A DNA stretch of 64,000 bases, taken from Rheinheimera sp. 4Y26 (lineage in GTDB: Bacteria; Pseudomonadota; Gammaproteobacteria; Enterobacterales; Alteromonadaceae). The notes beneath the pieces were generated by a model. It had not been told where the DNA came from and made no database searches. It saw nothing but the letters and a program-made list of their open reading frames with translations. Location: the NCBI RefSeq assembly GCF_025245835.1, contig NZ_JAOBWS010000001.1:434001-498000 (forward strand). The letters run 5' to 3'. Position 1 is the first letter of the stretch; each line of letters opens with the position of its first letter. Shown here in pieces: positions 1 to 64,000 of the stretch. The position numbers and the translations under genes are program-made.

Positions 1-350
1 GGGTGAGTCTGGCTAATGTCGGCGCGCTGCAGCCCAGTTTTGTCACTGAATCGCCGCAGCGGCGCTTTTATCTGGCGGACCAGCCGGTCAGTATTTGCCG
101 GGTTGGCGCTGAGCTTCGCCGTTACAGCAATTATGGTTTTTTAGTGGCGCAGCCGTTACCGCCGCTGGTCAGTGGTGAATTACTGGCAGTAGGGCTTAAC
201 AACAGTAGCAGCGAGGCAGTGTTCAGTTATAGTGGCGCCAGCCTCAACCGCAGCGCTATTTTGCATTTATTCTGGCGTTTTAGTCCGGCGGTATCACAAG
301 GGCAGGATTTGTTTTTTAACCATGAGGTGCATATTCCGAATGTACCCTGA
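1..350 (+). CDS. mshO: MshO-like pilin-like protein, C-terminal part
   Basis: This is the 3' end of a gene that begins before the window; the reading frame is already open at base 1 and stops at 350. About 115 residues are visible. They look like the C-terminal globular part of a minor pilin-like protein of the MSHA type IV pilus, without an N-terminal pilin helix because that lies upstream. The name rests mainly on context: the next two genes are mshP-like and mshQ-like and mreB follows, which is the usual mshO-P-Q-mreB order in Shewanella and Vibrio. The protein would act in the periplasm or pilus tip. The GTG at base 3 should not be taken as its true start. Confidence 0.6.
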   Translation, partial: VSLANVGALQPSFVTESPQRRFYLADQPVSICRVGAELRRYSNYGFLVAQPLPPLVSGELLAVGLNNSSSEAVFSYSGASLNRSAILHLFWRFSPAVSQGQDLFFNHEVHIPNVP

Positions 351-774
351 TCAGATGTACCCTGATGTTTTATGGCAAAAACAACACCAGCGCGGCAGCG
401 CTCTGGTGATGGCGCTGTTTGTAATTGTGCTGATGTCGGCGCTGATTTTATTTTTAGGCCGGCAGCTTATCAGCAGCAGCATTGCTGTCAGTTATGAAGT
501 GCAGGGCAACAGGGCCTTTAATGCGGCGCAGTCGGGTTTGCAAGCCGGTTTAGTGCAGCTGTTTCCACTGACAGGCACTGGCAGCTGTGCAGCAGTCAGC
601 CCCAATATTAGTTTTACCACCCCAGGCCTGAGCGGCTGCAGCGCCACTTTAAGCTGCCAGCAGGTGCAAAACCCCGATAACAGCAGCCGGCCTTTGTATG
701 CATTGCAAAGTGAAGGCCGTTGTCTGGCAGGTGATATCAGTACCAGCCGGGTGGTGCGGATGGAGGCTTATTAA
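340..774 (+). CDS. mshP: MshP-like minor pilin
   Basis: About 144 aa. After a short basic leader comes the motif GSALVMALFVIVLMSALILF, a type IV pilin-like N-terminal helix (about residues 19-40), then a short globular part with several cysteines, which suits a minor pseudopilin of the MSHA pilus. The frame is open from 232, but that stretch overlaps mshO and lacks pilin features. In-frame ATGs lie at 322, 340 and 355. I chose 340 because a GAGGT sequence sits about 11 bases upstream; 355, just after the mshO stop, is the alternative. The stop overlaps the mshQ ATG by one base, so the two are translationally coupled. Confidence 0.75.
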   Translation: MYPDQMYPDVLWQKQHQRGSALVMALFVIVLMSALILFLGRQLISSSIAVSYEVQGNRAFNAAQSGLQAGLVQLFPLTGTGSCAAVSPNISFTTPGLSGCSATLSCQQVQNPDNSSRPLYALQSEGRCLAGDISTSRVVRMEAY

Positions 775-3700
775 TGCGTGTATTGCTGCTGCTATTAACA
801 TTCTGGTCGGCCTGGCTTCATGCCGAAGAATGTGCCGATATCTGGCCAAGGGCAGTGACTGAATACAGTGCTGTGCCGGCATCTGTGAGTTATGCGCCGG
901 CCAATCCAACCAGTATCAGTAGTTTTTCCGGCCAGTTTGGCCCGGGCGACTACAGCACCGGCAGCAGGGTGATCCCTAATAATACGGTGCTGACCACAAC
1001 GGGCGCCACCACCCGGATTTTTGTTAATGGCGACCTGCAACTCAATAACAGCGTGTTATTAAATGCCGGTGGTCCGCCGGAAAATCTGCTGATTGTGGTC
1101 ACTGGTAATCTGACGGTTTTTAATAACTCAGTGATCCGTGGTTTTGTGCTGGTGGGTGGCGCTGTGTTCTTCAGTAATAACGCCAGTATCAATGGCGGTT
1201 TAACCGCCAAAGGGGATATCAGCGGTTGGAACAATTCCAATGCCATCTATAATGCGGCGGCTCTGGGGCGGCTGGATGGTGGTGTGGTTTGTGGTGCCAC
1301 TTTGAGCTGTTTTAACGATGATTTTCAGGCCGGCAGCTTAAATCTCAGCAACTGGTCGGTGAGCCGCAGCAGTGGCAGTTACACACCAGCCATTAATAAT
1401 GGCCGGTTAAGAATGACGGAAAATGTTGGTAACCAGTCTACCGCAGCCAGTTTTCAGCGGTTGTTTCCGGGTGATCAAAACCTGGTGGTAGTTGAGTTTA
1501 ATCAATACGCTTATGGCCGTACCACGGCTGAAGGTGCAGATGGCATGGCGGTGGTGTTGTCTGATGCCGGTATCACACCACAACCCGGTGCTTTTGGTGG
1601 CCCGCTGGGATACGGCAGTAAACCTGGTATTGCTGGTTTTGCCGGCGGCTGGCTTGGTATAGGGCTGGACGAATATGGCAATTTTTCGGCCGAAGGCGGC
1701 CCCAATAGCCCGGGCCGGCGCAAACAGTCAGTGGCTTTGCGGGGTTCCGGCTCTGGTACCACCGGCTATCGTTATCTGGCGGGAACCTGTAGCAACGGCA
1801 CCACCAACACCAATACCGATTGTTTATCTCCTACTGTGGATAACAATAATAACGCCGCACATCGTTACCGTGTGACGATAGATTCCCGCCTGAGCGGCCA
1901 GGCCATGGTGAAGGTGGAGCGGCGCGTCAGCGGCACTTATCAGACGCTGATTGATAACTTTAATGCGCTGACCGCCACCGGACAGTCGCAGGTGCCGGAT
2001 AAATTTATTTTGTCTGTCACCGGCTCCACCGGCGGCTCCAATAACATTCATGAACTGGACGACTTGCAGATTTGTGCGTTAAAAAGCGAGCCTGTCGGAG
2101 AGCAGATTGACCACTTTGAGTTTGTCTATTCAGGTCAGCCGTTAACCTGCAAAAATGAAACCTTGACCATTAAAGCCTGCAAAAATCCGGCTTGTACTGA
2201 ATTAGTGACCGGCACTGTGACTGCCACCCTAAGCCCAACGTCGGGCTGGGTGAGCGGCACCGGTTTATCCGGCAATGTCATCACTTTTAGCGGCGGCAGC
2301 GCCACCGCCACCTTACAGCAGACCACGCCAGCCACAGTGAGAGTGGGGGTGAGTTCCTCTGTACCTATGACCAAACCGCTGAGCACAACCTTGTGCAACA
2401 ACGGCAGTTCACTGTCAGCCGCTAACTGTAATCTGACTTTTGCCGATGCCGGTTTAGTGTTTGAAGTGCTGGATAAACTGGCAGCCAAACCGGAAACTGG
2501 TATTAAAATAAAGGCGGTAAAAACTGCGGACAATAGTCAGCAATGTGTGCCTTCTTTTACCAATGTCAGCCGCACTGTGCGTTTTTGGTCGGATTATGTC
2601 AGTCCCGTCACACCAGCGGCCAGCCCGCTGCAGCGGGTTACAGTGAATAATCAGACCATTGAAAGCAGTTTTGCGACAGGCCGGGATTTAACACTGAGTT
2701 TTAATGCCAGTGGTGAAGCCACTATTGCGGTGAATTACAGCGATGCTGGTCAGCTCAGACTCAATGCCCGTTATACTGGTTCTGTGGCCACTGGCGACAA
2801 CGGCCTGATACTTGATGGTAAAGATTTATTTGTCAGTTACCCGGCTGGTTTGTGTTTGCAGGCGGCTGTGCATTGTGCGGTAGCAGACGAAAACTGTACA
2901 GTGCTGAGCAAAGCCGGTGTGAATTTTAATACCACCATCAGCGCCCATGGCTGGCAAAGCGACGCTGACCCCAATTTTTGTGATAACAGCACCACCCCAT
3001 CTTTTAGCCTGAATAATATTCCGCTCCAACATAAACTGCTGGCGCCCGCTGGCGGTGTTGCCGGCAATTTAACCCCAGGCCAATACAATCACACAGCCTC
3101 GGCCAGTGCCAGTACCACAGTAGCGGTGAATATTGATGAAGTTGGGGTATTTCACCTTGGCAGTAACGAGCTGAGTAACCTGCCTTATCTCGGCGCCAGT
3201 ATCAAATTAAAAAGCTCAATGCCAAATGCAGTGCCTGCGCTTGGCCGGCTGGTACCGGCCAGTTTTGTGCTGGCGAGCAGCAGTGTAAATCCGGCCTGCG
3301 GCAACTTTAGTTATATGAATCAATATGCAAATTTAAATTTTGAGCTGGAAGCCCGCAATCTGGCCGGCGTGGTGACCAGCAATTACCGGGATGGCTTTGC
3401 CAAAGCCACAGCCGCTTTAGTGGCGGAAAATAATAATGATGGGGTAAACCGCGGTAACAGAATGATCGTCGGTAATCCGCCGCTGCCCAAGTTGCTGAAC
3501 TGGGATGCAGGCAAAGCCCGTCGAACCAATTTACCTTTTACTTTAGCCAGATTGGCAGTGCCTGCTACTACGCCCAGCACAGCGCTGCCGGACGGGCCAT
3601 TTACCAGGCTGAAATTAGGTTTATTGCTCGACGATCAGGATGGCGCTCAAACCAAACTCAATAATTTGGATCTAAATGCCAGCACCACAGCGGATTGTGA

Positions 3701-4163
3701 GGCAGCAGGTAATTGTGACGCCAAAGCCTTACATAACAACACCCTTGACTGGCGTTATGGCCGTTTGCAGCTGATGAACGCACTGGGCTCGGAGCAGCAT
3801 AATCTGCCGGTGCAACTTAGAGCCGAATATTTTAATGGCAGTTTATTTGTGCTGAACGATCAGGATTCCTGCAGCCCGGTGCAGCCCACGCGTTTAATCA
3901 TCGACAGCACGGGCCGGCCTGCGATCACAGCATCAGGCACAAACGCTCAGTTGCAGCAAGGTTTAAGCAGTGCTTTTGATTTGTTATTAGGCGCGCCCGG
4001 GGTAGAAAGCCGTTATCCGCTTGAGTATCAGTTAAGTGACGCGCCCTGGCTGCAGTACGACTGGAACCCAAACAATGGCCCGACGCTGGAAAACCCCAAA
4101 GCTGAAGCTGTGTTTGGCAGTTTCCGGGGTAATAACAGGCAAATTTTCTGGCGGGAGAATTAA
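774..4163 (+). CDS. mshQ: MshQ-like secreted MSHA biogenesis protein
   Basis: 1129 aa, starting on the last base of the mshP stop codon. Residues 1-17 form a signal peptide (MRVLLLLLTFWSAWLHA). Residues about 45-165 are Asn/Val-rich short strands like a polymeric beta-helix. About 175-435 resembles a LamG/lectin-like jelly roll (starts CFNDDFQAGSLNLSNWSV, with DGMAVVL and DDLQIC strands). The remainder, rich in paired cysteines, fits the DUF6701 region typical of MshQ. MshQ is the last gene of the MSHA operon and is thought to be a surface or pilus-associated adhesin-like protein; its exact role is not established. The next gene, mreB, is separated by 224 bp. Confidence 0.8.
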   Translation: MRVLLLLLTFWSAWLHAEECADIWPRAVTEYSAVPASVSYAPANPTSISSFSGQFGPGDYSTGSRVIPNNTVLTTTGATTRIFVNGDLQLNNSVLLNAGGPPENLLIVVTGNLTVFNNSVIRGFVLVGGAVFFSNNASINGGLTAKGDISGWNNSNAIYNAAALGRLDGGVVCGATLSCFNDDFQAGSLNLSNWSVSRSSGSYTPAINNGRLRMTENVGNQSTAASFQRLFPGDQNLVVVEFNQYAYGRTTAEGADGMAVVLSDAGITPQPGAFGGPLGYGSKPGIAGFAGGWLGIGLDEYGNFSAEGGPNSPGRRKQSVALRGSGSGTTGYRYLAGTCSNGTTNTNTDCLSPTVDNNNNAAHRYRVTIDSRLSGQAMVKVERRVSGTYQTLIDNFNALTATGQSQVPDKFILSVTGSTGGSNNIHELDDLQICALKSEPVGEQIDHFEFVYSGQPLTCKNETLTIKACKNPACTELVTGTVTATLSPTSGWVSGTGLSGNVITFSGGSATATLQQTTPATVRVGVSSSVPMTKPLSTTLCNNGSSLSAANCNLTFADAGLVFEVLDKLAAKPETGIKIKAVKTADNSQQCVPSFTNVSRTVRFWSDYVSPVTPAASPLQRVTVNNQTIESSFATGRDLTLSFNASGEATIAVNYSDAGQLRLNARYTGSVATGDNGLILDGKDLFVSYPAGLCLQAAVHCAVADENCTVLSKAGVNFNTTISAHGWQSDADPNFCDNSTTPSFSLNNIPLQHKLLAPAGGVAGNLTPGQYNHTASASASTTVAVNIDEVGVFHLGSNELSNLPYLGASIKLKSSMPNAVPALGRLVPASFVLASSSVNPACGNFSYMNQYANLNFELEARNLAGVVTSNYRDGFAKATAALVAENNNDGVNRGNRMIVGNPPLPKLLNWDAGKARRTNLPFTLARLAVPATTPSTALPDGPFTRLKLGLLLDDQDGAQTKLNNLDLNASTTADCEAAGNCDAKALHNNTLDWRYGRLQLMNALGSEQHNLPVQLRAEYFNGSLFVLNDQDSCSPVQPTRLIIDSTGRPAITASGTNAQLQQGLSSAFDLLLGAPGVESRYPLEYQLSDAPWLQYDWNPNNGPTLENPKAEAVFGSFRGNNRQIFWREN

Positions 4164-5431
<1,268 letters not shown>

Positions 5432-5456
5432 CTGAACACGCAGCGCAGGGTTAGCC

Positions 5457-6341
5457 ATGAAACCTTTACTTGATCGTGGCCCATCGTTGCCACTGCGGTT
5501 GTTTTTTGCCCTGCTGGCGAGCATTGGGCTTATTACCCTTGATCATTACACCAATAGCTCAGTACAACTGCGGGGTTACCTGACGGCAACCGTCAGCCCG
5601 CTGTTTTATCTGGCCAACCTGCCACAGGACATGGTGTTTGGTGCGTCCGAACAATTTATGTCCCAACAAAAACTGCTGGAAGAAAACCGCACCTTAAAAA
5701 ACACCCTGCTGTTACAAAACGGTCAGCTGCAACGTTTTCAGTTTTTGCAGCAGGAAAATGACAAATTACGCGCTTTGCTTGGCGCCAGCCCGGTGACTGA
5801 AGGCAAAAGATTAATTGCCGAAGTGCTGGCGGTGTACAGCCATCCGTTTAGCCATCAAATAGTGCTGAATAAAGGTTCGCGCGACGGTGTTATTGTCGGT
5901 CAGCCTTTGCTTGATGATTTAGGGGTGCTCGGGCAAGTCGTTAGTGTTGGCCCTACCAGCAGCCGGGCTCTGTTAATTGCTGATAACACCCACGCTATGT
6001 CAGCCCGGGTAGAACGTACCGGCCAGAGTGTGGTGGCTGAAGGTATTGGCCAGTCGGACTCGCTGCGGCTGATTCATTTACCTCACAGCACTGATATTAC
6101 CGAAGGCGACAGGTTATTAACCTCGGGGCTGGATGGGGTTTTTCCGGAAGGTTATCCGGTGGCCAAAGTGGTACGGGTGCATCGCGATGCCCGTCAGCCG
6201 TTTTTGCAGGTGACAGCTGAACCTTATGCCAAACTGGACCGCATTCGTTATGCCTTGTTAGTCTGGCCACACCGTGGCATCAGCAGCGCGGACCCACAAA
6301 TAGTTGAAGAGCTGAAACAAGCCGAACAAGGACAGGACTGA
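5457..6341 (+). CDS. mreC: Rod shape-determining protein MreC
   Basis: 294 aa. It has one N-terminal membrane segment (about residues 11-30), a periplasmic coiled coil (about 60-105) and a beta-barrel MreC domain (about 115-270, including VLNKGSRDGVIVGQPLLDD and LTSGLDGVFPEGYPVAKV). MreC is the periplasmic scaffold of the elongasome, linking MreB/MreD to RodA-PBP2. It lies 25 bp after mreB and its stop overlaps the mreD start by one base. Confidence 0.96.
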   Translation: MKPLLDRGPSLPLRLFFALLASIGLITLDHYTNSSVQLRGYLTATVSPLFYLANLPQDMVFGASEQFMSQQKLLEENRTLKNTLLLQNGQLQRFQFLQQENDKLRALLGASPVTEGKRLIAEVLAVYSHPFSHQIVLNKGSRDGVIVGQPLLDDLGVLGQVVSVGPTSSRALLIADNTHAMSARVERTGQSVVAEGIGQSDSLRLIHLPHSTDITEGDRLLTSGLDGVFPEGYPVAKVVRVHRDARQPFLQVTAEPYAKLDRIRYALLVWPHRGISSADPQIVEELKQAEQGQD

Positions 6342-6823
6342 TGCAAAACTCCTGGCGTTTTTTAATTATTCATCTGACCTTGTTGCTGGCGTTATTGCTG
6401 AACGTGATGCCGCTGCCTTCAGCAGTGAAGTTATTCCGCCCTGACTGGCCTTTGCTGGTGCTCTGTTATTGGGTGCTGGCGCTGCCCAACCGCGCCAGTA
6501 TCGGCACTGCTTTTGTGCTGGGTTTTCTGGTCGACGTGATGGTGGGCACAGTGCTTGGCGTCAACGCTTTTGGTTATTCGCTAATTTGTTTTATTGTGGC
6601 ATCTAACCATTTGAAAATAAGAAACTTTTCGGTGCTGCAACAAAGCCTGTTGGTAGGTTTATTGCTGGCGCTGTACCATCTGGTGGTGTTCTGGTTCAGT
6701 CATTTCCTGACCGGTGTGTATTTCCGGGCTGCTTATTTGTGGCCTGTGGTCACCGGCATGATTGTCTGGCCTTATTTATTCTGGTTTTTACGCCGCACCA
6801 GGCGTCAATTTAAAATTCAATAA
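6341..6823 (+). CDS. mreD: Rod shape-determining protein MreD
   Basis: 160 aa and very hydrophobic, with about five membrane segments and the MreD feature PDWPLLVLCYWVLALPNR near residues 34-51. It is the inner-membrane partner of MreC in the elongasome. The start ATG overlaps the mreC stop; maf follows after one base. Confidence 0.95.
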   Translation: MQNSWRFLIIHLTLLLALLLNVMPLPSAVKLFRPDWPLLVLCYWVLALPNRASIGTAFVLGFLVDVMVGTVLGVNAFGYSLICFIVASNHLKIRNFSVLQQSLLVGLLLALYHLVVFWFSHFLTGVYFRAAYLWPVVTGMIVWPYLFWFLRRTRRQFKIQ

Positions 6824-6824
6824 T

Positions 6825-7397
6825 ATGTCCAAAATAGCCCTTGCTTCTGCTTCCCCCCGTCGCCGTGAACTGTTATCCCAGCTTGGGGTTGAGTTTGAGC
6901 TGGTGCGTGGTGATATCGACGAAACTCAATTGCCCGGTGAAGCCGCCACCGACTACGTGCTGCGACTGGCCCGGCAAAAAGCCGCAGCCGGCCTGGCTGC
7001 CCAGCAAAGTGCCAGCAAATTGCCGGTGCTGGGTGCCGACACTATTGTGGTGGTGGACGGCGAAGTGCTGGGGAAACCTTTGGATCAAACCGACTTTTTA
7101 CGCATGATGCGGTTATTGTCCAACCGGCAGCATCAGGTGTACACCGCCATTGCACTGGCAACAACAGAGCAAATCTGGTCGGACACTGTCAAAACCGAAG
7201 TGTGGTTTTGTGAATTGTCTGAGCAGCAGATGCTGGATTACTGGCACAGCGGCGAGCCGGCCGATAAAGCCGGTGGTTATGGCATTCAGGGGCTGGCCGG
7301 GCGTTTTATTCCCAAAATTGCCGGCAGTTATTTTGCGGTGGTCGGGCTACCCTTATACGAAACCGCACAACTGCTGACCAAGCTGCAGGACAACTGA
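6825..7397 (+). CDS. maf: Maf-family nucleotide pyrophosphatase (dTTP/UTP type)
   Basis: 190 aa from the ATG just after the mreD stop. An upstream in-frame start at 6762 would add 21 residues overlapping mreD and is unlikely. Signature SASPRRRELLSQLG is near residues 7-20, GADTIVVVDGEVLGKP near 69-84, and GGYGIQGLAGRFI near 150-162. The YhdE-type Maf enzymes hydrolyse dTTP, UTP and modified pyrimidine triphosphates. The position after mreD matches E. coli yhdE. The stop overlaps the rng ATG by one base. Confidence 0.94.
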   Translation: MSKIALASASPRRRELLSQLGVEFELVRGDIDETQLPGEAATDYVLRLARQKAAAGLAAQQSASKLPVLGADTIVVVDGEVLGKPLDQTDFLRMMRLLSNRQHQVYTAIALATTEQIWSDTVKTEVWFCELSEQQMLDYWHSGEPADKAGGYGIQGLAGRFIPKIAGSYFAVVGLPLYETAQLLTKLQDN

Positions 7398-8863
7398 TGA
7401 GCGCAGAACTGTTATTAAACGTCACGCCAAGTGAAACCAGGGTGGCGCTGATTGAAAACGGCGTATTGCAGGAAGTGCATATTGAACGTCAGGCTAAACA
7501 TGGCCTGGTTGGCAATATTTATATCGGCAAAATCAGCCGGGTATTGCCGGGCATGCAGGCTGCTTTTGTCGATATCGGCCTGGATAAAGCCGCCTTTTTA
7601 CACGCATCTGACATAGTGCAGCGTGATGCCAACGACATTGAAATGAAAGTCAGTGCCGTCAAAGACATCCGCTTGTTGGTGCATGAAGGCCAATATTTGC
7701 TGGTGCAGGTGGTGAAAGACCCGCTGGGTACCAAAGGCGCACGGCTTACCACCGACATTACGCTGCCTTCGCGTTATCTGGTGTTTATGCCGGGTTCCCC
7801 TCATGTCGGTGTGTCACAGCGCATTGAAAGTGAAGAAGAACGTCAGCGGTTAAAAGACATAGTCAGCAGCTGCCTGGACGATGACAACGGCGGTTTTATT
7901 GTGCGTACCGCCGCCGAAGGCGCTTGTGAAGTCGAGCTGGTGCAGGATGCCCGCTTTTTGAAAAAGCTGTGGAGCAAAATTCAGAAACGCAAACAAAAAC
8001 ACCGCAAAGAAGCCATGTTGTATGAAGATTTAACTTTGGCTTTTCGTATTCTGCGGGATTTTGTTGGCAGTGACTTAGAGCGGGTGCGGGTGGATTCCAA
8101 ACTGACCTATCAGGCGCTGCACGCTTTTACTGAAGAATTTGTACCAACCATGACGCCCAAGCTGGAATATTATCCGGGTGAAAGGCCGGTCTTTGATTTA
8201 TTTGACGTGGAAAACGAGATTCAGCGGGCGCTGGATAGAAAAGTGCCACTGAAAAGTGGTGGTTATCTGATTATTGATCAGACCGAAGCCATGACTACCA
8301 TAGACGTCAACACCGGTGCTTTTGTTGGCCATCGCAACCTCGAAGAAACCATTTTTAACACCAATATTGAAGCCACTCAGGCCATAGCGCGCCAGCTTCG
8401 GCTGCGCAATTTAGGCGGCATTATCATTATCGACTTTATTGATATGCAAAGTGAAGAACACCAAAAACGGGTGTTACACAGCCTGGAAGTAGCGCTGGCG
8501 CGGGATAAAACCAAAACCAATATTCATGGTTTTTCTGCCCTGGGTCTGGTTGAAATGACCCGTAAACGCACCCGCGAAAGTTTAGAGCATGTACTTTGCA
8601 CTGAATGCCCGGTTTGTGATGGCCGCGGCACCTTAAAAACAGTGGAAACCGTTTGTTTTGAAATTTTGCGTGAAATTGTCCGGGTCAACCGCGCTTATGC
8701 CGCTGATAAATTTACTGTTTATGCGTCACCTGCTGTTAAGGATGCGCTCATTAACGATGAGTACCATAGCATGGCGGAACTTGAGGTATTTATTGGTAAA
8801 CAAATCAGTGTGGTGATAGAGCCGCAGTACACCCAGGAACAATTTGATGTGGTGATGATGTAG
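7397..8863 (+). CDS. rng: Ribonuclease G
   Basis: 488 aa, against 489 in E. coli RNase G. It is an endoribonuclease acting in 16S rRNA 5' maturation and mRNA decay. It shows an S1 RNA-binding domain (about 35-125), the RNase E/G catalytic core with metal-binding aspartates in TIDVNTGAFVG (about 300-311) and IDFIDM, and a zinc-link motif CPVCDGRGT near 407-415. It lacks the long C-terminal degradosome scaffold that would mark RNase E. The stop TAG overlaps the GTG start of yhdP. Confidence 0.96.
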   Translation: MSAELLLNVTPSETRVALIENGVLQEVHIERQAKHGLVGNIYIGKISRVLPGMQAAFVDIGLDKAAFLHASDIVQRDANDIEMKVSAVKDIRLLVHEGQYLLVQVVKDPLGTKGARLTTDITLPSRYLVFMPGSPHVGVSQRIESEEERQRLKDIVSSCLDDDNGGFIVRTAAEGACEVELVQDARFLKKLWSKIQKRKQKHRKEAMLYEDLTLAFRILRDFVGSDLERVRVDSKLTYQALHAFTEEFVPTMTPKLEYYPGERPVFDLFDVENEIQRALDRKVPLKSGGYLIIDQTEAMTTIDVNTGAFVGHRNLEETIFNTNIEATQAIARQLRLRNLGGIIIIDFIDMQSEEHQKRVLHSLEVALARDKTKTNIHGFSALGLVEMTRKRTRESLEHVLCTECPVCDGRGTLKTVETVCFEILREIVRVNRAYAADKFTVYASPAVKDALINDEYHSMAELEVFIGKQISVVIEPQYTQEQFDVVMM

Positions 8864-11800
8864 TGCAAAAACTGCAGCGTTTTGCGTTTTTATGCCTGCA
8901 CCATGGCTGGCCTTTGCTGGCTATGGCGCTGGTATTATTGGCCACAGTAGTCACACTGCTGCGTCTTGGCCTGCCTTACGCTGAAGGTTATAAAACCGAT
9001 ATTGAACAACTGATTGCCGAGCGCTACGGCGCCAAAGTGCAAATAGGCCAGCTCAGCGCCGGCTGGCAAAGCAGTGGCCCGGCTTTATTGCTGCAGCGCT
9101 TGGCAGTGCAGGATGGCAAGGGCCAACCCTTGTTGCAGGTGGGCGAAACCCGGATCCGGCTGGATTTTTGGGGCAGCCTCAGCAGTTTGTCACTTAAAGC
9201 CGAACATTTTGAACTCAGCGGCCTGAAGTATCAGCTCGACAGCCGGCAGTTATTAACGCAAAAAACCGACAACAGCAGCGACGAACCTTTACTCGGCGCT
9301 GTGGAACAACTGTTATTCCGGCAGCTGAAAAACTTTACCCTGGTCGACAGCGAACTGCGGCTGAAAAGTGAATTTACCCCCGATATTGTCATCGCCATTT
9401 CGCGGCTGGCATGGCGCAATGAAGGCCGCCGTCATCAAGGCTCAGGTGAAGTGGCTATTCATGGTGTGACCACTAACACCAGTTCTTTTGTACTTGATTT
9501 ATATGGTGATTCTTTAGCAAAAAGCCGGGGCCAGTTGTATTTGTCCAGCCGTGAGCTGGACGTATTGCCCTGGTTTGAACAGCTGCTACCGCAAAGTAAA
9601 AAACTCAGCCGCGCCGATATTAACTTTCAGGCCTGGGGGGATATTGAAGCCGGCACCTTACAGCAAATTCAAATTCAGCTGGCGCAAAACCGCCTGGTAT
9701 GGCGCCATGAAGGCAAAACGGAGCAGCTGAGTCTGGGCCAGGGCCAACTGTTGTGGCGGCCAACAGCAACAGGCTGGTTGTTGTCATCATCGGCCTTAAC
9801 TTTGCAAAGTGGCGAACAAAGCTGGCACGATTTACAGCTGCAGCTGTCGCATGAACAAGGCGTTTACAGTGGCGCGCTGCAACAGTTTCAGCTGTCCGCC
9901 ATGGTACCACTGGCGCGTTTATTGGCAGAAGATTTATCGGCGTTACAATCAATTCTGGCCTTTGAAGCCGACGCCAGATTAACCCAGCTGGCGCTGCGCC
10001 TGAGCGACAACGGCTGGTTTCTGGGCGGCGATTTTATTGATTTAACCTCAAAGCCGGTGGACGATGTGCCGGGGTTAACCGGCGTCAGTGGCCACTTTAG
10101 CGCCAGCAAAGATTATATCCGCCTTGATTTAACCGCCCAGGACGGTGAGCTGCGTTGGGGCGATGCTTTTAGCCGTGCCACCCCTTATCAGCAGCTGACA
10201 GGTCAGCTCGAAGTGGTGCAGCAGGACGGCCAGTGGCGGGTGCAAATTCCAAGGCTGGCGCTGCGTCACCCACAGCTGGAACTGGATGCCGAAATGGTGC
10301 TTGAGCTTGGTGACAAAGCCGGTATGACCTTGCTGGCTGAACTACGCTCTGTGCCGGTTGCCGACGCGCAGCACTATTTCCCGGTGCGGCATATGCCATC
10401 CTCTGTCATTGATTATCTGCGCCCGGCGCTTATCAGCGGCCATATTCCACATGCCAGGGTGTTGTGGCAGGGCGCTTTTGCCGATTTCCCTTATCGCGGT
10501 GGCGAAGGTAAGTTTCAGGCCTTAGCGCTGGTCGACAATGCTGAGTTTTCGTTTGATGCCAACTGGCCCGACATTAAACAGATGCGCGCTGAGCTGTTGT
10601 TTGAAAACGCCTCGATGTTGATCCAAAGTCAGGCTGGCTTGTTGTTTGAGCTGGAACTCAATGACGGTGTCACCGCCAGTATTCCGGATTTATTTCATGC
10701 CGATAACCTGTTGATTGATATTCAAACCCAGACCAGAGCTGAAGGAGTGACAGCGCTGATGCTGGCATCGCCACTCAGTAGCTCAGTGGGAGCCACCCTG
10801 GATTATCTTGGTGTGGATGGCCTGCTGGATGCCAAAGTCAGGCTGGATATTGGCTTAAAAGAAGCTGGTGTAGTGGCGCGTGGCGATGTCGACTTTTTTG
10901 CCAACAACCTGCATATCAAAGCCCCGGCAGTTGCGGTGGAGCAGGTTGAAGGACGGCTTAGTTTTATCAACGACCAAATCAGCAGTGAGCAGCTGAAACT
11001 GGTCAGTCAGGGCATTCCTTTGCTTGCCAGTTTAAAAGGTGCACAGCAGCAGGATGGTTATCAGCTGAATTTAACCGCCAAAGGTGAACATGAAACCGGC
11101 AAGCTGCTGGCGCTGGTGGCCGAACCCTGGCAGGAGCTTGGCACAGGTACGGCATTTTTTGACTGGCAGCTGGATATCAAGTTGCCGGATGAAGGTTTTA
11201 CCTATCAGTCGACTGTGCTGGTGGATTTAGCCGCGGCTGAACTGCGTTTACCCGAGCCTTTTGGCAAAACACCGGCCGATGGCGCCACAGTGCTGATTGA
11301 AGCTAAAGGCAATCAGCAAGGCTCGGATATCACCCTCAAATATGGCGACGCTTTACGTTTTCTGGCACGGCTGGAGCAGGACAGCGGTCAAATCAGCGCA
11401 GCTTTATTAAGTCTGGGCCAGGCCAGTGCCCAGCTCAAACCGGGTTTTGAAATTGAACTGGATTTAGCCAAAGCCGACTTTGTGCCCTGGCTGAACTTGA
11501 TTGAACAACAAATCAGTTCTGCCGGCGATGACAACAACATGCTGCCGCCTTTGTCGCTGGTCAGCGGCAAAGTGGCGGAGCTGCATTTATTTGATGACGT
11601 GTTTTTGCATAAAACCCGTTTTAACCTGACGCCGGCCAACGATCACTGGCTGCTTGATTTAACCGCCACCGAAGCCAAAGGGCAGCTCAAGCTGTTTCAT
11701 GATCTGCAAACTCAGGGCATTCAGGCCAACTTAGAGCGACTGGCGCTGGTATTTGCCGATCAGGAAGCCAAAGACTTAGCCGCAGCTGAGTTAAAAGCAG

Positions 11801-12984
11801 CGCTGTTACTGGACCCGGAAAGTGCAGAAAAACCCGATTATGCCACGCTGGAAGCTGAAGCTTTTGCCAAACTGACGCCGATGAACTGGCTGACCGAGTT
11901 ACCGCCGCTTGAAATCAGCTGTCAGCAATGCACCATAGGCCATTTCCGACTGGGGGAGCTGAAGCTGAAAAGTGTCAGTGATGGCCAAAGCTGGACGTTG
12001 CAAAGTTTTAATAGCAATTACCAGGGCCATCGCTGGGACATTCGCGGCCAGTGGCAGCGTGATCAGCACATAGGCCAGTCCAGTTTCAGCGGTAAGCTCA
12101 GCAGCCCGTCTTTTGGTCAGTTGCTCAGTGAATACGATATCAGCAGCAGTTTGGCCGGCAGCAAAGCAGAGCTGAGTTTTAGCGATGTGGCCTGGCAGGG
12201 CGCGCCATTTCAGTGGAACCGCCACAGTCTGAATGGTGAGCTCAGCTGGCAGTTTGGCGATGGTTCTTTGTCGGATGTCAGCGACGGCGGCGCGCGGATT
12301 TTTTCGTTGTTAAGTTTAGATTCGCTGGTGCGTAAGCTCAGGCTGGATTTTCGTGATGTGTTTGCCAAAGGTTTTTTCTTCAGCAAAATGAGCGGCAGCA
12401 TGACGCTGACCGAGGGTGTGGCTTATACCAATAACACCGAAGTGATTGGCGCGGCCGGCGACATCGAGATGCGTGGTTTTGCCAATTTAAAAGCGCGGCA
12501 GCTGGATTATCAGATGAGTTTTTCGCCCAAAGTCACTTCCAGCATTCCGGTGATTCTGGCCTGGATGGTCAACCCTGTTTCTGGTGTAGCGGCTTATGCA
12601 CTGGATGAAATGTTTCAGTCGGCGGAAGTCATTTCAAAAATTAATTTTACCGTGACCGGCGATTTGGATAACCCTGTGGTGACCGAAGTGAAAAGGGACA
12701 GTAAACAAATTACCCTGCCCAAAACCACACCTGAAGCGCCCAAACCATTATTGCCGGTTGACCCGGCCGCGCCTGTGCCGCTCAAAAGGGAGTTATTACA
12801 GGAGCAGCCTGCGGCCACCAATAACGACAGCTTTCAGGCCTTACCGCTGATGATAGAGGCGAAGCCGCAAAATCAGCCAGAAGCTCAGTCAGAAGCTCAG
12901 CCGGCAGCAGATGAACCTGTGATTGAGCCTTCAGAAGCACAGCAACACCAGAGTTACCAAAGCCAGCAGGAGCCAGCCGGATGA
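8863..12984 (+). CDS. yhdP: YhdP family AsmA-like envelope protein
   Basis: 1373 aa with a GTG start overlapping the rng stop. There is one N-terminal membrane anchor (about residues 13-35), followed by a very long periplasmic stretch of amphipathic beta-strands and an AsmA/DUF3971-type C-terminal domain near 1170-1270. The tail (about 1290-1373) is Pro/Gln/Ala-rich and probably disordered. YhdP, TamB and YdbH are bridge-like proteins implicated in phospholipid transport to the outer membrane. Four-base ATGA coupling to the next gene suggests joint translation. Confidence 0.93.
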   Translation: MQKLQRFAFLCLHHGWPLLAMALVLLATVVTLLRLGLPYAEGYKTDIEQLIAERYGAKVQIGQLSAGWQSSGPALLLQRLAVQDGKGQPLLQVGETRIRLDFWGSLSSLSLKAEHFELSGLKYQLDSRQLLTQKTDNSSDEPLLGAVEQLLFRQLKNFTLVDSELRLKSEFTPDIVIAISRLAWRNEGRRHQGSGEVAIHGVTTNTSSFVLDLYGDSLAKSRGQLYLSSRELDVLPWFEQLLPQSKKLSRADINFQAWGDIEAGTLQQIQIQLAQNRLVWRHEGKTEQLSLGQGQLLWRPTATGWLLSSSALTLQSGEQSWHDLQLQLSHEQGVYSGALQQFQLSAMVPLARLLAEDLSALQSILAFEADARLTQLALRLSDNGWFLGGDFIDLTSKPVDDVPGLTGVSGHFSASKDYIRLDLTAQDGELRWGDAFSRATPYQQLTGQLEVVQQDGQWRVQIPRLALRHPQLELDAEMVLELGDKAGMTLLAELRSVPVADAQHYFPVRHMPSSVIDYLRPALISGHIPHARVLWQGAFADFPYRGGEGKFQALALVDNAEFSFDANWPDIKQMRAELLFENASMLIQSQAGLLFELELNDGVTASIPDLFHADNLLIDIQTQTRAEGVTALMLASPLSSSVGATLDYLGVDGLLDAKVRLDIGLKEAGVVARGDVDFFANNLHIKAPAVAVEQVEGRLSFINDQISSEQLKLVSQGIPLLASLKGAQQQDGYQLNLTAKGEHETGKLLALVAEPWQELGTGTAFFDWQLDIKLPDEGFTYQSTVLVDLAAAELRLPEPFGKTPADGATVLIEAKGNQQGSDITLKYGDALRFLARLEQDSGQISAALLSLGQASAQLKPGFEIELDLAKADFVPWLNLIEQQISSAGDDNNMLPPLSLVSGKVAELHLFDDVFLHKTRFNLTPANDHWLLDLTATEAKGQLKLFHDLQTQGIQANLERLALVFADQEAKDLAAAELKAALLLDPESAEKPDYATLEAEAFAKLTPMNWLTELPPLEISCQQCTIGHFRLGELKLKSVSDGQSWTLQSFNSNYQGHRWDIRGQWQRDQHIGQSSFSGKLSSPSFGQLLSEYDISSSLAGSKAELSFSDVAWQGAPFQWNRHSLNGELSWQFGDGSLSDVSDGGARIFSLLSLDSLVRKLRLDFRDVFAKGFFFSKMSGSMTLTEGVAYTNNTEVIGAAGDIEMRGFANLKARQLDYQMSFSPKVTSSIPVILAWMVNPVSGVAAYALDEMFQSAEVISKINFTVTGDLDNPVVTEVKRDSKQITLPKTTPEAPKPLLPVDPAAPVPLKRELLQEQPAATNNDSFQALPLMIEAKPQNQPEAQSEAQPAADEPVIEPSEAQQHQSYQSQQEPAG

Positions 12985-13856
12985 ACCAGAGCCAGACCTC
13001 AGCGCACAAAGTGGCAACAACTCAGTGGCGGCTGGTGGCGCTGCAAATGTGTAGTCAGCCTGATGCACAGCAAAACCTTCAGGCGATTCGCGCGCAGTTG
13101 CAGGCACTTCCCCAAAAACCAGCAGGGCTACCACAGCTGGTGGTATTGCCCGAAGGTGCTTTATGTTTTGACGGTGCGGCCGATGCCAATTTACAGTTGC
13201 AGGAGCCGTTAGGTCAGGGCCAGCTGCAACAGCAGCTGGCAGCGCTGGCGGTAGAGTTTGACACTTATTTGCTGGTCGGTACCTTTCCAACCACCACCAG
13301 TGATGCGCAGCGTTTTGCCGCCAGCAGCCTGTTGTTTTCACCTGCTGGCGAGCTGGTGGCAGATTATCAAAAGCTACATTTATTTGATGCCGCAGTGGCC
13401 GATAGCACAGGCCGTTATCTGGAGTCAGCCAAAACCCAGGCCGGCGCTAAACTGACAGTGGCCGATTTAGGCGAGCTGAAGCTGGGGCTGGCCATTTGTT
13501 ACGATATGCGTTTTCCGGGGCTGTTTCAGGCGCTTAGCAAAGCTGGCATGAATGTGCTGGCCTTGCCTTCTGCCTTTACCACAGTGACGGGCGAGGCACA
13601 TTGGCATACACTGCTCAGAGCGCGCGCCATTGAAAACCAGAGTTTTGTCATAGCACCGGCGCAAACCGGCACTCATGCCAATGGTCGTCAGACTTATGGC
13701 CACAGTTTAATTATCGACCCCTGGGGTGTGGTGCTGGCCGATGCCGGTACTGCCGTGGGGGCAATCAGCGTTGATATTGATTTACAACAAGTTTTCAGTC
13801 TTCGTCAGCGGATGCCGCTGGCTGAGCATAACCGTTTTTTAAGTGAGCTTTTATGA
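12981..13856 (+). CDS. Carbon-nitrogen hydrolase (nitrilase superfamily)
   Basis: 291 aa. The nitrilase-superfamily triad is visible: Glu58 in [10 protein letters not shown], Lys131 in YQKLHLFD and Cys173 in [13 protein letters not shown]. The closest functional class is probably the deaminated glutathione amidase / Nit1 group, a metabolite-repair enzyme, but the substrate cannot be settled from sequence. It overlaps both neighbours by 4 bp (ATGA), in the common yhdP-nitrilase-tldD arrangement. Confidence 0.88.
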
Positions 13857-15310
13857 ATAATGCCGTCATTATGCAGACCGTTGAACAGAACCTGATTGAG
13901 GCCAGTGACTTAACTGCCGCCGATCTGAATCAGACTTTGGGTTTTCTGTTTTCACATCAGCTGGATTATGCCGATTTATATTTTCAGTCCAGCGTGCATG
14001 AATCCTGGGTGCTGGAAGATGGCCTGGTGAAAGACGGCTCTTTTAATATTGAACGAGGGGTGGGTGTACGCGCCATCAGCGGTGAAAAAACCGGTTTTGC
14101 TTATGCCGACGACATCTCTGCGGCTGCGTTAAAGCAGGCGGCCAGTGCTGCCCGGGGTATTGCTGCTGTGGGTCAGCAAGGCCAGGTGCAGGCGTTTAAA
14201 AAATCCGGCAACAGCCAGATTTACCTGCCGGTGGAGCCGCTGCAAAGCCTTGGTAACACTGAAAAAGTAGCGCTGTTACACCAGATTGAAGCTTTTATCA
14301 GAAGCCTGGATGCCAAAGCCGAACAGGTGATGGTGAGCCTGTCCGGTGTCTATGAAGAAGTGCTGGTGGCTGCCAGCGACGGTACTTACGCCTCTGATAT
14401 CCGCCCGCTGGTGCGGCTGAATTGTTCGGTGTTATTAAACGACAATGGCCGGCGTGAACGTGGCGGCGCCGGTGGTGGTGGCCGTACCGACTACAGTTAT
14501 TTTTCTGAGCTGGTAAACGGTGAACCCCGCTGGATGGGGTATGCCCGCGAAGCGGTGCGTCAGGCGCAGGTGAATCTGATAGCGGTGGATGCGCCGGCCG
14601 GTATGATGCCGGTGGTGCTGGGTTCAGGCTGGCCTGGTGTGTTGTTGCACGAAGCTGTCGGTCATGGCCTGGAAGGGGATTTTAACCGCAAAGGGGCTTC
14701 CACTTTTTCCGGCCGAATTGGTGAACAAGTGGCGTCCAAACATTGCACCATTGTCGATGACGGCACTTTGGCGCATCGCCGTGGTTCGATGAATATTGAT
14801 GATGAAGGCACGGTGAGTCAGCATAACGTGTTGATCGAAAAAGGTATTCTCAAAGGTTATATCCAGGATAAACACAATGCCATGCTGATGAATGTGGCGC
14901 CGACCGGCAATGGCCGGCGTGAGTCTTTTGCCCATTTGCCAATGCCACGGATGACCAATACCTATATGCTGGCCGGCGACTATGAGCCGGAAGAAATTAT
15001 CGCTTCGGTGAAAAAAGGCATTTATGCGCCCAACTTTGGCGGTGGTCAGGTGGATATTACCAGCGGTAAGTTTGTGTTTTCAGCCTCAGAAGCTTATCTG
15101 ATTGAAGATGGCAAAATTACCACACCGATCAAAGGCGCTACCTTAATTGGTAACGGCCCTGAAGCGATGCAGCAGGTGTCGATGGTGGGCAATGATTTAG
15201 CGCTTGATACCGGGGTTGGTGTTTGTGGCAAACAAGGCCAGAGTGTGCCTGTAGGTGTGGGTCAGCCAACCTTAAAACTCGATGGTATGACAGTGGGTGG
15301 CACTGCCTGA
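13853..15310 (+). CDS. tldD: Metalloprotease TldD
   Basis: 485 aa. The zinc-binding HExxxH motif is at His266-His270 within [11 protein letters not shown]. TldD forms a heterodimeric peptidase with PmbA (TldE), which is encoded separately at 20345. The pair processes microcin/RiPP leaders and unfolded peptides in the cytoplasm. In-frame ATGs lie at 13853 and 13862; I keep the first because of the 4-bp overlap with the nitrilase gene. A strong terminator follows. Confidence 0.96.
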
Positions 15311-15330
15311 TTTGCCATGAGATGCAGCAT

Positions 15331-15357
15331 AAAAAAGCCAGCTGTTGCTGGCTTTTT
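15331..15357 (+). terminator. Rho-independent terminator after tldD
   Basis: Inverted repeat GCCAGC..GCTGGC with loop TGTT, preceded by an A-run and followed by five T. It closes the long mre-tldD operon. Confidence 0.85.
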
Positions 15358-15439
15358 GCTGTTTGGTTCAGGTGCAGGCCTGGCGAACAAAAAAAGATGC
15401 CTGCAACCAGCCGCTGACAAAGCTGCACAGCTTTGCTGC

Positions 15440-15928
15440 TTAAGGCTGAGTTTTGTCCAGCTGCTGTTGTAACTGCAAAATTTCGCCGTCCAGAGATTTA
15501 ATTTCAGTGTCGTAGGCCTGCACCACAGCGGCCATTTCCTGCGCCAGACTTTGCAGATAATTGGCGCCTGCCACTTCATTGTTTTTCACTGTCATTTGTT
15601 TGTCGCGGATGGCGTTCATTTCTTTATTACGTTCAGCAATTTTGTCTTCTTTCTTTTTCGTCAGCTGCTGAATTTTGCGTTTCAGTTGCCGCTGCTGAAT
15701 ATAAAGATCCACTTCATTCGGGTCTTTTTTTACCACCACATTCGGTTTGTTTTCCCGCTGTTGGCCCACTGTGGTGTAGTCGGTGGTTTGGGCGTCCTGA
15801 CCACAAGGAGTTTGACTAAAGGTGGTGACACCGTCTTTTTCACATTTATACACAGCGGCTTGTGCACCTGGCAGGGCGCAAGCCAGCATAAAAGCCAAAA
15901 CTTGAACTGGTTTCATAAATACAAACAT
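15440..15928 (-). CDS. DUF4124 domain-containing periplasmic protein
   Basis: 162 aa. A signal peptide (about residues 1-24, ending GAQA) is followed by a DUF4124 motif AVYKCEKDGVTTFSQTPCG with two cysteines, then a long charged coiled coil (about 75-160). An alternative start is the ATG four codons in (15916). The function of DUF4124 proteins is unknown; this one is secreted or periplasmic. It is convergent to tldD and divergent from pssA. A palindrome CAAAGCTGCACAGCTTTG at 15418-15435 lies just beyond the stop, without a T-run. Confidence 0.8.
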   Translation of the reverse strand: MFVFMKPVQVLAFMLACALPGAQAAVYKCEKDGVTTFSQTPCGQDAQTTDYTTVGQQRENKPNVVVKKDPNEVDLYIQQRQLKRKIQQLTKKKEDKIAERNKEMNAIRDKQMTVKNNEVAGANYLQSLAQEMAAVVQAYDTEIKSLDGEILQLQQQLDKTQP

Positions 15929-16183
15929 CAGGGTTGGAGGTTAGATTGCTGGCGCCGAGTATGGCATATTCCGGTCTGGCGCTTAAGTTTTTTGTCTGGT
16001 TGCTGCCGGAACCGCCGTTATTTTTCCGGAATTTCGGGCGAAAAAAAGCGCGCAACAACGCCAACCTTTTGCCTAAGCAGGCTATTTCGCACATAATAGC
16101 CCGACTATAACAACGCAGAGACTTCCGTTATCTCGCTGTCAGCCGCAACCTGGCTGCATTATCCACGAGAACAGATCGCACTT

Positions 16184-17530
16184 ATGTTACAAAATTTGCT
16201 GAACAAACGCCGTCTGGCGGCCTTATCCCGAACCGCTATTGATGCTGCTGCAGTGCAGGTATTTTGTTCTGCCACTGAATATAAAGAGCGGGTGCTGTCC
16301 CTGATAGCACAAGCGCGTCAGCGTATTGTGATCACAGCCTTGTATTTACAGGCCGATGAGGCCGGTGAACAAATTTTGCGGGCCTTGTACCAGGCCAAAC
16401 AACAGAACCCGGCACTGGATGTGCGGGTGTATGTGGATTTTCACCGGGCCCGCCGTGGTTTGATTGGTCAAAGTGGCGGCCGTACCAATGCCGACTTCTA
16501 CCGTGCTATTGCTGCTGAATATAAAGAACAAATTTTAATTTATGGTGTGCCGGTAAAAAAGCGCGAACTTTTTGGTGTGTTGCACTTAAAAGGTTTTGTG
16601 TTTGATGACAGCCTGTTTTATAGCGGCGCTTCACTGAACAACATTTATCTGGCTGAACAGCAGCGTTACCGTGCCGACCGTTATCTGCAGATCGACAATA
16701 AACAGCTGGCTGATGCATTTGCCGCCGGCCATCAGGAGGCTTTAGGCAATCTGGATGTAATTCAGAGTTTGCTGGCTCCGGAGCAGGACATCGCCCAGGC
16801 TTATAAAGGTGCACACCGCAGCTGGTTAAAACATGCCCGCAGTTGCCGTTATCCGCTTAAAGGTCAGTCGCAGCCCGGGCCATTAAATGCCAGCTTGCTG
16901 ATGGGCATGGGACGGCTGAATAACCAACTGAATCAAAGCATTCTGGCGATGCTGGCGCTGGCTGAACGCGAAGTGTTAATTTACACCCCTTATTTTAATC
17001 CGCCGCCAGTGTTGGCCAAAGCGCTGCGCAAATGTTTAAAACGGGGAGTGAAACTTTGTATTGTGGTGGGTGATAAAACGGCCAACGACTTTTATATTCC
17101 ACCGGAGCAAAAGTTTAACCGTATTGGTGGTTTACCTTATCTGTACGAAACCATTTTGCGCAAGTTTGTGAAAAACAACCAAAAATTCATTGATGCCGGT
17201 TTGCTTGATGTGCGGTTATGGCGCCATGAAGACAACAGTTATCACCTCAAAGGTATTAGTGTGGATGGTGTGCGGCATTTGTTTACCGGCCACAACCTGA
17301 ACCCCCGTGCTTTTGCGCTGGATTTTGAAAACGGCATTCTGGTAGACGACGAGCTGGGACAGCTGCAGCCACAACTGCAGCATGAGCAACAGATTATTCT
17401 GGCCAATACCAGCATCATCCGTCATTACACCCAGATAGAAATGATGCGGGACTATCCCGAGCAGGTAAAAAAACTGCTCAGTAAAATCAAAGGGGTAGGC
17501 GTCGATTTAGTGTTAAAACGGCTGATTTAA
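16184..17530 (+). CDS. pssA: CDP-diacylglycerol--serine O-phosphatidyltransferase (PssA, PLD type)
   Basis: 448 aa, against 451 in E. coli PssA. Two HKD half-sites of the phospholipase D superfamily are present: His134-x-Lys in HLKGFVFDD and His354-x-Lys in HLKGISVDG. The enzyme makes phosphatidylserine from CDP-diacylglycerol and serine, the committed step to phosphatidylethanolamine; it is peripheral on the inner membrane. It is a single-gene unit with its own terminator overlapping the stop. Confidence 0.95.
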   Translation: MLQNLLNKRRLAALSRTAIDAAAVQVFCSATEYKERVLSLIAQARQRIVITALYLQADEAGEQILRALYQAKQQNPALDVRVYVDFHRARRGLIGQSGGRTNADFYRAIAAEYKEQILIYGVPVKKRELFGVLHLKGFVFDDSLFYSGASLNNIYLAEQQRYRADRYLQIDNKQLADAFAAGHQEALGNLDVIQSLLAPEQDIAQAYKGAHRSWLKHARSCRYPLKGQSQPGPLNASLLMGMGRLNNQLNQSILAMLALAEREVLIYTPYFNPPPVLAKALRKCLKRGVKLCIVVGDKTANDFYIPPEQKFNRIGGLPYLYETILRKFVKNNQKFIDAGLLDVRLWRHEDNSYHLKGISVDGVRHLFTGHNLNPRAFALDFENGILVDDELGQLQPQLQHEQQIILANTSIIRHYTQIEMMRDYPEQVKKLLSKIKGVGVDLVLKRLI

Positions 17531-17545
17531 TCAGCCGTTTTTTTT
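17516..17545 (+). terminator. Rho-independent terminator overlapping the end of pssA
   Basis: CGGCTGA..TCAGCCG stem followed by eight T. The ascending arm contains the last sense codons of pssA. Confidence 0.85.
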
Positions 17546-17672
17546 GCTGCTGTTCTGGTGCTTGATGTTGTTGGCCTGTGTCGGGTTCCATGTTTTGTAT
17601 TGGCCGTTTCAACACTCAGTGCTGCACTGCGGCTGATATTCTTTCAGTGAAGAAAAACAAAAAATAAGGACA

Positions 17673-18743
17673 ATGATGTTGTTCGTTCAAAAACGCAGTG
17701 GATTCACCCGCCTGATGTTGTTGCTTGCTGTTTTTACTCTGCCGGTTCAGGCGGCACCTTTTGTGCCGGACCTTAAGGCGCTGCAGCAGGTATTGCAAGC
17801 CAAAGCACAGCAACCAGCCACAGCAGTTGCTTTGCTGGCGCAAGGCAATCAACTGCTGTGGAGTTATGGTTATCACCCACAGCAGACATTAACAGGTCAG
17901 CATCAGCTGGTGATTGCCTCCATCAGCAAACAAATGACCGCAGCTTTGGTGCTGCAGGCTGTAGCTCAGGAACGCTTGTCGCTGGATGCGCCTGTTGCCC
18001 ACGTGCTGACAAAAGATGCAGCGCGACTTGGCACCATTACCACCCGGCAGTTGCTGAATCACACTTCAGGCGTTGGCACTGCCGGAGCAAAGCCTGGTCA
18101 GAACTTTCACTACAGCAATGAAGGCTATCAGCTTCTGGCCCAAGTGCTGGAAAGCATCTATGCCGAACCTTATGCCGCCCAGGCAGCGCGGTTATTTCAG
18201 CGTTGTCAGATGAGCGCCAGTTTTGCGCCCACAACGGCAATACCGGTTAGTTCCGCAGTGAAGCTGGTGACAGGGCAAGCCTTAGTAAACGGGCAATGGC
18301 GGGCGGTGAACCCGGATGCTTTTGCGCTGCAGAATGTGCCGGCCGGCGGTATTGTCAGTAGCGCTGCCGATTTAATACGTTGGCAACAATGTTTGTATAA
18401 AACCGACTTATTACCGGAATTTCAGCGTATGCAGCTGGTGGCATCCGGATCCAAACGCAACAATCATCGTTGGGGTGAAGTATTTTATGGTCTGGGGATA
18501 CAAATTTTAAAGCAGGATCAGCTGCTGGAATGGAGCCATGGCGGTTATCTGCCGGGTTATATGCTGACCTTGTTATATTACCCACAGTTTGATCTGAGCC
18601 TGGTGGTGTGGCAGCCACAAAGTGGCGACGGCAAAAATCCGGCGCAGGATTTAGCCTTGCAGGACAAACTGCGTGCCGTGTTGCGGGCGCAGTTAATCTC
18701 GGCCAACACCAACAAAGCGCAAACTTCAGCAGGAGCCTTGTGA
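17673..18743 (+). CDS. Serine hydrolase of the class C beta-lactamase / esterase family
   Basis: 356 aa with a signal peptide (about 1-27, ending VQAAP). The SxxK motif is Ser83-Ile-Ser-Lys86 and the YxN motif is Tyr147-Ser-Asn149. A WSHGGYLPGY stretch near residues 288-297 corresponds to the KTG/HxG box. This family includes penicillin-binding-like peptidases and esterases; the substrate is not predictable. AAGGA precedes two adjacent ATGs (17673, 17676) and the second has the better spacing. The stop overlaps the start of the PhzF-like gene, so the two form one unit. Confidence 0.85.
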   Translation: MMLFVQKRSGFTRLMLLLAVFTLPVQAAPFVPDLKALQQVLQAKAQQPATAVALLAQGNQLLWSYGYHPQQTLTGQHQLVIASISKQMTAALVLQAVAQERLSLDAPVAHVLTKDAARLGTITTRQLLNHTSGVGTAGAKPGQNFHYSNEGYQLLAQVLESIYAEPYAAQAARLFQRCQMSASFAPTTAIPVSSAVKLVTGQALVNGQWRAVNPDAFALQNVPAGGIVSSAADLIRWQQCLYKTDLLPEFQRMQLVASGSKRNNHRWGEVFYGLGIQILKQDQLLEWSHGGYLPGYMLTLLYYPQFDLSLVVWQPQSGDGKNPAQDLALQDKLRAVLRAQLISANTNKAQTSAGAL

Positions 18744-19546
18744 TGCAACTGGCGATTTATCAGGTAGATGCTTTTACCAACCAACTCTTTAGTGGCAATG
18801 CTGCCGCCGTGGTGCCTTTAACTCAGTGGCTGGATGATGCAAAGCTGCTTGGCATAGCGCAGGAAAACAATCTGTCGGAAACGGCCTATTTGCTTGAGCT
18901 GGGTGATGGTCATTATTTTATCCGTTGGTTTTCGCCTATCACTGAAATTGATTTTTGTGGCCACGCCACTCTGGCGTCGGCTTTTGTGCTGTTTCAGTTA
19001 AAGCCTGAACTCACGGAGCTAAGGTTTAGCACCAAAGTTGTTGGCGATTTAACGGTCACAAAACAAGGCGACTGGCTGCAGATGAATTTTCCTAAGCGCC
19101 CAGCGCAGCCGGTAGCTGAGGTGCCTGCTGCTTTATTACAAGGTCTGGGTGTTGCCCCGCTGCAGATACTACGCAGTGAACAGGCCTGGTTTGCAGTTTA
19201 TCAAGACGCTGCCACTGTTGCCGCTTTAATGCCGGATATGCAACTGCTTAAACAACTCGGCCCCTGGGATGTGGTGGTAACAGCGCCAGGCACTGGTTTT
19301 AAAGAAGGCCAATACGATTTTGTCAGCCGCTATTTTTGGCCGGCCAATGGTGGTGATGAAGATCCGGTGACAGGTTCTGTTCACGCTGGTCTGGCGCCTT
19401 ATTGGGCGGCGCAGTTGGGGAAAACTGAGCTGCTGGCGTATCAGGCGTCCAAACGCGGTGGTGTGTTGCGCTGTCAGTTACAACAAGACAGAGTGCTGGT
19501 ATCGGGGCAGGCGGTGTTGTATCTGCAGGGGCAAATTCAGATTTAG
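18743..19546 (+). CDS. PhzF family isomerase
   Basis: 267 aa. The frame opens upstream at 18608, but the true start is the ATG at 18743, one base into the preceding stop, with AGGAG about 7 bases before it. The N-terminus MQLAIYQVDAFTNQLFSGN is typical, and Glu46 in NNLSETAYL matches the catalytic acid of PhzF. DPVTGSVHAGLAPYW is the second conserved block. Apart from the phenazine enzyme, most family members have no assigned substrate; no phenazine genes are nearby. Confidence 0.9.
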   Translation: MQLAIYQVDAFTNQLFSGNAAAVVPLTQWLDDAKLLGIAQENNLSETAYLLELGDGHYFIRWFSPITEIDFCGHATLASAFVLFQLKPELTELRFSTKVVGDLTVTKQGDWLQMNFPKRPAQPVAEVPAALLQGLGVAPLQILRSEQAWFAVYQDAATVAALMPDMQLLKQLGPWDVVVTAPGTGFKEGQYDFVSRYFWPANGGDEDPVTGSVHAGLAPYWAAQLGKTELLAYQASKRGGVLRCQLQQDRVLVSGQAVLYLQGQIQI

Positions 19547-19588
19547 TTTCTGCACCGGAGCTTTAGCTGTTGATGGGGTGCTTGCCAA

Positions 19589-19621
19589 TAAAAAACGCCT
19601 GAGCAATCAGGCGTTTTTTTA
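19589..19621 (+). terminator. Rho-independent terminator after the phzF-like gene
   Basis: AACGCCTGA..TCAGGCGTT stem with loop GCAA and eight T. Confidence 0.85.
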
Positions 19622-19680
19622 TTGGCAGAGTGCAGGGCCTGTTGTTGCGTCTTGCAGCACGTAGCGGCCAGCCGCCTTGA

Positions 19681-20208
19681 TTATTCTTCCAGAATAAAAG
19701 GTTTGATCAGCTGAAACAGCTCGCGGAATGCTTTTGGCGGCTGGTTTTTTTCCTGCTCTTTTTTGGCGTTACGAATAAGGGTGCGCAGCTGCTGTACATC
19801 CACCTCCGGATATTCGGCGACAAATTCAGTCAGGGCGTCGTTGCTGGCAATCAGCTTGTCACGCCAGTCTTCCACCAGATGGAATTTGCGGGTGGCGGCC
19901 TGATTGGTGTTACGCACCACAGCCAAAGCCCGTTGCAAAGGTTCCAAGTCGCGGGTGCGCATTAAGCGGCCGATAAACTGAATATGACGGCGTAATGCTT
20001 CATGTTTACGTACCAGCTTGTCAGCCAGTTGCAGCGCGTCCAGTAATTCGGCATCGAGCGGGAGTTTAGCGCGGTTGGCGGCACTTAAAGCAACCAGCTC
20101 TTCACCCAGCTCCTGCAGGGCCTGCATTTCTTTTTTGATCTGAGTTTTGCTTTTGCCTTCTTCGCGGTCCCAGTCGTCGCCATGGGTAAAATCGGTAATA
20201 TCTGCCAT
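19681..20208 (-). CDS. darP: Ribosome-associated protein DarP (YjgA)
   Basis: 175 aa from the MADITDFTHGDDWDREE start; the frame extends 86 codons further upstream, but those lie beside and into pmbA and are not protein-like. The basic, helical sequence with RRHIQFIGRLMRTRD near 90-105 is characteristic of YjgA. DarP binds late 50S assembly intermediates. It is divergent from pmbA, the same arrangement as in E. coli, sharing a 136-bp promoter region. Confidence 0.92.
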   Translation of the reverse strand: MADITDFTHGDDWDREEGKSKTQIKKEMQALQELGEELVALSAANRAKLPLDAELLDALQLADKLVRKHEALRRHIQFIGRLMRTRDLEPLQRALAVVRNTNQAATRKFHLVEDWRDKLIASNDALTEFVAEYPEVDVQQLRTLIRNAKKEQEKNQPPKAFRELFQLIKPFILEE

Positions 20209-20344
20209 AAGTCTGTTTTTTCCACCATAAAATTGCGGCAAGTATATCAAAAAAGCCCTGCTGCGTCGCATTGAAGCTGCGGCAGCATCTGCAAGGCTGT
20301 GATAAGCTTGCGCCAAAGCGTGACAAACGGAAATAAAATCAGCG

Positions 20345-21691
20345 ATGAGCAGCAATTCTCCTACCATTTGGCAAGAAATTGACGAAGTCAAAGCCGCAGT
20401 CAGCCAGGTGCTGGCCCATGCCAAACAACTGGGCGCCAGCAGCGCCGAAGCTTCGATGAACCGCACCCGGGGTTTAAGTGTCGAAACCCGCCACGGTGAA
20501 GTGGAAACTGTTGAATTTAATCAGGATGGTGGCCTTGGTATCAGCGTTTATGTTGGCCAGCGCAAAGGTTCGGCCTCAACTGCCGATTTAAGCCCGGCTG
20601 CACTGAAACGCACCGTAGAAGCGGCTATTGATATTGCCCGTTATACCTCGGAAGACCCTTGCGCCGGTGTGGCCGATAAAGACGCGCTGGAGTTTTCACC
20701 ACCGGATTTGGATTTATTTCATCCGGGGGATATCAGCACTGAGCAGGCCATTGCCATTTGTATTGCTGCTGAAGAAGCCGCTTTTGCCACAGACTCACGT
20801 ATTACCAACTCTGATGGTGCGTCTTTTTCCTCCCATCAGGGGCTCAAGGTGTATGGCAACAGCCATGGCCAGTTGGTGGGTTACCCCAGCAGCCGTCACA
20901 GTTTCAGCTGTTCAGTCATAGGTGAAGAAGGCGATGACATGCAGCGGGATTACAGCTACACAGTCAGCCGTGAATTGGGTTTATTGCTTGATCCGAAACA
21001 AATTGGCCGCGAAGCAGCGCTGGAAACTGTCAGCCGCCTCAATAGCCGCAAACTGGGCACACAAAAAGTGCCTGTCATTTTCCGCGCTGATATTGCCAGC
21101 AGTTTGTTTGGTCATTTAGTGTCGGCGATCAGCGGTGGTGCTATTTACCGTAAATCCAGTTTTTTACTGGATAAAGTCGGCCAGCCGGTGCTGTCGTCAA
21201 AAGTGAATATTATTGAACAACCGCATTTACTGCGTGGCCTGGCCAGTAGTCCTTTTGACAGCGAAGGGGTAAAAACCCGGGACCGCCAGATCATCACAGA
21301 TGGTGTGTTAAATCAGTATCTGACCACCAGCTATTCAGGCCGCAAACTGGGTCTGCCAAGTTCAGGTCATGCCGGTGGCATTCACAACTGGATGGTGAGC
21401 CACGGGGATGCCAATTTAGCCCAGCTGCTGCGTGACATGGGCACAGGTTTACTGGTGACCGAGCTGATGGGCCAGGGCGTGAATAGTGTGACCGGCGATT
21501 ATTCGCGTGGTGCTGCTGGTTTTTGGGTGGAGAACGGCCAAATTCAGTATCCGGTGTCGGAAATTACCATTGCCGGTAATCTCAAAGACATGTTTTTTGA
21601 TATAGCCGCCATTGGCAACGACGTGGATAAAAGAGGTGGTGTGTTAACAGGCTCTGTGTTGATTGGCCAGATGCAAATTGCCGGGCATTAA
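20345..21691 (+). CDS. pmbA: Metalloprotease-like subunit PmbA (TldE)
   Basis: 448 aa. It is the TldD-family partner lacking the HExxxH zinc motif, as expected for PmbA. C-terminal motifs [20 protein letters not shown] (about 372-391) and [12 protein letters not shown] are conserved. It works with TldD (13853) in peptide processing. A terminator follows. Confidence 0.96.
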
Positions 21692-21710
21692 GCCTGACCT
21701 TTAAACAAAA

Positions 21711-21734
21711 AAACCAGCTGCGGCTGGTTTTTTT
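21711..21734 (+). terminator. Rho-independent terminator after pmbA
   Basis: AAACCAGC..GCTGGTTT stem with loop TGCG and T-run. Confidence 0.8.
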
Positions 21735-21784
21735 GTTTTTCTTAAGGCCATTTTTAGCGAAGCTTTAAACGACAGTGATCTGGC

Positions 21785-22309
21785 TTAACTGCTTATTTGA
21801 CTTAGATGATTATGCAGATGTAACCAGTGGGCGGCCTGATAATCTGCGGTATTTAAAGCACCATAAGCAAAATGCGGCGCTAAGGTTACACCACTGCTGC
21901 TTTGCTGAATAAAGGCCTCCAGCGTTTGCAAAAGTGCGGTCAGCGCTTGTTGTGCATCCTCGTTTGGCTCAAGTGCCGCCATACCCGGAATAGGCTCGGC
22001 CAAAGGATGGGTCATAACCCCCGCAGCTTTAAAGCTAAACAGCGCCAGTTTGCCGGCTGTGTGCTGAAACAGCGGCGATTTTTGCACAGGGAAACCTGTT
22101 AAAGAACCCTGAATACTCTGGGCGCAGTGCCGGAAAATTTGCGCTGGGTTCCAGTCGCCGCTGCTCGCCAGAGTTTTGCCTTGCAGGCTTTTAAGCTTTT
22201 GATAAAGCTCAGTTAAATCAAAGTTTCTGCCATTACCAAGCACTGTGCCGCCAAGGGCTACACCGGCCACACTGAGGCTGCTGATAGCGATAAATTGTCT
22301 TCTGTTCAT
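21785..22309 (-). CDS. DUF1569 family protein with Tat-like signal
   Basis: 174 aa from the ATG at 22309, preceded by AGGGGC. The N-terminus MNRRQFIAISSLSVAGVALG resembles a twin-arginine/TATLIPO-type signal, although the second position of the motif is relaxed (NRRQF). The mature part contains SGDWNPAQIFRHCAQSIQ, typical of DUF1569, a DinB-like four-helix fold that may bind metal. Probably periplasmic. Function unknown. The frame runs on upstream to 22549 without protein-like character. Confidence 0.75.
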   Translation of the reverse strand: MNRRQFIAISSLSVAGVALGGTVLGNGRNFDLTELYQKLKSLQGKTLASSGDWNPAQIFRHCAQSIQGSLTGFPVQKSPLFQHTAGKLALFSFKAAGVMTHPLAEPIPGMAALEPNEDAQQALTALLQTLEAFIQQSSSGVTLAPHFAYGALNTADYQAAHWLHLHNHLSQISS

Positions 22310-22593
22310 GGTTTTGCCCCTGAGGCGGTGATTGTTGCGGCTGCAGTTCAAACTAAACAAATGCGGCTGCAATTTGAATGTATTCAGCCGGTTGTCAGCC
22401 AAGACTGGCACAATGCCGCTTTTTTTGCAGTATGCCCTGAATGGCGCTGTCGCTGCCAGTATTGCCGCTTGTGTTGCTACTGCTGTTGTAGCAGCACAGA
22501 GAAATTCCAGCGTAGATTTTGTTTTTCTTATGATAAACTTGCACGTCACACTGCATAAAAACAGCGGTTACAGGCGTTAAAACGGGAAATGTT

Positions 22594-23337
22594 ATGAGCC
22601 AAGTCAATATTCTGTGTATCAAATGGGGCAAAAAATACGGCCCGGATTACGTAAACAAGCTGTACAACATGGTCAGCCGCAACCTGACATTACCATTTCG
22701 TTTTATCTGTCTGACAGATGATGCGCAAGGTATTGATGCCAGCAAAGTGGAAGTAAAAGATATTCCTAAAGTAGGTTTTGCCGATTTTGATAACCGCGAG
22801 CCATGGAGTTTTGGTCACGGCTGGTTAAAAGTCACCAGTTTTGCCGACCCTTTATACGATTTAACAGGCCCGACTTTGTTTATTGACTTAGACGTGGTGA
22901 TTGTTGGCAATATCGATTGTTTTTTTGAGCCTGAAGGCGAGTTCCGTGTCATTAAAGAGTGGGACAAAAAAGATGAAACCGGCAACACCTCAGTGTACCG
23001 TTTTAACATTGGCGCCCATGCCGATTTAATCGAAAACCTGAAGAATAATAAAGACAAAGTTCTGGCTTCTGTGCGTAATGAGCAGGAATATGTCACCAGC
23101 TATCTGAACAAACAAGGCAAGTTGCAATACTGGCCGGCCGGCTGGTGTGTCAGCTTTAAACGTCATTGTATGCCAAAAGGCATTATGAGCTTCTTTAAGC
23201 CTGCCACTATTCCTGAAGGCGCCAAAATTGTCGCTTTCCACGGTAAGCCAAACCCGCCTGATGCCATTTTAGGTGTCAGCGGCAAATGGTACCGCCGTGT
23301 GCTGCCAGTGCAGTGGGTTGCGGATCTGTGGCGTTAA
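22594..23337 (+). CDS. Putative glycosyltransferase (GT8-like, DxD motif)
   Basis: 247 aa. The N-terminus MSQVNILCIKWGKKYGPDYV and the motif LFIDLDVVIVGNID (Asp98-x-Asp100) look like a GT-A fold glycosyltransferase with a metal-binding DxD. A late His-Gly (VAFHGKPNPPD near 226) fits the second metal site of GT8-like enzymes. The donor and acceptor are unknown. It sits directly before a GT25 gene and the waaA-kdkA fusion, so a role in LPS core or another surface glycan is likely. Confidence 0.7.
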   Translation: MSQVNILCIKWGKKYGPDYVNKLYNMVSRNLTLPFRFICLTDDAQGIDASKVEVKDIPKVGFADFDNREPWSFGHGWLKVTSFADPLYDLTGPTLFIDLDVVIVGNIDCFFEPEGEFRVIKEWDKKDETGNTSVYRFNIGAHADLIENLKNNKDKVLASVRNEQEYVTSYLNKQGKLQYWPAGWCVSFKRHCMPKGIMSFFKPATIPEGAKIVAFHGKPNPPDAILGVSGKWYRRVLPVQWVADLWR

Positions 23338-23353
23338 GCCGGGCGCTTATTGC

Positions 23354-24112
23354 ATGAAAATGAAAGTTTTTGTGATTAACCTCGACCAGTCGGTCGAGCG
23401 TTATCAGCATGCGGTGGCGCAGTTTGCACCTTACCCGGACATTGTGGTGGAGCGGATCAGCGCTGCCGACGGCCGGGTGATGAGCGAAGCGCAACTCAGC
23501 CAGTATTATTCGCTGGAGCTGAATAAAAAGCACTATCACAAAATGCTGCGCCCTGGTGAAAAAGGCTGTTATATCAGTCACATCTGGTGCTGGCAGCAAA
23601 TTGTGGCTCAGCAGCTCGACTTTGCCATCATTCTCGAAGACGATTTTATTCTGCAGTGTGATTTAGCCGCGCTGGTGGATGCCATTCGTCAGCTGCAGCA
23701 GCCCTGGCATTATCTGAAACTGGCCATGCCAAATAAGCAGCAGCCGGTGTTAGAGCGCACGCCAATGGCCCATGACTTTTCGCTGGTGCATTATCAAAAA
23801 ATGCCGGTATCTACTGTGGCGCAGGCGGTGAGTCTGGCTGGTGCCAAGTTGCTGCTTGAGAAGATGCAACCCTTTTACCGCCCGGTGGACGTGCAGCTGC
23901 AATACAGCTTTGATTTAGGCATTCAGGTGATGGGCGTGCAGCCATTGCCGTTTCGGCCCGAGCTGGAATTTGAAAGCCTGATCAACCCGCACCAGAAACA
24001 AGCTGTGAACAGGCCGTTGTTTTATAAAAGCCGGTTATGTTTTAGCTGGCAGAATTTATGGCATAACCTGCGGCATTACGGCTTGTTTGCTTATCTGCAG
24101 GCGAAAAAATAA
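23354..24112 (+). CDS. Glycosyltransferase family 25 protein
   Basis: 252 aa. The start MKMKVFVINLDQSVERYQ and the blocks GEKGCYISHIWCWQQI and FAIILEDDFIL are hallmarks of GT25 (LPS galactosyl- or glucosyltransferases such as LgtB/Lex1). The frame opens upstream at 23273 but that part overlaps the previous gene. It starts 16 bp after the preceding glycosyltransferase, so they are cotranscribed. Likely LPS core sugar transfer on the cytoplasmic face. Confidence 0.88.
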   Translation: MKMKVFVINLDQSVERYQHAVAQFAPYPDIVVERISAADGRVMSEAQLSQYYSLELNKKHYHKMLRPGEKGCYISHIWCWQQIVAQQLDFAIILEDDFILQCDLAALVDAIRQLQQPWHYLKLAMPNKQQPVLERTPMAHDFSLVHYQKMPVSTVAQAVSLAGAKLLLEKMQPFYRPVDVQLQYSFDLGIQVMGVQPLPFRPELEFESLINPHQKQAVNRPLFYKSRLCFSWQNLWHNLRHYGLFAYLQAKK

Positions 24113-24166
24113 CGCTGATTGTTGGCGGATTGATTGCCCAAACTGCGGCCATAACTGCCGAAATAT

Positions 24167-24196
24167 AAAAAAGGAGCTGATTTCAGCTCCTTTTTT
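24167..24196 (+). terminator. Rho-independent terminator after the GT25 gene
   Basis: AAGGAGCTGA..TCAGCTCCTT stem flanked by A and T runs. It works in either direction and separates the glycosyltransferase pair from waaA-kdkA. Confidence 0.85.
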
Positions 24197-24263
24197 ATTG
24201 ATGCTGCCATACCATCGACACAGCCTGATGGCGCTATTCTGGTAATGTACTGCTGTGCGCAGT

Positions 24264-26366
24264 ATGATCACGCCATCTTTATTGTGCTGGATTAGTGTTT
24301 TGTCGCGACTTTTATTTCCTCTGGGCATTGTGACCTATAGCCTGCTGCTGTATCTGCTGCGTTTTCCGATGTTGCTGTTGTTTATTTACCGCAGTAAAGC
24401 CGATCCTGCTTACCGGCAGCGTTTTGCCGAACGTTTTTGTTATCAGTCTATTCCGGCGCGGGCAGCCGGTGGCATTGTGGTGCATGCAGTGTCTATGGGC
24501 GAAGTCGTGGCGGCAACGCCGCTGATTAAACAGTTGCTGGCCACTTACCCTGATTTACCCGTCACAGTCACCTGCACCACACCCACAGGCTCAGCCCGTA
24601 TCAAAGCCAATTTTGGCGACAAGGTTTTTCATTATTATTTGCCTTTTGACACCCCGGGCAGCAATCAGCGTTTGCTGAAAAAATTGCAACCGCAGTTGAT
24701 ACTTTTATTGGAAACTGAACTTTGGCCCAATCTCATCCGGCAATGTCACCAGGCGGCTATTCCTGTGGTGTTAGTCAATGCCCGTTTATCAGCGCGCTCT
24801 GCCCGGGGTTATCGCCGTTTTATGCCGCTGGTGCAGCCAATGCTGGCGCAGCTGACGGTGATTCTGACGCAGGACAATAACAGCCGCCGCCGTTTTTTAA
24901 CCTTGCTTGGCATCAACAACGCCAAACAAGACAGCGGCCAGGAAGTGATACCAAAGGTACTAAACACCGGCAATCTGAAATTTGAAGTGCAGCAAAACGC
25001 TGCGCTGAAGCAACAGGCAACAGACTTTCAGACGCAGTTGCAGGGCCGTGCGGTCTGGGTGGCCGGCAGTACACATGCCGGTGAAGATGAACAAATTTTG
25101 CAGGCATTTGGTCAGGTACTGGCTAAAAAACCCGACACGCTGCTGATATTGGTGCCGCGCCATCCGGACCGTTTTGATGCTGTGGCAACACAGATCACAC
25201 AGGCGGGGTTTTCGCTGGTAAGACGCAGTAGTCTGCAGCCATTGTTGCCCACAACTCAGGTGTTGCTTGGCGATACGATGGGCGAACTGATGCTGTGGTA
25301 TCAGCTGGCCGATGTGGTTTTTGTCGGCGGTTCGCTCATTGAGCGGGGCGGTCATAATCCGCTGGAGCCGATGAGCCTGGGTAAAACTATTCAATCCGGC
25401 CCTTATGTGTTTAATTTTGCGCTGGCTTTTAAACAGCTTGAGCGCAAGCGGGCGGTGAGTTTTGTGAAGAATGCCGAAGACCTGGCACAAAGTACGGTCA
25501 ATTTGCTGGATGATGAGGCAAAACGCCAGCAGATGGCGGCGCAGGGTTTAGCGCTTTACCAGCAGCAAGGCGGCGCTACCGCCAGGGTACTGCAAACAGT
25601 GACAACTTTATTGCCAACAACAGGAGCGCACCATTTGCAACAGCGCGACGGGACAAGCGAAATTTGGTTCGACCCGCAGTTATTGTCTGCCGGTGGTTTT
25701 GCCAGGGCTGATAAAAAACTGTTTCAGGCGGCATTCTGGCAGCGACAAAATGCGGTGACAGGCCAGTCGAGCGGGCGTAATACGGTGTGGTTTGTCAAAG
25801 CCAATAGCGAACAATGGGTACTGCGTCATTATTACCGCGGTGGTTTAATTGGCAAAATTAACAAAGACTGGTTTTTTGCTGTACCACTGGCCAAAAGCCG
25901 TGCTATGGCAGAATTTGCCATGTTGCAGCAGATGGTGCAGCTGGGGTTGCCGGTCCCCAAACCAGTTGCAGCCTTATATACAGCCAGGGGTTTAGGCTAC
26001 AGTGCTGATATTCTGCTGGAGCTGATCCCGGGCAGCATTGATATTTGCCATTTATTGCAACAACGGGCGTTAACAGCAGAGGAGTGGCAGCAGCTTGGCG
26101 CTATGTTAAAACAGTTTCATTTGGCTGGGGCTTATCACTCAGATATGAATTGCCACAATATGTTGCTGGACCCACAAGGCAAATTCTGGCTGCTGGATTT
26201 TGATAAATGTGCCTTCCGCCAGGGGCAGGATTGGCAACAGGGTACGATGGACAGGTTGTTAAGGTCGTTACGCAAAGAAGCCAGGTTAGCAGGTGAAAAA
26301 GCACAGGCCTTTTATTGGCAGGAAACTGACTGGGCCTTATTGCTGCAGGGTTATCAGACGCCATAA
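24264..26366 (+). CDS. waaA: Fused Kdo transferase (WaaA) - Kdo kinase (KdkA)
   Basis: 700 aa in one uninterrupted frame, about 280 longer than a normal WaaA. Residues about 1-445 are WaaA: N-terminal membrane anchor, catalytic-base candidate Glu80 in HAVSMGEVVAA, LLLETELWPN, and GGSLIERGGHNPLEP of the GT-B C-lobe. Residues about 455-700 are a KdkA-type kinase: catalytic loop HSDMNCHN (Asp627, Asn632) and metal-binding Asp645 in LLDFDKCAF. WaaA adds Kdo to lipid IVA at the inner membrane; KdkA phosphorylates Kdo at position 4. A GTG at 24255 is an alternative start; neither has a clear ribosome site. No frame break is seen between the halves. Confidence 0.92.
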   Translation: MITPSLLCWISVLSRLLFPLGIVTYSLLLYLLRFPMLLLFIYRSKADPAYRQRFAERFCYQSIPARAAGGIVVHAVSMGEVVAATPLIKQLLATYPDLPVTVTCTTPTGSARIKANFGDKVFHYYLPFDTPGSNQRLLKKLQPQLILLLETELWPNLIRQCHQAAIPVVLVNARLSARSARGYRRFMPLVQPMLAQLTVILTQDNNSRRRFLTLLGINNAKQDSGQEVIPKVLNTGNLKFEVQQNAALKQQATDFQTQLQGRAVWVAGSTHAGEDEQILQAFGQVLAKKPDTLLILVPRHPDRFDAVATQITQAGFSLVRRSSLQPLLPTTQVLLGDTMGELMLWYQLADVVFVGGSLIERGGHNPLEPMSLGKTIQSGPYVFNFALAFKQLERKRAVSFVKNAEDLAQSTVNLLDDEAKRQQMAAQGLALYQQQGGATARVLQTVTTLLPTTGAHHLQQRDGTSEIWFDPQLLSAGGFARADKKLFQAAFWQRQNAVTGQSSGRNTVWFVKANSEQWVLRHYYRGGLIGKINKDWFFAVPLAKSRAMAEFAMLQQMVQLGLPVPKPVAALYTARGLGYSADILLELIPGSIDICHLLQQRALTAEEWQQLGAMLKQFHLAGAYHSDMNCHNMLLDPQGKFWLLDFDKCAFRQGQDWQQGTMDRLLRSLRKEARLAGEKAQAFYWQETDWALLLQGYQTP

Positions 26367-26471
26367 ATCACTGCAGTTGTTGTGATGTGCCTTGTGCCAG
26401 AGTTGTTTGTCTGAAGTTGGCGCAAGCCGGGTTGGCTAGCCGAGAGCTGTGAGCAGTAAAATCAATCCATT

Positions 26472-26495
26472 AAAAAGGGCGCCTGTTGGCGCCCT
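26472..26495 (-). terminator. Terminator between waaA-kdkA and the subtilase gene
   Basis: AAGGGCGCC..GGCGCCCTT stem with loop TGTT; on the minus strand it is followed by five T. It serves the convergent protease gene and possibly waaA-kdkA. Confidence 0.75.
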
Positions 26496-26523
26496 TGCTG
26501 TTTTTATTTCTGCTCAGTAAGGT

Positions 26524-28290
26524 TTACTGATAAGAAGTGTTCAGTGTTACACCAGACGCTGAAGAGTAACCACGGATACCGATATGGTAAGTGGCTGCTA
26601 CAGGGTTAGTGAAGCTACAAGTTTCGTTGTTACCGGTTTTGTATGGACGGCAATCGTAAGTGCTGGTGGTTGGGTTGGCACCACGACGGACATAGAGGTC
26701 GGCATCACCTGTGCCACCGCTGATGCTGATGGTCAGGTTCGTTTTTCCGCTTGGTACTGTCAGGGTGTAATATTTCCAGCTGCCTGAAGTCACACTGATA
26801 TTGGTTACCTGAGCTGTTGTTGGGGAAGTGCCACCGCCGGTAGTGCCGGCAGCTTTAGCCACTGCAGCAGCGGCGTCAACAATACCTGTGCCACAGCTGG
26901 TGCATGTGGCCGGGAAAGCGCGGGTGGTGGTTTTTAAGATAGATTCCACTTCATCCGGCGTTGCCGTTGGTTTTTTCTGCATGATCAGTGCAGCAACACC
27001 AGCGACGTGCGGCGCAGCCATAGAGGTACCCTGAGAATAACCGTAGCTGTCTGAACCAGGTACTGTAGTACCGGTGTTGTAAGTAGACAGGATACCGTTG
27101 CTGTCGTTGGCTGAGTTCATGGCGCCGCCAGGAGCTGCTACGTCAATTGAAGTACCGTAGTTAGAATAATAAGCACGGCCACCATTGCGGTTGGTAGAAG
27201 CTACGTTGACCACACCGGCACAGTTGCCCGGGTTGTAGTTGTTGGCGTTGTCGTTGTCGTTACCTGAAGCAATAACCACCACAGTGCCGCGTGAGCGGGC
27301 AGAGTTAATGGCAGCCTGAGTGGTTGAGTCACAGGCACCTGAACCGCCGAGGCTCATGTTAATAACTTTAGCCGGGTTCGGGTTGGCTGGTACGCCAGAT
27401 ACGGTGCCGCCTGAAGCCCAGATAATACCGTCAGCGATATCTGAAGTGTAACCACCACATTTACCTAATACACGCACAGGCACAACTTTGGCCTGATAAG
27501 CCACGCCAGCAACACCAGTACCATTATTGGTTACTGCAGCAATAGTGCCTGCAACGTGTGTACCGTGCCAGCTGGAGTTCTGAGCCTGAGTCGGGTAACC
27601 GCTACCACAGGCACCAACTTCAACCCAGTCACCTGGATCGCGGGCGTCTGAGTCACGGCCGTTGCCATCATTACCGACAAAGCTGTCAGAAATCATGTCG
27701 TAGCCAGGCAGGATATTGGCATTTAAATCGGCATGTGGACGGTAGCCGGTATCTAATACCGCAACCACCACGCCTGAACCAGTGGCGCTGTCCCAGGCGG
27801 CAGGCGCACGCAGGCCACCTGTTGTTTCATAATAATGCCACTGGCTGGCATATTGGGTGTCGTTTGGCACTGCATTAATAGTTAAAATACGGTCTTCTTC
27901 AACCTGCGCAACGTTGCCGTCTTTGGCCAGGTTGGCCATCATTTCTTTTTTCTCTTTTTCACTCAGACGACGTTCTGCACGCACGATGTGACGGCCACCG
28001 ACAGCACTTTCACGCACATATTGCAGTTCGCTACCAGCCAGTGCTGATAAAGTTTCTTCAACGTGTAACTTTGCATTTAATGCCTGTTCTTGTTGCAGGC
28101 TGTTTTCACCACCCTGAGTCTGACCTTTCAGAGACACAATAAACTGAGTGTGCAGCTCCTGAGCAACTTTTGCATTGCTCAGGGTTGGTACTGTTAACAA
28201 ATCTGGTACTTCAGCAGCCTGAGCAGATAAACACAGGGCTGACAGGGTCGCGAGGGCGATTTTATGTAAATGGAACGCTTTGTTTTGCAT
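26524..28290 (-). CDS. Secreted subtilisin-like serine protease (S8) with PPC domain
   Basis: 588 aa. I start at the ATG at 28290 because GTGAGAA sits upstream; a GTG 12 bases earlier is possible. A signal peptide (about 1-26, ending SAQAA) is followed by an I9-type propeptide (about 40-140), the S8 domain with Asp180 (VAVLDTGYRPH), His242 (SSWHGTHVAG) and Ser423 (GTSMAAPHVAG), and a C-terminal PPC domain (about 500-588, GDADLYVRRGANP). PPC domains are often trimmed after secretion. Expected to be exported via Sec and type II secretion as an extracellular protease. Single-gene unit. Confidence 0.95.
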   Translation of the reverse strand: MQNKAFHLHKIALATLSALCLSAQAAEVPDLLTVPTLSNAKVAQELHTQFIVSLKGQTQGGENSLQQEQALNAKLHVEETLSALAGSELQYVRESAVGGRHIVRAERRLSEKEKKEMMANLAKDGNVAQVEEDRILTINAVPNDTQYASQWHYYETTGGLRAPAAWDSATGSGVVVAVLDTGYRPHADLNANILPGYDMISDSFVGNDGNGRDSDARDPGDWVEVGACGSGYPTQAQNSSWHGTHVAGTIAAVTNNGTGVAGVAYQAKVVPVRVLGKCGGYTSDIADGIIWASGGTVSGVPANPNPAKVINMSLGGSGACDSTTQAAINSARSRGTVVVIASGNDNDNANNYNPGNCAGVVNVASTNRNGGRAYYSNYGTSIDVAAPGGAMNSANDSNGILSTYNTGTTVPGSDSYGYSQGTSMAAPHVAGVAALIMQKKPTATPDEVESILKTTTRAFPATCTSCGTGIVDAAAAVAKAAGTTGGGTSPTTAQVTNISVTSGSWKYYTLTVPSGKTNLTISISGGTGDADLYVRRGANPTTSTYDCRPYKTGNNETCSFTNPVAATYHIGIRGYSSASGVTLNTSYQ

Positions 28291-28713
28291 GGAAATTCTC
28301 ACAACTTGTTTTTTGGTTATTTGCCTGGATTTTCCTGCCGTAGTTTTTATGAATGGGGCAGGCTGCGCAATAATTCATCAATATGTTACCAATGTAAAGA
28401 GATGTAATTTAACATTTAATCCTTTTATAGGTACTGCTTAGAGCGGATGTCGGAACATCCGGTTAAACCGCCGCCAGTTGCACTGCCACCTGATCTCGCT
28501 GTAAGCCACAGCGGCTCAAGCTTGTGTTACAAATAGTTACAACTGTATGCAATTTAGTAAACGGAATAAGTTATATCAAAAAGTAATAAAAAAAGATCGC
28601 GGTTGGATCTGTTTTGTCATCAAATTGGCATTTTTAGCAGATAACGGCGTTGAAATTGCCTTTCTGCAGACAGTCGCCGACAATAGCGCTTTTATGATGA
28701 TTAAAGAGTGCAG
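28291..28713. other. AT-rich divergent intergenic region
   Basis: About 420 bp between the divergent subtilase and BaiN-type genes. It has no protein-like ORF. A short hairpin CGGATGT/ACATCCG lies near 28443-28462 without a T-tract. Promoters for both genes are expected; I cannot assign boxes with confidence. Confidence 0.3.
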
Positions 28714-29901
28714 ATGCTGATGCAGCAGTGGGATGTAATAGTGATAGGAGCCGGTGCTGCCGGCTTATTTTGCGCCATAGAAGCCGCCAAAAGAGGCCGC
28801 AAAACGCTGGTGCTGGATAATGGCAAACGTATTGGCCGTAAAATTCTGATGTCGGGTGGTGGCCGTTGTAACTTCACCAATATGTACGCCAGCCCGGCGA
28901 ATTTTTTATCGCAAAACAAACACTTCTGTAAGTCTGCCTTAAGCCGGTATACCCAGTGGGATTTTCTGGCGCTGGTGCAGCAATACCAGATCCCTTATCA
29001 CGAAAAAACACTGGGTCAGCTGTTTTGTGACAACAGTGCCAAAGATATTGTCGACATGTTACAGCAGGAATGTGACAAAGCCGGAGTGCAGATAGCACTG
29101 CAGCAGGAGATCCAGACTGTTGCATTTAACGATGGCCAGTATCAGTTGCAAACAAACGGCCTTAGCCGCAGTTGCCAGAGCCTGGTGGTGGCCAGCGGTG
29201 GTTTAAGTCTGCCCAATTTAGGCGCCACTGCGTTTGGTTTTCAGCTGGCCGAGCAGTTTGGTCTGAAGGTGTTGCCGGTGCGCGCCGGTTTGGTGCCGCT
29301 GACCTGGCAACCGGATGACAAAGCAGTTTACGAAGAAATCAGCGGTGTGTCTTTGCCCGTCACTGCAGAGGCCAATGATGTGCTATTCCCGGAAGATATG
29401 TTGTTTACCCACCGTGGATTAAGCGGGCCGGCCATTTTGCAGGTGTCATCGTTCTGGCATCCGGGCGATGAAGTGGTGGTGAATTTATCACCACAGCAGA
29501 GTGTATTGGATTTCCTTAGTGAAGCGCAGCAAAAACATCCGGAGCAGGAACTGAAAACTGCACTGTCACGGCTGTTGCCCAAAAGGTTGGTGGAAAAGCT
29601 GCTTGAACAAAATCTGCTGACTAACCAGCCACTCAAAGCACTCAATGCTAAAAGCAGCCAGCGCATTGCCGGCTTATTACATCATTTTGTGTTTAAACCC
29701 AATGGCACCGAAGGTTACCGCACCGCAGAAGTCACCCTGGGTGGGGTTGATACCGATGAGCTGTCCTCCAAAACCATGGAAGCAAAAAAACAACCGGGTT
29801 TATATTTTATCGGTGAAGTGGTGGATGTCACTGGTTGGCTCGGTGGTTATAACTTCCAGTGGGCCTGGAGCTCTGGTTGGGTGGCCGGGCAATATTGTTA
29901 A
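28714..29901 (+). CDS. BaiN/YhiN family FAD-dependent oxidoreductase (HI0933-like)
   Basis: 395 aa. N-terminal dinucleotide motif VIGAGAAGLFCAIEAAKRG, then the family signature GRKILMSGGGRCNFTN, and near the C-terminus GGVDTDELSSKTMESK-like text (here TMEAKKQPGLYFIGEVVD) with GGYNFQWAWSSGW. This is the HI0933 flavoprotein family, whose physiological reaction is unclear (BaiN in clostridia acts on bile-acid intermediates). Three starts lie close together (GTG 28708, ATG 28714, ATG 28720). Cytosolic. Confidence 0.9.
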   Translation: MLMQQWDVIVIGAGAAGLFCAIEAAKRGRKTLVLDNGKRIGRKILMSGGGRCNFTNMYASPANFLSQNKHFCKSALSRYTQWDFLALVQQYQIPYHEKTLGQLFCDNSAKDIVDMLQQECDKAGVQIALQQEIQTVAFNDGQYQLQTNGLSRSCQSLVVASGGLSLPNLGATAFGFQLAEQFGLKVLPVRAGLVPLTWQPDDKAVYEEISGVSLPVTAEANDVLFPEDMLFTHRGLSGPAILQVSSFWHPGDEVVVNLSPQQSVLDFLSEAQQKHPEQELKTALSRLLPKRLVEKLLEQNLLTNQPLKALNAKSSQRIAGLLHHFVFKPNGTEGYRTAEVTLGGVDTDELSSKTMEAKKQPGLYFIGEVVDVTGWLGGYNFQWAWSSGWVAGQYC

Positions 29902-30219
29902 AAATCCAGAGTTTGCTGAGGTGTTATTGCTGGTACAGCAAACTGCAATCTTGCCGTTGGCTACTCTGTTGAACTTGTTGTTGCGTTTTTTAATGCCGGC
30001 AGTCTTGCCGGCGTTTCCTGCTGAATTTGACTGAACTTCACTCCGCTATTTTATTGTGTCTGTAGCTGTTGTTAGTAAAGTGTTTGATTTAATAACATTT
30101 TTAATCGTCTAAAACTTTTACACCCCTCTAGCGCTTAATTATTAATCATCTGTTTTGGTTCAACTTTTTTATCTGGCACGGCGAATGCTGTATTAGCAAT
30201 GGATAAATTAGGAGGACCT
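29902..30219 (+). other. Intergenic region before the PEP-CTERM gene
   Basis: About 318 bp, AT-rich in the second half (30060-30200), with no convincing ORF. It presumably holds the promoter of the PEP-CTERM protein; the only clear signal is the GGAGG ribosome site at 30211-30215. Confidence 0.3.
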
Positions 30220-31173
30220 ATGATTAACAGGACATTCACGCTGAAATCTCTGGTGCTGGCATGCTGTTTGGTCAGCACTTCTGCTCTGGCCGGCCATATC
30301 AGCGGTGGTGAAGGCCATGGCGGCGGTGGCGGAGGCGATGACTCCGAAGATTTTGTTGACTTAAAAACCTGTAAGTTAACCGACATGGAGCTCACCTACC
30401 TGCGGGCTTTGGAACCGGCAGGCCAACCGCAACTGCCGGTCCCGCCGGAACTGGCGCCCGTCTATGCCGAGGCCTGTTATGGTTTTGTGGTGGGCAACAA
30501 TAGTGATATGGCGTTACCTATCGACAACCTGGGTATAGACAATGATGGCTGGTTTAATACACCAACAGGTCTTTGGGCCGATGGTGCTTTTGATCCGGAA
30601 TTACTGGATTTAGATGATGACGGTGATGCAGATGACCCGGGTTGGGTTTATATGGGTAAAGATGAAGGTCAGGGTTTTAAAGGTGCCATTATTCCCGATC
30701 CTGATCCGGATGACGATGTTGATCAGGAATATAAATTTGTAGACGATTTATTCAGCTGTAGTGCAACTGTGGATGGTACCTATGGTACCTGTGTCAATTT
30801 TATCTCCGGTTTCTGGAAGTTTACCCCACCTTCCACTCAACCTGAATTGTTGATTGACCTGCTGGGCGGCTCGTTTTTTGACCAGGTTGCTGTGGTGTTT
30901 AAAGGCGGTAATGGCTTTGCCATTTACAATTTCACTTTGTCCCAATTAGGTTTGGATCCGATTTTGGCAGGCGACATTAAATATGAATTTGGTGGTAAAT
31001 TTGACCTGTCGCAAACAGTCGTGAACACAGGGGGCAGTTCTGCCGGCTTATCTAATATTTCACTGTGGGCCCGTGACCCCTTCCTGCCCACTCAGGTGTC
31101 TGAACCTGGTTATCTGGCGTTGTTAGGTATAGCGCTGTTGGTCTTATACCGTCGTCGCCAGTTGCGTTGTTAG
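30220..31173 (+). CDS. PEP-CTERM sorting-domain secreted protein
   Basis: 317 aa from the ATG at 30220, which has a perfect GGAGG five bases upstream; an ATG at 30199 is in frame but has no such site. A signal peptide (about 1-25, ending SALAG) precedes a Gly/His-rich linker and an acidic body with Asp-rich stretches (LDLDDDGDADDPG near 127-139). The C-terminus SEPGYLALLGIALLVLYRRR is a PEP-CTERM-like tripartite sorting signal: SEP box, membrane helix, arginine cluster. Such proteins are processed by exosortase and often tied to exopolysaccharide. No exosortase gene is in this window. Confidence 0.8.
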   Translation: MINRTFTLKSLVLACCLVSTSALAGHISGGEGHGGGGGGDDSEDFVDLKTCKLTDMELTYLRALEPAGQPQLPVPPELAPVYAEACYGFVVGNNSDMALPIDNLGIDNDGWFNTPTGLWADGAFDPELLDLDDDGDADDPGWVYMGKDEGQGFKGAIIPDPDPDDDVDQEYKFVDDLFSCSATVDGTYGTCVNFISGFWKFTPPSTQPELLIDLLGGSFFDQVAVVFKGGNGFAIYNFTLSQLGLDPILAGDIKYEFGGKFDLSQTVVNTGGSSAGLSNISLWARDPFLPTQVSEPGYLALLGIALLVLYRRRQLRC

Positions 31174-31216
31174 TTGTATTAGTGCTGTTGTACTGTTAAA
31201 GCCGTTCTCCGATGTT

Positions 31217-31253
31217 AAATCCCGGCCAGATGCTCAGGCCGGGATTTTTTTTT
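31217..31253 (+). terminator. Rho-independent terminator after the PEP-CTERM gene
   Basis: ATCCCGGCC..GGCCGGGAT stem followed by nine T. Confidence 0.9.
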
Positions 31254-31511
31254 CGATAATTTTTTGCCTGTGCCGATCAAAAAGTAACCGCTTCCAGCCC
31301 TTGCTACATCAAGCTTGTACCTTGTTCCCTAAATTTTTACATTTAATTACGACTGTAAAAATTGTTGTAATACCCTATTGCAGTGATGAGTCGAATATGT
31401 CATTTATTAAGCATAACCTAATGTAGATTTGCGTTAGGCTTTACAAAATATGCGGCAGGATGCCCCACAAAACAACACACACCCTTGACACATGCAACAG
31501 GAATCGTAGTT
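31254..31511 (+). promoter_or_regulatory. AT-rich leader upstream of the second subtilase
   Basis: About 260 bp without an ORF, AT-rich at 31320-31450, and ending in an AGGAA ribosome site nine bases before the ATG at 31512. A promoter is expected here; no specific boxes are claimed. Confidence 0.3.
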
Positions 31512-33317
31512 ATGAATTTCAAAAAAGTGGCTCCAATCGCAGCAGCAGTGCTGGCGGCCGTTAGTTATACCCAGGCAGCTCAGGCGTCAGATCGGGTCAT
31601 CCTGCAAGTAGACAATGCCAACAAAGGTATTGTAACCGCATTATCACGCCAGTTAGGCGGTGAAGTGAAACTGGAAGCTGATGGTTTTATCTCTGTTCAG
31701 TTTGAAGGTAAAACTTTTGACGAAATCAAAGGTATTTTAAAGAACCCACATATCAAACTGGTGGAAGAAGACTTTAAACGTACGCCAATGGCGCTGTATA
31801 ACGATGACGCTGGTAACCCGATGCTTGACCAGCTGACACCTTATGCTGTTTATCAGTCTCAGGTAAAGCAAGTGGCATTTAACCTGGGCACAGCACCAAA
31901 AGTTTGTGTGATTGACTCAGGTCTGGATCGCAGCAACATCGACTTCGAATGGGGCAGCATCACAGGTGATAACGACAGCGGCACTGGCAACTGGGACGTG
32001 AACGGTGGTCCACACGGTACGCACGTTGCCGGTACTATTGGCGCAGCCGATAACGGCGTGGGTGTTGTGGGTATGGCACCAGGCGTGCCAATGCACATCA
32101 TCAAAGTATTTAACGCTGAAGGTTGGGGTTATTCTTCAGACCTCGCTTACGCTGCACAAAAATGTAAAGCTGCCGGCGCGAAGATCATCAGCATGAGCTT
32201 AGGCGGTGGCGGTTCAAATACCACTGAATCAAACGCATTCCAGAGTTTTGTCGATGGTGGTGGTTTAGTGGTTGCAGCTGCAGGTAACGACGGTAACAAC
32301 GTTCGTTCATACCCTGCCGGTTACCCTTCAGTGATGATGGTGGGTGCCAACGATGCTAACAACAATATTGCTGATTTCTCTCAGTTCCCAAGCTGTACTT
32401 TAAATCGCACTACAGATGAAAAAATCTGTGTGGAAGTCACAGCTGGTGGTGTTGACACACTGTCAACTTACCCTGCAGGTATGGCAACAGTGGCCAGCCT
32501 GACCACCAACAACGGTGCTTTTGCTTCTTCTGCCATGGAAAACGTTGGCACAGCTTCTGGCTCAACTTTCTTCATGGGCACAGCTGAAACTGTAAACACA
32601 GGCGCAGCCGGTAAAATCTGTGTGATTGACCGTGGTGTGATCTCTTTCCATGACAAAGTGAAAAACTGTCAGACTTCAGGTGGTATCGGTGCCATTCTGA
32701 TCAACAACACCGCCGGTATGTTATACGGCACTCTGGGTGAAGGCACTGCCAACACCACCAGCATCCCTGCAGTAGGTGCAGCTTTTGAAGACCGCGCAGC
32801 TCTGTTAGCGGCCACTTCAGCCACTGTTGCCATTGAAGGTGGTGATTATGGTTATATGAGCGGTACTTCAATGGCAACTCCGGCAGTTTCAGGTGTGGCA
32901 GCTCTGGTATGGTCTAACCACCCAAGCTGTACTGGTCAGCAAATCCGTTCAGCCTTAAAAGCAACGGCGAAAGATGCAGGCGCTGCCGGTAAAGACGTGT
33001 ACTTCGGTTACGGTATTGTGCAGGCCAAAGCCGCGCATGACTACCTGACTGCGCAGGGCTGTGGTGCAACTGGTGGTGGTTCAACAATTACGCTGGCGAC
33101 TACTTCGTACAATAGTAAAGGCAAACGTCGTGTTGACCTGAAATGGGCAAACGCCACTGGCAGTTCTGTGGACGTGATCCGCAATAACGTGAAACTGGTA
33201 ACGACAGCCAACGACGGTTTATACACAGATACACTGTCAGTGCGCGGTACTTACAACTACAAAGTTTGTAACGCCGGTACCACAGTATGTAGCTCTACTC
33301 AGACAGTGGTTTATTAA
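31512..33317 (+). CDS. Secreted subtilisin-like serine protease (S8) with PA domain
   Basis: 601 aa from ATG 31512. A signal peptide (about 1-26, ending AAQAS) and propeptide (about 27-90) precede the S8 domain with Asp135 (VCVIDSGLD), His168 (GGPHGTHVAG) and Ser453 (SGTSMATPAVSG). A protease-associated (PA) domain is inserted between the His and Ser halves (about 300-440, AGKICVIDRGVISFHDKVKN). The last about 80 residues form a fibronectin-III-like beta domain. This resembles extracellular subtilases of marine Alteromonadales. Single-gene unit with its own terminator. Confidence 0.94.
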   Translation: MNFKKVAPIAAAVLAAVSYTQAAQASDRVILQVDNANKGIVTALSRQLGGEVKLEADGFISVQFEGKTFDEIKGILKNPHIKLVEEDFKRTPMALYNDDAGNPMLDQLTPYAVYQSQVKQVAFNLGTAPKVCVIDSGLDRSNIDFEWGSITGDNDSGTGNWDVNGGPHGTHVAGTIGAADNGVGVVGMAPGVPMHIIKVFNAEGWGYSSDLAYAAQKCKAAGAKIISMSLGGGGSNTTESNAFQSFVDGGGLVVAAAGNDGNNVRSYPAGYPSVMMVGANDANNNIADFSQFPSCTLNRTTDEKICVEVTAGGVDTLSTYPAGMATVASLTTNNGAFASSAMENVGTASGSTFFMGTAETVNTGAAGKICVIDRGVISFHDKVKNCQTSGGIGAILINNTAGMLYGTLGEGTANTTSIPAVGAAFEDRAALLAATSATVAIEGGDYGYMSGTSMATPAVSGVAALVWSNHPSCTGQQIRSALKATAKDAGAAGKDVYFGYGIVQAKAAHDYLTAQGCGATGGGSTITLATTSYNSKGKRRVDLKWANATGSSVDVIRNNVKLVTTANDGLYTDTLSVRGTYNYKVCNAGTTVCSSTQTVVY

Positions 33318-33422
33318 TCCCTGTTGAGCTTACCGTGTTTACAAAGAGGGTAAACACCCGCATCACTGCACAACAAATGCTGTAGTGCACCGTGCAGTGA
33401 TGCACCAAGTTGTTGTTAACGT

Positions 33423-33450
33423 AAAGGCAGCCGGTTGGCTGCCTTTTTTT
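33423..33450 (+). terminator. Rho-independent terminator after the PA-domain subtilase
   Basis: AAAGGCAGCC..GGCTGCCTTT stem with loop GGTT and seven T. Confidence 0.85.
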
Positions 33451-33525
33451 ATGCTGACGGGAAAATCAGTTAAGCTGTGTGGCCTTGTCACAGCCGATTG
33501 ATCACAACACAAAGCGGGGAGATGG

Positions 33526-34428
33526 ATGTTCAAAGTATTGTTGGGGGTATCCCGCTGGAATTTTCTGAGTTTAACCTTGCTCACCATCGCTTTGGCAGCA
33601 GTTACCGCAAGGTATCAGGGGGCAGAGGTACAACAGCTGCAACTGGGATTGGTGTTGTTGCTGGCGCTTTGTGCCCATATCTGCGTCAATGCCTTTAATG
33701 AATATTTTGATTTCCGTTCTGGTCTGGATTTGCTGACCAGCCGCACACCTTTTAGTGGTGGCAGCGGTACTTTGCCACAACAGCCAACTTATGCCGGGGT
33801 AGCGCTTTTGCTGGCGCTGGTCACTTTATTATTGGTGATTGGTATTGGGCTATATCTCACCTGGCAGCTGGGCGCGCAGGCATTATGGATTGGTATTCCG
33901 GGCGTGTTGTTGCTGTATAGCTACACCCAATATTTGCAGCGTTCGCCTTTATTATGTTTGTTAGCGCCAGGTGTGGGTTTTGGTGTATTGATGTTTTTAG
34001 GCGCGCTTTGGGCGCTGGGAGCACAACTGACGGCAGGTGCCGGGGTTATCGCTGTTATTTTGCTGCTTTTGTGCAGTAACTTATTGTTGCTGAATCAATT
34101 TCCGGATGTAGAAGCGGATCGTCAGGTGGGCCGGCGACATCTGCCGATAGTGCTGGGGCTGGTGCCGAGCACCAGGTTGTTTGCGGCTTTTTACCTGCTG
34201 CTTTATCTGTTGCTCAGTCTGGCGGTATGGTTTGGGCTTTTGCCCTTGTTATGTCTTGGTATGCTGCTGACCTTGCCGCTATTTGTGCTGCTGTGGCTGC
34301 ATATCAACAATGCTTTAGAGCAAAACACTGATTTAGTGCCGGCTTTGGCGCTGAATGTGCTGCTGGTGCATTTATGTCTTTTATTGTTACTGCTGGCTTT
34401 ATACTGGAGCAAAACCGCTACAGTGTGA
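33526..34428 (+). CDS. UbiA-family prenyltransferase
   Basis: 300 aa with eight or nine membrane helices. Two Asp-rich motifs of the UbiA family are visible: NAFNEYFDFRSGLD (near residues 60-73) and NQFPDVEADRQVGRR (near 188-202). This pattern is closest to MenA-like enzymes that join a prenyl chain to an aromatic acceptor, but the acceptor is not identifiable and no quinone genes are nearby. GGGGAG precedes the ATG. Confidence 0.82.
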   Translation: MFKVLLGVSRWNFLSLTLLTIALAAVTARYQGAEVQQLQLGLVLLLALCAHICVNAFNEYFDFRSGLDLLTSRTPFSGGSGTLPQQPTYAGVALLLALVTLLLVIGIGLYLTWQLGAQALWIGIPGVLLLYSYTQYLQRSPLLCLLAPGVGFGVLMFLGALWALGAQLTAGAGVIAVILLLLCSNLLLLNQFPDVEADRQVGRRHLPIVLGLVPSTRLFAAFYLLLYLLLSLAVWFGLLPLLCLGMLLTLPLFVLLWLHINNALEQNTDLVPALALNVLLVHLCLLLLLLALYWSKTATV

Positions 34429-34431
34429 TAT

Positions 34432-34470
34432 CCGGCCTGCATGGCTGTTATACCATGTGATACAGGCCGG
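34432..34470. repeat. Long inverted repeat between convergent genes
   Basis: CCGGCCTG..CAGGCCGG arms enclose a second CATGG..CCATG pairing. It lies between the UbiA-type gene and rnk and may serve as a bidirectional terminator, although no T-run follows. Confidence 0.5.
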
Positions 34471-34479
34471 CATCTTCAG

Positions 34480-34890
34480 TTAACGGTGCAGATCGCCGGC
34501 TTGTTCCGGCTGATACACAATAGCGTTGATGCGGATCTTCTGCGCCGGATCAGCAGGGGTTGGCCAGGCAATTTCATCGCCAACCGCCAGACCCAGAATA
34601 GCGCTGCCTACAGGTGCCAGCACCGAAATTTTTTCGCCGCTCTGATCCAAATCCTTTGGATACACCAAAGTGAAAGTCTGGGTTTGTGAGGACGAGCCCA
34701 CGCTAAAGCTGACTTTGCTATTCATCGTCACCCGGTCGGGCGGCATTTCAGCAGGTTCAACGATAATAGCCCTTTCCAGTTCCTGTTCCAGCTGCTCCAC
34801 TTCGGGGCTGTGTGGTGGTAACTGGCTCAGCAGATGCTCAAGTCTGGCAATATCAAGGCTGGATAACATAATGTCTGGTTTTGGCTGCAT
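34480..34890 (-). CDS. rnk: Nucleoside diphosphate kinase regulator Rnk (GreA/GreB family)
   Basis: 136 aa. It has a short N-terminal coiled coil (about 8-45) and a GreA/GreB C-terminal FKBP-like domain (about 55-130, ILGLAVGDEIAWPTP). Rnk binds RNA polymerase near the secondary channel but its coiled coil is too short to stimulate cleavage. AGGAG precedes the ATG. Confidence 0.92.
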   Translation of the reverse strand: MQPKPDIMLSSLDIARLEHLLSQLPPHSPEVEQLEQELERAIIVEPAEMPPDRVTMNSKVSFSVGSSSQTQTFTLVYPKDLDQSGEKISVLAPVGSAILGLAVGDEIAWPTPADPAQKIRINAIVYQPEQAGDLHR

Positions 34891-35274
34891 AACAGCTCCT
34901 TTTATTGGTGTTGGTTGAGTTTTTTCAGTTTATGCAACTGCAAATAACTGCAGTATGTGAGTTAAAAATCCGGGAAATTCCTGTATTGCTCACTGGCGTT
35001 GTATTGTTTTTGGTCGTCGGCATTTTGACCGCAACAATAGGGATAAATTCAGGACAGGCCGGCGCTGTCCGAAGCGCCGGCTCAGGCAGGGCAGATAACT
35101 GGCAAGACAGCTAACAAAATAACTGAAGGATAAAACGGGGCTGTGGTTGCCAAAACGCACTCCGGTAGCAGCTGTCATTGATACCGGCACCATAAAACAT
35201 TTAACCGCGCAAGGCAACGTAGTGGCGGAGTGTGCGTCGCCTCAGAGCCATGTTGCGGCCAGCAGTTCACCGCA
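34891..35274. other. Intergenic region between rnk and the chemoreceptor gene
   Basis: 384 bp without a convincing gene. It contains a perfect 8-bp-stem hairpin CCGGCGCT/AGCGCCGG at 35059-35080 with no T-run. A 69-codon frame at 34905-35114 has no ribosome site and was rejected. Confidence 0.35.
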
Positions 35275-36975
35275 TCACAGCTGATAACGTGCCATTTCCT
35301 GTTGCATCTGATCGGCCATCAATTGCAGCTGATGACTGGCGCTGCTTAATTGCTGACTTTGTCCGGCGCTGTGTTCCACCGCACTGGCAATTTTTTCCAT
35401 ATTGCCGCTGATCATGGACGACACTGTGGCCAGTTGTTCGGTGGCGCTTGCCAGCTGATCGTTCACATCAACAATGCTGGTAATAGCGGCGCAGATGCGT
35501 TGCAGCGCAGTGCCTGCTTCATCTGAGCAATAAATAGTGCTTTGGGTGTCTTGTTCGCTGGCTGCCATGGCTTGTACGGCAGTGCCGGCACCCTGGCGGA
35601 TGTCTTCAATTCTTTTGCTGATATCCTGGGTGGAGCTTTGGGAACGGCTGGCCAAAGTCCGTACTTCGTCGGCCACCACGGCAAAACCACGGCCCTGTTC
35701 ACCGGCTCTGGCGGCTTCGATAGCGGCGTTGAGAGCCAGTAAGTTGGTTTGTTCGGCAATACCGCGGATCACGTCTGTGACTGTACCCACAGCTTCACCG
35801 TGGCGGTTCAGTTCGGTAATCAATTCAGCCACATCGTGCAGTTTATGCCCCAGGTGGCTGATGGCATTTTTGGTTTCAGACACCGCCTGTTCGCCATGGG
35901 CCGCTTCGGCAGTGGCGTCGCGGGTGGCCTGAGCTGCAGTTGTGGCGCTGCGCGCCATATCTTCACAGGTTGCCGACATCTGATGCACAGCTGTGGCCAC
36001 CTGAGTAGTCTGATGCATCACATCCTGCAGCGTATGCTGACTTTGGTTGCTGTGCTGCTCCAGCTCCGTCGCCTGAGCGGCCAGCCGGGTCGCCAGTTTG
36101 CGTTGCTGCGCTATCATATTGCCTAATGAAATGGCCAGTTGTTGCAGTGCAAACAATAAACTTTGTGGCTCGGCCTGTTGTTGGTTGTTGAAGCGGAAAT
36201 CGCCGGCCGCCACCTGCTGCACCATGGCAACAGCTGTGGTCACTTCACAACCCAGCAGTTTTAAAATCCAGCGCCGGATAAAAAGCGCCAGGCCCACCGT
36301 CAGCAATAACAACAGCACAATAAGCCCGCCAAGCTGTAACGCAAAACTCTGAAATTCCTGCTCTACATCATCAATATAAATACCGGAGCCGACTAGCCAG
36401 CCCCAGGGTTTAAAGGCGCTGACAAAAGACAATTTTAAATAAAGTTCGCTGCTGACGCCGCCTGTAGCAAGCGGTTTAGGCCATTGATATTCCACAAAAC
36501 CTTTATCAAAACGCTCCACCACCTGCACAGCGCTGCTAAAAAGGTTGGCGTTATCAAGCGGCGCGGTAAAACTGCCATCAAGGTTGCGCATTAAGGTGGC
36601 GCGGTTAAAGCTGTCTTTATTCAGCACTGTGCCGTCCAGCGCCGGTACTGTCGGGTGCATAATCATGCCAGGCAGGGGTTTGCTGAGGTCGTTGATCCAG
36701 ACATATTCAGTGCCGGAATAACGCAAGGCTTTGAGCGCCGCTATAGCTTGTTGTTGTGCTTGCTGCCGGTTGAGCTGGCCTTGCTGTTCCAGCTGGTAAT
36801 AATGCGTCAGCAGCGACTGTGCGCTGTCGACCACAGCCTGTACTTTACTTTCCCGCCCCTGCATCAGGCTGTGTTGTAATGAAGTTAAAGTGACAACAAT
36901 CACCAGCACAAAACCAAAAAAAGTTAATAAGGGTATTAATAACAGCCTGCCACCTACAGTGCTTAAAAATGCCAT
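35275..36975 (-). CDS. Methyl-accepting chemotaxis protein with sCache_2 sensor
   Basis: 566 aa. Membrane helices are at about 10-32 and 202-225; between them lies a single-Cache domain ([32 protein letters not shown]). A HAMP-like linker (about 225-280) leads to the MCP signalling domain with the hairpin tip [18 protein letters not shown]. The C-terminus has no obvious CheR-binding pentapeptide. GGAGGG precedes the ATG. sCache_2 receptors often sense small organic acids; the ligand is unknown here. Confidence 0.94.
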
Positions 36976-37124
36976 ATCGCCCTCCAGCGCTACTGATTTA
37001 TGCTTTGCAGCACAATCCGGGATCCGGTTAAATCATAGCGGCTTATCATGTTTTTTCCTGTGAGCGCAGCGGGGGGCAAAGGCTCAGGCGGGCTTGGAAT
37101 TGTGTTGCTGTGGGGAATTTAAAT

Positions 37125-37152
37125 AGCAGTAGCAGCTGTTGGTGCTACTGCT
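37125..37152 (-). terminator. Possible terminator after the universal stress protein gene
   Basis: Perfect 10-bp stem AGCAGTAGCA/TGCTACTGCT, 16 bp beyond the usp stop on the minus strand and followed by an AT-rich stretch rather than a clean T-run. Confidence 0.5.
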
Positions 37153-37167
37153 GTGTGATGCTCAATC

Positions 37168-38019
37168 TTAGCGCCCGGGTTTTACAATCAGCACATCATG
37201 ATGCAGATGTTGCAGCACTTTTTCGGCGGTGTTACCCAGCAACAAACCGGACAAACCTGTGCGGCCAATACTGCCCATCACCAGTAATGAGGCTTTGAGT
37301 TTTTTGGTGACTTGCTGAATTTCCTGCTCCACGACACCGGCCTGCAGATGAAGTTGATAATGGGTCAGTTGTTCTGCGTTGGCAAAAGCTTCCAGTTTGG
37401 CCTGTAACGTCGGCGCGGACTTTTCCAGCACTGCGGCACCTGAGGTTAAGTCCAGATCCTGCAACATCGGATTCACCGGTACCACCTGTACCAGATGCAG
37501 AATGGCTTCATTATGTCTGGCAATACGCCAGGCAAACTCGGCAACTTTGCGGTTCAGTTCTTGCTGCACCGGGCTGTCGTTTTGTAAGTCTACGGCCGCT
37601 ACCACAGCTTTATGCTGACGTTGTGGTTTGTCACTCATCAGCAACAGCGGAATATGCAGCGCCCGGATCAGTTGCCAGTCGGTTGGGGTATAAAACAGTT
37701 GTTCGGTTCTGTGACCGGCTTTAATCACCAGATCATAATGTTGGTCAGCACAGAGGTCGCGAACCCAGCTGGTGATATCGTCCTGATGCACGGCAAACAC
37801 TTTATGTGGGGCCTGTGACAGCTGATGGGCCGACAAGGTTTGTTCAACCAGAGCGGCAATGGTGGCGGTGTTGCTGATGCCGGTTTTTTCGACAGTGTCG
37901 TGGCTGATAAAAGCGACAAAATGAAAGCTGGCAGCATTACCTTTCAGTAAAGCAGCCGCTTTATCCAGCATGGGAGCTACATCTTTACTGAAATCCCAGA
38001 TAATCAGTATCTTACGCAT
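37168..38019 (-). CDS. Tandem-domain universal stress protein
   Basis: 283 aa from the ATG at 38019 with AGGAGGT upstream. It has two Usp domains, about 1-140 and 148-283. The second has the ATP-binding pattern G-2x-G-9x-G-N/S in GSIGRTGLSGLLLGNTAE near the C-terminus; the first looks degenerate. This is the UspE-like architecture. Cytoplasmic; stress role inferred from the family only. Confidence 0.88.
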   Translation of the reverse strand: MRKILIIWDFSKDVAPMLDKAAALLKGNAASFHFVAFISHDTVEKTGISNTATIAALVEQTLSAHQLSQAPHKVFAVHQDDITSWVRDLCADQHYDLVIKAGHRTEQLFYTPTDWQLIRALHIPLLLMSDKPQRQHKAVVAAVDLQNDSPVQQELNRKVAEFAWRIARHNEAILHLVQVVPVNPMLQDLDLTSGAAVLEKSAPTLQAKLEAFANAEQLTHYQLHLQAGVVEQEIQQVTKKLKASLLVMGSIGRTGLSGLLLGNTAEKVLQHLHHDVLIVKPGR

Positions 38020-38181
38020 GTTTACCTCCTGATAATTACCCATACCCTAGCCGTTGCAACCTAAGTGGTCAAATTTTGTTCGCCATTATGTGTTGAGATA
38101 TAAGGTCCGTGAAAATGCGATGAAGCCGCAAGCGGTTACTGCTAAATTTAGCGCACGCCCATATAAGCTACAGGAGAAGTG

Positions 38182-39072
38182 ATGCAACATCTTGATCCAG
38201 GCCATACATCTGTCATAAAGATGATGATTGAGCCCCGAATTGCCGATTTGGGTGATTTTTCAGTGCGGCGGTTATTGCCGGTGAAAGAACGAAAAACTAT
38301 CGGCCCCTGGATATTTTTTGACGAAATGGGGCCGGCCGGATTTGCGCCTGGTTCTGGTATTAATGTTCGGCCCCACCCGCATATAGGCCTTGCCACTGTC
38401 ACTTATTTATTTCAGGGCGAAATTTTGCATCGCGATTCACTTGGCAGCTTGCAGCTGATCCAACCTGGTGACATTAACCTGATGGTGGCCGGAAAGGGCA
38501 TAGTGCATTCAGAGCGCGAGCGGCCAGAAGTCACAGCCACCGCCCACAGTCTGCATGGGTTGCAGTTGTGGCTGGCCTTGCCGCTGGCCGATGAAGAAAC
38601 AGACCCGGCTTTTTATCATATTCCGTCGCTCCATATTCCGGCGTTGGATATCAACGGGGTCGCGGTCCGGGTGCTGATGGGCACGGCTTATGGTGTCAGT
38701 TCCCCTGTGCCGGTGTTTTCCAACACTTTGTATCTGGAGGCATTTTTAAAACCTGGTCAGCAGCTGGTATTGCCTCAGGCCGCTGAGCTTGGTTTATATC
38801 TGCTGTCGGGTCAGTTACAGCTGAACGGTCAGCCGTTGCAGCAGCAGGTGCTGGTGGTGCCCGATACAACACAACAGCTGACAGTGACAGCCCAAAAAGA
38901 AGCGCGTATTGCGTTGATTGGCGGAGATGCCATAGGCCAGCGTTTTGTTAACTGGAACTTTGTCTCCAGCAGCAAAGCACGGATTGAACAAGCTAAACAA
39001 GACTGGCAACAGGGCCGTTTTGCCAAAGTGCCCGGCGATGAAACGGAATTTATTCCTTATCCGGTGTCTTAG
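38182..39072 (+). CDS. Pirin family protein
   Basis: 296 aa. It is a bicupin with the metal-binding N-terminal motif RPHPHIGLATVTYLFQGE and HRDSLGS following. Bacterial pirins bind iron and some have quercetinase activity; the role here is unknown. AGGAG lies five bases before ATG 38182; the GTG one codon upstream is less likely. Confidence 0.92.
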   Translation: MQHLDPGHTSVIKMMIEPRIADLGDFSVRRLLPVKERKTIGPWIFFDEMGPAGFAPGSGINVRPHPHIGLATVTYLFQGEILHRDSLGSLQLIQPGDINLMVAGKGIVHSERERPEVTATAHSLHGLQLWLALPLADEETDPAFYHIPSLHIPALDINGVAVRVLMGTAYGVSSPVPVFSNTLYLEAFLKPGQQLVLPQAAELGLYLLSGQLQLNGQPLQQQVLVVPDTTQQLTVTAQKEARIALIGGDAIGQRFVNWNFVSSSKARIEQAKQDWQQGRFAKVPGDETEFIPYPVS

Positions 39073-39178
39073 CGGCAAGTGTGCGCCAAACAAGGTAAAA
39101 TGCTGTTTTTTGCGGTAAAGTTGCAGCGGCATTTTTAGCCGGTGCCTTTTCGCCCACTTTTTTGGCAGGTGTATTGTT

Positions 39179-39406
39179 GTGATAGCCCATAAATATCAAC
39201 CTATCGTTTTTGCCTTTTTTATGGCTTTATTGATGTCTTGCCTGATGTCGCTGGTGATTAGTCTGTTTAATGTCGGGCTGGTCGATAACATCATCCAGAT
39301 TTGGCTGCGTGCCTGGTTGTTTGCTTTTGTGGTGGCTTTTCCGGCAGTGATGCTGGTGGCGCCGTTGGTCAGGCGGCTGGTGGCCCTGGTGGTGAAACCA
39401 CAATAA
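39179..39406 (+). CDS. DUF2798 family small membrane protein
   Basis: 75 aa with a GTG start. Two membrane helices (about 9-30 and 43-64) with the pattern FAFFMALLMSCLMSLVIS and AWLFAFVVAFPAVMLVAPLVRR are characteristic of DUF2798. Function unknown. It lies between pirin and a diguanylate cyclase gene. Confidence 0.78.
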   Translation: MIAHKYQPIVFAFFMALLMSCLMSLVISLFNVGLVDNIIQIWLRAWLFAFVVAFPAVMLVAPLVRRLVALVVKPQ

Positions 39407-39652
39407 AACTGCGGAATAACCTGCCCTGCCGGTGCAGTTGTGGCGCTGTGTTACTAAGGACGGCAGAAAAATTAAAGTGCAATTTTGCCCAATAAACAGA
39501 CCGTTTCCTACTTTAGGAAAGTCTGTTACAGTGAGCCGCTATTTTTGCTTATCAGTGTTGGCTGCCTGCAATCTGTGATCAACACAGCAGCTGCTGCACT
39601 GATGGCTGCCAGCATAATTCAGGATGAATGGGTTCGTTAATACAGGGAGTGT

Positions 39653-40834
39653 GTGGTGGATTCTTTTACCTTACAAGTCGGCTCTGCGCTGGTCAGCGCC
39701 ATTATGATGATCAGCCTGTTTTTGTTATATCGCGCCAGTTCGCGTGAGTTGTGTCTGCTCGACTGGAGTGTTGCCGGCCTGCTGTTTTTCCTGCGAAATT
39801 GCCTGAGTGTGGCATATTTTCTGCCCCAGCTGACCAATCTGGTGTCTGGCGCACTGGTGAATGCGTTATACCTCAGCGCCCATGCTGCCATTCTGGTCGG
39901 GGTGCGCCGCCATCTTGGGCTCTGGCCCGGCTGGCCGCTGGTTGGTGCTCTGGCCATACTGGTGCTTGCGCTGAATCTTATTCCTGCAGTGCAACAGTCG
40001 GTGGCGCTGCGGCTGATGTTGATGTTGCCGCTGGTGCTGCTGTTGTGTCTTGCCACTTTATATACGTTATGGCGGGCGCCTGATCCGCAGATGCGCTCTG
40101 TGTATCTGTTATTGATGGGCATTGAGCTGCTATTTAGCCTGCAGTTACTGGTGAAGATTGTATTGGTGGCGCTGGATCCGGATATGCCGCTGACGCTGGC
40201 CGGCGATGAGTTGCTGCAAACCTCGGGTTATCTCGCCATGTCTGCTTTTATTATGTTAACAACTATGGCCTGTGCGCTGATTGTGATCCGCCGTCAGGAG
40301 CTGGAACTGCGCCGCGCGTCCGATACAGATCCACTGACCGGCTGGTTGAACCGCCGTGCGCTGCAACGTATTGCCAGTCATGAATTTGCCCGTAGTGACA
40401 GAACAGGTCAGCCCTGTGCAATCTTAACTTTTGATATTGACCATTTTAAGAAAATTAACGACAGCTACGGTCATGCGGTGGGTGATGAAGCATTAATCCA
40501 TGTCACCCGCCTGGCGCAGGATGTACTGCGCGGTTACGACTATCTGTTCCGGGTTGGCGGCGAAGAATTTGTCATTCTGCTAACCGACGTCCAAAGTGCG
40601 GAACTCAGTGCAGTCGCGTCCAGACTCAGGCGCAAAGTGCTGAAACAGCCGCTTATGTGCGGGCAGCTGCAAATTCCGGTGACAGTCAGTGTGGGTTATG
40701 CCGAGCGGCAACTGAATGAAGATTGGCAAACTGTTTTAGACAGAGCAGACCGGGCTTTGTATCACGCCAAAGACCATGGTCGCGACAGGGTCAGTTTTTA
40801 TAACGCTCACAATATGCTGGAATGGCTGCGCTGA
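39653..40834 (+). CDS. Membrane-bound diguanylate cyclase (GGDEF)
   Basis: 393 aa with a GTG start after GGGAG. Six or seven membrane helices span residues 1-215, followed by a GGDEF domain (about 225-390). The active-site motif is GGEEF in FRVGGEEFVILL. An RxxD inhibitory site (RGYD) lies exactly five residues upstream, so product inhibition by c-di-GMP is expected. The FDIDHFKKINDSYGHAVGD block is intact, so the enzyme should be active. Confidence 0.93.
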   Translation: MVDSFTLQVGSALVSAIMMISLFLLYRASSRELCLLDWSVAGLLFFLRNCLSVAYFLPQLTNLVSGALVNALYLSAHAAILVGVRRHLGLWPGWPLVGALAILVLALNLIPAVQQSVALRLMLMLPLVLLLCLATLYTLWRAPDPQMRSVYLLLMGIELLFSLQLLVKIVLVALDPDMPLTLAGDELLQTSGYLAMSAFIMLTTMACALIVIRRQELELRRASDTDPLTGWLNRRALQRIASHEFARSDRTGQPCAILTFDIDHFKKINDSYGHAVGDEALIHVTRLAQDVLRGYDYLFRVGGEEFVILLTDVQSAELSAVASRLRRKVLKQPLMCGQLQIPVTVSVGYAERQLNEDWQTVLDRADRALYHAKDHGRDRVSFYNAHNMLEWLR

Positions 40835-41071
40835 TACTCAGCCTTTTGCATAAAAACAGCAGCGATTGCACTTTTAGCAGCGATCCTGCTCGTGCAGGCA
40901 ATGCCGCTAACCCTTGCTGTAGCGGGTAAAAGTTTTTATATTGCTGCGGTTTGTGTTTTGCCACAATGGCGCACTCATATAAAGATTCAGATAAAAACTT
41001 AGAATAAACATCAGGATAATGCTGCATTTTGCTATTGGGTAGCAGTTGTGGTTGTCGGAACAGGGATTGTC

Positions 41072-41890
41072 ATGCGGTATTGTGGGCTGTTGGTTTTAGG
41101 GTTGTTGGGTTCAGCGGGTGTGCCGGGCTCTGAGCGCCAGTTTAGTGTGAATGAATGTGCAGCGCTTGAAGCGGAGCGGGTGGCCATTCAGGCCAAAATG
41201 CGCAGTGGTTATGATGTCAGCGAATATAACTTTCTCAATGGCCGCGAGCTGAAGTTATTTCAGTTACAGGCCCGTCATTGTGTGCATCCGATCCCGGATG
41301 AGCAGGCGGCGGCAGCTTATCTGGCGCCACATAAAACGCAGCGGCAGCAACCAAGCCCAATTCGTGACGAATTCCCGCTGATGCAGGCCAATAATGCAGT
41401 TTTTGCCGGGGCTATGGCCAAAGCCTGGGATAATTTTTATCAGATGCCGGTGCAGTGCAGGGTACATCAGCAAAGTGCAGAAGATTTTGTATTTTGTGCT
41501 GAAGATAAATTGCGTCAGCGTCAGGCCTTTTTGGAGCAATGGCAGCAAACACAATCGGGCACTGAGCTTGCCGGTACAGCAGCACAGAGTTTGCAAAACA
41601 CCGGGTCGCAGCAAGCCGGTCGCAGCGGATTTCAGCCACAGAACGCCGCTGATAGGCCGTCCTATCTGGCTGAGCGCAGTCTGAACCTAAATCAGACGTT
41701 GTCACCACAGTCGCAGCACAGACAAGACGGAGCTGTGGCTGAGTTAAAACCACAGTCAGGCACTTATCGCGAACCTGTGATGACACCACTACAAATAAAT
41801 AATTCTGCCCAATTGCAGCAGTTCAGTGGTCTGGGACTGGGCGCTTTAGTGATGTTTTTATGGATGAGCTGGTGGTTGTGGCGCCGTTAA
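41072..41890 (+). CDS. Hypothetical envelope protein, Gln-rich with C-terminal anchor
   Basis: 272 aa from ATG 41072. A signal peptide (about 1-21) precedes a region with paired cysteines (NECAALEAERVAIQAKMRSG, later ARHCVHP, VQCRVH and VFCAED), a Gln/Ser-rich low-complexity stretch (about 160-240) and a C-terminal helix ALVMFLWMSWWLWRR. I do not recognise the family. The frame also opens at 41048. Confidence 0.55.
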   Translation: MRYCGLLVLGLLGSAGVPGSERQFSVNECAALEAERVAIQAKMRSGYDVSEYNFLNGRELKLFQLQARHCVHPIPDEQAAAAYLAPHKTQRQQPSPIRDEFPLMQANNAVFAGAMAKAWDNFYQMPVQCRVHQQSAEDFVFCAEDKLRQRQAFLEQWQQTQSGTELAGTAAQSLQNTGSQQAGRSGFQPQNAADRPSYLAERSLNLNQTLSPQSQHRQDGAVAELKPQSGTYREPVMTPLQINNSAQLQQFSGLGLGALVMFLWMSWWLWRR

Positions 41891-41956
41891 CCAAGCCTAA
41901 AACTGAGCTTGAACGAGCTATGGCTTAGTTTGCTGCCTGTGACCAGCGGACAAAAA

Positions 41957-41990
41957 TAAAAAGGCCGGGCACTCAGCTTGCTGCCCGGCC
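41957..41990 (-). terminator. Terminator of the DUF445 gene
   Basis: GGCCGGGC..GCCCGGCC stem; on the minus strand it is followed by TTTTTATTT. Confidence 0.8.
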
Positions 41991-42017
41991 ATCATCTATG
42001 CACTGTGTTGCTGCCGT

Positions 42018-42734
42018 TTAAACCACAACCGGCACTAAGCTGCTGACTAAACCAATGGCAGCGCCAAATACACCGCCCCATACCACCAGCCAGCCCAGAT
42101 GCCGGGCTATCAGTTGTTGCATCAGTTCCTTTACCAGTTGCGGCGTCAGTTCATCCAGTCTGGCCTGCACCAGGGCGGCAATTTTCGGTTGCAGCTGATT
42201 GATATTTTCTGCCGAACTTAATTGTTGTTGCAGCTGTTGTTGTACTGCTTCACTTGAGGCAAGTTCAATCAGGGATGCACGCAGATTATCAACAAAAGGC
42301 TGTTGCAGCGGCAATAACATCTGAGCACCGCCGAACATCGCCAGCATGCCGCCTAACGACGACTTTTGCACTGTGTCGAGCAAAGCGGTAAAAGCCGGAT
42401 TTAAGTCGATGCTTTCAATCACAGGTTGCAGATTCAGCTGCATGGGTTCTGTGTCTGCGGTGCTGGCGGCAAGACGGCTGAAGTTATCCTGACTAAAAAA
42501 CTGTTGCATCAACAGCTGATGCAGCGCCAGTTTTAATTCGGTAAAGCGTGCTGGTATCACACCTGAGCCATACAATAGCGGCACTTTTTCAAACAACATA
42601 TGCACGGCCAGCCAGTTGGTAATGGCGCCGGAAAACGCAAATAAACCCATAGCCCAGAGCCAGGGCAACTGCAGCAGATAACCGCCGGCCATAGTGAGCA
42701 GTGCCAGCAGGTTGGTGATCATACTTTTATTCAT
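42018..42734 (-). CDS. DUF445 family membrane protein
   Basis: 238 aa from the ATG at 42734, preceded by GGGGGA. It has two N-terminal membrane helices with the DUF445 signature GAITNWLAVHMLFEKVP, a helical cytoplasmic or periplasmic middle, and a C-terminal helix GGVFGAAIGLVSSLVPVVV. Function unknown. The frame extends upstream to 42869 but the extra part is not protein-like. Confidence 0.85.
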   Translation of the reverse strand: MNKSMITNLLALLTMAGGYLLQLPWLWAMGLFAFSGAITNWLAVHMLFEKVPLLYGSGVIPARFTELKLALHQLLMQQFFSQDNFSRLAASTADTEPMQLNLQPVIESIDLNPAFTALLDTVQKSSLGGMLAMFGGAQMLLPLQQPFVDNLRASLIELASSEAVQQQLQQQLSSAENINQLQPKIAALVQARLDELTPQLVKELMQQLIARHLGWLVVWGGVFGAAIGLVSSLVPVVV

Positions 42735-42908
42735 GGTATCCCCCGGGAAAAACAACGGCGGCAATTTTAGAAAGCTCAGTCGGCAAGCACAAGAGTGCAG
42801 GTGCGTTTGATCACAGTGCTGGTTAGCAGCTTGAATAAATCGCTGGGCGATAGGGGGTAAATTTGGCACACTCAGTAGCTATCCTTTGCACAAAACCGGG
42901 AGTGTGAT

Positions 42909-43700
42909 GTGGCTGTAACGGCGTTTTTTCCCTTAAGAGCCTTAGGCAGAATTTTATGGTTATGCAGTGCCTTGTTCAGCCTGCAACTGCAAGCTGCAGC
43001 AGCTGCTTTTGCGTTTTTACCTGAACAGCAGGTGTTGCCAGAGCTTAGCAGGCTGGAACAACAAGCCGTTGCTGAGCAAAAACAGTTATTGCTGGTGCTG
43101 GGGGCAACCTGGTGCCATGACAGCGTGGCTTTGCTGGAACAATTTAACCAACCTGCGCTAAAAGCTGCGCTGCAACAGCGTTACCTGCTGGCTTTTGTTG
43201 ATGTGGCTTATCTCGAATTTGGCGCTGCCACTATGACAAGTTATCAGCAACCGTTGTATTACGGTACACCCACAGTGTTGATGATTGACCCTGTCAGTCG
43301 CCAGCTGCTGAATAAATCCACTGTGATGCACTGGACCAACGCCGCTAAGCTACAGCTTGCTGAGTATCAGCAGTATTTTTTAACAGACCAGGTGCAGCGG
43401 CAATATGCCAAAGAGCAGATGCAACTGGCGGCTATTCCGGCGGCTGTGCAACAACAAATCCATGATTTTGAACAGCAGCAGGCAAAAGCGCTGGCGCAGG
43501 CTTATCTGCAAGTCGGGCCTTTATTAAAAGCTTATAAAGAGTCGGGCAAACCGGCCAGCGATGAATTTAAGCAACGCTGGGACCAGCTAAAAGCCTTTCG
43601 TAGCAATATTTTGCCGCAAGTTGCACTGCTGCAGCAGCAGGCCATCAAGCTTGCGCCCGGTGAGATACTGACATTGCCAGCGCCTGTGGCAAACTTCTGA
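42909..43700 (+). CDS. Periplasmic thioredoxin-fold protein
   Basis: 263 aa with a GTG start after GGGAG. A signal sequence (about 1-31) precedes a thioredoxin-like domain (about 50-150) with LLLVLGATWCHDSVALLEQF; the usual CxxC is reduced to a single Cys (WCHDS). A cis-Pro equivalent GTPTVLMID follows near 120. The C-terminal half is Gln-rich and helical. Single-Cys members are usually not oxidoreductases of the classical type. Role unknown. Confidence 0.7.
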   Translation: MAVTAFFPLRALGRILWLCSALFSLQLQAAAAAFAFLPEQQVLPELSRLEQQAVAEQKQLLLVLGATWCHDSVALLEQFNQPALKAALQQRYLLAFVDVAYLEFGAATMTSYQQPLYYGTPTVLMIDPVSRQLLNKSTVMHWTNAAKLQLAEYQQYFLTDQVQRQYAKEQMQLAAIPAAVQQQIHDFEQQQAKALAQAYLQVGPLLKAYKESGKPASDEFKQRWDQLKAFRSNILPQVALLQQQAIKLAPGEILTLPAPVANF

Positions 43701-43779
43701 AACCACAGGCATTGGCGTGAATGGGAGCGTGCGGGCGCCGGAACTCTTTGGCGCTCCAGGCTAAGGTGAACAGTCTGAG

Positions 43780-44742
43780 CTAAGGGAGATCGGCCTGAGC
43801 GTCCGCTGTTTTGGCTGTTTGGCCCAGCAAAAATTGCAGTGGTATCGCGAGGCGCTCAGCCCAGGCTTGCTCTGAATGTTCAGCCCCAGGAAAAAACTGG
43901 CTTTGCCACAGCGGCGCCCGGTAACCCAGTTGTTGCATCAGTTGGTCAACCTTCTGTTGCAGTGGCGGATACATGGCATCCAGCGTCTGGTCGCCATAAT
44001 CAAAATAAATTTTATGTTTGCCAGGTTGCGGCAGCTTGTTTTTCAGGTAGGCCAGGAAAGCCGCAGGGATAGGGTTGTTGTCGCTGTGAAACACACCAGG
44101 CCAATGAGTAGATAAACAGGCCGCGCCACCAAACACCTGTGGATATTCAGCTAAGGCATAAGCCGAAATTAACCCGCCCATGCTCGAGCCCATCACAAAA
44201 GTGTGGGCGCTGTCGCGGTACACCGGATAATGGTGGTCGATATAAGGTTTTAATTCAGTCACCAGAAATTTCAGATACTGATCTGAATAGACCTGACGCT
44301 GAAACAGTTTTTGGCCTGGCTGACGGTCCAGCTGATACAGCGCCTGCTGAGTGTTGGCCGGCAGAGCCTGAAAGGGCGCCTGCGGGAAATATTCGGCATG
44401 GCGGTTCAGCCCGGCATTATGCACAGCCACCACAATAAAAGGCTGTACTTTGCCGTTGTTTATCAGTTGTTGTGCTACTTCATCCACCCGCCATTCCTGC
44501 TTGTTCCAGCTGCTGCTGGCATCAAACAACATCTGACCGTCGTGCATATAAAGCACAGCATATTTCTGCTTGTTGTTGCGGCCAAATCCTTGTGGCAACC
44601 AGATATCGACAGTACGTGGCGGCACCAGTGCTGATGGAAATTGCTCCAGCCGCTTTATGCTGCCGGCACTGACTTTGGGCGTAGCCGCTGCAACACAGCT
44701 AAAAACTGCAATCACAAGCCATAAGCCAAGGCGTAATAACAT
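43780..44742 (-). CDS. Secreted alpha/beta-hydrolase esterase
   Basis: 320 aa. A signal peptide (about 1-19) precedes an esterase D/Fes-like alpha/beta-hydrolase fold. The nucleophile elbow is GSSMGG (TFVMGSSMGGLISAYALAEY). YAVLYMHDGQMLFD near 62-75 forms the early conserved block, and GAEHSEQAWAERL near 285-297 supplies the histidine. Substrate unknown; related proteins cleave siderophore or feruloyl esters. GGAG precedes the ATG. Confidence 0.86.
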   Translation of the reverse strand: MLLRLGLWLVIAVFSCVAAATPKVSAGSIKRLEQFPSALVPPRTVDIWLPQGFGRNNKQKYAVLYMHDGQMLFDASSSWNKQEWRVDEVAQQLINNGKVQPFIVVAVHNAGLNRHAEYFPQAPFQALPANTQQALYQLDRQPGQKLFQRQVYSDQYLKFLVTELKPYIDHHYPVYRDSAHTFVMGSSMGGLISAYALAEYPQVFGGAACLSTHWPGVFHSDNNPIPAAFLAYLKNKLPQPGKHKIYFDYGDQTLDAMYPPLQQKVDQLMQQLGYRAPLWQSQFFPGAEHSEQAWAERLAIPLQFLLGQTAKTADAQADLP

Positions 44743-44850
44743 CTGGTCAGCTCCGTTTGGGTGGAAAAATGCAGTATAAGTGAAAAAATTTGCGCCAGGG
44801 CCGGCATACGATTGCAGCGTTATTGCCGTTTGATTGCAGCCTTGCCCCCT

Positions 44851-45222
44851 TTAGCCATAACAAAGGGCGGCCAAAGGTTGCAGCGTTTCAGTCGCATGAC
44901 AAAACGCCAGTTGTTGCTGTGCTTTTTGACTTAAAAAGCCGCCTTGGATCTGAGCAAATTCGGCAGGCATTGCGGCCAACAGATAACGCTGCAACAACAA
45001 AGTTGTCAGCTTTTGATGCGCCTCCGAAGCCAGCATCTGTTGTGCATCCTTGTTGTGATGCCAGTAGCTGAGCAACTGGAATTGCTGGCCATGTTGAAAA
45101 AAGCTCACGCCAAGACAACCCGGCTGCTGTTGAAAAAATTGCAACAGTAGGGTGTTGGCGTAAGCCTCAAGTTCAGCCTCTTTACCCGGTAAAATAGCGG
45201 CCTGCCATAACAAAATTTTCAT
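44851..45222 (-). CDS. Small ABM-like (antibiotic biosynthesis monooxygenase) domain protein
   Basis: 123 aa from ATG 45222, preceded by GGAGGG. The layout of a beta-strand, helix, PGCLGVSFFQ strand and FQLLSYWHHNKDAQQML resembles the dimeric ferredoxin-like ABM fold. No catalytic residues can be named. Single gene, divergent from the RegB-like gene. Confidence 0.6.
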   Translation of the reverse strand: MKILLWQAAILPGKEAELEAYANTLLLQFFQQQPGCLGVSFFQHGQQFQLLSYWHHNKDAQQMLASEAHQKLTTLLLQRYLLAAMPAEFAQIQGGFLSQKAQQQLAFCHATETLQPLAALCYG

Positions 45223-45473
45223 GCTAATACCCTCCGGCTGTTCCATCCAGATACAGGTTAAACCTTGCCGTTATGGCAAGGTCAAGCGGGTTGACGTTGT
45301 ATTTATCCTTTTAAATACCTTCTGTTGCTCTATAGACTATCAGTCGCTGTGATTACATATGTTGTGCCTGCTATCTGCGCCGTTGTTTCGCATCTGATAA
45401 AGCGCCGATTTGCACTCAGGCAATGGTGTTTTGATGTTGCCGCAAGCCGCTATAAATAACGTTGAGTAACAAT

Positions 45474-46757
45474 ATGTCGAATTTTTTTGCGCCAAAACTA
45501 TTGATTGCAACGACCGGAGCCTTCTGGCAGCTGGTGAGTTTCCGGGTTCTTGTGATGTTAACGCTTGCGCTTTTATCAGCTGCAGCCTGGTTGTTGCATT
45601 ATCCTGTAACCTCCTGGTACTGGCTGACGCAGGTGCTGCTGTTGCTGTTAGCGACCAATCTGGCGCTCCCTTTATTACCAAAGCATTGGCGTCATACTCA
45701 GGCGGTACTGGCGCTTGGTTGTGCGCTGGATTTTCTGGCGATTTTCAGTTTGTTATGGCTGTCAGGTGGCGTCAGCAATGGTTTTATTGCGCTGCTGTTA
45801 TTACCTGTTGCCGTGACAGCGGTATTGCTAAGCGCCTGGGTCAGTTACCTTTTTGCGCTGGCCGCTATCAGCAGTTATGGGATTTTGTTGTGGCAGGGGG
45901 ATTTAACTGTGCTGCTGCAGTTTGACACCGGCCTGGGGGATCATGGTTTGCATCAGCATCTGATGCAGCCTTTTTCACAGCATATGTGGCAAATGTGGGG
46001 CGCTTTTATTATTGCCGCGCTGCTGCTCTGTTGGTTTATCAGCCGGCAAACCCGGTTGATCCGGCAACAGTCGCAGCAGTTAAATGTGTTACAACAACAT
46101 CAGTTACGTCAGGAACAAGCACTGGCCATTGCCACCTACGCCGCCAATGCCGCCCATGATCTGGCTTCTCCTATTCAGAATCTGCTGTTGCTCACTGACG
46201 AAATTGCCCCAGAGCTGCAACAACATCCGGTATTGCCTGAGATCCAGCAGCAATTAACACGTTGCCAGCAGATTATTGCCCAGCTGCGACAGCATGCCGG
46301 CGACTGGCGTGATCTGCAGGTTGCAGAGCTGTATCCGGTGTTATTACAGAGTCTGCAATCCTGGAGTGTCACCAGGCCCGAGCTGGACATCAGGTTGACA
46401 GAGCACAGTGATCAGAGCCATTGCCGCATCCCGGAAGCGACAGCTGTTGCTTCGGCCGTTTTTCAAATTCTGGACAATGCCGCTCTGGCCAGCATCAGGA
46501 ATCAGCAGCCCAAACTGCAGTTGGAACTTCAGCTTAATCAGCAGCAATTGAGTCTGCGTATTGTCGATTGTGGTGAAGGCTTATCTGAGCAGCGGCTGGC
46601 AGAACTTGGGCATGTACCGCAGCATAGCGAGCAGGGCCTCGGCTGGGGACAATTTTTGGCCAACATTTCCATTGAGCGGCTTGGCGGCAGGGTGCAAAGA
46701 CGCAATCTGCCGCAGGGCGGGCTGGAAACCTTGATCAGCTTTAAAGACCAATACTGA
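45474..46757 (+). CDS. regB: RegB/PrrB-type redox sensor histidine kinase
   Basis: 427 aa from ATG 45474 (a TTG 12 bases earlier is in frame). Six membrane helices span about 20-195. The quinone-binding motif of RegB, GGxxNxF, is present as Gly98-Gly99..Asn102..Phe104. The H-box NAAHDLASP carries phospho-acceptor His228, and Cys264 in TRCQQIIAQL aligns with the redox-active Cys of Rhodobacter RegB. The ATPase domain has a short G-box (GLGWGQF). RegB/RegA systems control respiration and redox genes. The stop overlaps regA by one base. Confidence 0.88.
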   Translation: MSNFFAPKLLIATTGAFWQLVSFRVLVMLTLALLSAAAWLLHYPVTSWYWLTQVLLLLLATNLALPLLPKHWRHTQAVLALGCALDFLAIFSLLWLSGGVSNGFIALLLLPVAVTAVLLSAWVSYLFALAAISSYGILLWQGDLTVLLQFDTGLGDHGLHQHLMQPFSQHMWQMWGAFIIAALLLCWFISRQTRLIRQQSQQLNVLQQHQLRQEQALAIATYAANAAHDLASPIQNLLLLTDEIAPELQQHPVLPEIQQQLTRCQQIIAQLRQHAGDWRDLQVAELYPVLLQSLQSWSVTRPELDIRLTEHSDQSHCRIPEATAVASAVFQILDNAALASIRNQQPKLQLELQLNQQQLSLRIVDCGEGLSEQRLAELGHVPQHSEQGLGWGQFLANISIERLGGRVQRRNLPQGGLETLISFKDQY

Positions 46758-47284
46758 TGAAAAAACTGGTGATTGTGGATGATGATGTGGCGCTGCTCAG
46801 CACTTTACAGCGCCGGTTAACTCAACCCGGCTGGCAATTGACCGGTTTTTCTGAACCTGTCAGTGCTTTGCAGCTGGCCGCACAGCAGGCCGACTTGTAT
46901 TTGCTGGATTTACGTTTTGCCCGGCAATCGGGGCTGGAGTTTATTGCTGTGCTGCGCCAACAGCTGCCGCAATGCCGTATTGTGGTGCTGACCGGTTATG
47001 CCAGTATTCAAACCGCAGTGCAGGCGGTGAAGCTTGGCGCCGACGACTATCTGACCAAACCGGTGGATTTTCAGTTACTGAAACAAAGTTTGTTTGGCCA
47101 GGAAGCTGCGGCTGCAACCACAGCTGCCACTGAGCCGGACTTTTTGTCACCGGAACAACTGCAGTGGGAGCATATTCAGCGGGTGCTGGCCGAGCACCAG
47201 GGCAATATATCCCGCACTGCCGACAGCCTGGGTATGCACAGGCGCACCTTGCAGCGTAAATTACTCAAACACAGACCCAACTGA
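46757..47284 (+). CDS. regA: RegA/PrrA-type response regulator
   Basis: 175 aa. The receiver domain has Asp8/Asp9 (VDDD), phospho-acceptor Asp51 (LYLLDLRF), Thr79 and Lys101 (DYLTKPVD). A Fis-type helix-turn-helix (about 130-172, GNISRTADSLGMHRRTLQRKL) follows directly with no AAA+ domain, the hallmark of the RegA/ActR group. Cotranscribed with the sensor. Confidence 0.9.
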   Translation: MKKLVIVDDDVALLSTLQRRLTQPGWQLTGFSEPVSALQLAAQQADLYLLDLRFARQSGLEFIAVLRQQLPQCRIVVLTGYASIQTAVQAVKLGADDYLTKPVDFQLLKQSLFGQEAAAATTAATEPDFLSPEQLQWEHIQRVLAEHQGNISRTADSLGMHRRTLQRKLLKHRPN

Positions 47285-47386
47285 GGCTGGCCATGGTGAT
47301 GCGACAATTTGTCGCATTCATCTGCCGGCCTGAACTCACTACTATGACGGCATTTTGAATGATTTCCCTGGTGTTAAGGTGCGTCT

Positions 47387-49645
47387 ATGCCGTTCCAATT
47401 TTCTCTGCGTTCCGATGCTGTTGCTGTTTCAGCCTGCACTTTTTCTACTTTAGCGTTTTATCTGGTCAGCCTGCCCCTCTTTGCGGCCACCGATATTGAA
47501 CATATAGAAGTTGAAAGCAAGGCGACAGCGGCCAGGCCATGGTCTGTGACAGCAACAGAGCTGAAAAACCAGATCGCAGCGAGCAGCGATACTGCCAGCT
47601 TATTAAGCCGTTTTGCCGGGGTTTCAGTAAAACAGGCTGGTGCTGTGTCGGGGTTACCCAGCATTCGCGGCCTGGCCGATGATCGCATCCGGATACAGCT
47701 TGACGGTATGGATCAGGTGGCTGCCTGTCCAAATCATATGAATCCGCCACTGTCTTATCTGGCGCCTGCTGCTATTGGCCAGATTCAGGTGTATGCCGGT
47801 GTGTCACCGGTTAGTGCCGGCGGTGACAGTATTGGCGGTACTATTGTTGCAGAGTCTTTGCCCCCTGAGTTTTCCACCCAGCCACAGTTGAGCGGCGCTG
47901 TGGGCGCTTTTTATCGCAGTAATAATCAGGCGCGCGGTGGCAATCTGCTGCTCAGCCACAGTTCGCAGCAGCATTTTTTGCAATACAGCGGCAACTGGAG
48001 CAAAGGCAATAATTACCATGCAGCGGCTGATTTTAAAACACAACAAGCCAGTGGCCGGCCCGGACATCTGATTGCTCTGGATGAAGTGGGTTCCAGCGGT
48101 TTTGAAACCCAGAATCATCAGCTACGGCTGGCGCGGCAGCAGGGTGTTGATCTGGTGGAATTACAACTGGGTTATCAGCAGATGCCTTATCAGGGGTTTG
48201 CCAATCAACGTATGGATTTGCTGAAAAATCAGCAACACAGTGTGAATCTGAGTTGGCAGCGTGACACCAGTTTTGGCCAGCTGCAAAGCCGGCTGTATCG
48301 GGAAAAAGTGGAGCACAGCATGGACTTTGGGCCGGACCGGCAGTTCTGGTATGGCAGTCTGGCGCTGATGGGTAAAGCCTGTGGGCCTGTACGCTTTCAT
48401 GGCGACCCGGCCGGTACCTGCGCCGCCGGTATGCCGATGCACTCTGAATCGGTGAACAGCGGTGTTCATGTCAGCAGCGATATTGCACTGACTGAGCATT
48501 CACTGCTGCGCCTTGGCAGCGACTTTCAGCAATTAAAACTGGACGATTACTGGACTGCGTCTGGTGGTGCTATGGGCCCTGGTACTTTTTTAAATATTAA
48601 CCAGGGCGAGCGCCGCCGGATTGCGCTTTTTGCCGAACATGAGGTGGTGATTCACAGCGACTGGCTGCTGCAATATGGCGTGCGTTATGAGCAGGTTGCA
48701 CGCAATGCCAGCCCGGTTCGGGGTTATTCAGACAGCAGCAATGCCATGGGCATGCAGGCTATGCAAGCCGCGCAGTTTAACCTGGCCGATCGCAAGCTTA
48801 GTGATGACAATCTGGACCTGACTGTACTGAGCCGTTATCAGCTCAGCCCAGAGTTTGAGCTGGAGCTTGCGGCAGCACAAAAAAATCGTTCGGCAAATTT
48901 ATACGAAACCTATGTCTGGTCGGGTTGGGCTATGGCCGCTTCGATGAATAATCTGGTGGGGGATGGTAATGGTTATGTTGGCAATCTCACGCTTCGCCCG
49001 GAACAAGCCCGGTTGCTGGCGTTAAGCCTGAACTGGCAGAGTCTGGACCACAAGCAGCAAGTGTCGGTAAAACCTTATGTCACCCAAGTGGATGACTATA
49101 TTGATGCCGTTGCCGCCAACAACAGCTGGCAAGCAGGGCAGTTTAATATTCTGCGTTATCAGAATCAGCAGGCTGAGCTTAAAGGGGTGGATCTGACGCT
49201 GCAGACTGAGCTGGCTCAGAATCAGAGCGGGCGCTGGCAACTGAGTGCTATCGGCAGTTATCTGGATGCACGCAACACTGTAACAGGGGATGGTCTTTAT
49301 CAAACACAGCCATTGCATGGCCGCCTGACGTTAAGCCATGCCATTGGCGGTTGGGACAACAGCCTGGAGTGGCAGCTCAGCAAGCGCAAAAGCCGGTTGT
49401 CCGTGATTCGTGGTGAGCAGGCCACAGCGGGCTATGGCCTTGTTGCACTGAGGGTCAGCCATAGCTGGCCGCAGCTGAGACTGGATGCTGGCGTTGAAAA
49501 CCTGCTGGATAAGCTGTACGCGCAGCCGCAGGGCGGTGCTTACACGGCGCAGGGCATGACCATGTCACTGAACGGTATCCCCTTTGGCATTCCGATGCCG
49601 GGCATGGGCCGCTCTGTTTATGCGGGTTTGAATTATCAGTTTTAA
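47387..49645 (+). CDS. TonB-dependent copper receptor (OprC/NosA family)
   Basis: 752 aa. It has a signal peptide (about 1-34), plug domain (about 50-165) and 22-strand barrel ending in a terminal Phe (GLNYQF). The plug carries Cys114-Pro-Asn-His-Met118, the CxxxM copper site of OprC, inside AACPNHMNPPLSY. Met-rich loops occur near 445-455 (NAMGMQAMQ) and near 520 (WAMAASM). A probable outer-membrane copper importer. It lies 102 bp after regA on the same strand, suggesting redox- or respiration-linked control. Confidence 0.88.
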   Translation: MPFQFSLRSDAVAVSACTFSTLAFYLVSLPLFAATDIEHIEVESKATAARPWSVTATELKNQIAASSDTASLLSRFAGVSVKQAGAVSGLPSIRGLADDRIRIQLDGMDQVAACPNHMNPPLSYLAPAAIGQIQVYAGVSPVSAGGDSIGGTIVAESLPPEFSTQPQLSGAVGAFYRSNNQARGGNLLLSHSSQQHFLQYSGNWSKGNNYHAAADFKTQQASGRPGHLIALDEVGSSGFETQNHQLRLARQQGVDLVELQLGYQQMPYQGFANQRMDLLKNQQHSVNLSWQRDTSFGQLQSRLYREKVEHSMDFGPDRQFWYGSLALMGKACGPVRFHGDPAGTCAAGMPMHSESVNSGVHVSSDIALTEHSLLRLGSDFQQLKLDDYWTASGGAMGPGTFLNINQGERRRIALFAEHEVVIHSDWLLQYGVRYEQVARNASPVRGYSDSSNAMGMQAMQAAQFNLADRKLSDDNLDLTVLSRYQLSPEFELELAAAQKNRSANLYETYVWSGWAMAASMNNLVGDGNGYVGNLTLRPEQARLLALSLNWQSLDHKQQVSVKPYVTQVDDYIDAVAANNSWQAGQFNILRYQNQQAELKGVDLTLQTELAQNQSGRWQLSAIGSYLDARNTVTGDGLYQTQPLHGRLTLSHAIGGWDNSLEWQLSKRKSRLSVIRGEQATAGYGLVALRVSHSWPQLRLDAGVENLLDKLYAQPQGGAYTAQGMTMSLNGIPFGIPMPGMGRSVYAGLNYQF

Positions 49646-49675
49646 ACTGGTGGTGACTTGTTCTGATACCGTGCT

Positions 49676-49689
49676 CACCCATCAGGATT
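49676..49689 (-). pseudogene. Remnant of the tRNA-Arg 3' end (copy 1)
   Basis: The 14 bases match the T-arm/acceptor end of the tRNA-Arg gene at 57910-57986 (cacccatcaggatt). The rest of the tRNA is missing and hairpin module 1 takes its place. Confidence 0.6.
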
Positions 49690-49694
49690 CACTC

Positions 49695-49758
49695 GTCGCA
49701 TCCTGCGACTCGCCCTTCGGGCAGCGCGTTGCGCTGTGCCAAAACGCTCCCGGCGTTT
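49695..49758. repeat. Four-hairpin module, copy 1
   Basis: Consecutive hairpins: 49695-49709 (GTCGCA-TCC-TGCGAC), 49712-49722 (GCCC-TTC-GGGC), 49723-49735 (AGCGC-GTT-GCGCT) and 49742-49758 (AAACGC-TCCCG-GCGTTT). Read on the minus strand, the first and last loops show GGA. Confidence 0.8.
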
Positions 49759-49762
49759 ACTC

Positions 49763-49826
49763 GTATCATCCTGATACTCGCCCTGCGGGCCGGCTGCGCC
49801 GTTCCAATTTGTTCCAGACAAATTGG
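49763..49826. repeat. Four-hairpin module, copy 2
   Basis: 49763-49777 (GTATCA-TCC-TGATAC), 49780-49790 (GCCC-TGC-GGGC), 49791-49801 (CGGC-TGC-GCCG) and 49804-49826 (CCAATTTGT-TCCAG-ACAAATTGG, 9-bp stem). Same order and loops as copy 1 but different stem sequences, apart from the invariant GCCC hairpin. Confidence 0.8.
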
Positions 49827-49861
49827 TGGTCGAAGAAGGTTCAAATCTGTGGGAACCCCAA

Positions 49862-49890
49862 ACAAAAAAACCACCGCAAGGGTGGTTTGA
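49862..49890 (-). terminator. Terminator behind tRNA-Arg remnant 2
   Basis: AACCACC..GGTGGTT-type stem followed by a run of about eight T on the minus strand. The same ACCAC-stem terminator type follows the intact tRNA-Arg and remnant 3. Confidence 0.7.
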
Positions 49891-49895
49891 TTGTT

Positions 49896-49914
49896 TGGCG
49901 CACCCATCAGGATT
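49896..49914 (-). pseudogene. Remnant of the tRNA-Arg 3' end (copy 2)
   Basis: Nineteen bases identical to the 3' end of tRNA-Arg including CCA (57910-57928). Identity stops inside the T-loop, where hairpin module 3 begins. Confidence 0.75.
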
Positions 49915-49919
49915 GACTC

Positions 49920-49987
49920 GGTACATCCTGTACCTCGCCCTACGGGCGTTGCTTCGCAACGTCCCAAACGGCAGTCCTGCCGTTTGG
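49920..49987. repeat. Four-hairpin module, copy 3
   Basis: 49920-49934 (GGTACA-TCC-TGTACC), 49937-49947 (GCCC-TAC-GGGC), 49948-49960 (GTTGC-TTC-GCAAC) and 49964-49987 (CCAAACGGCA-GTCC-TGCCGTTTGG, 10-bp stem). The minus strand of the first resembles the CsrA consensus hairpin (ACAGGATGT). Confidence 0.8.
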
Positions 49988-50026
49988 TCGAACAACAGGT
50001 TCTCATCCGAAAGGGTACTATAAATG

Positions 50027-50055
50027 CAAAAACCACCTGAAAAGGTGGTTTTGAC
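50027..50055 (-). terminator. Terminator behind the left attachment copy of tRNA-Arg
   Basis: AAACCACC..GGTGGTTTT stem with T-run on the minus strand, just downstream of the duplicated tRNA 3' end. Confidence 0.65.
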
Positions 50056-50058
50056 ATT

Positions 50059-50105
<47 letters not shown>

Positions 50106-50243
50106 CGGAAAAAAGCCAATTAAATCATAAACTTCCATGTACCACCATAAACAAAGTTGAGCTATAACTGTCTGAAACATATCTGGTTTTTTTAGGCGGT
50201 TTGTTCTTCATCGTTCATTCATTTTCACGGCTGCACGATAGAA

Positions 50244-50266
50244 CTGCTACATAGGTGCTACATGGG
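50244..50266 (+). repeat. Left arm-type repeat next to the integrase gene
   Basis: A 23-bp sequence identical to 57832-57854, built of two GCTACAT units 11 bp apart. It lies just upstream of the integrase start and includes its GGGAG ribosome site, so integrase binding here could also repress its own gene. Confidence 0.7.
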
Positions 50267-50276
50267 AGAAAACTGA

Positions 50277-51512
50277 GTGGCAATCAGGGCGAAAATTAGC
50301 AACACGTCCATCAAGAATTTCAGGCCGGAAGACCAGCGTTTAAATGACACTGAAATCACCGGTTTTCATGCCCGTATTACGCCTGAAGGGAAAATCCACT
50401 ATTACCTCTATTACCGGCTTAATGGTAAACAAGTGAATTATAAGCTGGGCAGTGAAGGGCAAATTACACCAGCACTTGCCCGAGATCTCGCCAAGCAAAA
50501 AATTGGTGAAGTCTCCAAAGGTACTGACGTTCAGGAAGTGAAAAAACAAGAACGGATAGAGCAGAAGCAAGTTGAGCTTTCGACACTTCGAAAGTTTATC
50601 GAATCTAAATTCGCCCCCTGGCTTTATTCCCAAAATCCAAAAACGGCCAAAGCGCGCATTGACGTTTTTAACACCAGCTTTGCCCATCTGATGGATTATC
50701 AGTTAGCCGATATCAAACCGCATCTAATTGAGCAATGGCGCATCGAACGCAAGGCCAAAGGCAATAGCAATGCCACCATTAACCGGCAAATCACTAATCT
50801 GCAAAGCTGTTTAAGCCGAGCTGTGGAGTGGGAGGTGATTGAAAAGCATGAACTGAACAAAGTGAAGCGCTTGCCGGAAGACAATTCCAAAATTCGCTAC
50901 CTGTCCAAAGTCGAAGAAAAGGCACTGCGCGCCACCATGCGCGAGCGGGACGCCAGAATTAAACAAGAGCGCAGCAACGGCAATAAACATCGGGAAGAGC
51001 GCAATTATGAATTGTTGCCCTGTTTAAGCAGCAAAACCTTTGCTGATCATCTGGAACCCATAGTGCTGCTGGCAATGAATACCGGCATGCGGCGCGGCGA
51101 AATTCTTAGCCTGTGCTGGGAAAACGTCAGTTTTGATACAAAAACACTGACAGTGCAGTTTGAGCATGCCAAATCAGGCAAAACCCGCCATATACCGCTG
51201 AACGGTGAAGCGTTCCGCACTTTGCAAAGCTGGCAAGCCGACACCGGCAATACTGGCATTGTGTTTAAAGGCCAAAACGGCAAAGCCATGACCGACATTG
51301 GTAAAGGCTGGGACAAACTGCTGGAAGATGCCGGTATCAGCAACTTTCGCTTTCACGACCTGCGCCACCACTTTGCCAGCAAACTGGTAATGGCTAGTGT
51401 CGATTTAAATACCGTTCGTGAACTGTTAGGACACGGCGATTTAGCCATGACCTTACGTTATGCCCATTTAGCGCCGGAGCATAAAGCGGCTGCTGTGAAT
51501 TTGATTGGTTAA
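50277..51512 (+). CDS. int: Tyrosine-recombinase integrase
   Basis: 411 aa with a GTG start preceded by GGGAG. An N-terminal arm-binding domain (about 1-90) and core-binding domain (about 100-205) precede the catalytic domain with Arg272 (TGMRRGE), His360-x-x-Arg363 (HDLRHHFAS), His386 (LLGHGDLAM) and nucleophile Tyr395 (RYAHL). All key residues are intact. It should catalyse integration at tRNA-Arg and, with a directionality factor (possibly the AlpA-like protein), excision. Confidence 0.95.
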   Translation: MAIRAKISNTSIKNFRPEDQRLNDTEITGFHARITPEGKIHYYLYYRLNGKQVNYKLGSEGQITPALARDLAKQKIGEVSKGTDVQEVKKQERIEQKQVELSTLRKFIESKFAPWLYSQNPKTAKARIDVFNTSFAHLMDYQLADIKPHLIEQWRIERKAKGNSNATINRQITNLQSCLSRAVEWEVIEKHELNKVKRLPEDNSKIRYLSKVEEKALRATMRERDARIKQERSNGNKHREERNYELLPCLSSKTFADHLEPIVLLAMNTGMRRGEILSLCWENVSFDTKTLTVQFEHAKSGKTRHIPLNGEAFRTLQSWQADTGNTGIVFKGQNGKAMTDIGKGWDKLLEDAGISNFRFHDLRHHFASKLVMASVDLNTVRELLGHGDLAMTLRYAHLAPEHKAAAVNLIG

Positions 51513-51520
51513 GGATTGAT

Positions 51521-52381
51521 ATGGAATATTACCGTTTGGGTTCGGCTGCCAGAAAATTACATCTGAGCGAGGATGAATTATGGGATTTGGCCGAACAAGG
51601 AAAATTAACTTTTTCAGCCTACGTACCAGAACAGGTTGGCACCATCTGCAATCAGGAATTGTATGGTCTTGGCACTGGCACGTTATCGGGTTACACGACT
51701 ATCCCAAAATGGGCTCTCAAAAGTTTGTATCTACGTAAAACATTCAGAGTAGAGCAAATTGCAATTGAGCCCTCTCATCAAATTTCAATAACTAGCCGTG
51801 CTAATCCGTTCAAGGCTGACTTACCTAATAAGTATCTAAACGGATGGATTGTCGACCAAAATGAAAAATTCCAAAGTCAGAATGGTTTTTTCTGGATAGG
51901 GCTTAGGGAAGCTAATACAGGTTCTGACTTTTTTTCCGCACTTCAATTTATGATTGGTCAGCCACAAGCTGTTCAGGAAAGTGAAGGTCGAATAAATCTG
52001 ATCGAAAAGCAGCTTTTAGCATCGAAGCAACTTGAAACTTCACATATTGAGATTTCGATTGAAGAACTCAGAGTGTCAGAAACTTGTATCGTTGAACTTA
52101 AAAAAGTTTTGCGAATGTCAGACATAGATATCGATGACGGTAAAAGAGAATTCGACAAGTTGATTGTTAGAATGATGCAGCTTTTTCCAGAACACAAGCC
52201 TAGTCAACTTTGGGCAGTGTTAAAAGCCGACAGTATCAGAGCAGATCGTCTTTATGACACTGAAGAAATTTTAGATGAAGTTGGCACAGACGAGTTGATT
52301 TGGAGTGATCGGCATGGAAAGCCGATAACCTTGAAAAAGAAGAGCTTCTATAATCTAATAGACCGGCTTATTAAAGCCTAA
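51521..52381 (+). CDS. Element protein of unknown function with HTH-like N-terminus
   Basis: 286 aa, starting 8 bp after the integrase stop, so probably cotranscribed. The start MEYYRLGSAARKLHLSEDEL resembles the helix-turn-helix beginning of MerR/excisionase-like domains. A middle region (about 150-200) is charged and helical, and the C-terminus KKKSFYNLIDRLIKA is basic. Proteins of this general shape often lie beside integrases in proteobacterial elements. I do not recognise a specific family. Confidence 0.6.
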   Translation: MEYYRLGSAARKLHLSEDELWDLAEQGKLTFSAYVPEQVGTICNQELYGLGTGTLSGYTTIPKWALKSLYLRKTFRVEQIAIEPSHQISITSRANPFKADLPNKYLNGWIVDQNEKFQSQNGFFWIGLREANTGSDFFSALQFMIGQPQAVQESEGRINLIEKQLLASKQLETSHIEISIEELRVSETCIVELKKVLRMSDIDIDDGKREFDKLIVRMMQLFPEHKPSQLWAVLKADSIRADRLYDTEEILDEVGTDELIWSDRHGKPITLKKKSFYNLIDRLIKA

Positions 52382-52455
52382 TTTGCGATTATTTTTAAGA
52401 TGATCGCGGTGGGCAATGGCTATACAATAATTAATAAATCATTACGGACGTGTGC

Positions 52456-53019
52456 ATGCAGTATACAGGGCTTTTCGAAAGTGCAGTGAGGATGACTGAG
52501 GAGTTAGGGTTAAAATTAGTAATGCCTAAACAGTTTTTTTGCAGTGAAGAAATTTCAAGCGAAAAATTACATGCTATGGTTAGTGCGTTTGTTCCTTTTT
52601 TCAAAAGTAATGGATATTTTTCATCGAAGGATTTGAATAAGAACTGTGTTCAAGTTCATATAGCTGCTCAGAATTTATTCAAAGAAATGTTTGGTATTGA
52701 TAGTTATTTAACTATAGGTAGCATGCATGGGGATGGTTTCGATTACTGCGCGATCTCTTACGAAGAAATAAAATCAGAAATAAAAAAGCCAAATTTAGCT
52801 CAGGAATTGCGTGCTCATATATGGTTGACACTTTCTGATGGTTCTATCTTTGATTGGACTGGGCTGGCATGGTATTTAGAAAATTGCGGAATTACTGCAC
52901 CTTTAGAAGAATGTGCCATGCATATCCCACTCAATACCACCATGAAAGAATTAAGATATAAACCATTTTTAATAGGTAAAGATTATCTCGTTGTGACGGG
53001 TACAATTCGTGATTATTGA
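52456..53019 (+). CDS. Unknown AT-rich element protein, possible Cys-His-Asp fold
   Basis: 187 aa from ATG 52456 (GTG 52450 is also possible). It is markedly more AT-rich than the neighbouring genes. The order Cys64 (KNCVQVHIAAQNLF), His121 (LRAHIWLTLSDG) and Asp133 (IFDWTG) resembles the Cys-His-Asp layout of transglutaminase-like enzymes, but no family signature is certain. A separate unit with an AT-rich upstream region. Candidate cargo gene of the element. Confidence 0.55.
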   Translation: MQYTGLFESAVRMTEELGLKLVMPKQFFCSEEISSEKLHAMVSAFVPFFKSNGYFSSKDLNKNCVQVHIAAQNLFKEMFGIDSYLTIGSMHGDGFDYCAISYEEIKSEIKKPNLAQELRAHIWLTLSDGSIFDWTGLAWYLENCGITAPLEECAMHIPLNTTMKELRYKPFLIGKDYLVVTGTIRDY

Positions 53020-53148
53020 GCATTGAAAGTATTAAGTAAGGCGATTTGTAAACTGCCAATTTCATTTTTTACAACTCCTCAAATGACTCCTAGGAGTAAA
53101 TGACCAATTTAAAGTCCTCCGTGAACAACAACGAACACGGAGGCAACC

Positions 53149-53391
53149 ATGCCAAAATTCGAAAACAAGAAAGTCCTGTCAGAAATCGAAACCGCTGAAT
53201 ACATCAGCATGAGCCGTTCTTTCCTGCGTCAGTCGCGGATGGAAGGGAATCGCGAGAACCGCACGCCTGCGCCGCCATTTATCAAAATTGGCCGGTCGGT
53301 ACGTTACCTGAAAGATGATTTAGATCTGTGGTTAAGCAACTTGCAGAAGTTCAGTCACCTGAGCCAGTGCGGAGGTGCTTCGGTATGCTAA
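53149..53391 (+). CDS. AlpA-like DNA-binding regulator / excisionase
   Basis: 80 aa with GGAGG upstream. The helix-turn-helix VLSEIETAEYISMSRSFLRQ and the wing PPFIKIGRSVRYLKDDLDLWL are typical of AlpA/MerR-like excisionase proteins. In such elements this protein usually activates or directs integrase-mediated excision. Its stop overlaps the next ORF by seven bases. Confidence 0.85.
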   Translation: MPKFENKKVLSEIETAEYISMSRSFLRQSRMEGNRENRTPAPPFIKIGRSVRYLKDDLDLWLSNLQKFSHLSQCGGASVC

Positions 53392-53681
53392 TCCGTCATC
53401 CAAAACTATCTCCAATGGTTCAAGTGTTGCTGAATTGGTTTGTGGCAGATCCTAACAATGCCATTGAATGGTGTACCAGCGTTGGCCGAAGCTGTGGCGA
53501 ACTTGTCGTCATTGGAACAGCTCCGGCTCAATCCCTAAAGCCTTCACTGAATACCTTGTTGCAATATGGGCTATTACAGCAAACGGAAGTGTTTTTTAAC
53601 GGGCTACGCTGGTCACGGTTATCTGTAGCCGCCGATGTTAGTTTTCTTGCGCTAACGGAGTGTGCCGATGACTGCGCGTAG
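53385..53681 (+). CDS. Small element protein of unknown function
   Basis: 98 aa from ATG 53385, with GGAGGTG 8 bases upstream. Contains LLNWFVADPNNAIEWCTSVG and a winged-helix-like end (LLQYGLLQQTEVFFNGLRWSRL), so it may be a small DNA-binding protein. It overlaps both alpA (7 bp) and the rep gene (14 bp), so the three are translationally linked. Confidence 0.6.
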   Translation: MLIRHPKLSPMVQVLLNWFVADPNNAIEWCTSVGRSCGELVVIGTAPAQSLKPSLNTLLQYGLLQQTEVFFNGLRWSRLSVAADVSFLALTECADDCA

Positions 53682-55596
53682 ACCTTCTGAGCTTGAACGC
53701 TTGTTTCAGCAACTGGATGAAGTTGATTCCGCCTTTTATTTGTCGTTGCACCCAGACGACCGCAAGTTTTTGCATAAAAGGTTGGAAGGCTTGCCCTTTG
53801 CTATTCAGAAAATTTTGTTTAACAAATACCGCTCAACGGCAAATATCGTTAAAGCGAATATTGAGCTTCGGTTGGTGACGACTGAAATACACCGCATATT
53901 GCCGGTGATATTCCGTATTAATTTTGATATGTGTGAGAAGCAAAGGCGTGATTTAGCAGAAGAGCATTCGCGCCGAATGAGCCGGATTTTATTGCGAGAA
54001 CTCAACACAGCCCGTTCGCTGTTGTTACCGGAATTTCTGAAAACTTCCGAAATCGTTTCAGAAACTCATTCAGAAAATGCACTCGCGGTTTCAGAAAACC
54101 TCAACTCAGTTTCTGAAATCATTTCTGAAACCGTTCTGAAAAATTCCGAAATAGTTTTAGAAATTCCAGAAACAGTTTCTGAACCAGTTTCAGAAAATTT
54201 CCTGCAATTTCCAAAGGCATTTCAGAAACCCGTTAACGCGCAAGTCCGCACCACTGCCGGAGATTCCGGAAATATTCCTGAAGAAAACTCCGTTAACGCA
54301 CAAGTGCGGAGAAGGGCGGAACAGTCCGCATATTTTGCCTGTGCAAATTATATGAAACAGCTTGGTTTACAGCCGCCAAAACTCACGCGCAAAACAGGTT
54401 TTGCCGGTTGCCTGAAACGGTTGCAAGACGTGAAGTGGTGGTGCAGGCAACTTCGCCAGGTACAAAAACGCAAAAAAGAACAGGTAATGGCATTACTTGG
54501 AAAAGTCAGTAAAAGGGCTGGTAAATATTGCAGTGATTTAACTTTGAAAAACCGCTTAGCGGAAAAAGCAGCGTCCGCTGATTACATGGAACGCACTTTT
54601 ATCGTGAACCAAGATCAGCAGCGTTTTTCACTAAAAGAAATTGCCGATAAAAACGTATCGAATCCAACAATCCGCAAAGGCGAGTTAATGACGCGCATGC
54701 GTGGCACCGAAGATATTGCCAAAGAGCTGGGGCATATTGGCTCTTTTGTCACCTTAACTTGCCCGTCTAAATATCACTGCGCTTTTGCCAGCACAGGCGA
54801 CAGAAATCCAAATTGGAATGGTGCCACGCCTTACCAAGCCCAGCAGTATTTAAACCGAGTTTGGGCAAGAATTCGGGCAGAACTGGCACGACAGGAAATA
54901 GCTATTTATGGCCTGCGCGTGGCCGAGCCACAGCATGACGGCACACCGCATTGGCATATGATGTTGTTTATGGCACCCAAGCATTTAACAGCTTTTAGTG
55001 CCGTGGTAATGCAATACGCGCTGGCCGAAGATGGCGACGAAAAAGGCGCACAGGAAAACCGCGTTAAGCTGGTGGATATTGACCCAACCAAGGGTTCTGC
55101 CACTGGTTATATTGCCAAATACATTTCTAAAAATATCGACGGTAAAGGCATAGATACTGATATTGATGGTGGGGATGCCAATGTTGCAGCGCAGCGGGTT
55201 GAAGCATGGTCAAGCTGCTGGGGCATTCGCCAGTTTCAGCAAATTGGTGGTGTGCCGGTAACGCCTTGGCGTGAACTGCGCCGAGTAAAAGAAGGTAATG
55301 AACAGGACGAGCAGTTTGAAGCTGTGCGTGTAGCCGCAGATAAAGGCGACTGGAAAAGTTATGTGCAACTGATGGGCGGCGTGTTCTGTAAGCGCAAAGA
55401 CCTGCTAATCCGGCCTTATTACCATATTGAAGCAGACCAACAAACCGGACTGATTAAAACCAGCTGGTTTGATAACGTTATTGTGTTAAAGCTTAAAGGT
55501 GTTCTTTATGCAGGTCAGGCAATTATCACCCGCCTGCACCAGTGGCGACTGGAACAGGCCGTAGGCCGCTCTTCGCCTTTACTTGGAGTTCTGTAA
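53668..55596 (+). CDS. Replication initiator of phage GPA type (HUH, two Tyr)
   Basis: 642 aa. I start at ATG 53668, seven bases after GGAG. The catalytic part has an HUH motif His428-Trp-His430 (GTPHWHMMLFM) and a Y2 pair Tyr481-x3-Tyr485 (YIAKYISKN), as in phage P2 gpA rolling-circle endonucleases. An N-terminal helical domain is joined to it by a low-complexity linker (about 122-190) full of Ser-Glu dipeptides whose DNA holds seven exact TTTCwGAAA 9-mers. A 20-aa tandem repeat (VNAQVR) follows. It should nick the element at an origin and drive rolling-circle replication. Confidence 0.9.
   Translation: MTARRPSELERLFQQLDEVDSAFYLSLHPDDRKFLHKRLEGLPFAIQKILFNKYRSTANIVKANIELRLVTTEIHRILPVIFRINFDMCEKQRRDLAEEHSRRMSRILLRELNTARSLLLPEFLKTSEIVSETHSENALAVSENLNSVSEIISETVLKNSEIVLEIPETVSEPVSENFLQFPKAFQKPVNAQVRTTAGDSGNIPEENSVNAQVRRRAEQSAYFACANYMKQLGLQPPKLTRKTGFAGCLKRLQDVKWWCRQLRQVQKRKKEQVMALLGKVSKRAGKYCSDLTLKNRLAEKAASADYMERTFIVNQDQQRFSLKEIADKNVSNPTIRKGELMTRMRGTEDIAKELGHIGSFVTLTCPSKYHCAFASTGDRNPNWNGATPYQAQQYLNRVWARIRAELARQEIAIYGLRVAEPQHDGTPHWHMMLFMAPKHLTAFSAVVMQYALAEDGDEKGAQENRVKLVDIDPTKGSATGYIAKYISKNIDGKGIDTDIDGGDANVAAQRVEAWSSCWGIRQFQQIGGVPVTPWRELRRVKEGNEQDEQFEAVRVAADKGDWKSYVQLMGGVFCKRKDLLIRPYYHIEADQQTGLIKTSWFDNVIVLKLKGVLYAGQAIITRLHQWRLEQAVGRSSPLLGVL
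54034..54228. repeat. Cluster of seven palindromic TTTCwGAAA motifs within rep
   Basis: Exact copies begin at 54034, 54056, 54089, 54110, 54122, 54188 and 54220. Spacings are 22, 33, 21, 12, 66 and 32 bp, close to whole turns of B-DNA. They fall in two reading frames (FLK/FQK and SE codons). Several near-matches lie between. A candidate replication origin or initiator-binding region. Confidence 0.6.
54231..54310 (+). repeat. 60-bp-period direct repeat in rep
   Basis: The 20-mers at 54231-54250 and 54291-54310 (cgttaacgc[g/a]caagt[c/g]cg) match at nearly all positions and encode the repeated VNAQVR. Confidence 0.65.
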
Positions 55597-55931
55597 ATAA
55601 CTGTACTGATGATTTTGAGTGTTTTTTGTCAATAGCGGGCTAAATGCCTTTTGTTTTGCCTTAAGGCATCCAAGCAAAGGTTTCAGAACTACTGATTAAA
55701 CACTTAGAAACATACCATAAGTTCAAGTTAAATAGCTGACATAAAAAGTGTCTAGCTAAGCCTGTGAAGTCCGGATTATCCTTTGTAAAGTTCTAAAACT
55801 AAGTTCGATTTGACGTCGGTAAATATGCTTTGATAGAGATTGGTCTAATTTATATGGTTGTATAAATTGGACTTTTTTGCTAAAAATCGCTAAATATAAA
55901 ACGTATTCTGCAAAAGGAATGGTATTCAAAA
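55597..55931 (+). other. AT-rich intergenic region in the element
   Basis: About 335 bp between the rep gene and the two-TM gene. It is strongly AT-rich. A minus-strand frame of 80 codons (55756-55998) overlaps the next gene and lacks a ribosome site, so I see no gene here. The promoter of the next gene is likely inside. Confidence 0.35.
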
Positions 55932-56927
55932 ATGGATTCTGGAACAAAAGGAAAAACGGAAAAAAAACGCTCAAGTTTTTTCGATAGTGATAATGCATTA
56001 CTTTTTTGCGCTCTCTTCATTATTGGTTTTCTTCTCATCGCGGTTTATCAATACTTCCAGCCAGAGACAAACGTTTCACATGAATGGTATTTCAAGTACC
56101 TGTTGATTTTTTTGAAGGAAGCGGGAATCGCATTAATGATCGCTTCTGTTTTGGCGTTCACAGTTGAGAGCATAAACAAGAAAAAACAAATCGAAGAAAT
56201 TAGAGTTTTTAATTCAGAGGTAAGCCGCAACGTGCTAGAAGCGGTATATCGAACTATAGTGCCAGAATCGATATTTGAAGAGATTAAGAGAAGTACACTT
56301 GAACAATGTTTGCTGAAGAAAAAATCAAAGCTTGAATACCACCTCAGCCACACTAAAGAGTGCATTACTCTAATTCCTCCTGATTTGAAGGGCAACGTCT
56401 TGCAATGCGAGGTTACAACATCTTACGTTTTAGAGAACATATCTGAAAATGATAAGCAACATACGGTTATTTATGAATTATCTTGCGATTTAGACTCGCG
56501 TCTCGCTGCACACATGGTTATGAACCAAGTGATCATTGGCGATAAGTCTTTATCGAAGGATGAAATTAAGGCATTAATTCACCAAAATCCCGCAACTAAT
56601 GGCATTCGTTTTGAGTATCCGTGTTTGGTTAAAGCCAACAGTAGCATAGAAGTTTTTTTTGCGGGTACGACTTACAAGCGACTAGAAGATACGGAAGTTT
56701 GGACTACCGTTTTACCTACTGAGTCAATGGAGCTGGAACTCTTTTTCCCTCAAGATATTGACGTATATGCCGATAGTAATCATAGTAAGGAACTAAAAGA
56801 GGAGTTCCGTAATCAAAAGGTCTACAACAAGACTTTCAGGCTGGATTATGGTATATTCCCATACCAAGGGATTTCTTTCTGGTGGAGAAAAAGCGTTCGT
56901 GCCCACCATGAAGACGCAAAAAAATAG
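55932..56927 (+). CDS. Two-TM membrane protein of unknown function
   Basis: 331 aa, AT-rich. Two membrane helices (about 24-44 and 58-78) are followed by a coiled-coil segment (about 80-100) and a 230-residue soluble domain with many beta-strands. The order suggests a membrane-anchored cytoplasmic domain. I do not recognise the family. It stands alone in the element as a cargo-type gene. Confidence 0.65.
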   Translation: MDSGTKGKTEKKRSSFFDSDNALLFCALFIIGFLLIAVYQYFQPETNVSHEWYFKYLLIFLKEAGIALMIASVLAFTVESINKKKQIEEIRVFNSEVSRNVLEAVYRTIVPESIFEEIKRSTLEQCLLKKKSKLEYHLSHTKECITLIPPDLKGNVLQCEVTTSYVLENISENDKQHTVIYELSCDLDSRLAAHMVMNQVIIGDKSLSKDEIKALIHQNPATNGIRFEYPCLVKANSSIEVFFAGTTYKRLEDTEVWTTVLPTESMELELFFPQDIDVYADSNHSKELKEEFRNQKVYNKTFRLDYGIFPYQGISFWWRKSVRAHHEDAKK

Positions 56928-57059
56928 GTTCTGTTTAGGCTAGCAAATTTGCTGGCTGAAGTTATATTTTTTACTTTAATTTTTTGAAAACTAATGCCAA
57001 CAGCAGTAATTATAAGAGTTGCGTGAATGTAACCTCTGCGTTGGATAAGGGAGATACTT

Positions 57060-57149
57060 ATGTATGCAAGATTAGCTGTAGGTGTTCGCGATTCCAAATT
57101 AGCAGTGGGAGTTAGAGACCAAAAGGCTAATGTCGGGGTTCGCGACTGA
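57060..57149 (+). CDS. 29-aa repeat peptide
   Basis: A short ORF beginning ATG 57060, ten bases after GGGAG, ending TGA 57149, and followed by a strong terminator. Its sequence is a leader MYAR then three nine-residue units sharing (A/N)VGVRD: LAVGVRDSK, LAVGVRDQK, ANVGVRD. The corresponding codons differ at nearly every synonymous position (GCT/GCA, GTA/GTG/GTC, GGT/GGA/GGG, CGC/AGA), so the peptide, not the DNA, is conserved between repeats. Function unknown. Confidence 0.7.
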   Translation: MYARLAVGVRDSKLAVGVRDQKANVGVRD

Positions 57150-57185
57150 CTGATTTAATGGTAATTAAATTAAATGCAACTTCAA

Positions 57186-57211
57186 AAACCCGCCTAAAGC
57201 GGGTTTTTTTT
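57186..57211 (+). terminator. Rho-independent terminator after the repeat peptide gene
   Basis: AAACCCGC..GCGGGTTT stem with loop CTAAA and eight T. Confidence 0.9.
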
Positions 57212-57486
57212 ACTTCAGTATGAATCATATTTGAATTATTTCTCGGCAACTCTATGGCTGTAGCGTCTTGTTCACCCCCCCCCAAAAAAACTAAGCCCAT
57301 CCAGACCGCGACGTTAAGCTGCTTAGCTCTGTGGTTCTATTTGCAGTGGCACACTGAATTCGACCACCTGATAAGGTATATGTTATGACTGGATTAGGTA
57401 AAAACTAACGTTAGCAATTCAGGTAAAGTGAAGATTCTTTTTTCAAAAATCGACTATTTCCAGATCTGTATGTCGCTCAGATGGCA
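57212..57486. other. Non-coding region with C9A7 tract
   Basis: 275 bp with no gene seen. It holds a homopolymer run of nine C followed by seven A at 57275-57290. Confidence 0.4.
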
Positions 57487-57699
57487 CTAAGGGTTTATAA
57501 AAACAATATACCCAAACCATCCAAATGCTATAACCGATAACACACGCACCAATCCAGATTTAGTCTGCCGTGAGCAATCCGAAATCACTGGTAGGGTATT
57601 GACCAGTAAAATGATCACGCCGTAAGCAATAACTACCCAAATCGCAAAAGTGAAAACAGACCCATTTAGCTGATTCATTGCTTCCGTTGCATTGCTCAT
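57487..57699 (-). CDS. Small two-TM membrane protein
   Basis: 70 aa with GAGGG five bases before the ATG. Two helices, about 14-35 (VFTFAIWVVIAYGVIILLV) and 52-68 (VLSVIAFGWFGYIVFIN), are joined by a charged loop. It faces the repeat peptide gene. Function unknown; holin-like or superinfection-type roles are only guesses. Confidence 0.65.
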   Translation of the reverse strand: MSNATEAMNQLNGSVFTFAIWVVIAYGVIILLVNTLPVISDCSRQTKSGLVRVLSVIAFGWFGYIVFINP

Positions 57700-57831
57700 T
57701 ATTTCCCTCTTCGCTCAACAGTTATGAGCCCATTCTGAATACAGAGATTTCAAGTTACAACACGGGATAATGACTTGGAAGGTGTTTTTGCTCACCAAAA
57801 CAACTTTTTTCAGCCGACGGTTGCTATAAAT

Positions 57832-57854
57832 CTGCTACATAGGTGCTACATGGG
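57832..57854 (+). repeat. Right arm-type repeat
   Basis: Identical to 50244-50266 in the same orientation, 53 bp from the right attachment site. Confidence 0.7.
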
Positions 57855-57876
57855 GAAAGTGACAGGTACAAAAAAA

Positions 57877-57905
57877 CCACTTGAGTTGCCTCTAAGTGGT
57901 TGATT
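57877..57905 (-). terminator. Terminator of tRNA-Arg
   Basis: AACCACTT..AAGTGGTT stem with a T7 run on the minus strand, directly beyond the tRNA 3' end. Confidence 0.75.
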
Positions 57906-57907
57906 TA

Positions 57908-57986
<79 letters not shown>

Positions 57987-58150
57987 GCGACGGCGGCCAT
58001 TGTATTGTGCCTTGTGGCGCTTGTCCAGACAGAAAGTGGCGCAGGGTCTTGATTGCTGGTTGATTAGTCAAAAAATGACCAGTGGGGTTTTTCTGTCTGT
58101 TGCATGTTGGAAATAACAGGATGTTGTGGCGGGGGAGGCTGACTGCAGGC

Positions 58151-58178
58151 AAAAAAAGCCGGCTCAGTTGAGCCGGCA
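58151..58178 (-). terminator. Terminator of pyrC
   Basis: GCCGGCTC..GAGCCGGC stem with loop AACT and T7 on the minus strand. Confidence 0.9.
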
Positions 58179-58192
58179 TTTGGCGTGTTGAT

Positions 58193-59227
58193 TTATGCCT
58201 TTAATTTCCAGTGCACCTGCTGTTCGGCAAAAAACGGCACTATCGGGCTGCCGTCCGGCAGGGTGATTTCGGCCGGAATAGTCCAGTCTTCTTTCACCAG
58301 CGTAATGGTACCGCTGTTACGCGGCAGGCCGTAGAAATCGGCGCCGTAGTGACTGGCAAAAGCTTCCAGTTTGTCCAGTGCGCCTAATTCGTCAAATACC
58401 TGAGCGTACAGCTCAATGGCACTCCAGGCGCTGTAACAACCGGCGCAGCCGCAGGCTGCTTCTTTTTTATGTTTGGCGTGTGGTGCCGAGTCTGTGCCTA
58501 AAAAGAACTTTTTATTGCCACTGGCCACCGCAGCACGCAAAGCTTCCTGGTGAGTACGGCGTTTGAGAACCGGCAGGCAATAGTTGTGCGGGCGAATGCC
58601 ACCCACCAGCATGTCGTTGCGGTTCATCATTAAATGCTGTGGCGTAATAGTGGCGGCCACGTTGTCAGAAGCGGCCAATACAAAATCCACCGCATCTTTG
58701 GTGGTGATATGTTCCAGCACTATTTTCAGTTTGGGAAAGTTCGCCACGATTTGTGTTAAATGCTGCTCGATAAACACAGCTTCACGGTCAAAAATATCAA
58801 TATGTGAATCAGTCACTTCACCATGAATTAAGAACAACATATTGTGTTCTGCCATGGCTTCCAGCACAGGGTAGAGGCTGCTTAAACTGGACACACCTGA
58901 GTGTGAGTTGGTGGTGGCACCGGCCGGGTATAGCTTAGCAGCTAATACCCCAGCGGCTTTAGCATCGGCAATGTCCTGCGCTGTGGTCTGGTCGGTCAGA
59001 TAAATGGTCATCACAGGTTCAAAATTGCTGCCTGCCGGGCGGGCGGCCAGAATACGTTCGCGGTAGGCCTGGGCTAAAGCACCAGTGGTGACTGGCGGAA
59101 CTAAATTGGGCATTACCACAGCACGGCGGAAACAACGGGCAGTGGCCGGCACTGTTTCTTTGAGCATATCACCGTCACGGAAATGTAAATGCCAGTCATC
59201 AGGGGTTTGAATGGTTAAAGTCGTCAC
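58193..59227 (-). CDS. pyrC: Dihydroorotase
   Basis: 344 aa, class II dihydroorotase of pyrimidine synthesis (carbamoyl aspartate to dihydroorotate). Zinc ligands His13-x-His15 in [10 protein letters not shown], the carboxylated Lys in [10 protein letters not shown], and HGEVTD and EHITTKDAV blocks are all present. The GTG start sits inside a two-codon ORF ATGGCGTGA (59224-59232), with GAGGAG upstream. This arrangement could tie pyrC translation to the upstream start. Confidence 0.96.
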
Positions 59228-59358
59228 GCCATGCTCCTCAAACTTGTTAAATTAATCTGCCGGAAAATTGCGCCAAGTGTATCATTAAGCAAGTACTTTG
59301 CGCTTTAGCAAAAAGCGAAGTGCGTCAGATTCCCCTTCATTTCAGCTTAGGATCAGGC

Positions 59359-61260
59359 ATGGCGACAACGTTGTTCTCCCGCTGGCAATGGCTGCTACTG
59401 ACTTTGTTATTGTTGCTGTTTGCACTTTGCACCGAATATCTGGTGTTTCAGGACAGGCAGCGCCAGCAGCAGGTGCAACTTAGGCATGTGGCAGCAGCAG
59501 CTGCAGAATTGCGTGCCTTGCTGGAAACTGAAGTCAATTCGTCATTGTATTTAAGCCAGGGCCTGGTGGCTTATATTCAGGCGTCGCATGGCCAGGTGCG
59601 CGATGAAGAGTTTGCCTTTTTATTGCCGAATCTGGTGGCGCAGGCGCGCCATATCCGCAATATTGGCCTGGCGCCAGGCAACAGGATCAGCATGATTTAT
59701 CCGCTGCTGGGCAACGAAAAAGCACTGGGGCTTTATTATCCGGATTTAGCCGATCAGTGGCCCGACATCGCCGGTTTAATTCAGCAGCGTCAACCCTTGC
59801 TGGTTGGCCCGGTGCAACTGGCGCAGGGTGGCGTGGGTTTTATTCATCGTATTCCGGTATTTTTGCCCGACGAGCGTTATTGGGGCATTGTCAGCACAGT
59901 GTTGGATATTGAGTCGGTTTGGCTGTTGTTGCGCCAGCAGGCCGAAACAGCAGGTGTAAAAGTGGCGCTGCGGCGCGTGGCCGGGCAACACTGGACAGAG
60001 ATGCTGGTGGGTGAGCAAGAGCTGTTTCAGCAAGACGCTATGTTGTTTGATTTAACCATTTCCGGTGCCAAATGGCAGCTGGCGGCGGTGTCGGCTGAGC
60101 CGTTCGCTTTTGCCGGCGGCTGGAGCCTGCGGCTGCTCGGCTGGTTGATCAGCCTGTTGTTGTTATCGCTGGTGGCAGCCATTTTTATCGCCAACAGCAG
60201 GCTGGCGGTGACTGCCAGAGCCAGAGAGCAAAGTGAAGCTTATGCCAGCACAGTGCTTGATAACGTTGCTGACGCTATTGTGGTGCTGGACAGGTTTGGC
60301 CGTATTGAAAAAATTAACAGGGCTGCCCAGAGTCTGCTGGGTTATCAGGCAGCTGATCTTTGTGGTCAGCCTTACCGGTTGTTGTTTGCAAAAAGCTGCA
60401 CTCTGGATGAACTGGCCGGCGGTGCTGAACTGGATGTGCTGCAGCAAAATGGCCAGCCGGTGCTGGTGGAGCTGATGCTCAGCCAGATCCGCGACGCGAA
60501 GCAAGGTGGCACTGTATTGCTGCTGCGTGATATTCGCGAGCGTAAAAGAGTGGAGCGGCTGAAAAATGAATTTGTCTCGACCGTGAGCCATGAACTGCGC
60601 ACGCCGTTAACCGCTATTCATGGCGCCCTTGGTTTAGTGGCCGGTGGTGCTGTCGGTGTCATTACACAGCCACAGCAGCAGTTACTGGATATAGCCCGGC
60701 AAAATTGTGAACAGCTGTCGATGCTGATCAACGATATTCTGGATATAGAAAAACTCAGCGCAGGTAAAATGTTGTTTCAGTTACAACCGCTGGGCGTCAA
60801 GTCTTTGTTATTGGAAGCCAAAAACCGCAATCTGCCGCTGGCGCAGCAAAAAGGCATTACTCTAACTGTGCAGCCTGATGTTGATCCTGAACTGAAAGTG
60901 CTGGTTGACGACAACAGGCTGCAGCAGGTGTTTGCCAACTTGCTGGCCAATGCCATTCGTTTTTCACCGCCACAGGGCGAAGTGCAGTTGCAGGCGCTGC
61001 GTCTGGCTGACAAAGTGCGGATCCGGGTGCTGGATCAGGGGCCTGGTGTGCCGGCGGATTTTTTACCGCGGCTGTTTCAGAAGTTTTCGCAGGCTGACAG
61101 CTCAGACAGCAGGCAACTGGGCGGCACCGGCCTTGGACTGGCTATTTGTAAAGAACTGCTCGAACGCATGGGCGGCGACATTGGTTATCAGCGCTTGCCT
61201 GAGGGCGGCGCCTGTTTTTATTTTGATTTGGCCTTAACAGAGTCCGGGCCGGACGCCTGA
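59359..61260 (+). CDS. CHASE-PAS sensor histidine kinase
   Basis: 633 aa from ATG 59359, with AGGATCAGG upstream (GTG 59320 is possible). A helix (about 9-31), periplasmic CHASE domain (about 60-225), second helix (about 258-283), PAS domain (about 295-400), HisKA H-box [16 protein letters not shown], and HATPase with N-box [12 protein letters not shown] and [19 protein letters not shown]. No receiver domain is attached and no response regulator is next to it, so it is an orphan. The ligand is unknown. Confidence 0.93.
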
Positions 61261-61270
61261 TGGAGTAACA

Positions 61271-61957
61271 ATGCAAAACGCTTTTCCCTGGTTAGATTTG
61301 TTGGCGGTGTTGTGGTTTTTATTGTTGTGGGTGGGTTATACCCTTTTTGCTAAACGCAAAGCCCGTACTGTCAGTTGCTTAAGTTTTGAACTGCGGCGTA
61401 AACGCACCGACTGGATGCGGCAGATGTTAACCCGCGACAATAAAATGGCCGATGTGGCGCTGATTTCAACGCTGGAACGTAATGTCAGTTTTTTTGCTTC
61501 CAGTTCTATGCTGATCCTGGCCGGTTTGCTAACCGCCATAGCGTCCAGTGACAAAATTGCCCAGGTGCTGTTGCAGGTCATGCCCTGGCTTGATCATACC
61601 GACGGGCTTTTACAGTTTAAGTTGTTGTTTTTAGGTCTAATTTACGTCTTTACCTTTTTCCAGTTTACCTGGAGTTTGCGCCAGTATGGTTTTGGTGGTG
61701 TGCTGATTGGTGCTGCGCCCGATGGCAAACATTTAGCTGAAGCCGAGGTGCAGCTCTACGCCAACAGAGCGGCCAAAGTCATTGATCAGGCGGCACATTC
61801 ATTTAACTACGGCCTGCGGGCTATTTATTTTTCGCTGGCAGCTTTGGCCTGGTTTATTAATGTCTGGCTTTTTATGTTGTCCACCGTGATAGTGCTTTTG
61901 GTCATGAAACACCGGGAGTTCCACTCCAAAGCCCTCAAAGCGCTGCAGGAAGTGTAA
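61271..61957 (+). CDS. DUF599 family membrane protein
   Basis: 228 aa with four membrane helices. The start FPWLDLLAVLWFLLLWVGYT, LISTLERNVSFFASSSMLILAG and TWSLRQYGFGGVLIGAAP match DUF599. GGAG lies ten bases after the kinase stop, so they are probably cotranscribed. Function unknown. Confidence 0.88.
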   Translation: MQNAFPWLDLLAVLWFLLLWVGYTLFAKRKARTVSCLSFELRRKRTDWMRQMLTRDNKMADVALISTLERNVSFFASSSMLILAGLLTAIASSDKIAQVLLQVMPWLDHTDGLLQFKLLFLGLIYVFTFFQFTWSLRQYGFGGVLIGAAPDGKHLAEAEVQLYANRAAKVIDQAAHSFNYGLRAIYFSLAALAWFINVWLFMLSTVIVLLVMKHREFHSKALKALQEV

Positions 61958-62183
61958 GTAGCTGCATCAGCAACACAACTCATCCAACTCAGGCAGGCTC
62001 CAATCCCTGCCTGCCTGCTTGTTTATTTCCTGATGGATCACAGAACGCCGTTTGTCCCGGCAAAAGCGGGCCTGTACAGCAGTTGTCAGACCTGTTTTGA
62101 AAACAGAATTCAGTTTCAATTCATCAGGTAAACTATAAAGTCCTAATATAGTGTTTTCCCCAAGCTGTATATCGAGGTTCTTT

Positions 62184-63206
62184 ATGTCTGAGCACACAAC
62201 ACAAGCTGGCAAAAAGCCGGCAAATTCGCGCACATTCAACACTGTATTTACCCCTGTTTTATTAGCCGGCAGCTTGCTGACGCTGGCCGCCTGTGGTGGT
62301 GGTGGATCTGACGACAGCGCGCCAGCCCTGACCACAGCCACTTTTGGTTTGCAGGTCAGTGACGCGCCGGTAGACGACGCCGCGGCTGTGGTGCTGTGTT
62401 TTAATGCCATCGAGCTGGTGGGCAACGGCAGTGCCACCCAAAGGTATCTGATTGGTTCAGATGCAGTAGCCGCAGCACCGAATAATCTGTGTCAGAACGC
62501 CCAGGGCAATGTGATTGCCAATAGTCGTGGTGTGGATTTATTAAAATTACCCGGTGCGATGGCAGAGTCTTTAGTGTCGGGTGCTACAGTGCCGGCCGGT
62601 AATTACGGTCAGCTGCGGCTGGTGCTTAGTGAAGGCTCTTATATTCAGCTGAAAGATGGCAGCAAAAAAGCGCTATCGGTGCCTTCCAACGAGCTGAAGT
62701 TACTGGGTCCAACCTTGTCGGCCGGTGGTACTTTTAGTTACACCCTGGAATTTGATTTACGCAAAGCCGTGGTGAATAACAAAGCAGGCCAGAATTATCA
62801 GTTAAAACCAACAGGGCTGCGTCTGGTGGATACCAGTCAGATTGGTCATTTAACAGGGACCGTTAGTGAAACTTTATTGATCAACAATCAATGTACTGTA
62901 GCACCAGCTGACAAAACCAAGCCTGTGGGTGTGGTTTATCTGTACAAAGGCGCCGACTTAGCCCCGGCCACCCTGGGGGATTACGGCGGAATTCAGGCCA
63001 ACCTGCCTTATGCCAGCGCGCCAGTGTTGTTTGACGGTGCGGCCAGCTACAACTATCAGATAGGTTTTATTGATGCCGGCACTTATACCGCTGCTTTTAG
63101 CTGCAATACGGTGGACGATCCGGAGCAAGCTGATGTCATCACGTTTCTGGCCACTAAAACCCAGGCCATCAGCGCCAATAAAACGCCTGTGGTGCTGAAT
63201 TTCTAA
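62184..63206 (+). CDS. DUF4382 domain lipoprotein
   Basis: 340 aa from ATG 62184, with GAGGT six bases upstream. A type II signal with lipobox LTLAAC then GGGGSDD marks an outer-membrane lipoprotein. The DUF4382 domain (about 50-205, TFGLQVSDAPVDDAAAVVL) is followed by a second beta domain (about 215-340). Function unknown; a tether or surface protein. Confidence 0.87.
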   Translation: MSEHTTQAGKKPANSRTFNTVFTPVLLAGSLLTLAACGGGGSDDSAPALTTATFGLQVSDAPVDDAAAVVLCFNAIELVGNGSATQRYLIGSDAVAAAPNNLCQNAQGNVIANSRGVDLLKLPGAMAESLVSGATVPAGNYGQLRLVLSEGSYIQLKDGSKKALSVPSNELKLLGPTLSAGGTFSYTLEFDLRKAVVNNKAGQNYQLKPTGLRLVDTSQIGHLTGTVSETLLINNQCTVAPADKTKPVGVVYLYKGADLAPATLGDYGGIQANLPYASAPVLFDGAASYNYQIGFIDAGTYTAAFSCNTVDDPEQADVITFLATKTQAISANKTPVVLNF

Positions 63207-63260
63207 CTGAAGCTATTGCGAAAGGCTCGTCAAAAAAGCCAGTCTGATAACAGCACAAAT

Positions 63261-63286
63261 AAAAAACCGCCGTTGGGCGGTTTTTT
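63261..63286. terminator. Bidirectional terminator between DUF4382 and dolP genes
   Basis: AACCGCC..GGCGGTT stem with loop GTTG, A6 on one side and T6 on the other. Confidence 0.85.
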
Positions 63287-63306
63287 ATTCAGCTATAACG
63301 CCGCAG

Positions 63307-63894
63307 TTAGTTATAACTGGTTTCAAAAGCTTTAATCACCCGCGACACGCCATTGACATGGCGGGCAATTTCAACGGCTTTGTCGGCTTCACTGCTGCTG
63401 ACCAGACCCATTAAAAACACTTCGCCGTTTTCAGTGACAACCTTGATATTCAGTGCGCTGACTTCTTTGTCACCGACCAGCAGGCTTTTTACTCTGGTGG
63501 TGATCCAGCTGTCGCGGCTGCGGGTGGTAAAAGAAATGGGGTTACCCACCCGGATCTGGTTTTGCACATCTTTCACTCCCTGAATGGGCTGCACCAGCGA
63601 GGTGGCCAGCTCAACTAAGTCCTGGCTTGGCGCCTGACCGGTGAGCAGCAAAATACCGTTGTAGCTGTTCACGTTGATTTGTGCACGTTCTTCCAGCGTT
63701 TTGTTTGCTTCAAGTGCCCGCTCGGCTTTGACCACTATGCTGCTGTCGTCAATTTGTGAGCCCAGAGTGCGGCGGTCAGACGCTGAAGTCACGGCAGAAG
63801 CACCACCAGCCACCACTGCGGCGGCACAGGCTTGTAACAGCAGCGTCAGACTGACAATTGCAGTCAGTTTCAGCAGAGGTTTTACATCAGACAT
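63307..63894 (-). CDS. dolP: Outer-membrane lipoprotein DolP (BON domains)
   Basis: 195 aa. AAGGAG is followed by three tandem ATGs; only the third (63894) has normal spacing. Lipobox LLLQAC, then two BON domains (about 45-110 and 118-190). DolP (YraP) keeps outer-membrane integrity and supports BAM activity. It lies directly after diaA, as in E. coli. Confidence 0.93.
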   Translation of the reverse strand: MSDVKPLLKLTAIVSLTLLLQACAAAVVAGGASAVTSASDRRTLGSQIDDSSIVVKAERALEANKTLEERAQINVNSYNGILLLTGQAPSQDLVELATSLVQPIQGVKDVQNQIRVGNPISFTTRSRDSWITTRVKSLLVGDKEVSALNIKVVTENGEVFLMGLVSSSEADKAVEIARHVNGVSRVIKAFETSYN

Positions 63895-63908
63895 CATCAT
63901 CTCCTTGG

Positions 63909-64000
63909 TTATTCGTCGTCTTGTTGCGGGAACAAGGTGTTGTCTATCAGTTCACAGACACAATGTAATAAAAAGGCGTAACACTCAAAAATACGTGCAG
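63909..64000 (-). CDS. diaA: DiaA (SIS domain) C-terminal fragment
   Basis: Only the last 29 codons are in the window; the frame is open past base 64000. The visible end reads CELIDNTLFPQQDDE and matches the DiaA C-terminus, with stop at 63909-63911. DiaA binds DnaA and promotes initiation at oriC. The diaA-dolP order is conserved in Gammaproteobacteria. Confidence 0.85.
   Translation of the reverse strand, partial: ARIFECYAFLLHCVCELIDNTLFPQQDDE

Follow-up and report, generated by a model that had tools for sequence, protein, structure and literature searches.

GGA-rich tRNA-linked repeats beyond the Enterobacteriales that show signs of mobility: a hairpin array at tRNA-Arg(CCG) in Rheinheimera sp. 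4Y26

The minus strand of the 64,000-nucleotide stretch of Rheinheimera sp. 4Y26 DNA analysed here (the window) carries, at positions 49671-50018, three modules of four hairpins each. This hairpin array is more than chance. R1, a covariance model of the module that was built from 50 copies with no E. coli sequence in training, finds related modules in many genomes and also matches the tRNA-linked repeats (TLRs) of E. coli. The modules thus amount to a GGA-rich form of these repeats that occurs beyond the Enterobacteriales and for which there is some evidence of mobility. The anatomy, the covariation, the strand bias with respect to tRNA genes, the duplicated 3' end, the homology to the E. coli TLRs, the wide distribution and one clean insertion are all computed here. 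On balance we think it probable that the array represents a widespread, probably mobile family of TLRs, the RNA of which titrates CsrA along with stable-RNA synthesis.

Anatomy of the array and its host gene

Read on the minus strand, every module has the same order: a long hairpin with a GGA loop, a short hairpin, a hairpin of the form GCCC-GNA-GGGC, and a last hairpin with GGA in its loop. Module C (49913-49991, minus strand), placed by the covariance-model match and by its letters, consists of hairpin 4 (49964-49987; 10 bp, GGA in the loop), hairpin 3 (49948-49960), hairpin 2 (49937-49947; GCCC-GTA-GGGC) and hairpin 1 (49920-49934; GGTACA-GGA-TGTACC), all on the minus strand and all legible in the letters, with hairpin 3 supported by the predicted fold and the other three by the model match. 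In module B (49756-49830, minus strand), which R1 matches at 79.1 bits, the four hairpins lie at 49804-49826, 49791-49801, 49780-49790 and 49763-49777. Those of module A (49688-49758, minus strand) lie at 49742-49758, 49723-49735, 49712-49722 and 49695-49709; here the R1 match is of 46.9 bits, covers 49688-49751 and stops short of 49758. A preliminary description of this DNA had proposed three four-hairpin modules, and both the minus-strand anatomy and the covariance model show them to be real. The letters likewise agree with its stems GTCGCA/TGCGAC, GTATCA/TGATAC and GGTACA/TGTACC, with last stems of 6, 9 and 10 bp, and with GGA in six of the twelve loops of the minus strand. Its tandem arrangement holds for modules A and B, which abut, but not for B and C, which are 82 bp apart, and the feature extends further, to about 50018.

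The gap between B and C is itself structured. It contains a 19-nt duplicate of the tRNA-Arg 3' end, beginning at the T-loop (AATCC...GCGCCA; 49896-49914, minus strand), detected by repeat search and in the letters and identical over 19 nt to 50061-50079 and to the end of the tRNA-Arg gene; a second terminator-like hairpin (49864-49893), the letters of which read ACCACC..GGTGGT plus a T run on the minus strand; and the putative leader of modules B and A (CACAGATTTGAACC...TTCGA; 49830-49859, minus strand), which by eye appears to be an inverted partial copy of the T-arm. The leader of module C (GTACCC..GGAT-GAG-AAC..GTTCGA; 49988-50018, minus strand), recognised in the letters and the predicted fold, looks, again by eye, like the acceptor and T-arm sequence of the tRNA copied in inverted and degenerate form, and its GTACCC..GGAT is predicted to pair with ATCC..GGGUGC of the 3'-end copy at 49896-49914, closing the unit. 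Behind module A the repeat search revealed a third, degenerate copy of the tRNA 3' end (49671-49689, minus strand; 84%), and behind the tRNA 3' part that precedes the array there is a terminator-like inverted repeat (50020-50061, minus strand; arms 50020-50038 and 50043-50061). The proposal that this is a tRNA-derived RNA is thereby upheld for the flanks, with their 19-nt tRNA 3'-end copy and inverted partial copy, and for the flanks only.

The folding energy of 49680-50000 is far below that of shuffled sequence on either strand (z -5.7 on the plus and -6.0 on the minus strand; none of 100 shuffles was as stable). Folded alone, modules B and C form exactly the four hairpins described, and the minimum-energy fold of module A retains only hairpin 1 as drawn. 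The whole of unit C is also unusually stable (z -3.8, with none of 200 shuffles as stable); in its minimum-energy fold, however, the leader competes with hairpins 4 and 2. This and the different fold of module A count against the explanation that we prefer.

The host of the array is the tRNA-Arg(CCG) gene at 57910-57986 on the minus strand, identified by ARAGORN and Rfam. An integrative element of 7.8 kb (50106-57907) now separates gene and array; it is recognisable by its tyrosine integrase (50277-51512), a phage replication protein of the GPA type (53662-55596) and 47-bp attachment-site (att) repeats at both ends, and it also holds a small HTH_17-like ORF (at 53149) that scores below the Pfam cut-off. 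The inner repeat (50059-50105, minus strand), by sequence comparison, is a copy of the 3' part of tRNA-Arg identical to 57908-57954; in the window the array follows this 47-bp tRNA-Arg 3' fragment, with the intact gene 7.8 kb off. In relatives the array lies 63-73 nt behind tRNA-Arg(ccg) (loci L211, L266, L231, L065 and L043). With the integrative element putting 7.8 kb between it and the tRNA promoter, the array of strain 4Y26 may be silent.

The repeat family and its kinship with E. coli TLRs

Among 91 copies (three of them from the window) there are 35 distinct first-hairpin stems, 28 of which have at least three outer Watson-Crick pairs, a level reached by 2.3% when the arms are re-paired at random. 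Across 115 distinct copies, 96.8% of the cells at R1 pairs are paired, as opposed to 67.4% after shuffling and 31-50% with the partners slid, although the alignment was fitted to R1 itself and hence leans towards the structure. In the same alignment 550 cells show a double change (156 when shuffled), and a double change is seen in 16 of the 17 pairs against 12.9 when shuffled, 16 being reached by 6 of 500 shuffles.

With a threshold of E<=1e-3, R1 detects modules in 41 of the 59 family genomes, with up to 38 copies each; with E<=1e-4 it detects them in 90 of 398 phylum genomes. The preliminary description had looked to related genomes for further copies and for stems maintained in homologues, and the covariance-model search and the pairing on the 115 copies bear it out on both counts. 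One family of another class with small genomes (f55; our guess is Zetaproteobacteria) is exceptionally module-rich, with counts in part of at least 11. The genome of strain 4Y26 itself gives ten matches at E<=1, three inside the window; the best of those outside scores 53.8 bits and lies behind a tRNA-Arg(acg) gene. Hairpins 2 and 1 were also cast as a DNA pattern, with about 0.1 chance matches estimated; it occurs in at least 112 stretches of genome_contigs, and the 80 loci listed include Rheinheimera, Alishewanella, Halomonas, Kosakonia, Rhodanobacter and Microbulbifer, as well as a zetaproteobacterium, Geothrix, Desulfobulbaceae and Bdellovibrionales, several of these records being metagenome bins. 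Nucleotide searches of phages, plasmids and E. coli matched the tRNA 3' part and also brought up two Proteus mirabilis records that carry modules; blastn against E. coli did not match the module, a limit of blastn, since R1 finds E. coli members. A viral origin was considered and dismissed: the six viral_contigs matches to a loose pattern look like chance, and by eye their flanks lack a fourth hairpin. Records of Rhodanobacter and Dyella (L052, L091 and L106) contain abutting modules whose orientation alternates, which we take to be a mosaic like BIMEs, and two further loci (L257 and L259) show overlapping pairs of R1 matches in opposite orientation.

Three TLR loci of E. coli were examined: rttR/tyrT, the lysT operon and rrnB T1-T2. 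All four rttR/tyrT units are matched by R1 (E 5e-5 to 1e-3, in 1.8 kb searched without filters); with default filters and 170 kb, no more than three rttR units came in at E<=0.05 (E 0.004-0.011). The lysT operon is matched four times (E about 1e-6), the match starting inside the tRNA 3' end, and there the RtT model of Rfam (RF00391) also exceeds its cut-off four times. The four spacers of this operon that match both R1 and RtT (L312, NC_000913.3:779600-781600) are blank in the feature table of the record. In the rrnB T1-T2 spacer the R1 match (E 2.8e-10) places a module between two copies of the 5S 3' end; RtT gives no match to this spacer at E<=1. Elsewhere RF00391 passes its cut-off of 45 in 4 of 18 other loci, and copy C of the window, at 21.2 bits, falls below that gathering cut-off. 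The lysT, rttR/tyrT and rrnB matches are the tRNA-linked repeats of E. coli. E. coli K-12 has 22 TLRs at ten loci, and the last 18-19 bp of each repeat the host RNA's 3' end exactly (PMC8144298). The window has such an end at 49896-49914, identical to the 3' end of the upstream stable RNA, and shares the hairpin core of the E. coli members, as the R1 matches to rttR (four), lysT (four) and rrnB (one) demonstrate.

PMC8144298 dates the first description of E. coli TLRs to 1978 and gives them no known function before the 2021 study of RrA/B/F; it also records that an earlier starvation phenotype of one TLR was retracted, a phenotype still cited in PMC4986893. RrB has kept its location in at least 31 species, which belong to 12 genera, every one of them in the Enterobacteriales (PMC8144298). 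In the open-licence literature we found no report of TLR mobility, nor of TLR members outside Enterobacteriales (for RtT, Pasteurellaceae also).

Genomic sites, mobility and the CsrA link

Sites were analysed in 188 copies, of which 97 belong to the window or the family genomes and 91 to named loci chosen by the pattern; the R1 searches had yielded 134 and 117 matches, from which weaker, overlapping or repeat ones were removed by hand. For 75 of the 188 copies there is a same-strand tRNA gene no more than 450 nt upstream, at a median gap of 81 nt, and for none is there one on the opposite strand; downstream tRNA genes are found on the same strand in 21 and on the opposite strand in eight. TTCGA immediately precedes the module in 60 of the 75 tRNA-site copies. 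The host genes comprise 18 kinds of tRNA, 5S rRNA (L192) and, by eye, a tuf-like 3' end (L190). In two genomes, G026 and G027, 5S rRNA 3' ends are directly followed by modules (L192-L194, L205, L206 and L208), the arrangement of E. coli rrnB T1-T2; the 5S gene is confirmed by Rfam in L192 and placed by sequence alone in G027. For 51 copies with a called upstream frame and neither a tRNA gene nor a frame overlap, 34 of these frames share the strand of the module (p 0.024).

The right flank shares an exact 12-nt direct repeat with the upstream 500 nt in 68 of the 188 copies, against 0.9% in a swapped control. By blastn, a repeat of the upstream gene's end starts at the right end of the module in 64 of 175 copies, and the other 111 are without a direct repeat; at the tuf-like locus the copied stretch extends through the terminator (101 positions at 95%). 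An exact inverted leader match of at least 8 nt occurs in 20 of 188 copies (control 2%). The pairing of leader and own 3' copy is only modestly specific: of 87 copies at tRNA sites, 25 have their own partner among the best 10%, as do 17 of the 89 other copies.

Some observations speak for mobility. In one genome a transposase-like gene carries a module as a clean 72-bp insertion when compared with its uninterrupted paralogue, with no target duplication visible, and identical module copies occur within single genomes. One Proteus record has both Rhs-like genes with the array and Rhs-like genes without it. Eighteen of 164 usable copies overlap open frames of at least 150 codons, ten in the same and eight in the opposite orientation, the frames having been called with a crude finder and being candidate genes only. 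The wide scatter, the identical copies and the clean insertion support the preliminary description where it had suggested a structured mobile repeat family. Mobilisation by a Y1 transposase of the RAYT kind was rejected because neither Y1 query matched in G026, G027, G076, G082 or G095, which have 10-31 copies each; against this, PF01797 (Y1) matches are present in the high-copy genomes G035 (38 copies), G062 and G068, and the genome of strain 4Y26 gives one match, to the second query only. That query is only weakly Y1-like (17.8 bits against a cut-off of 23 for PF01797, and 17.5 bits against 80 for the REP-associated transposase model), and from these sub-cut-off profiles and by eye its gene is probably transposase-like. 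The Y1 searches of copy-bearing genomes linked no transposase to the module copies.

GGA is present in loop 1 in 166 of 182 and in loop 4 in 154 of 180 copies in which the hairpin was found, out of 185 distinct copies (shuffles 13%); these rates exclude the 91 pattern-selected copies, which have AGGAT by design, and R1, being trained on GGA-bearing copies, under-detects those without GGA. Matches below 40 bits still have GGA, on either side, in 17 of 18 cases. The form A(N)GGAN is found in loop 1 of 135 of 185 copies, as compared with 11 for the reversed strings and none for the other strand, and ANGGAN is the loop bound by the CsrA homologue RsmE (PMC7652899). At least 114 of 182 copies have a GNA triloop in the second hairpin. 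The eight tRNA-linked units of E. coli that were examined have no GGA on the hairpin-4 side, and seven of them none on the hairpin-1 side; the 19 tRNA-operon TLRs of E. coli are predicted not to bind CsrA (PMC8144298). RrA/B/F are processed RNAs that bind Hfq and CsrA, CsrA binding requiring GGA motifs; RrB binds both proteins in vitro, CsrA via its GGA motifs with a Kd of about 100 nM, and was proposed to titrate CsrA in step with stable-RNA synthesis, while changes in RrA/B/F have modest phenotypes (PMC8144298). CsrA is encoded in 83 of 90 R1-positive as against 137 of 308 R1-negative genomes (Fisher 1e-17), an association confounded by ancestry and weak inside the same class (16 of 49 versus 1 of 20 among the genomes listed, p 0.015). 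This cross-table was read from lists, with two outer groups (16 and 49) recounted by script and 18 genomes of the own order by eye; the seven R1-positive genomes that show no CsrA include three that are less than 75% complete.

In the explanation that we prefer, modules of about 72-80 nt would be transcribed within the tRNA-Arg precursor on the minus strand. A unit is made up of a leader, the four hairpins and, after them, another copy of the tRNA 3' end, at which it would be cut from the tRNA transcript. By analogy with RrB, the GGA hairpins 1 and 4 of a module may bind a CsrA dimer, so that RNA released from a tRNA or 5S transcript would titrate CsrA in step with stable-RNA synthesis. The module itself would spread as a small mobile element, inserting mostly after GA and often after the TTCGA of a T-loop sequence. 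A more general version seems to us conceivable but tentative: TLRs would be tiny mobile elements (about 72 bp, four hairpins) across several phyla. Stable-RNA genes would be their targets, entered after GA and then restored by a second 3' end that includes the terminator, with an inverted copy as leader; their paired CsrA sites would couple CsrA activity to the synthesis of tRNA and rRNA in any organism that has CsrA, and the tRNA-linked forms of E. coli would be derivatives that no longer bind CsrA. Should CsrA-type loops be kept by most tRNA- and 5S-linked copies in several classes, a CsrA buffer coupled to stable RNA and spread as mobile DNA becomes an idea open to test. If true, the rrnB T1-T2 terminator of vectors would carry a member of a mobile family. 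This terminator is widely used in vectors (PMC8144298).

Alternative explanations and known systems

The strongest competitor, which we nevertheless regard as rather unlikely, is that the family is a purely selfish DNA repeat of the REP or MITE kind. A recombinase or transposase would then recognise the hairpins in single-stranded DNA, with the GNA and GGA loops as recognition features, and there would be no function as RNA. The insertion without a visible target duplication, the identical copies in one genome, the overlap with long open frames in both orientations, the frequent GNA triloops and the Y1 genes of some high-copy genomes would all fit such a repeat. It accounts poorly for the strand bias with respect to tRNA genes (75 versus 0), for a loop 1 so close to the ANGGAN bound by RsmE (PMC7652899), and for a family member that is a processed RNA binding CsrA (PMC8144298), and the five genomes with no Y1 match to either query also speak against it. 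Decay of a tandem tRNA cluster, with the hairpins as remains of decayed tRNAs, would explain the repeated tRNA 3' ends and the inverted T-arm pieces; it is contradicted by the covarying four-hairpin core, conserved also at non-tRNA genes, and is the least probable of all the readings.

Tyrosine integrases at tRNA genes typically have break points in the T-loop and the anticodon loop. Together with the integrase element at tRNA-Arg(CCG) and its 47-bp att repeat, this suggests that the tRNA 3'-end repeats might be integrase scars at a tRNA attachment site and the hairpins attachment arms. The att repeat, however, reaches from the anticodon arm to the 3' end rather than starting at TTCGA, and the presence of modules also at tuf-like, 5S, Rhs-like and transposase-like genes makes this reading improbable; a scar of the nearby integrase was rejected on the latter ground. 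A shade less probable still is a stand-alone sponge RNA of the CsrB/RsmX type. The six GGA loops in 300 nt recall such an RNA, as do the rsmX matches of two relatives, which at 35.9 and 28.5 bits stay below the cut-off of 56, but the location is tied to stable-RNA genes and each module has two GGA hairpins, not many. Homology to CsrB was rejected because the window has no CsrB/RsmX match in Rfam at the gathering cut-off, tRNA being the sole match. What stands of the CsrB-like sponge in the preliminary description is thus the strand, the GGA loops and a relative, RrB, that binds CsrA in vitro (PMC8144298), and not membership of the CsrB family.

The mobile TLR family that we favour can be set against known systems. 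With the sponge RNAs CsrB, CsrC and RsmX-Z the modules share GGA hairpin loops, and differ in having few sites and being tied to stable-RNA operons. Like REP sequences and REPINs with their RAYT transposases, they are short, palindromic and multi-copy, and insert cleanly; unlike these, they are multi-hairpin units of fixed order with an inconsistent Y1 association, and the GTAG or CGTC end tag of REP (PMC3733652) was not seen in the modules, by eye only. RtT RNA of the tyrT operon (RF00391) has the same unit, from the leader to the tRNA 3'-end copy, but in contrast to copy C of the window the tyrT units have no GGA on the hairpin-4 side and three of four none on the hairpin-1 side. RrA, RrB and RrF, located between dual rrn terminators, resemble the array in having hairpins with GGA loops between two copies of the host-RNA 3' end; those are 5S-linked, whereas the window array is tRNA-Arg-linked and has three modules. 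As in the TLRs, copies in relatives lie downstream of tRNA or rRNA genes, on the same strand and with an 18-19 nt copy of the gene 3' end, and the order of hairpins is common to the E. coli units and the present copies. Unlike the TLRs of E. coli, however, most of the present copies keep GGA in loops 1 and 4, and they occur far outside Enterobacteriales and also in coding genes.
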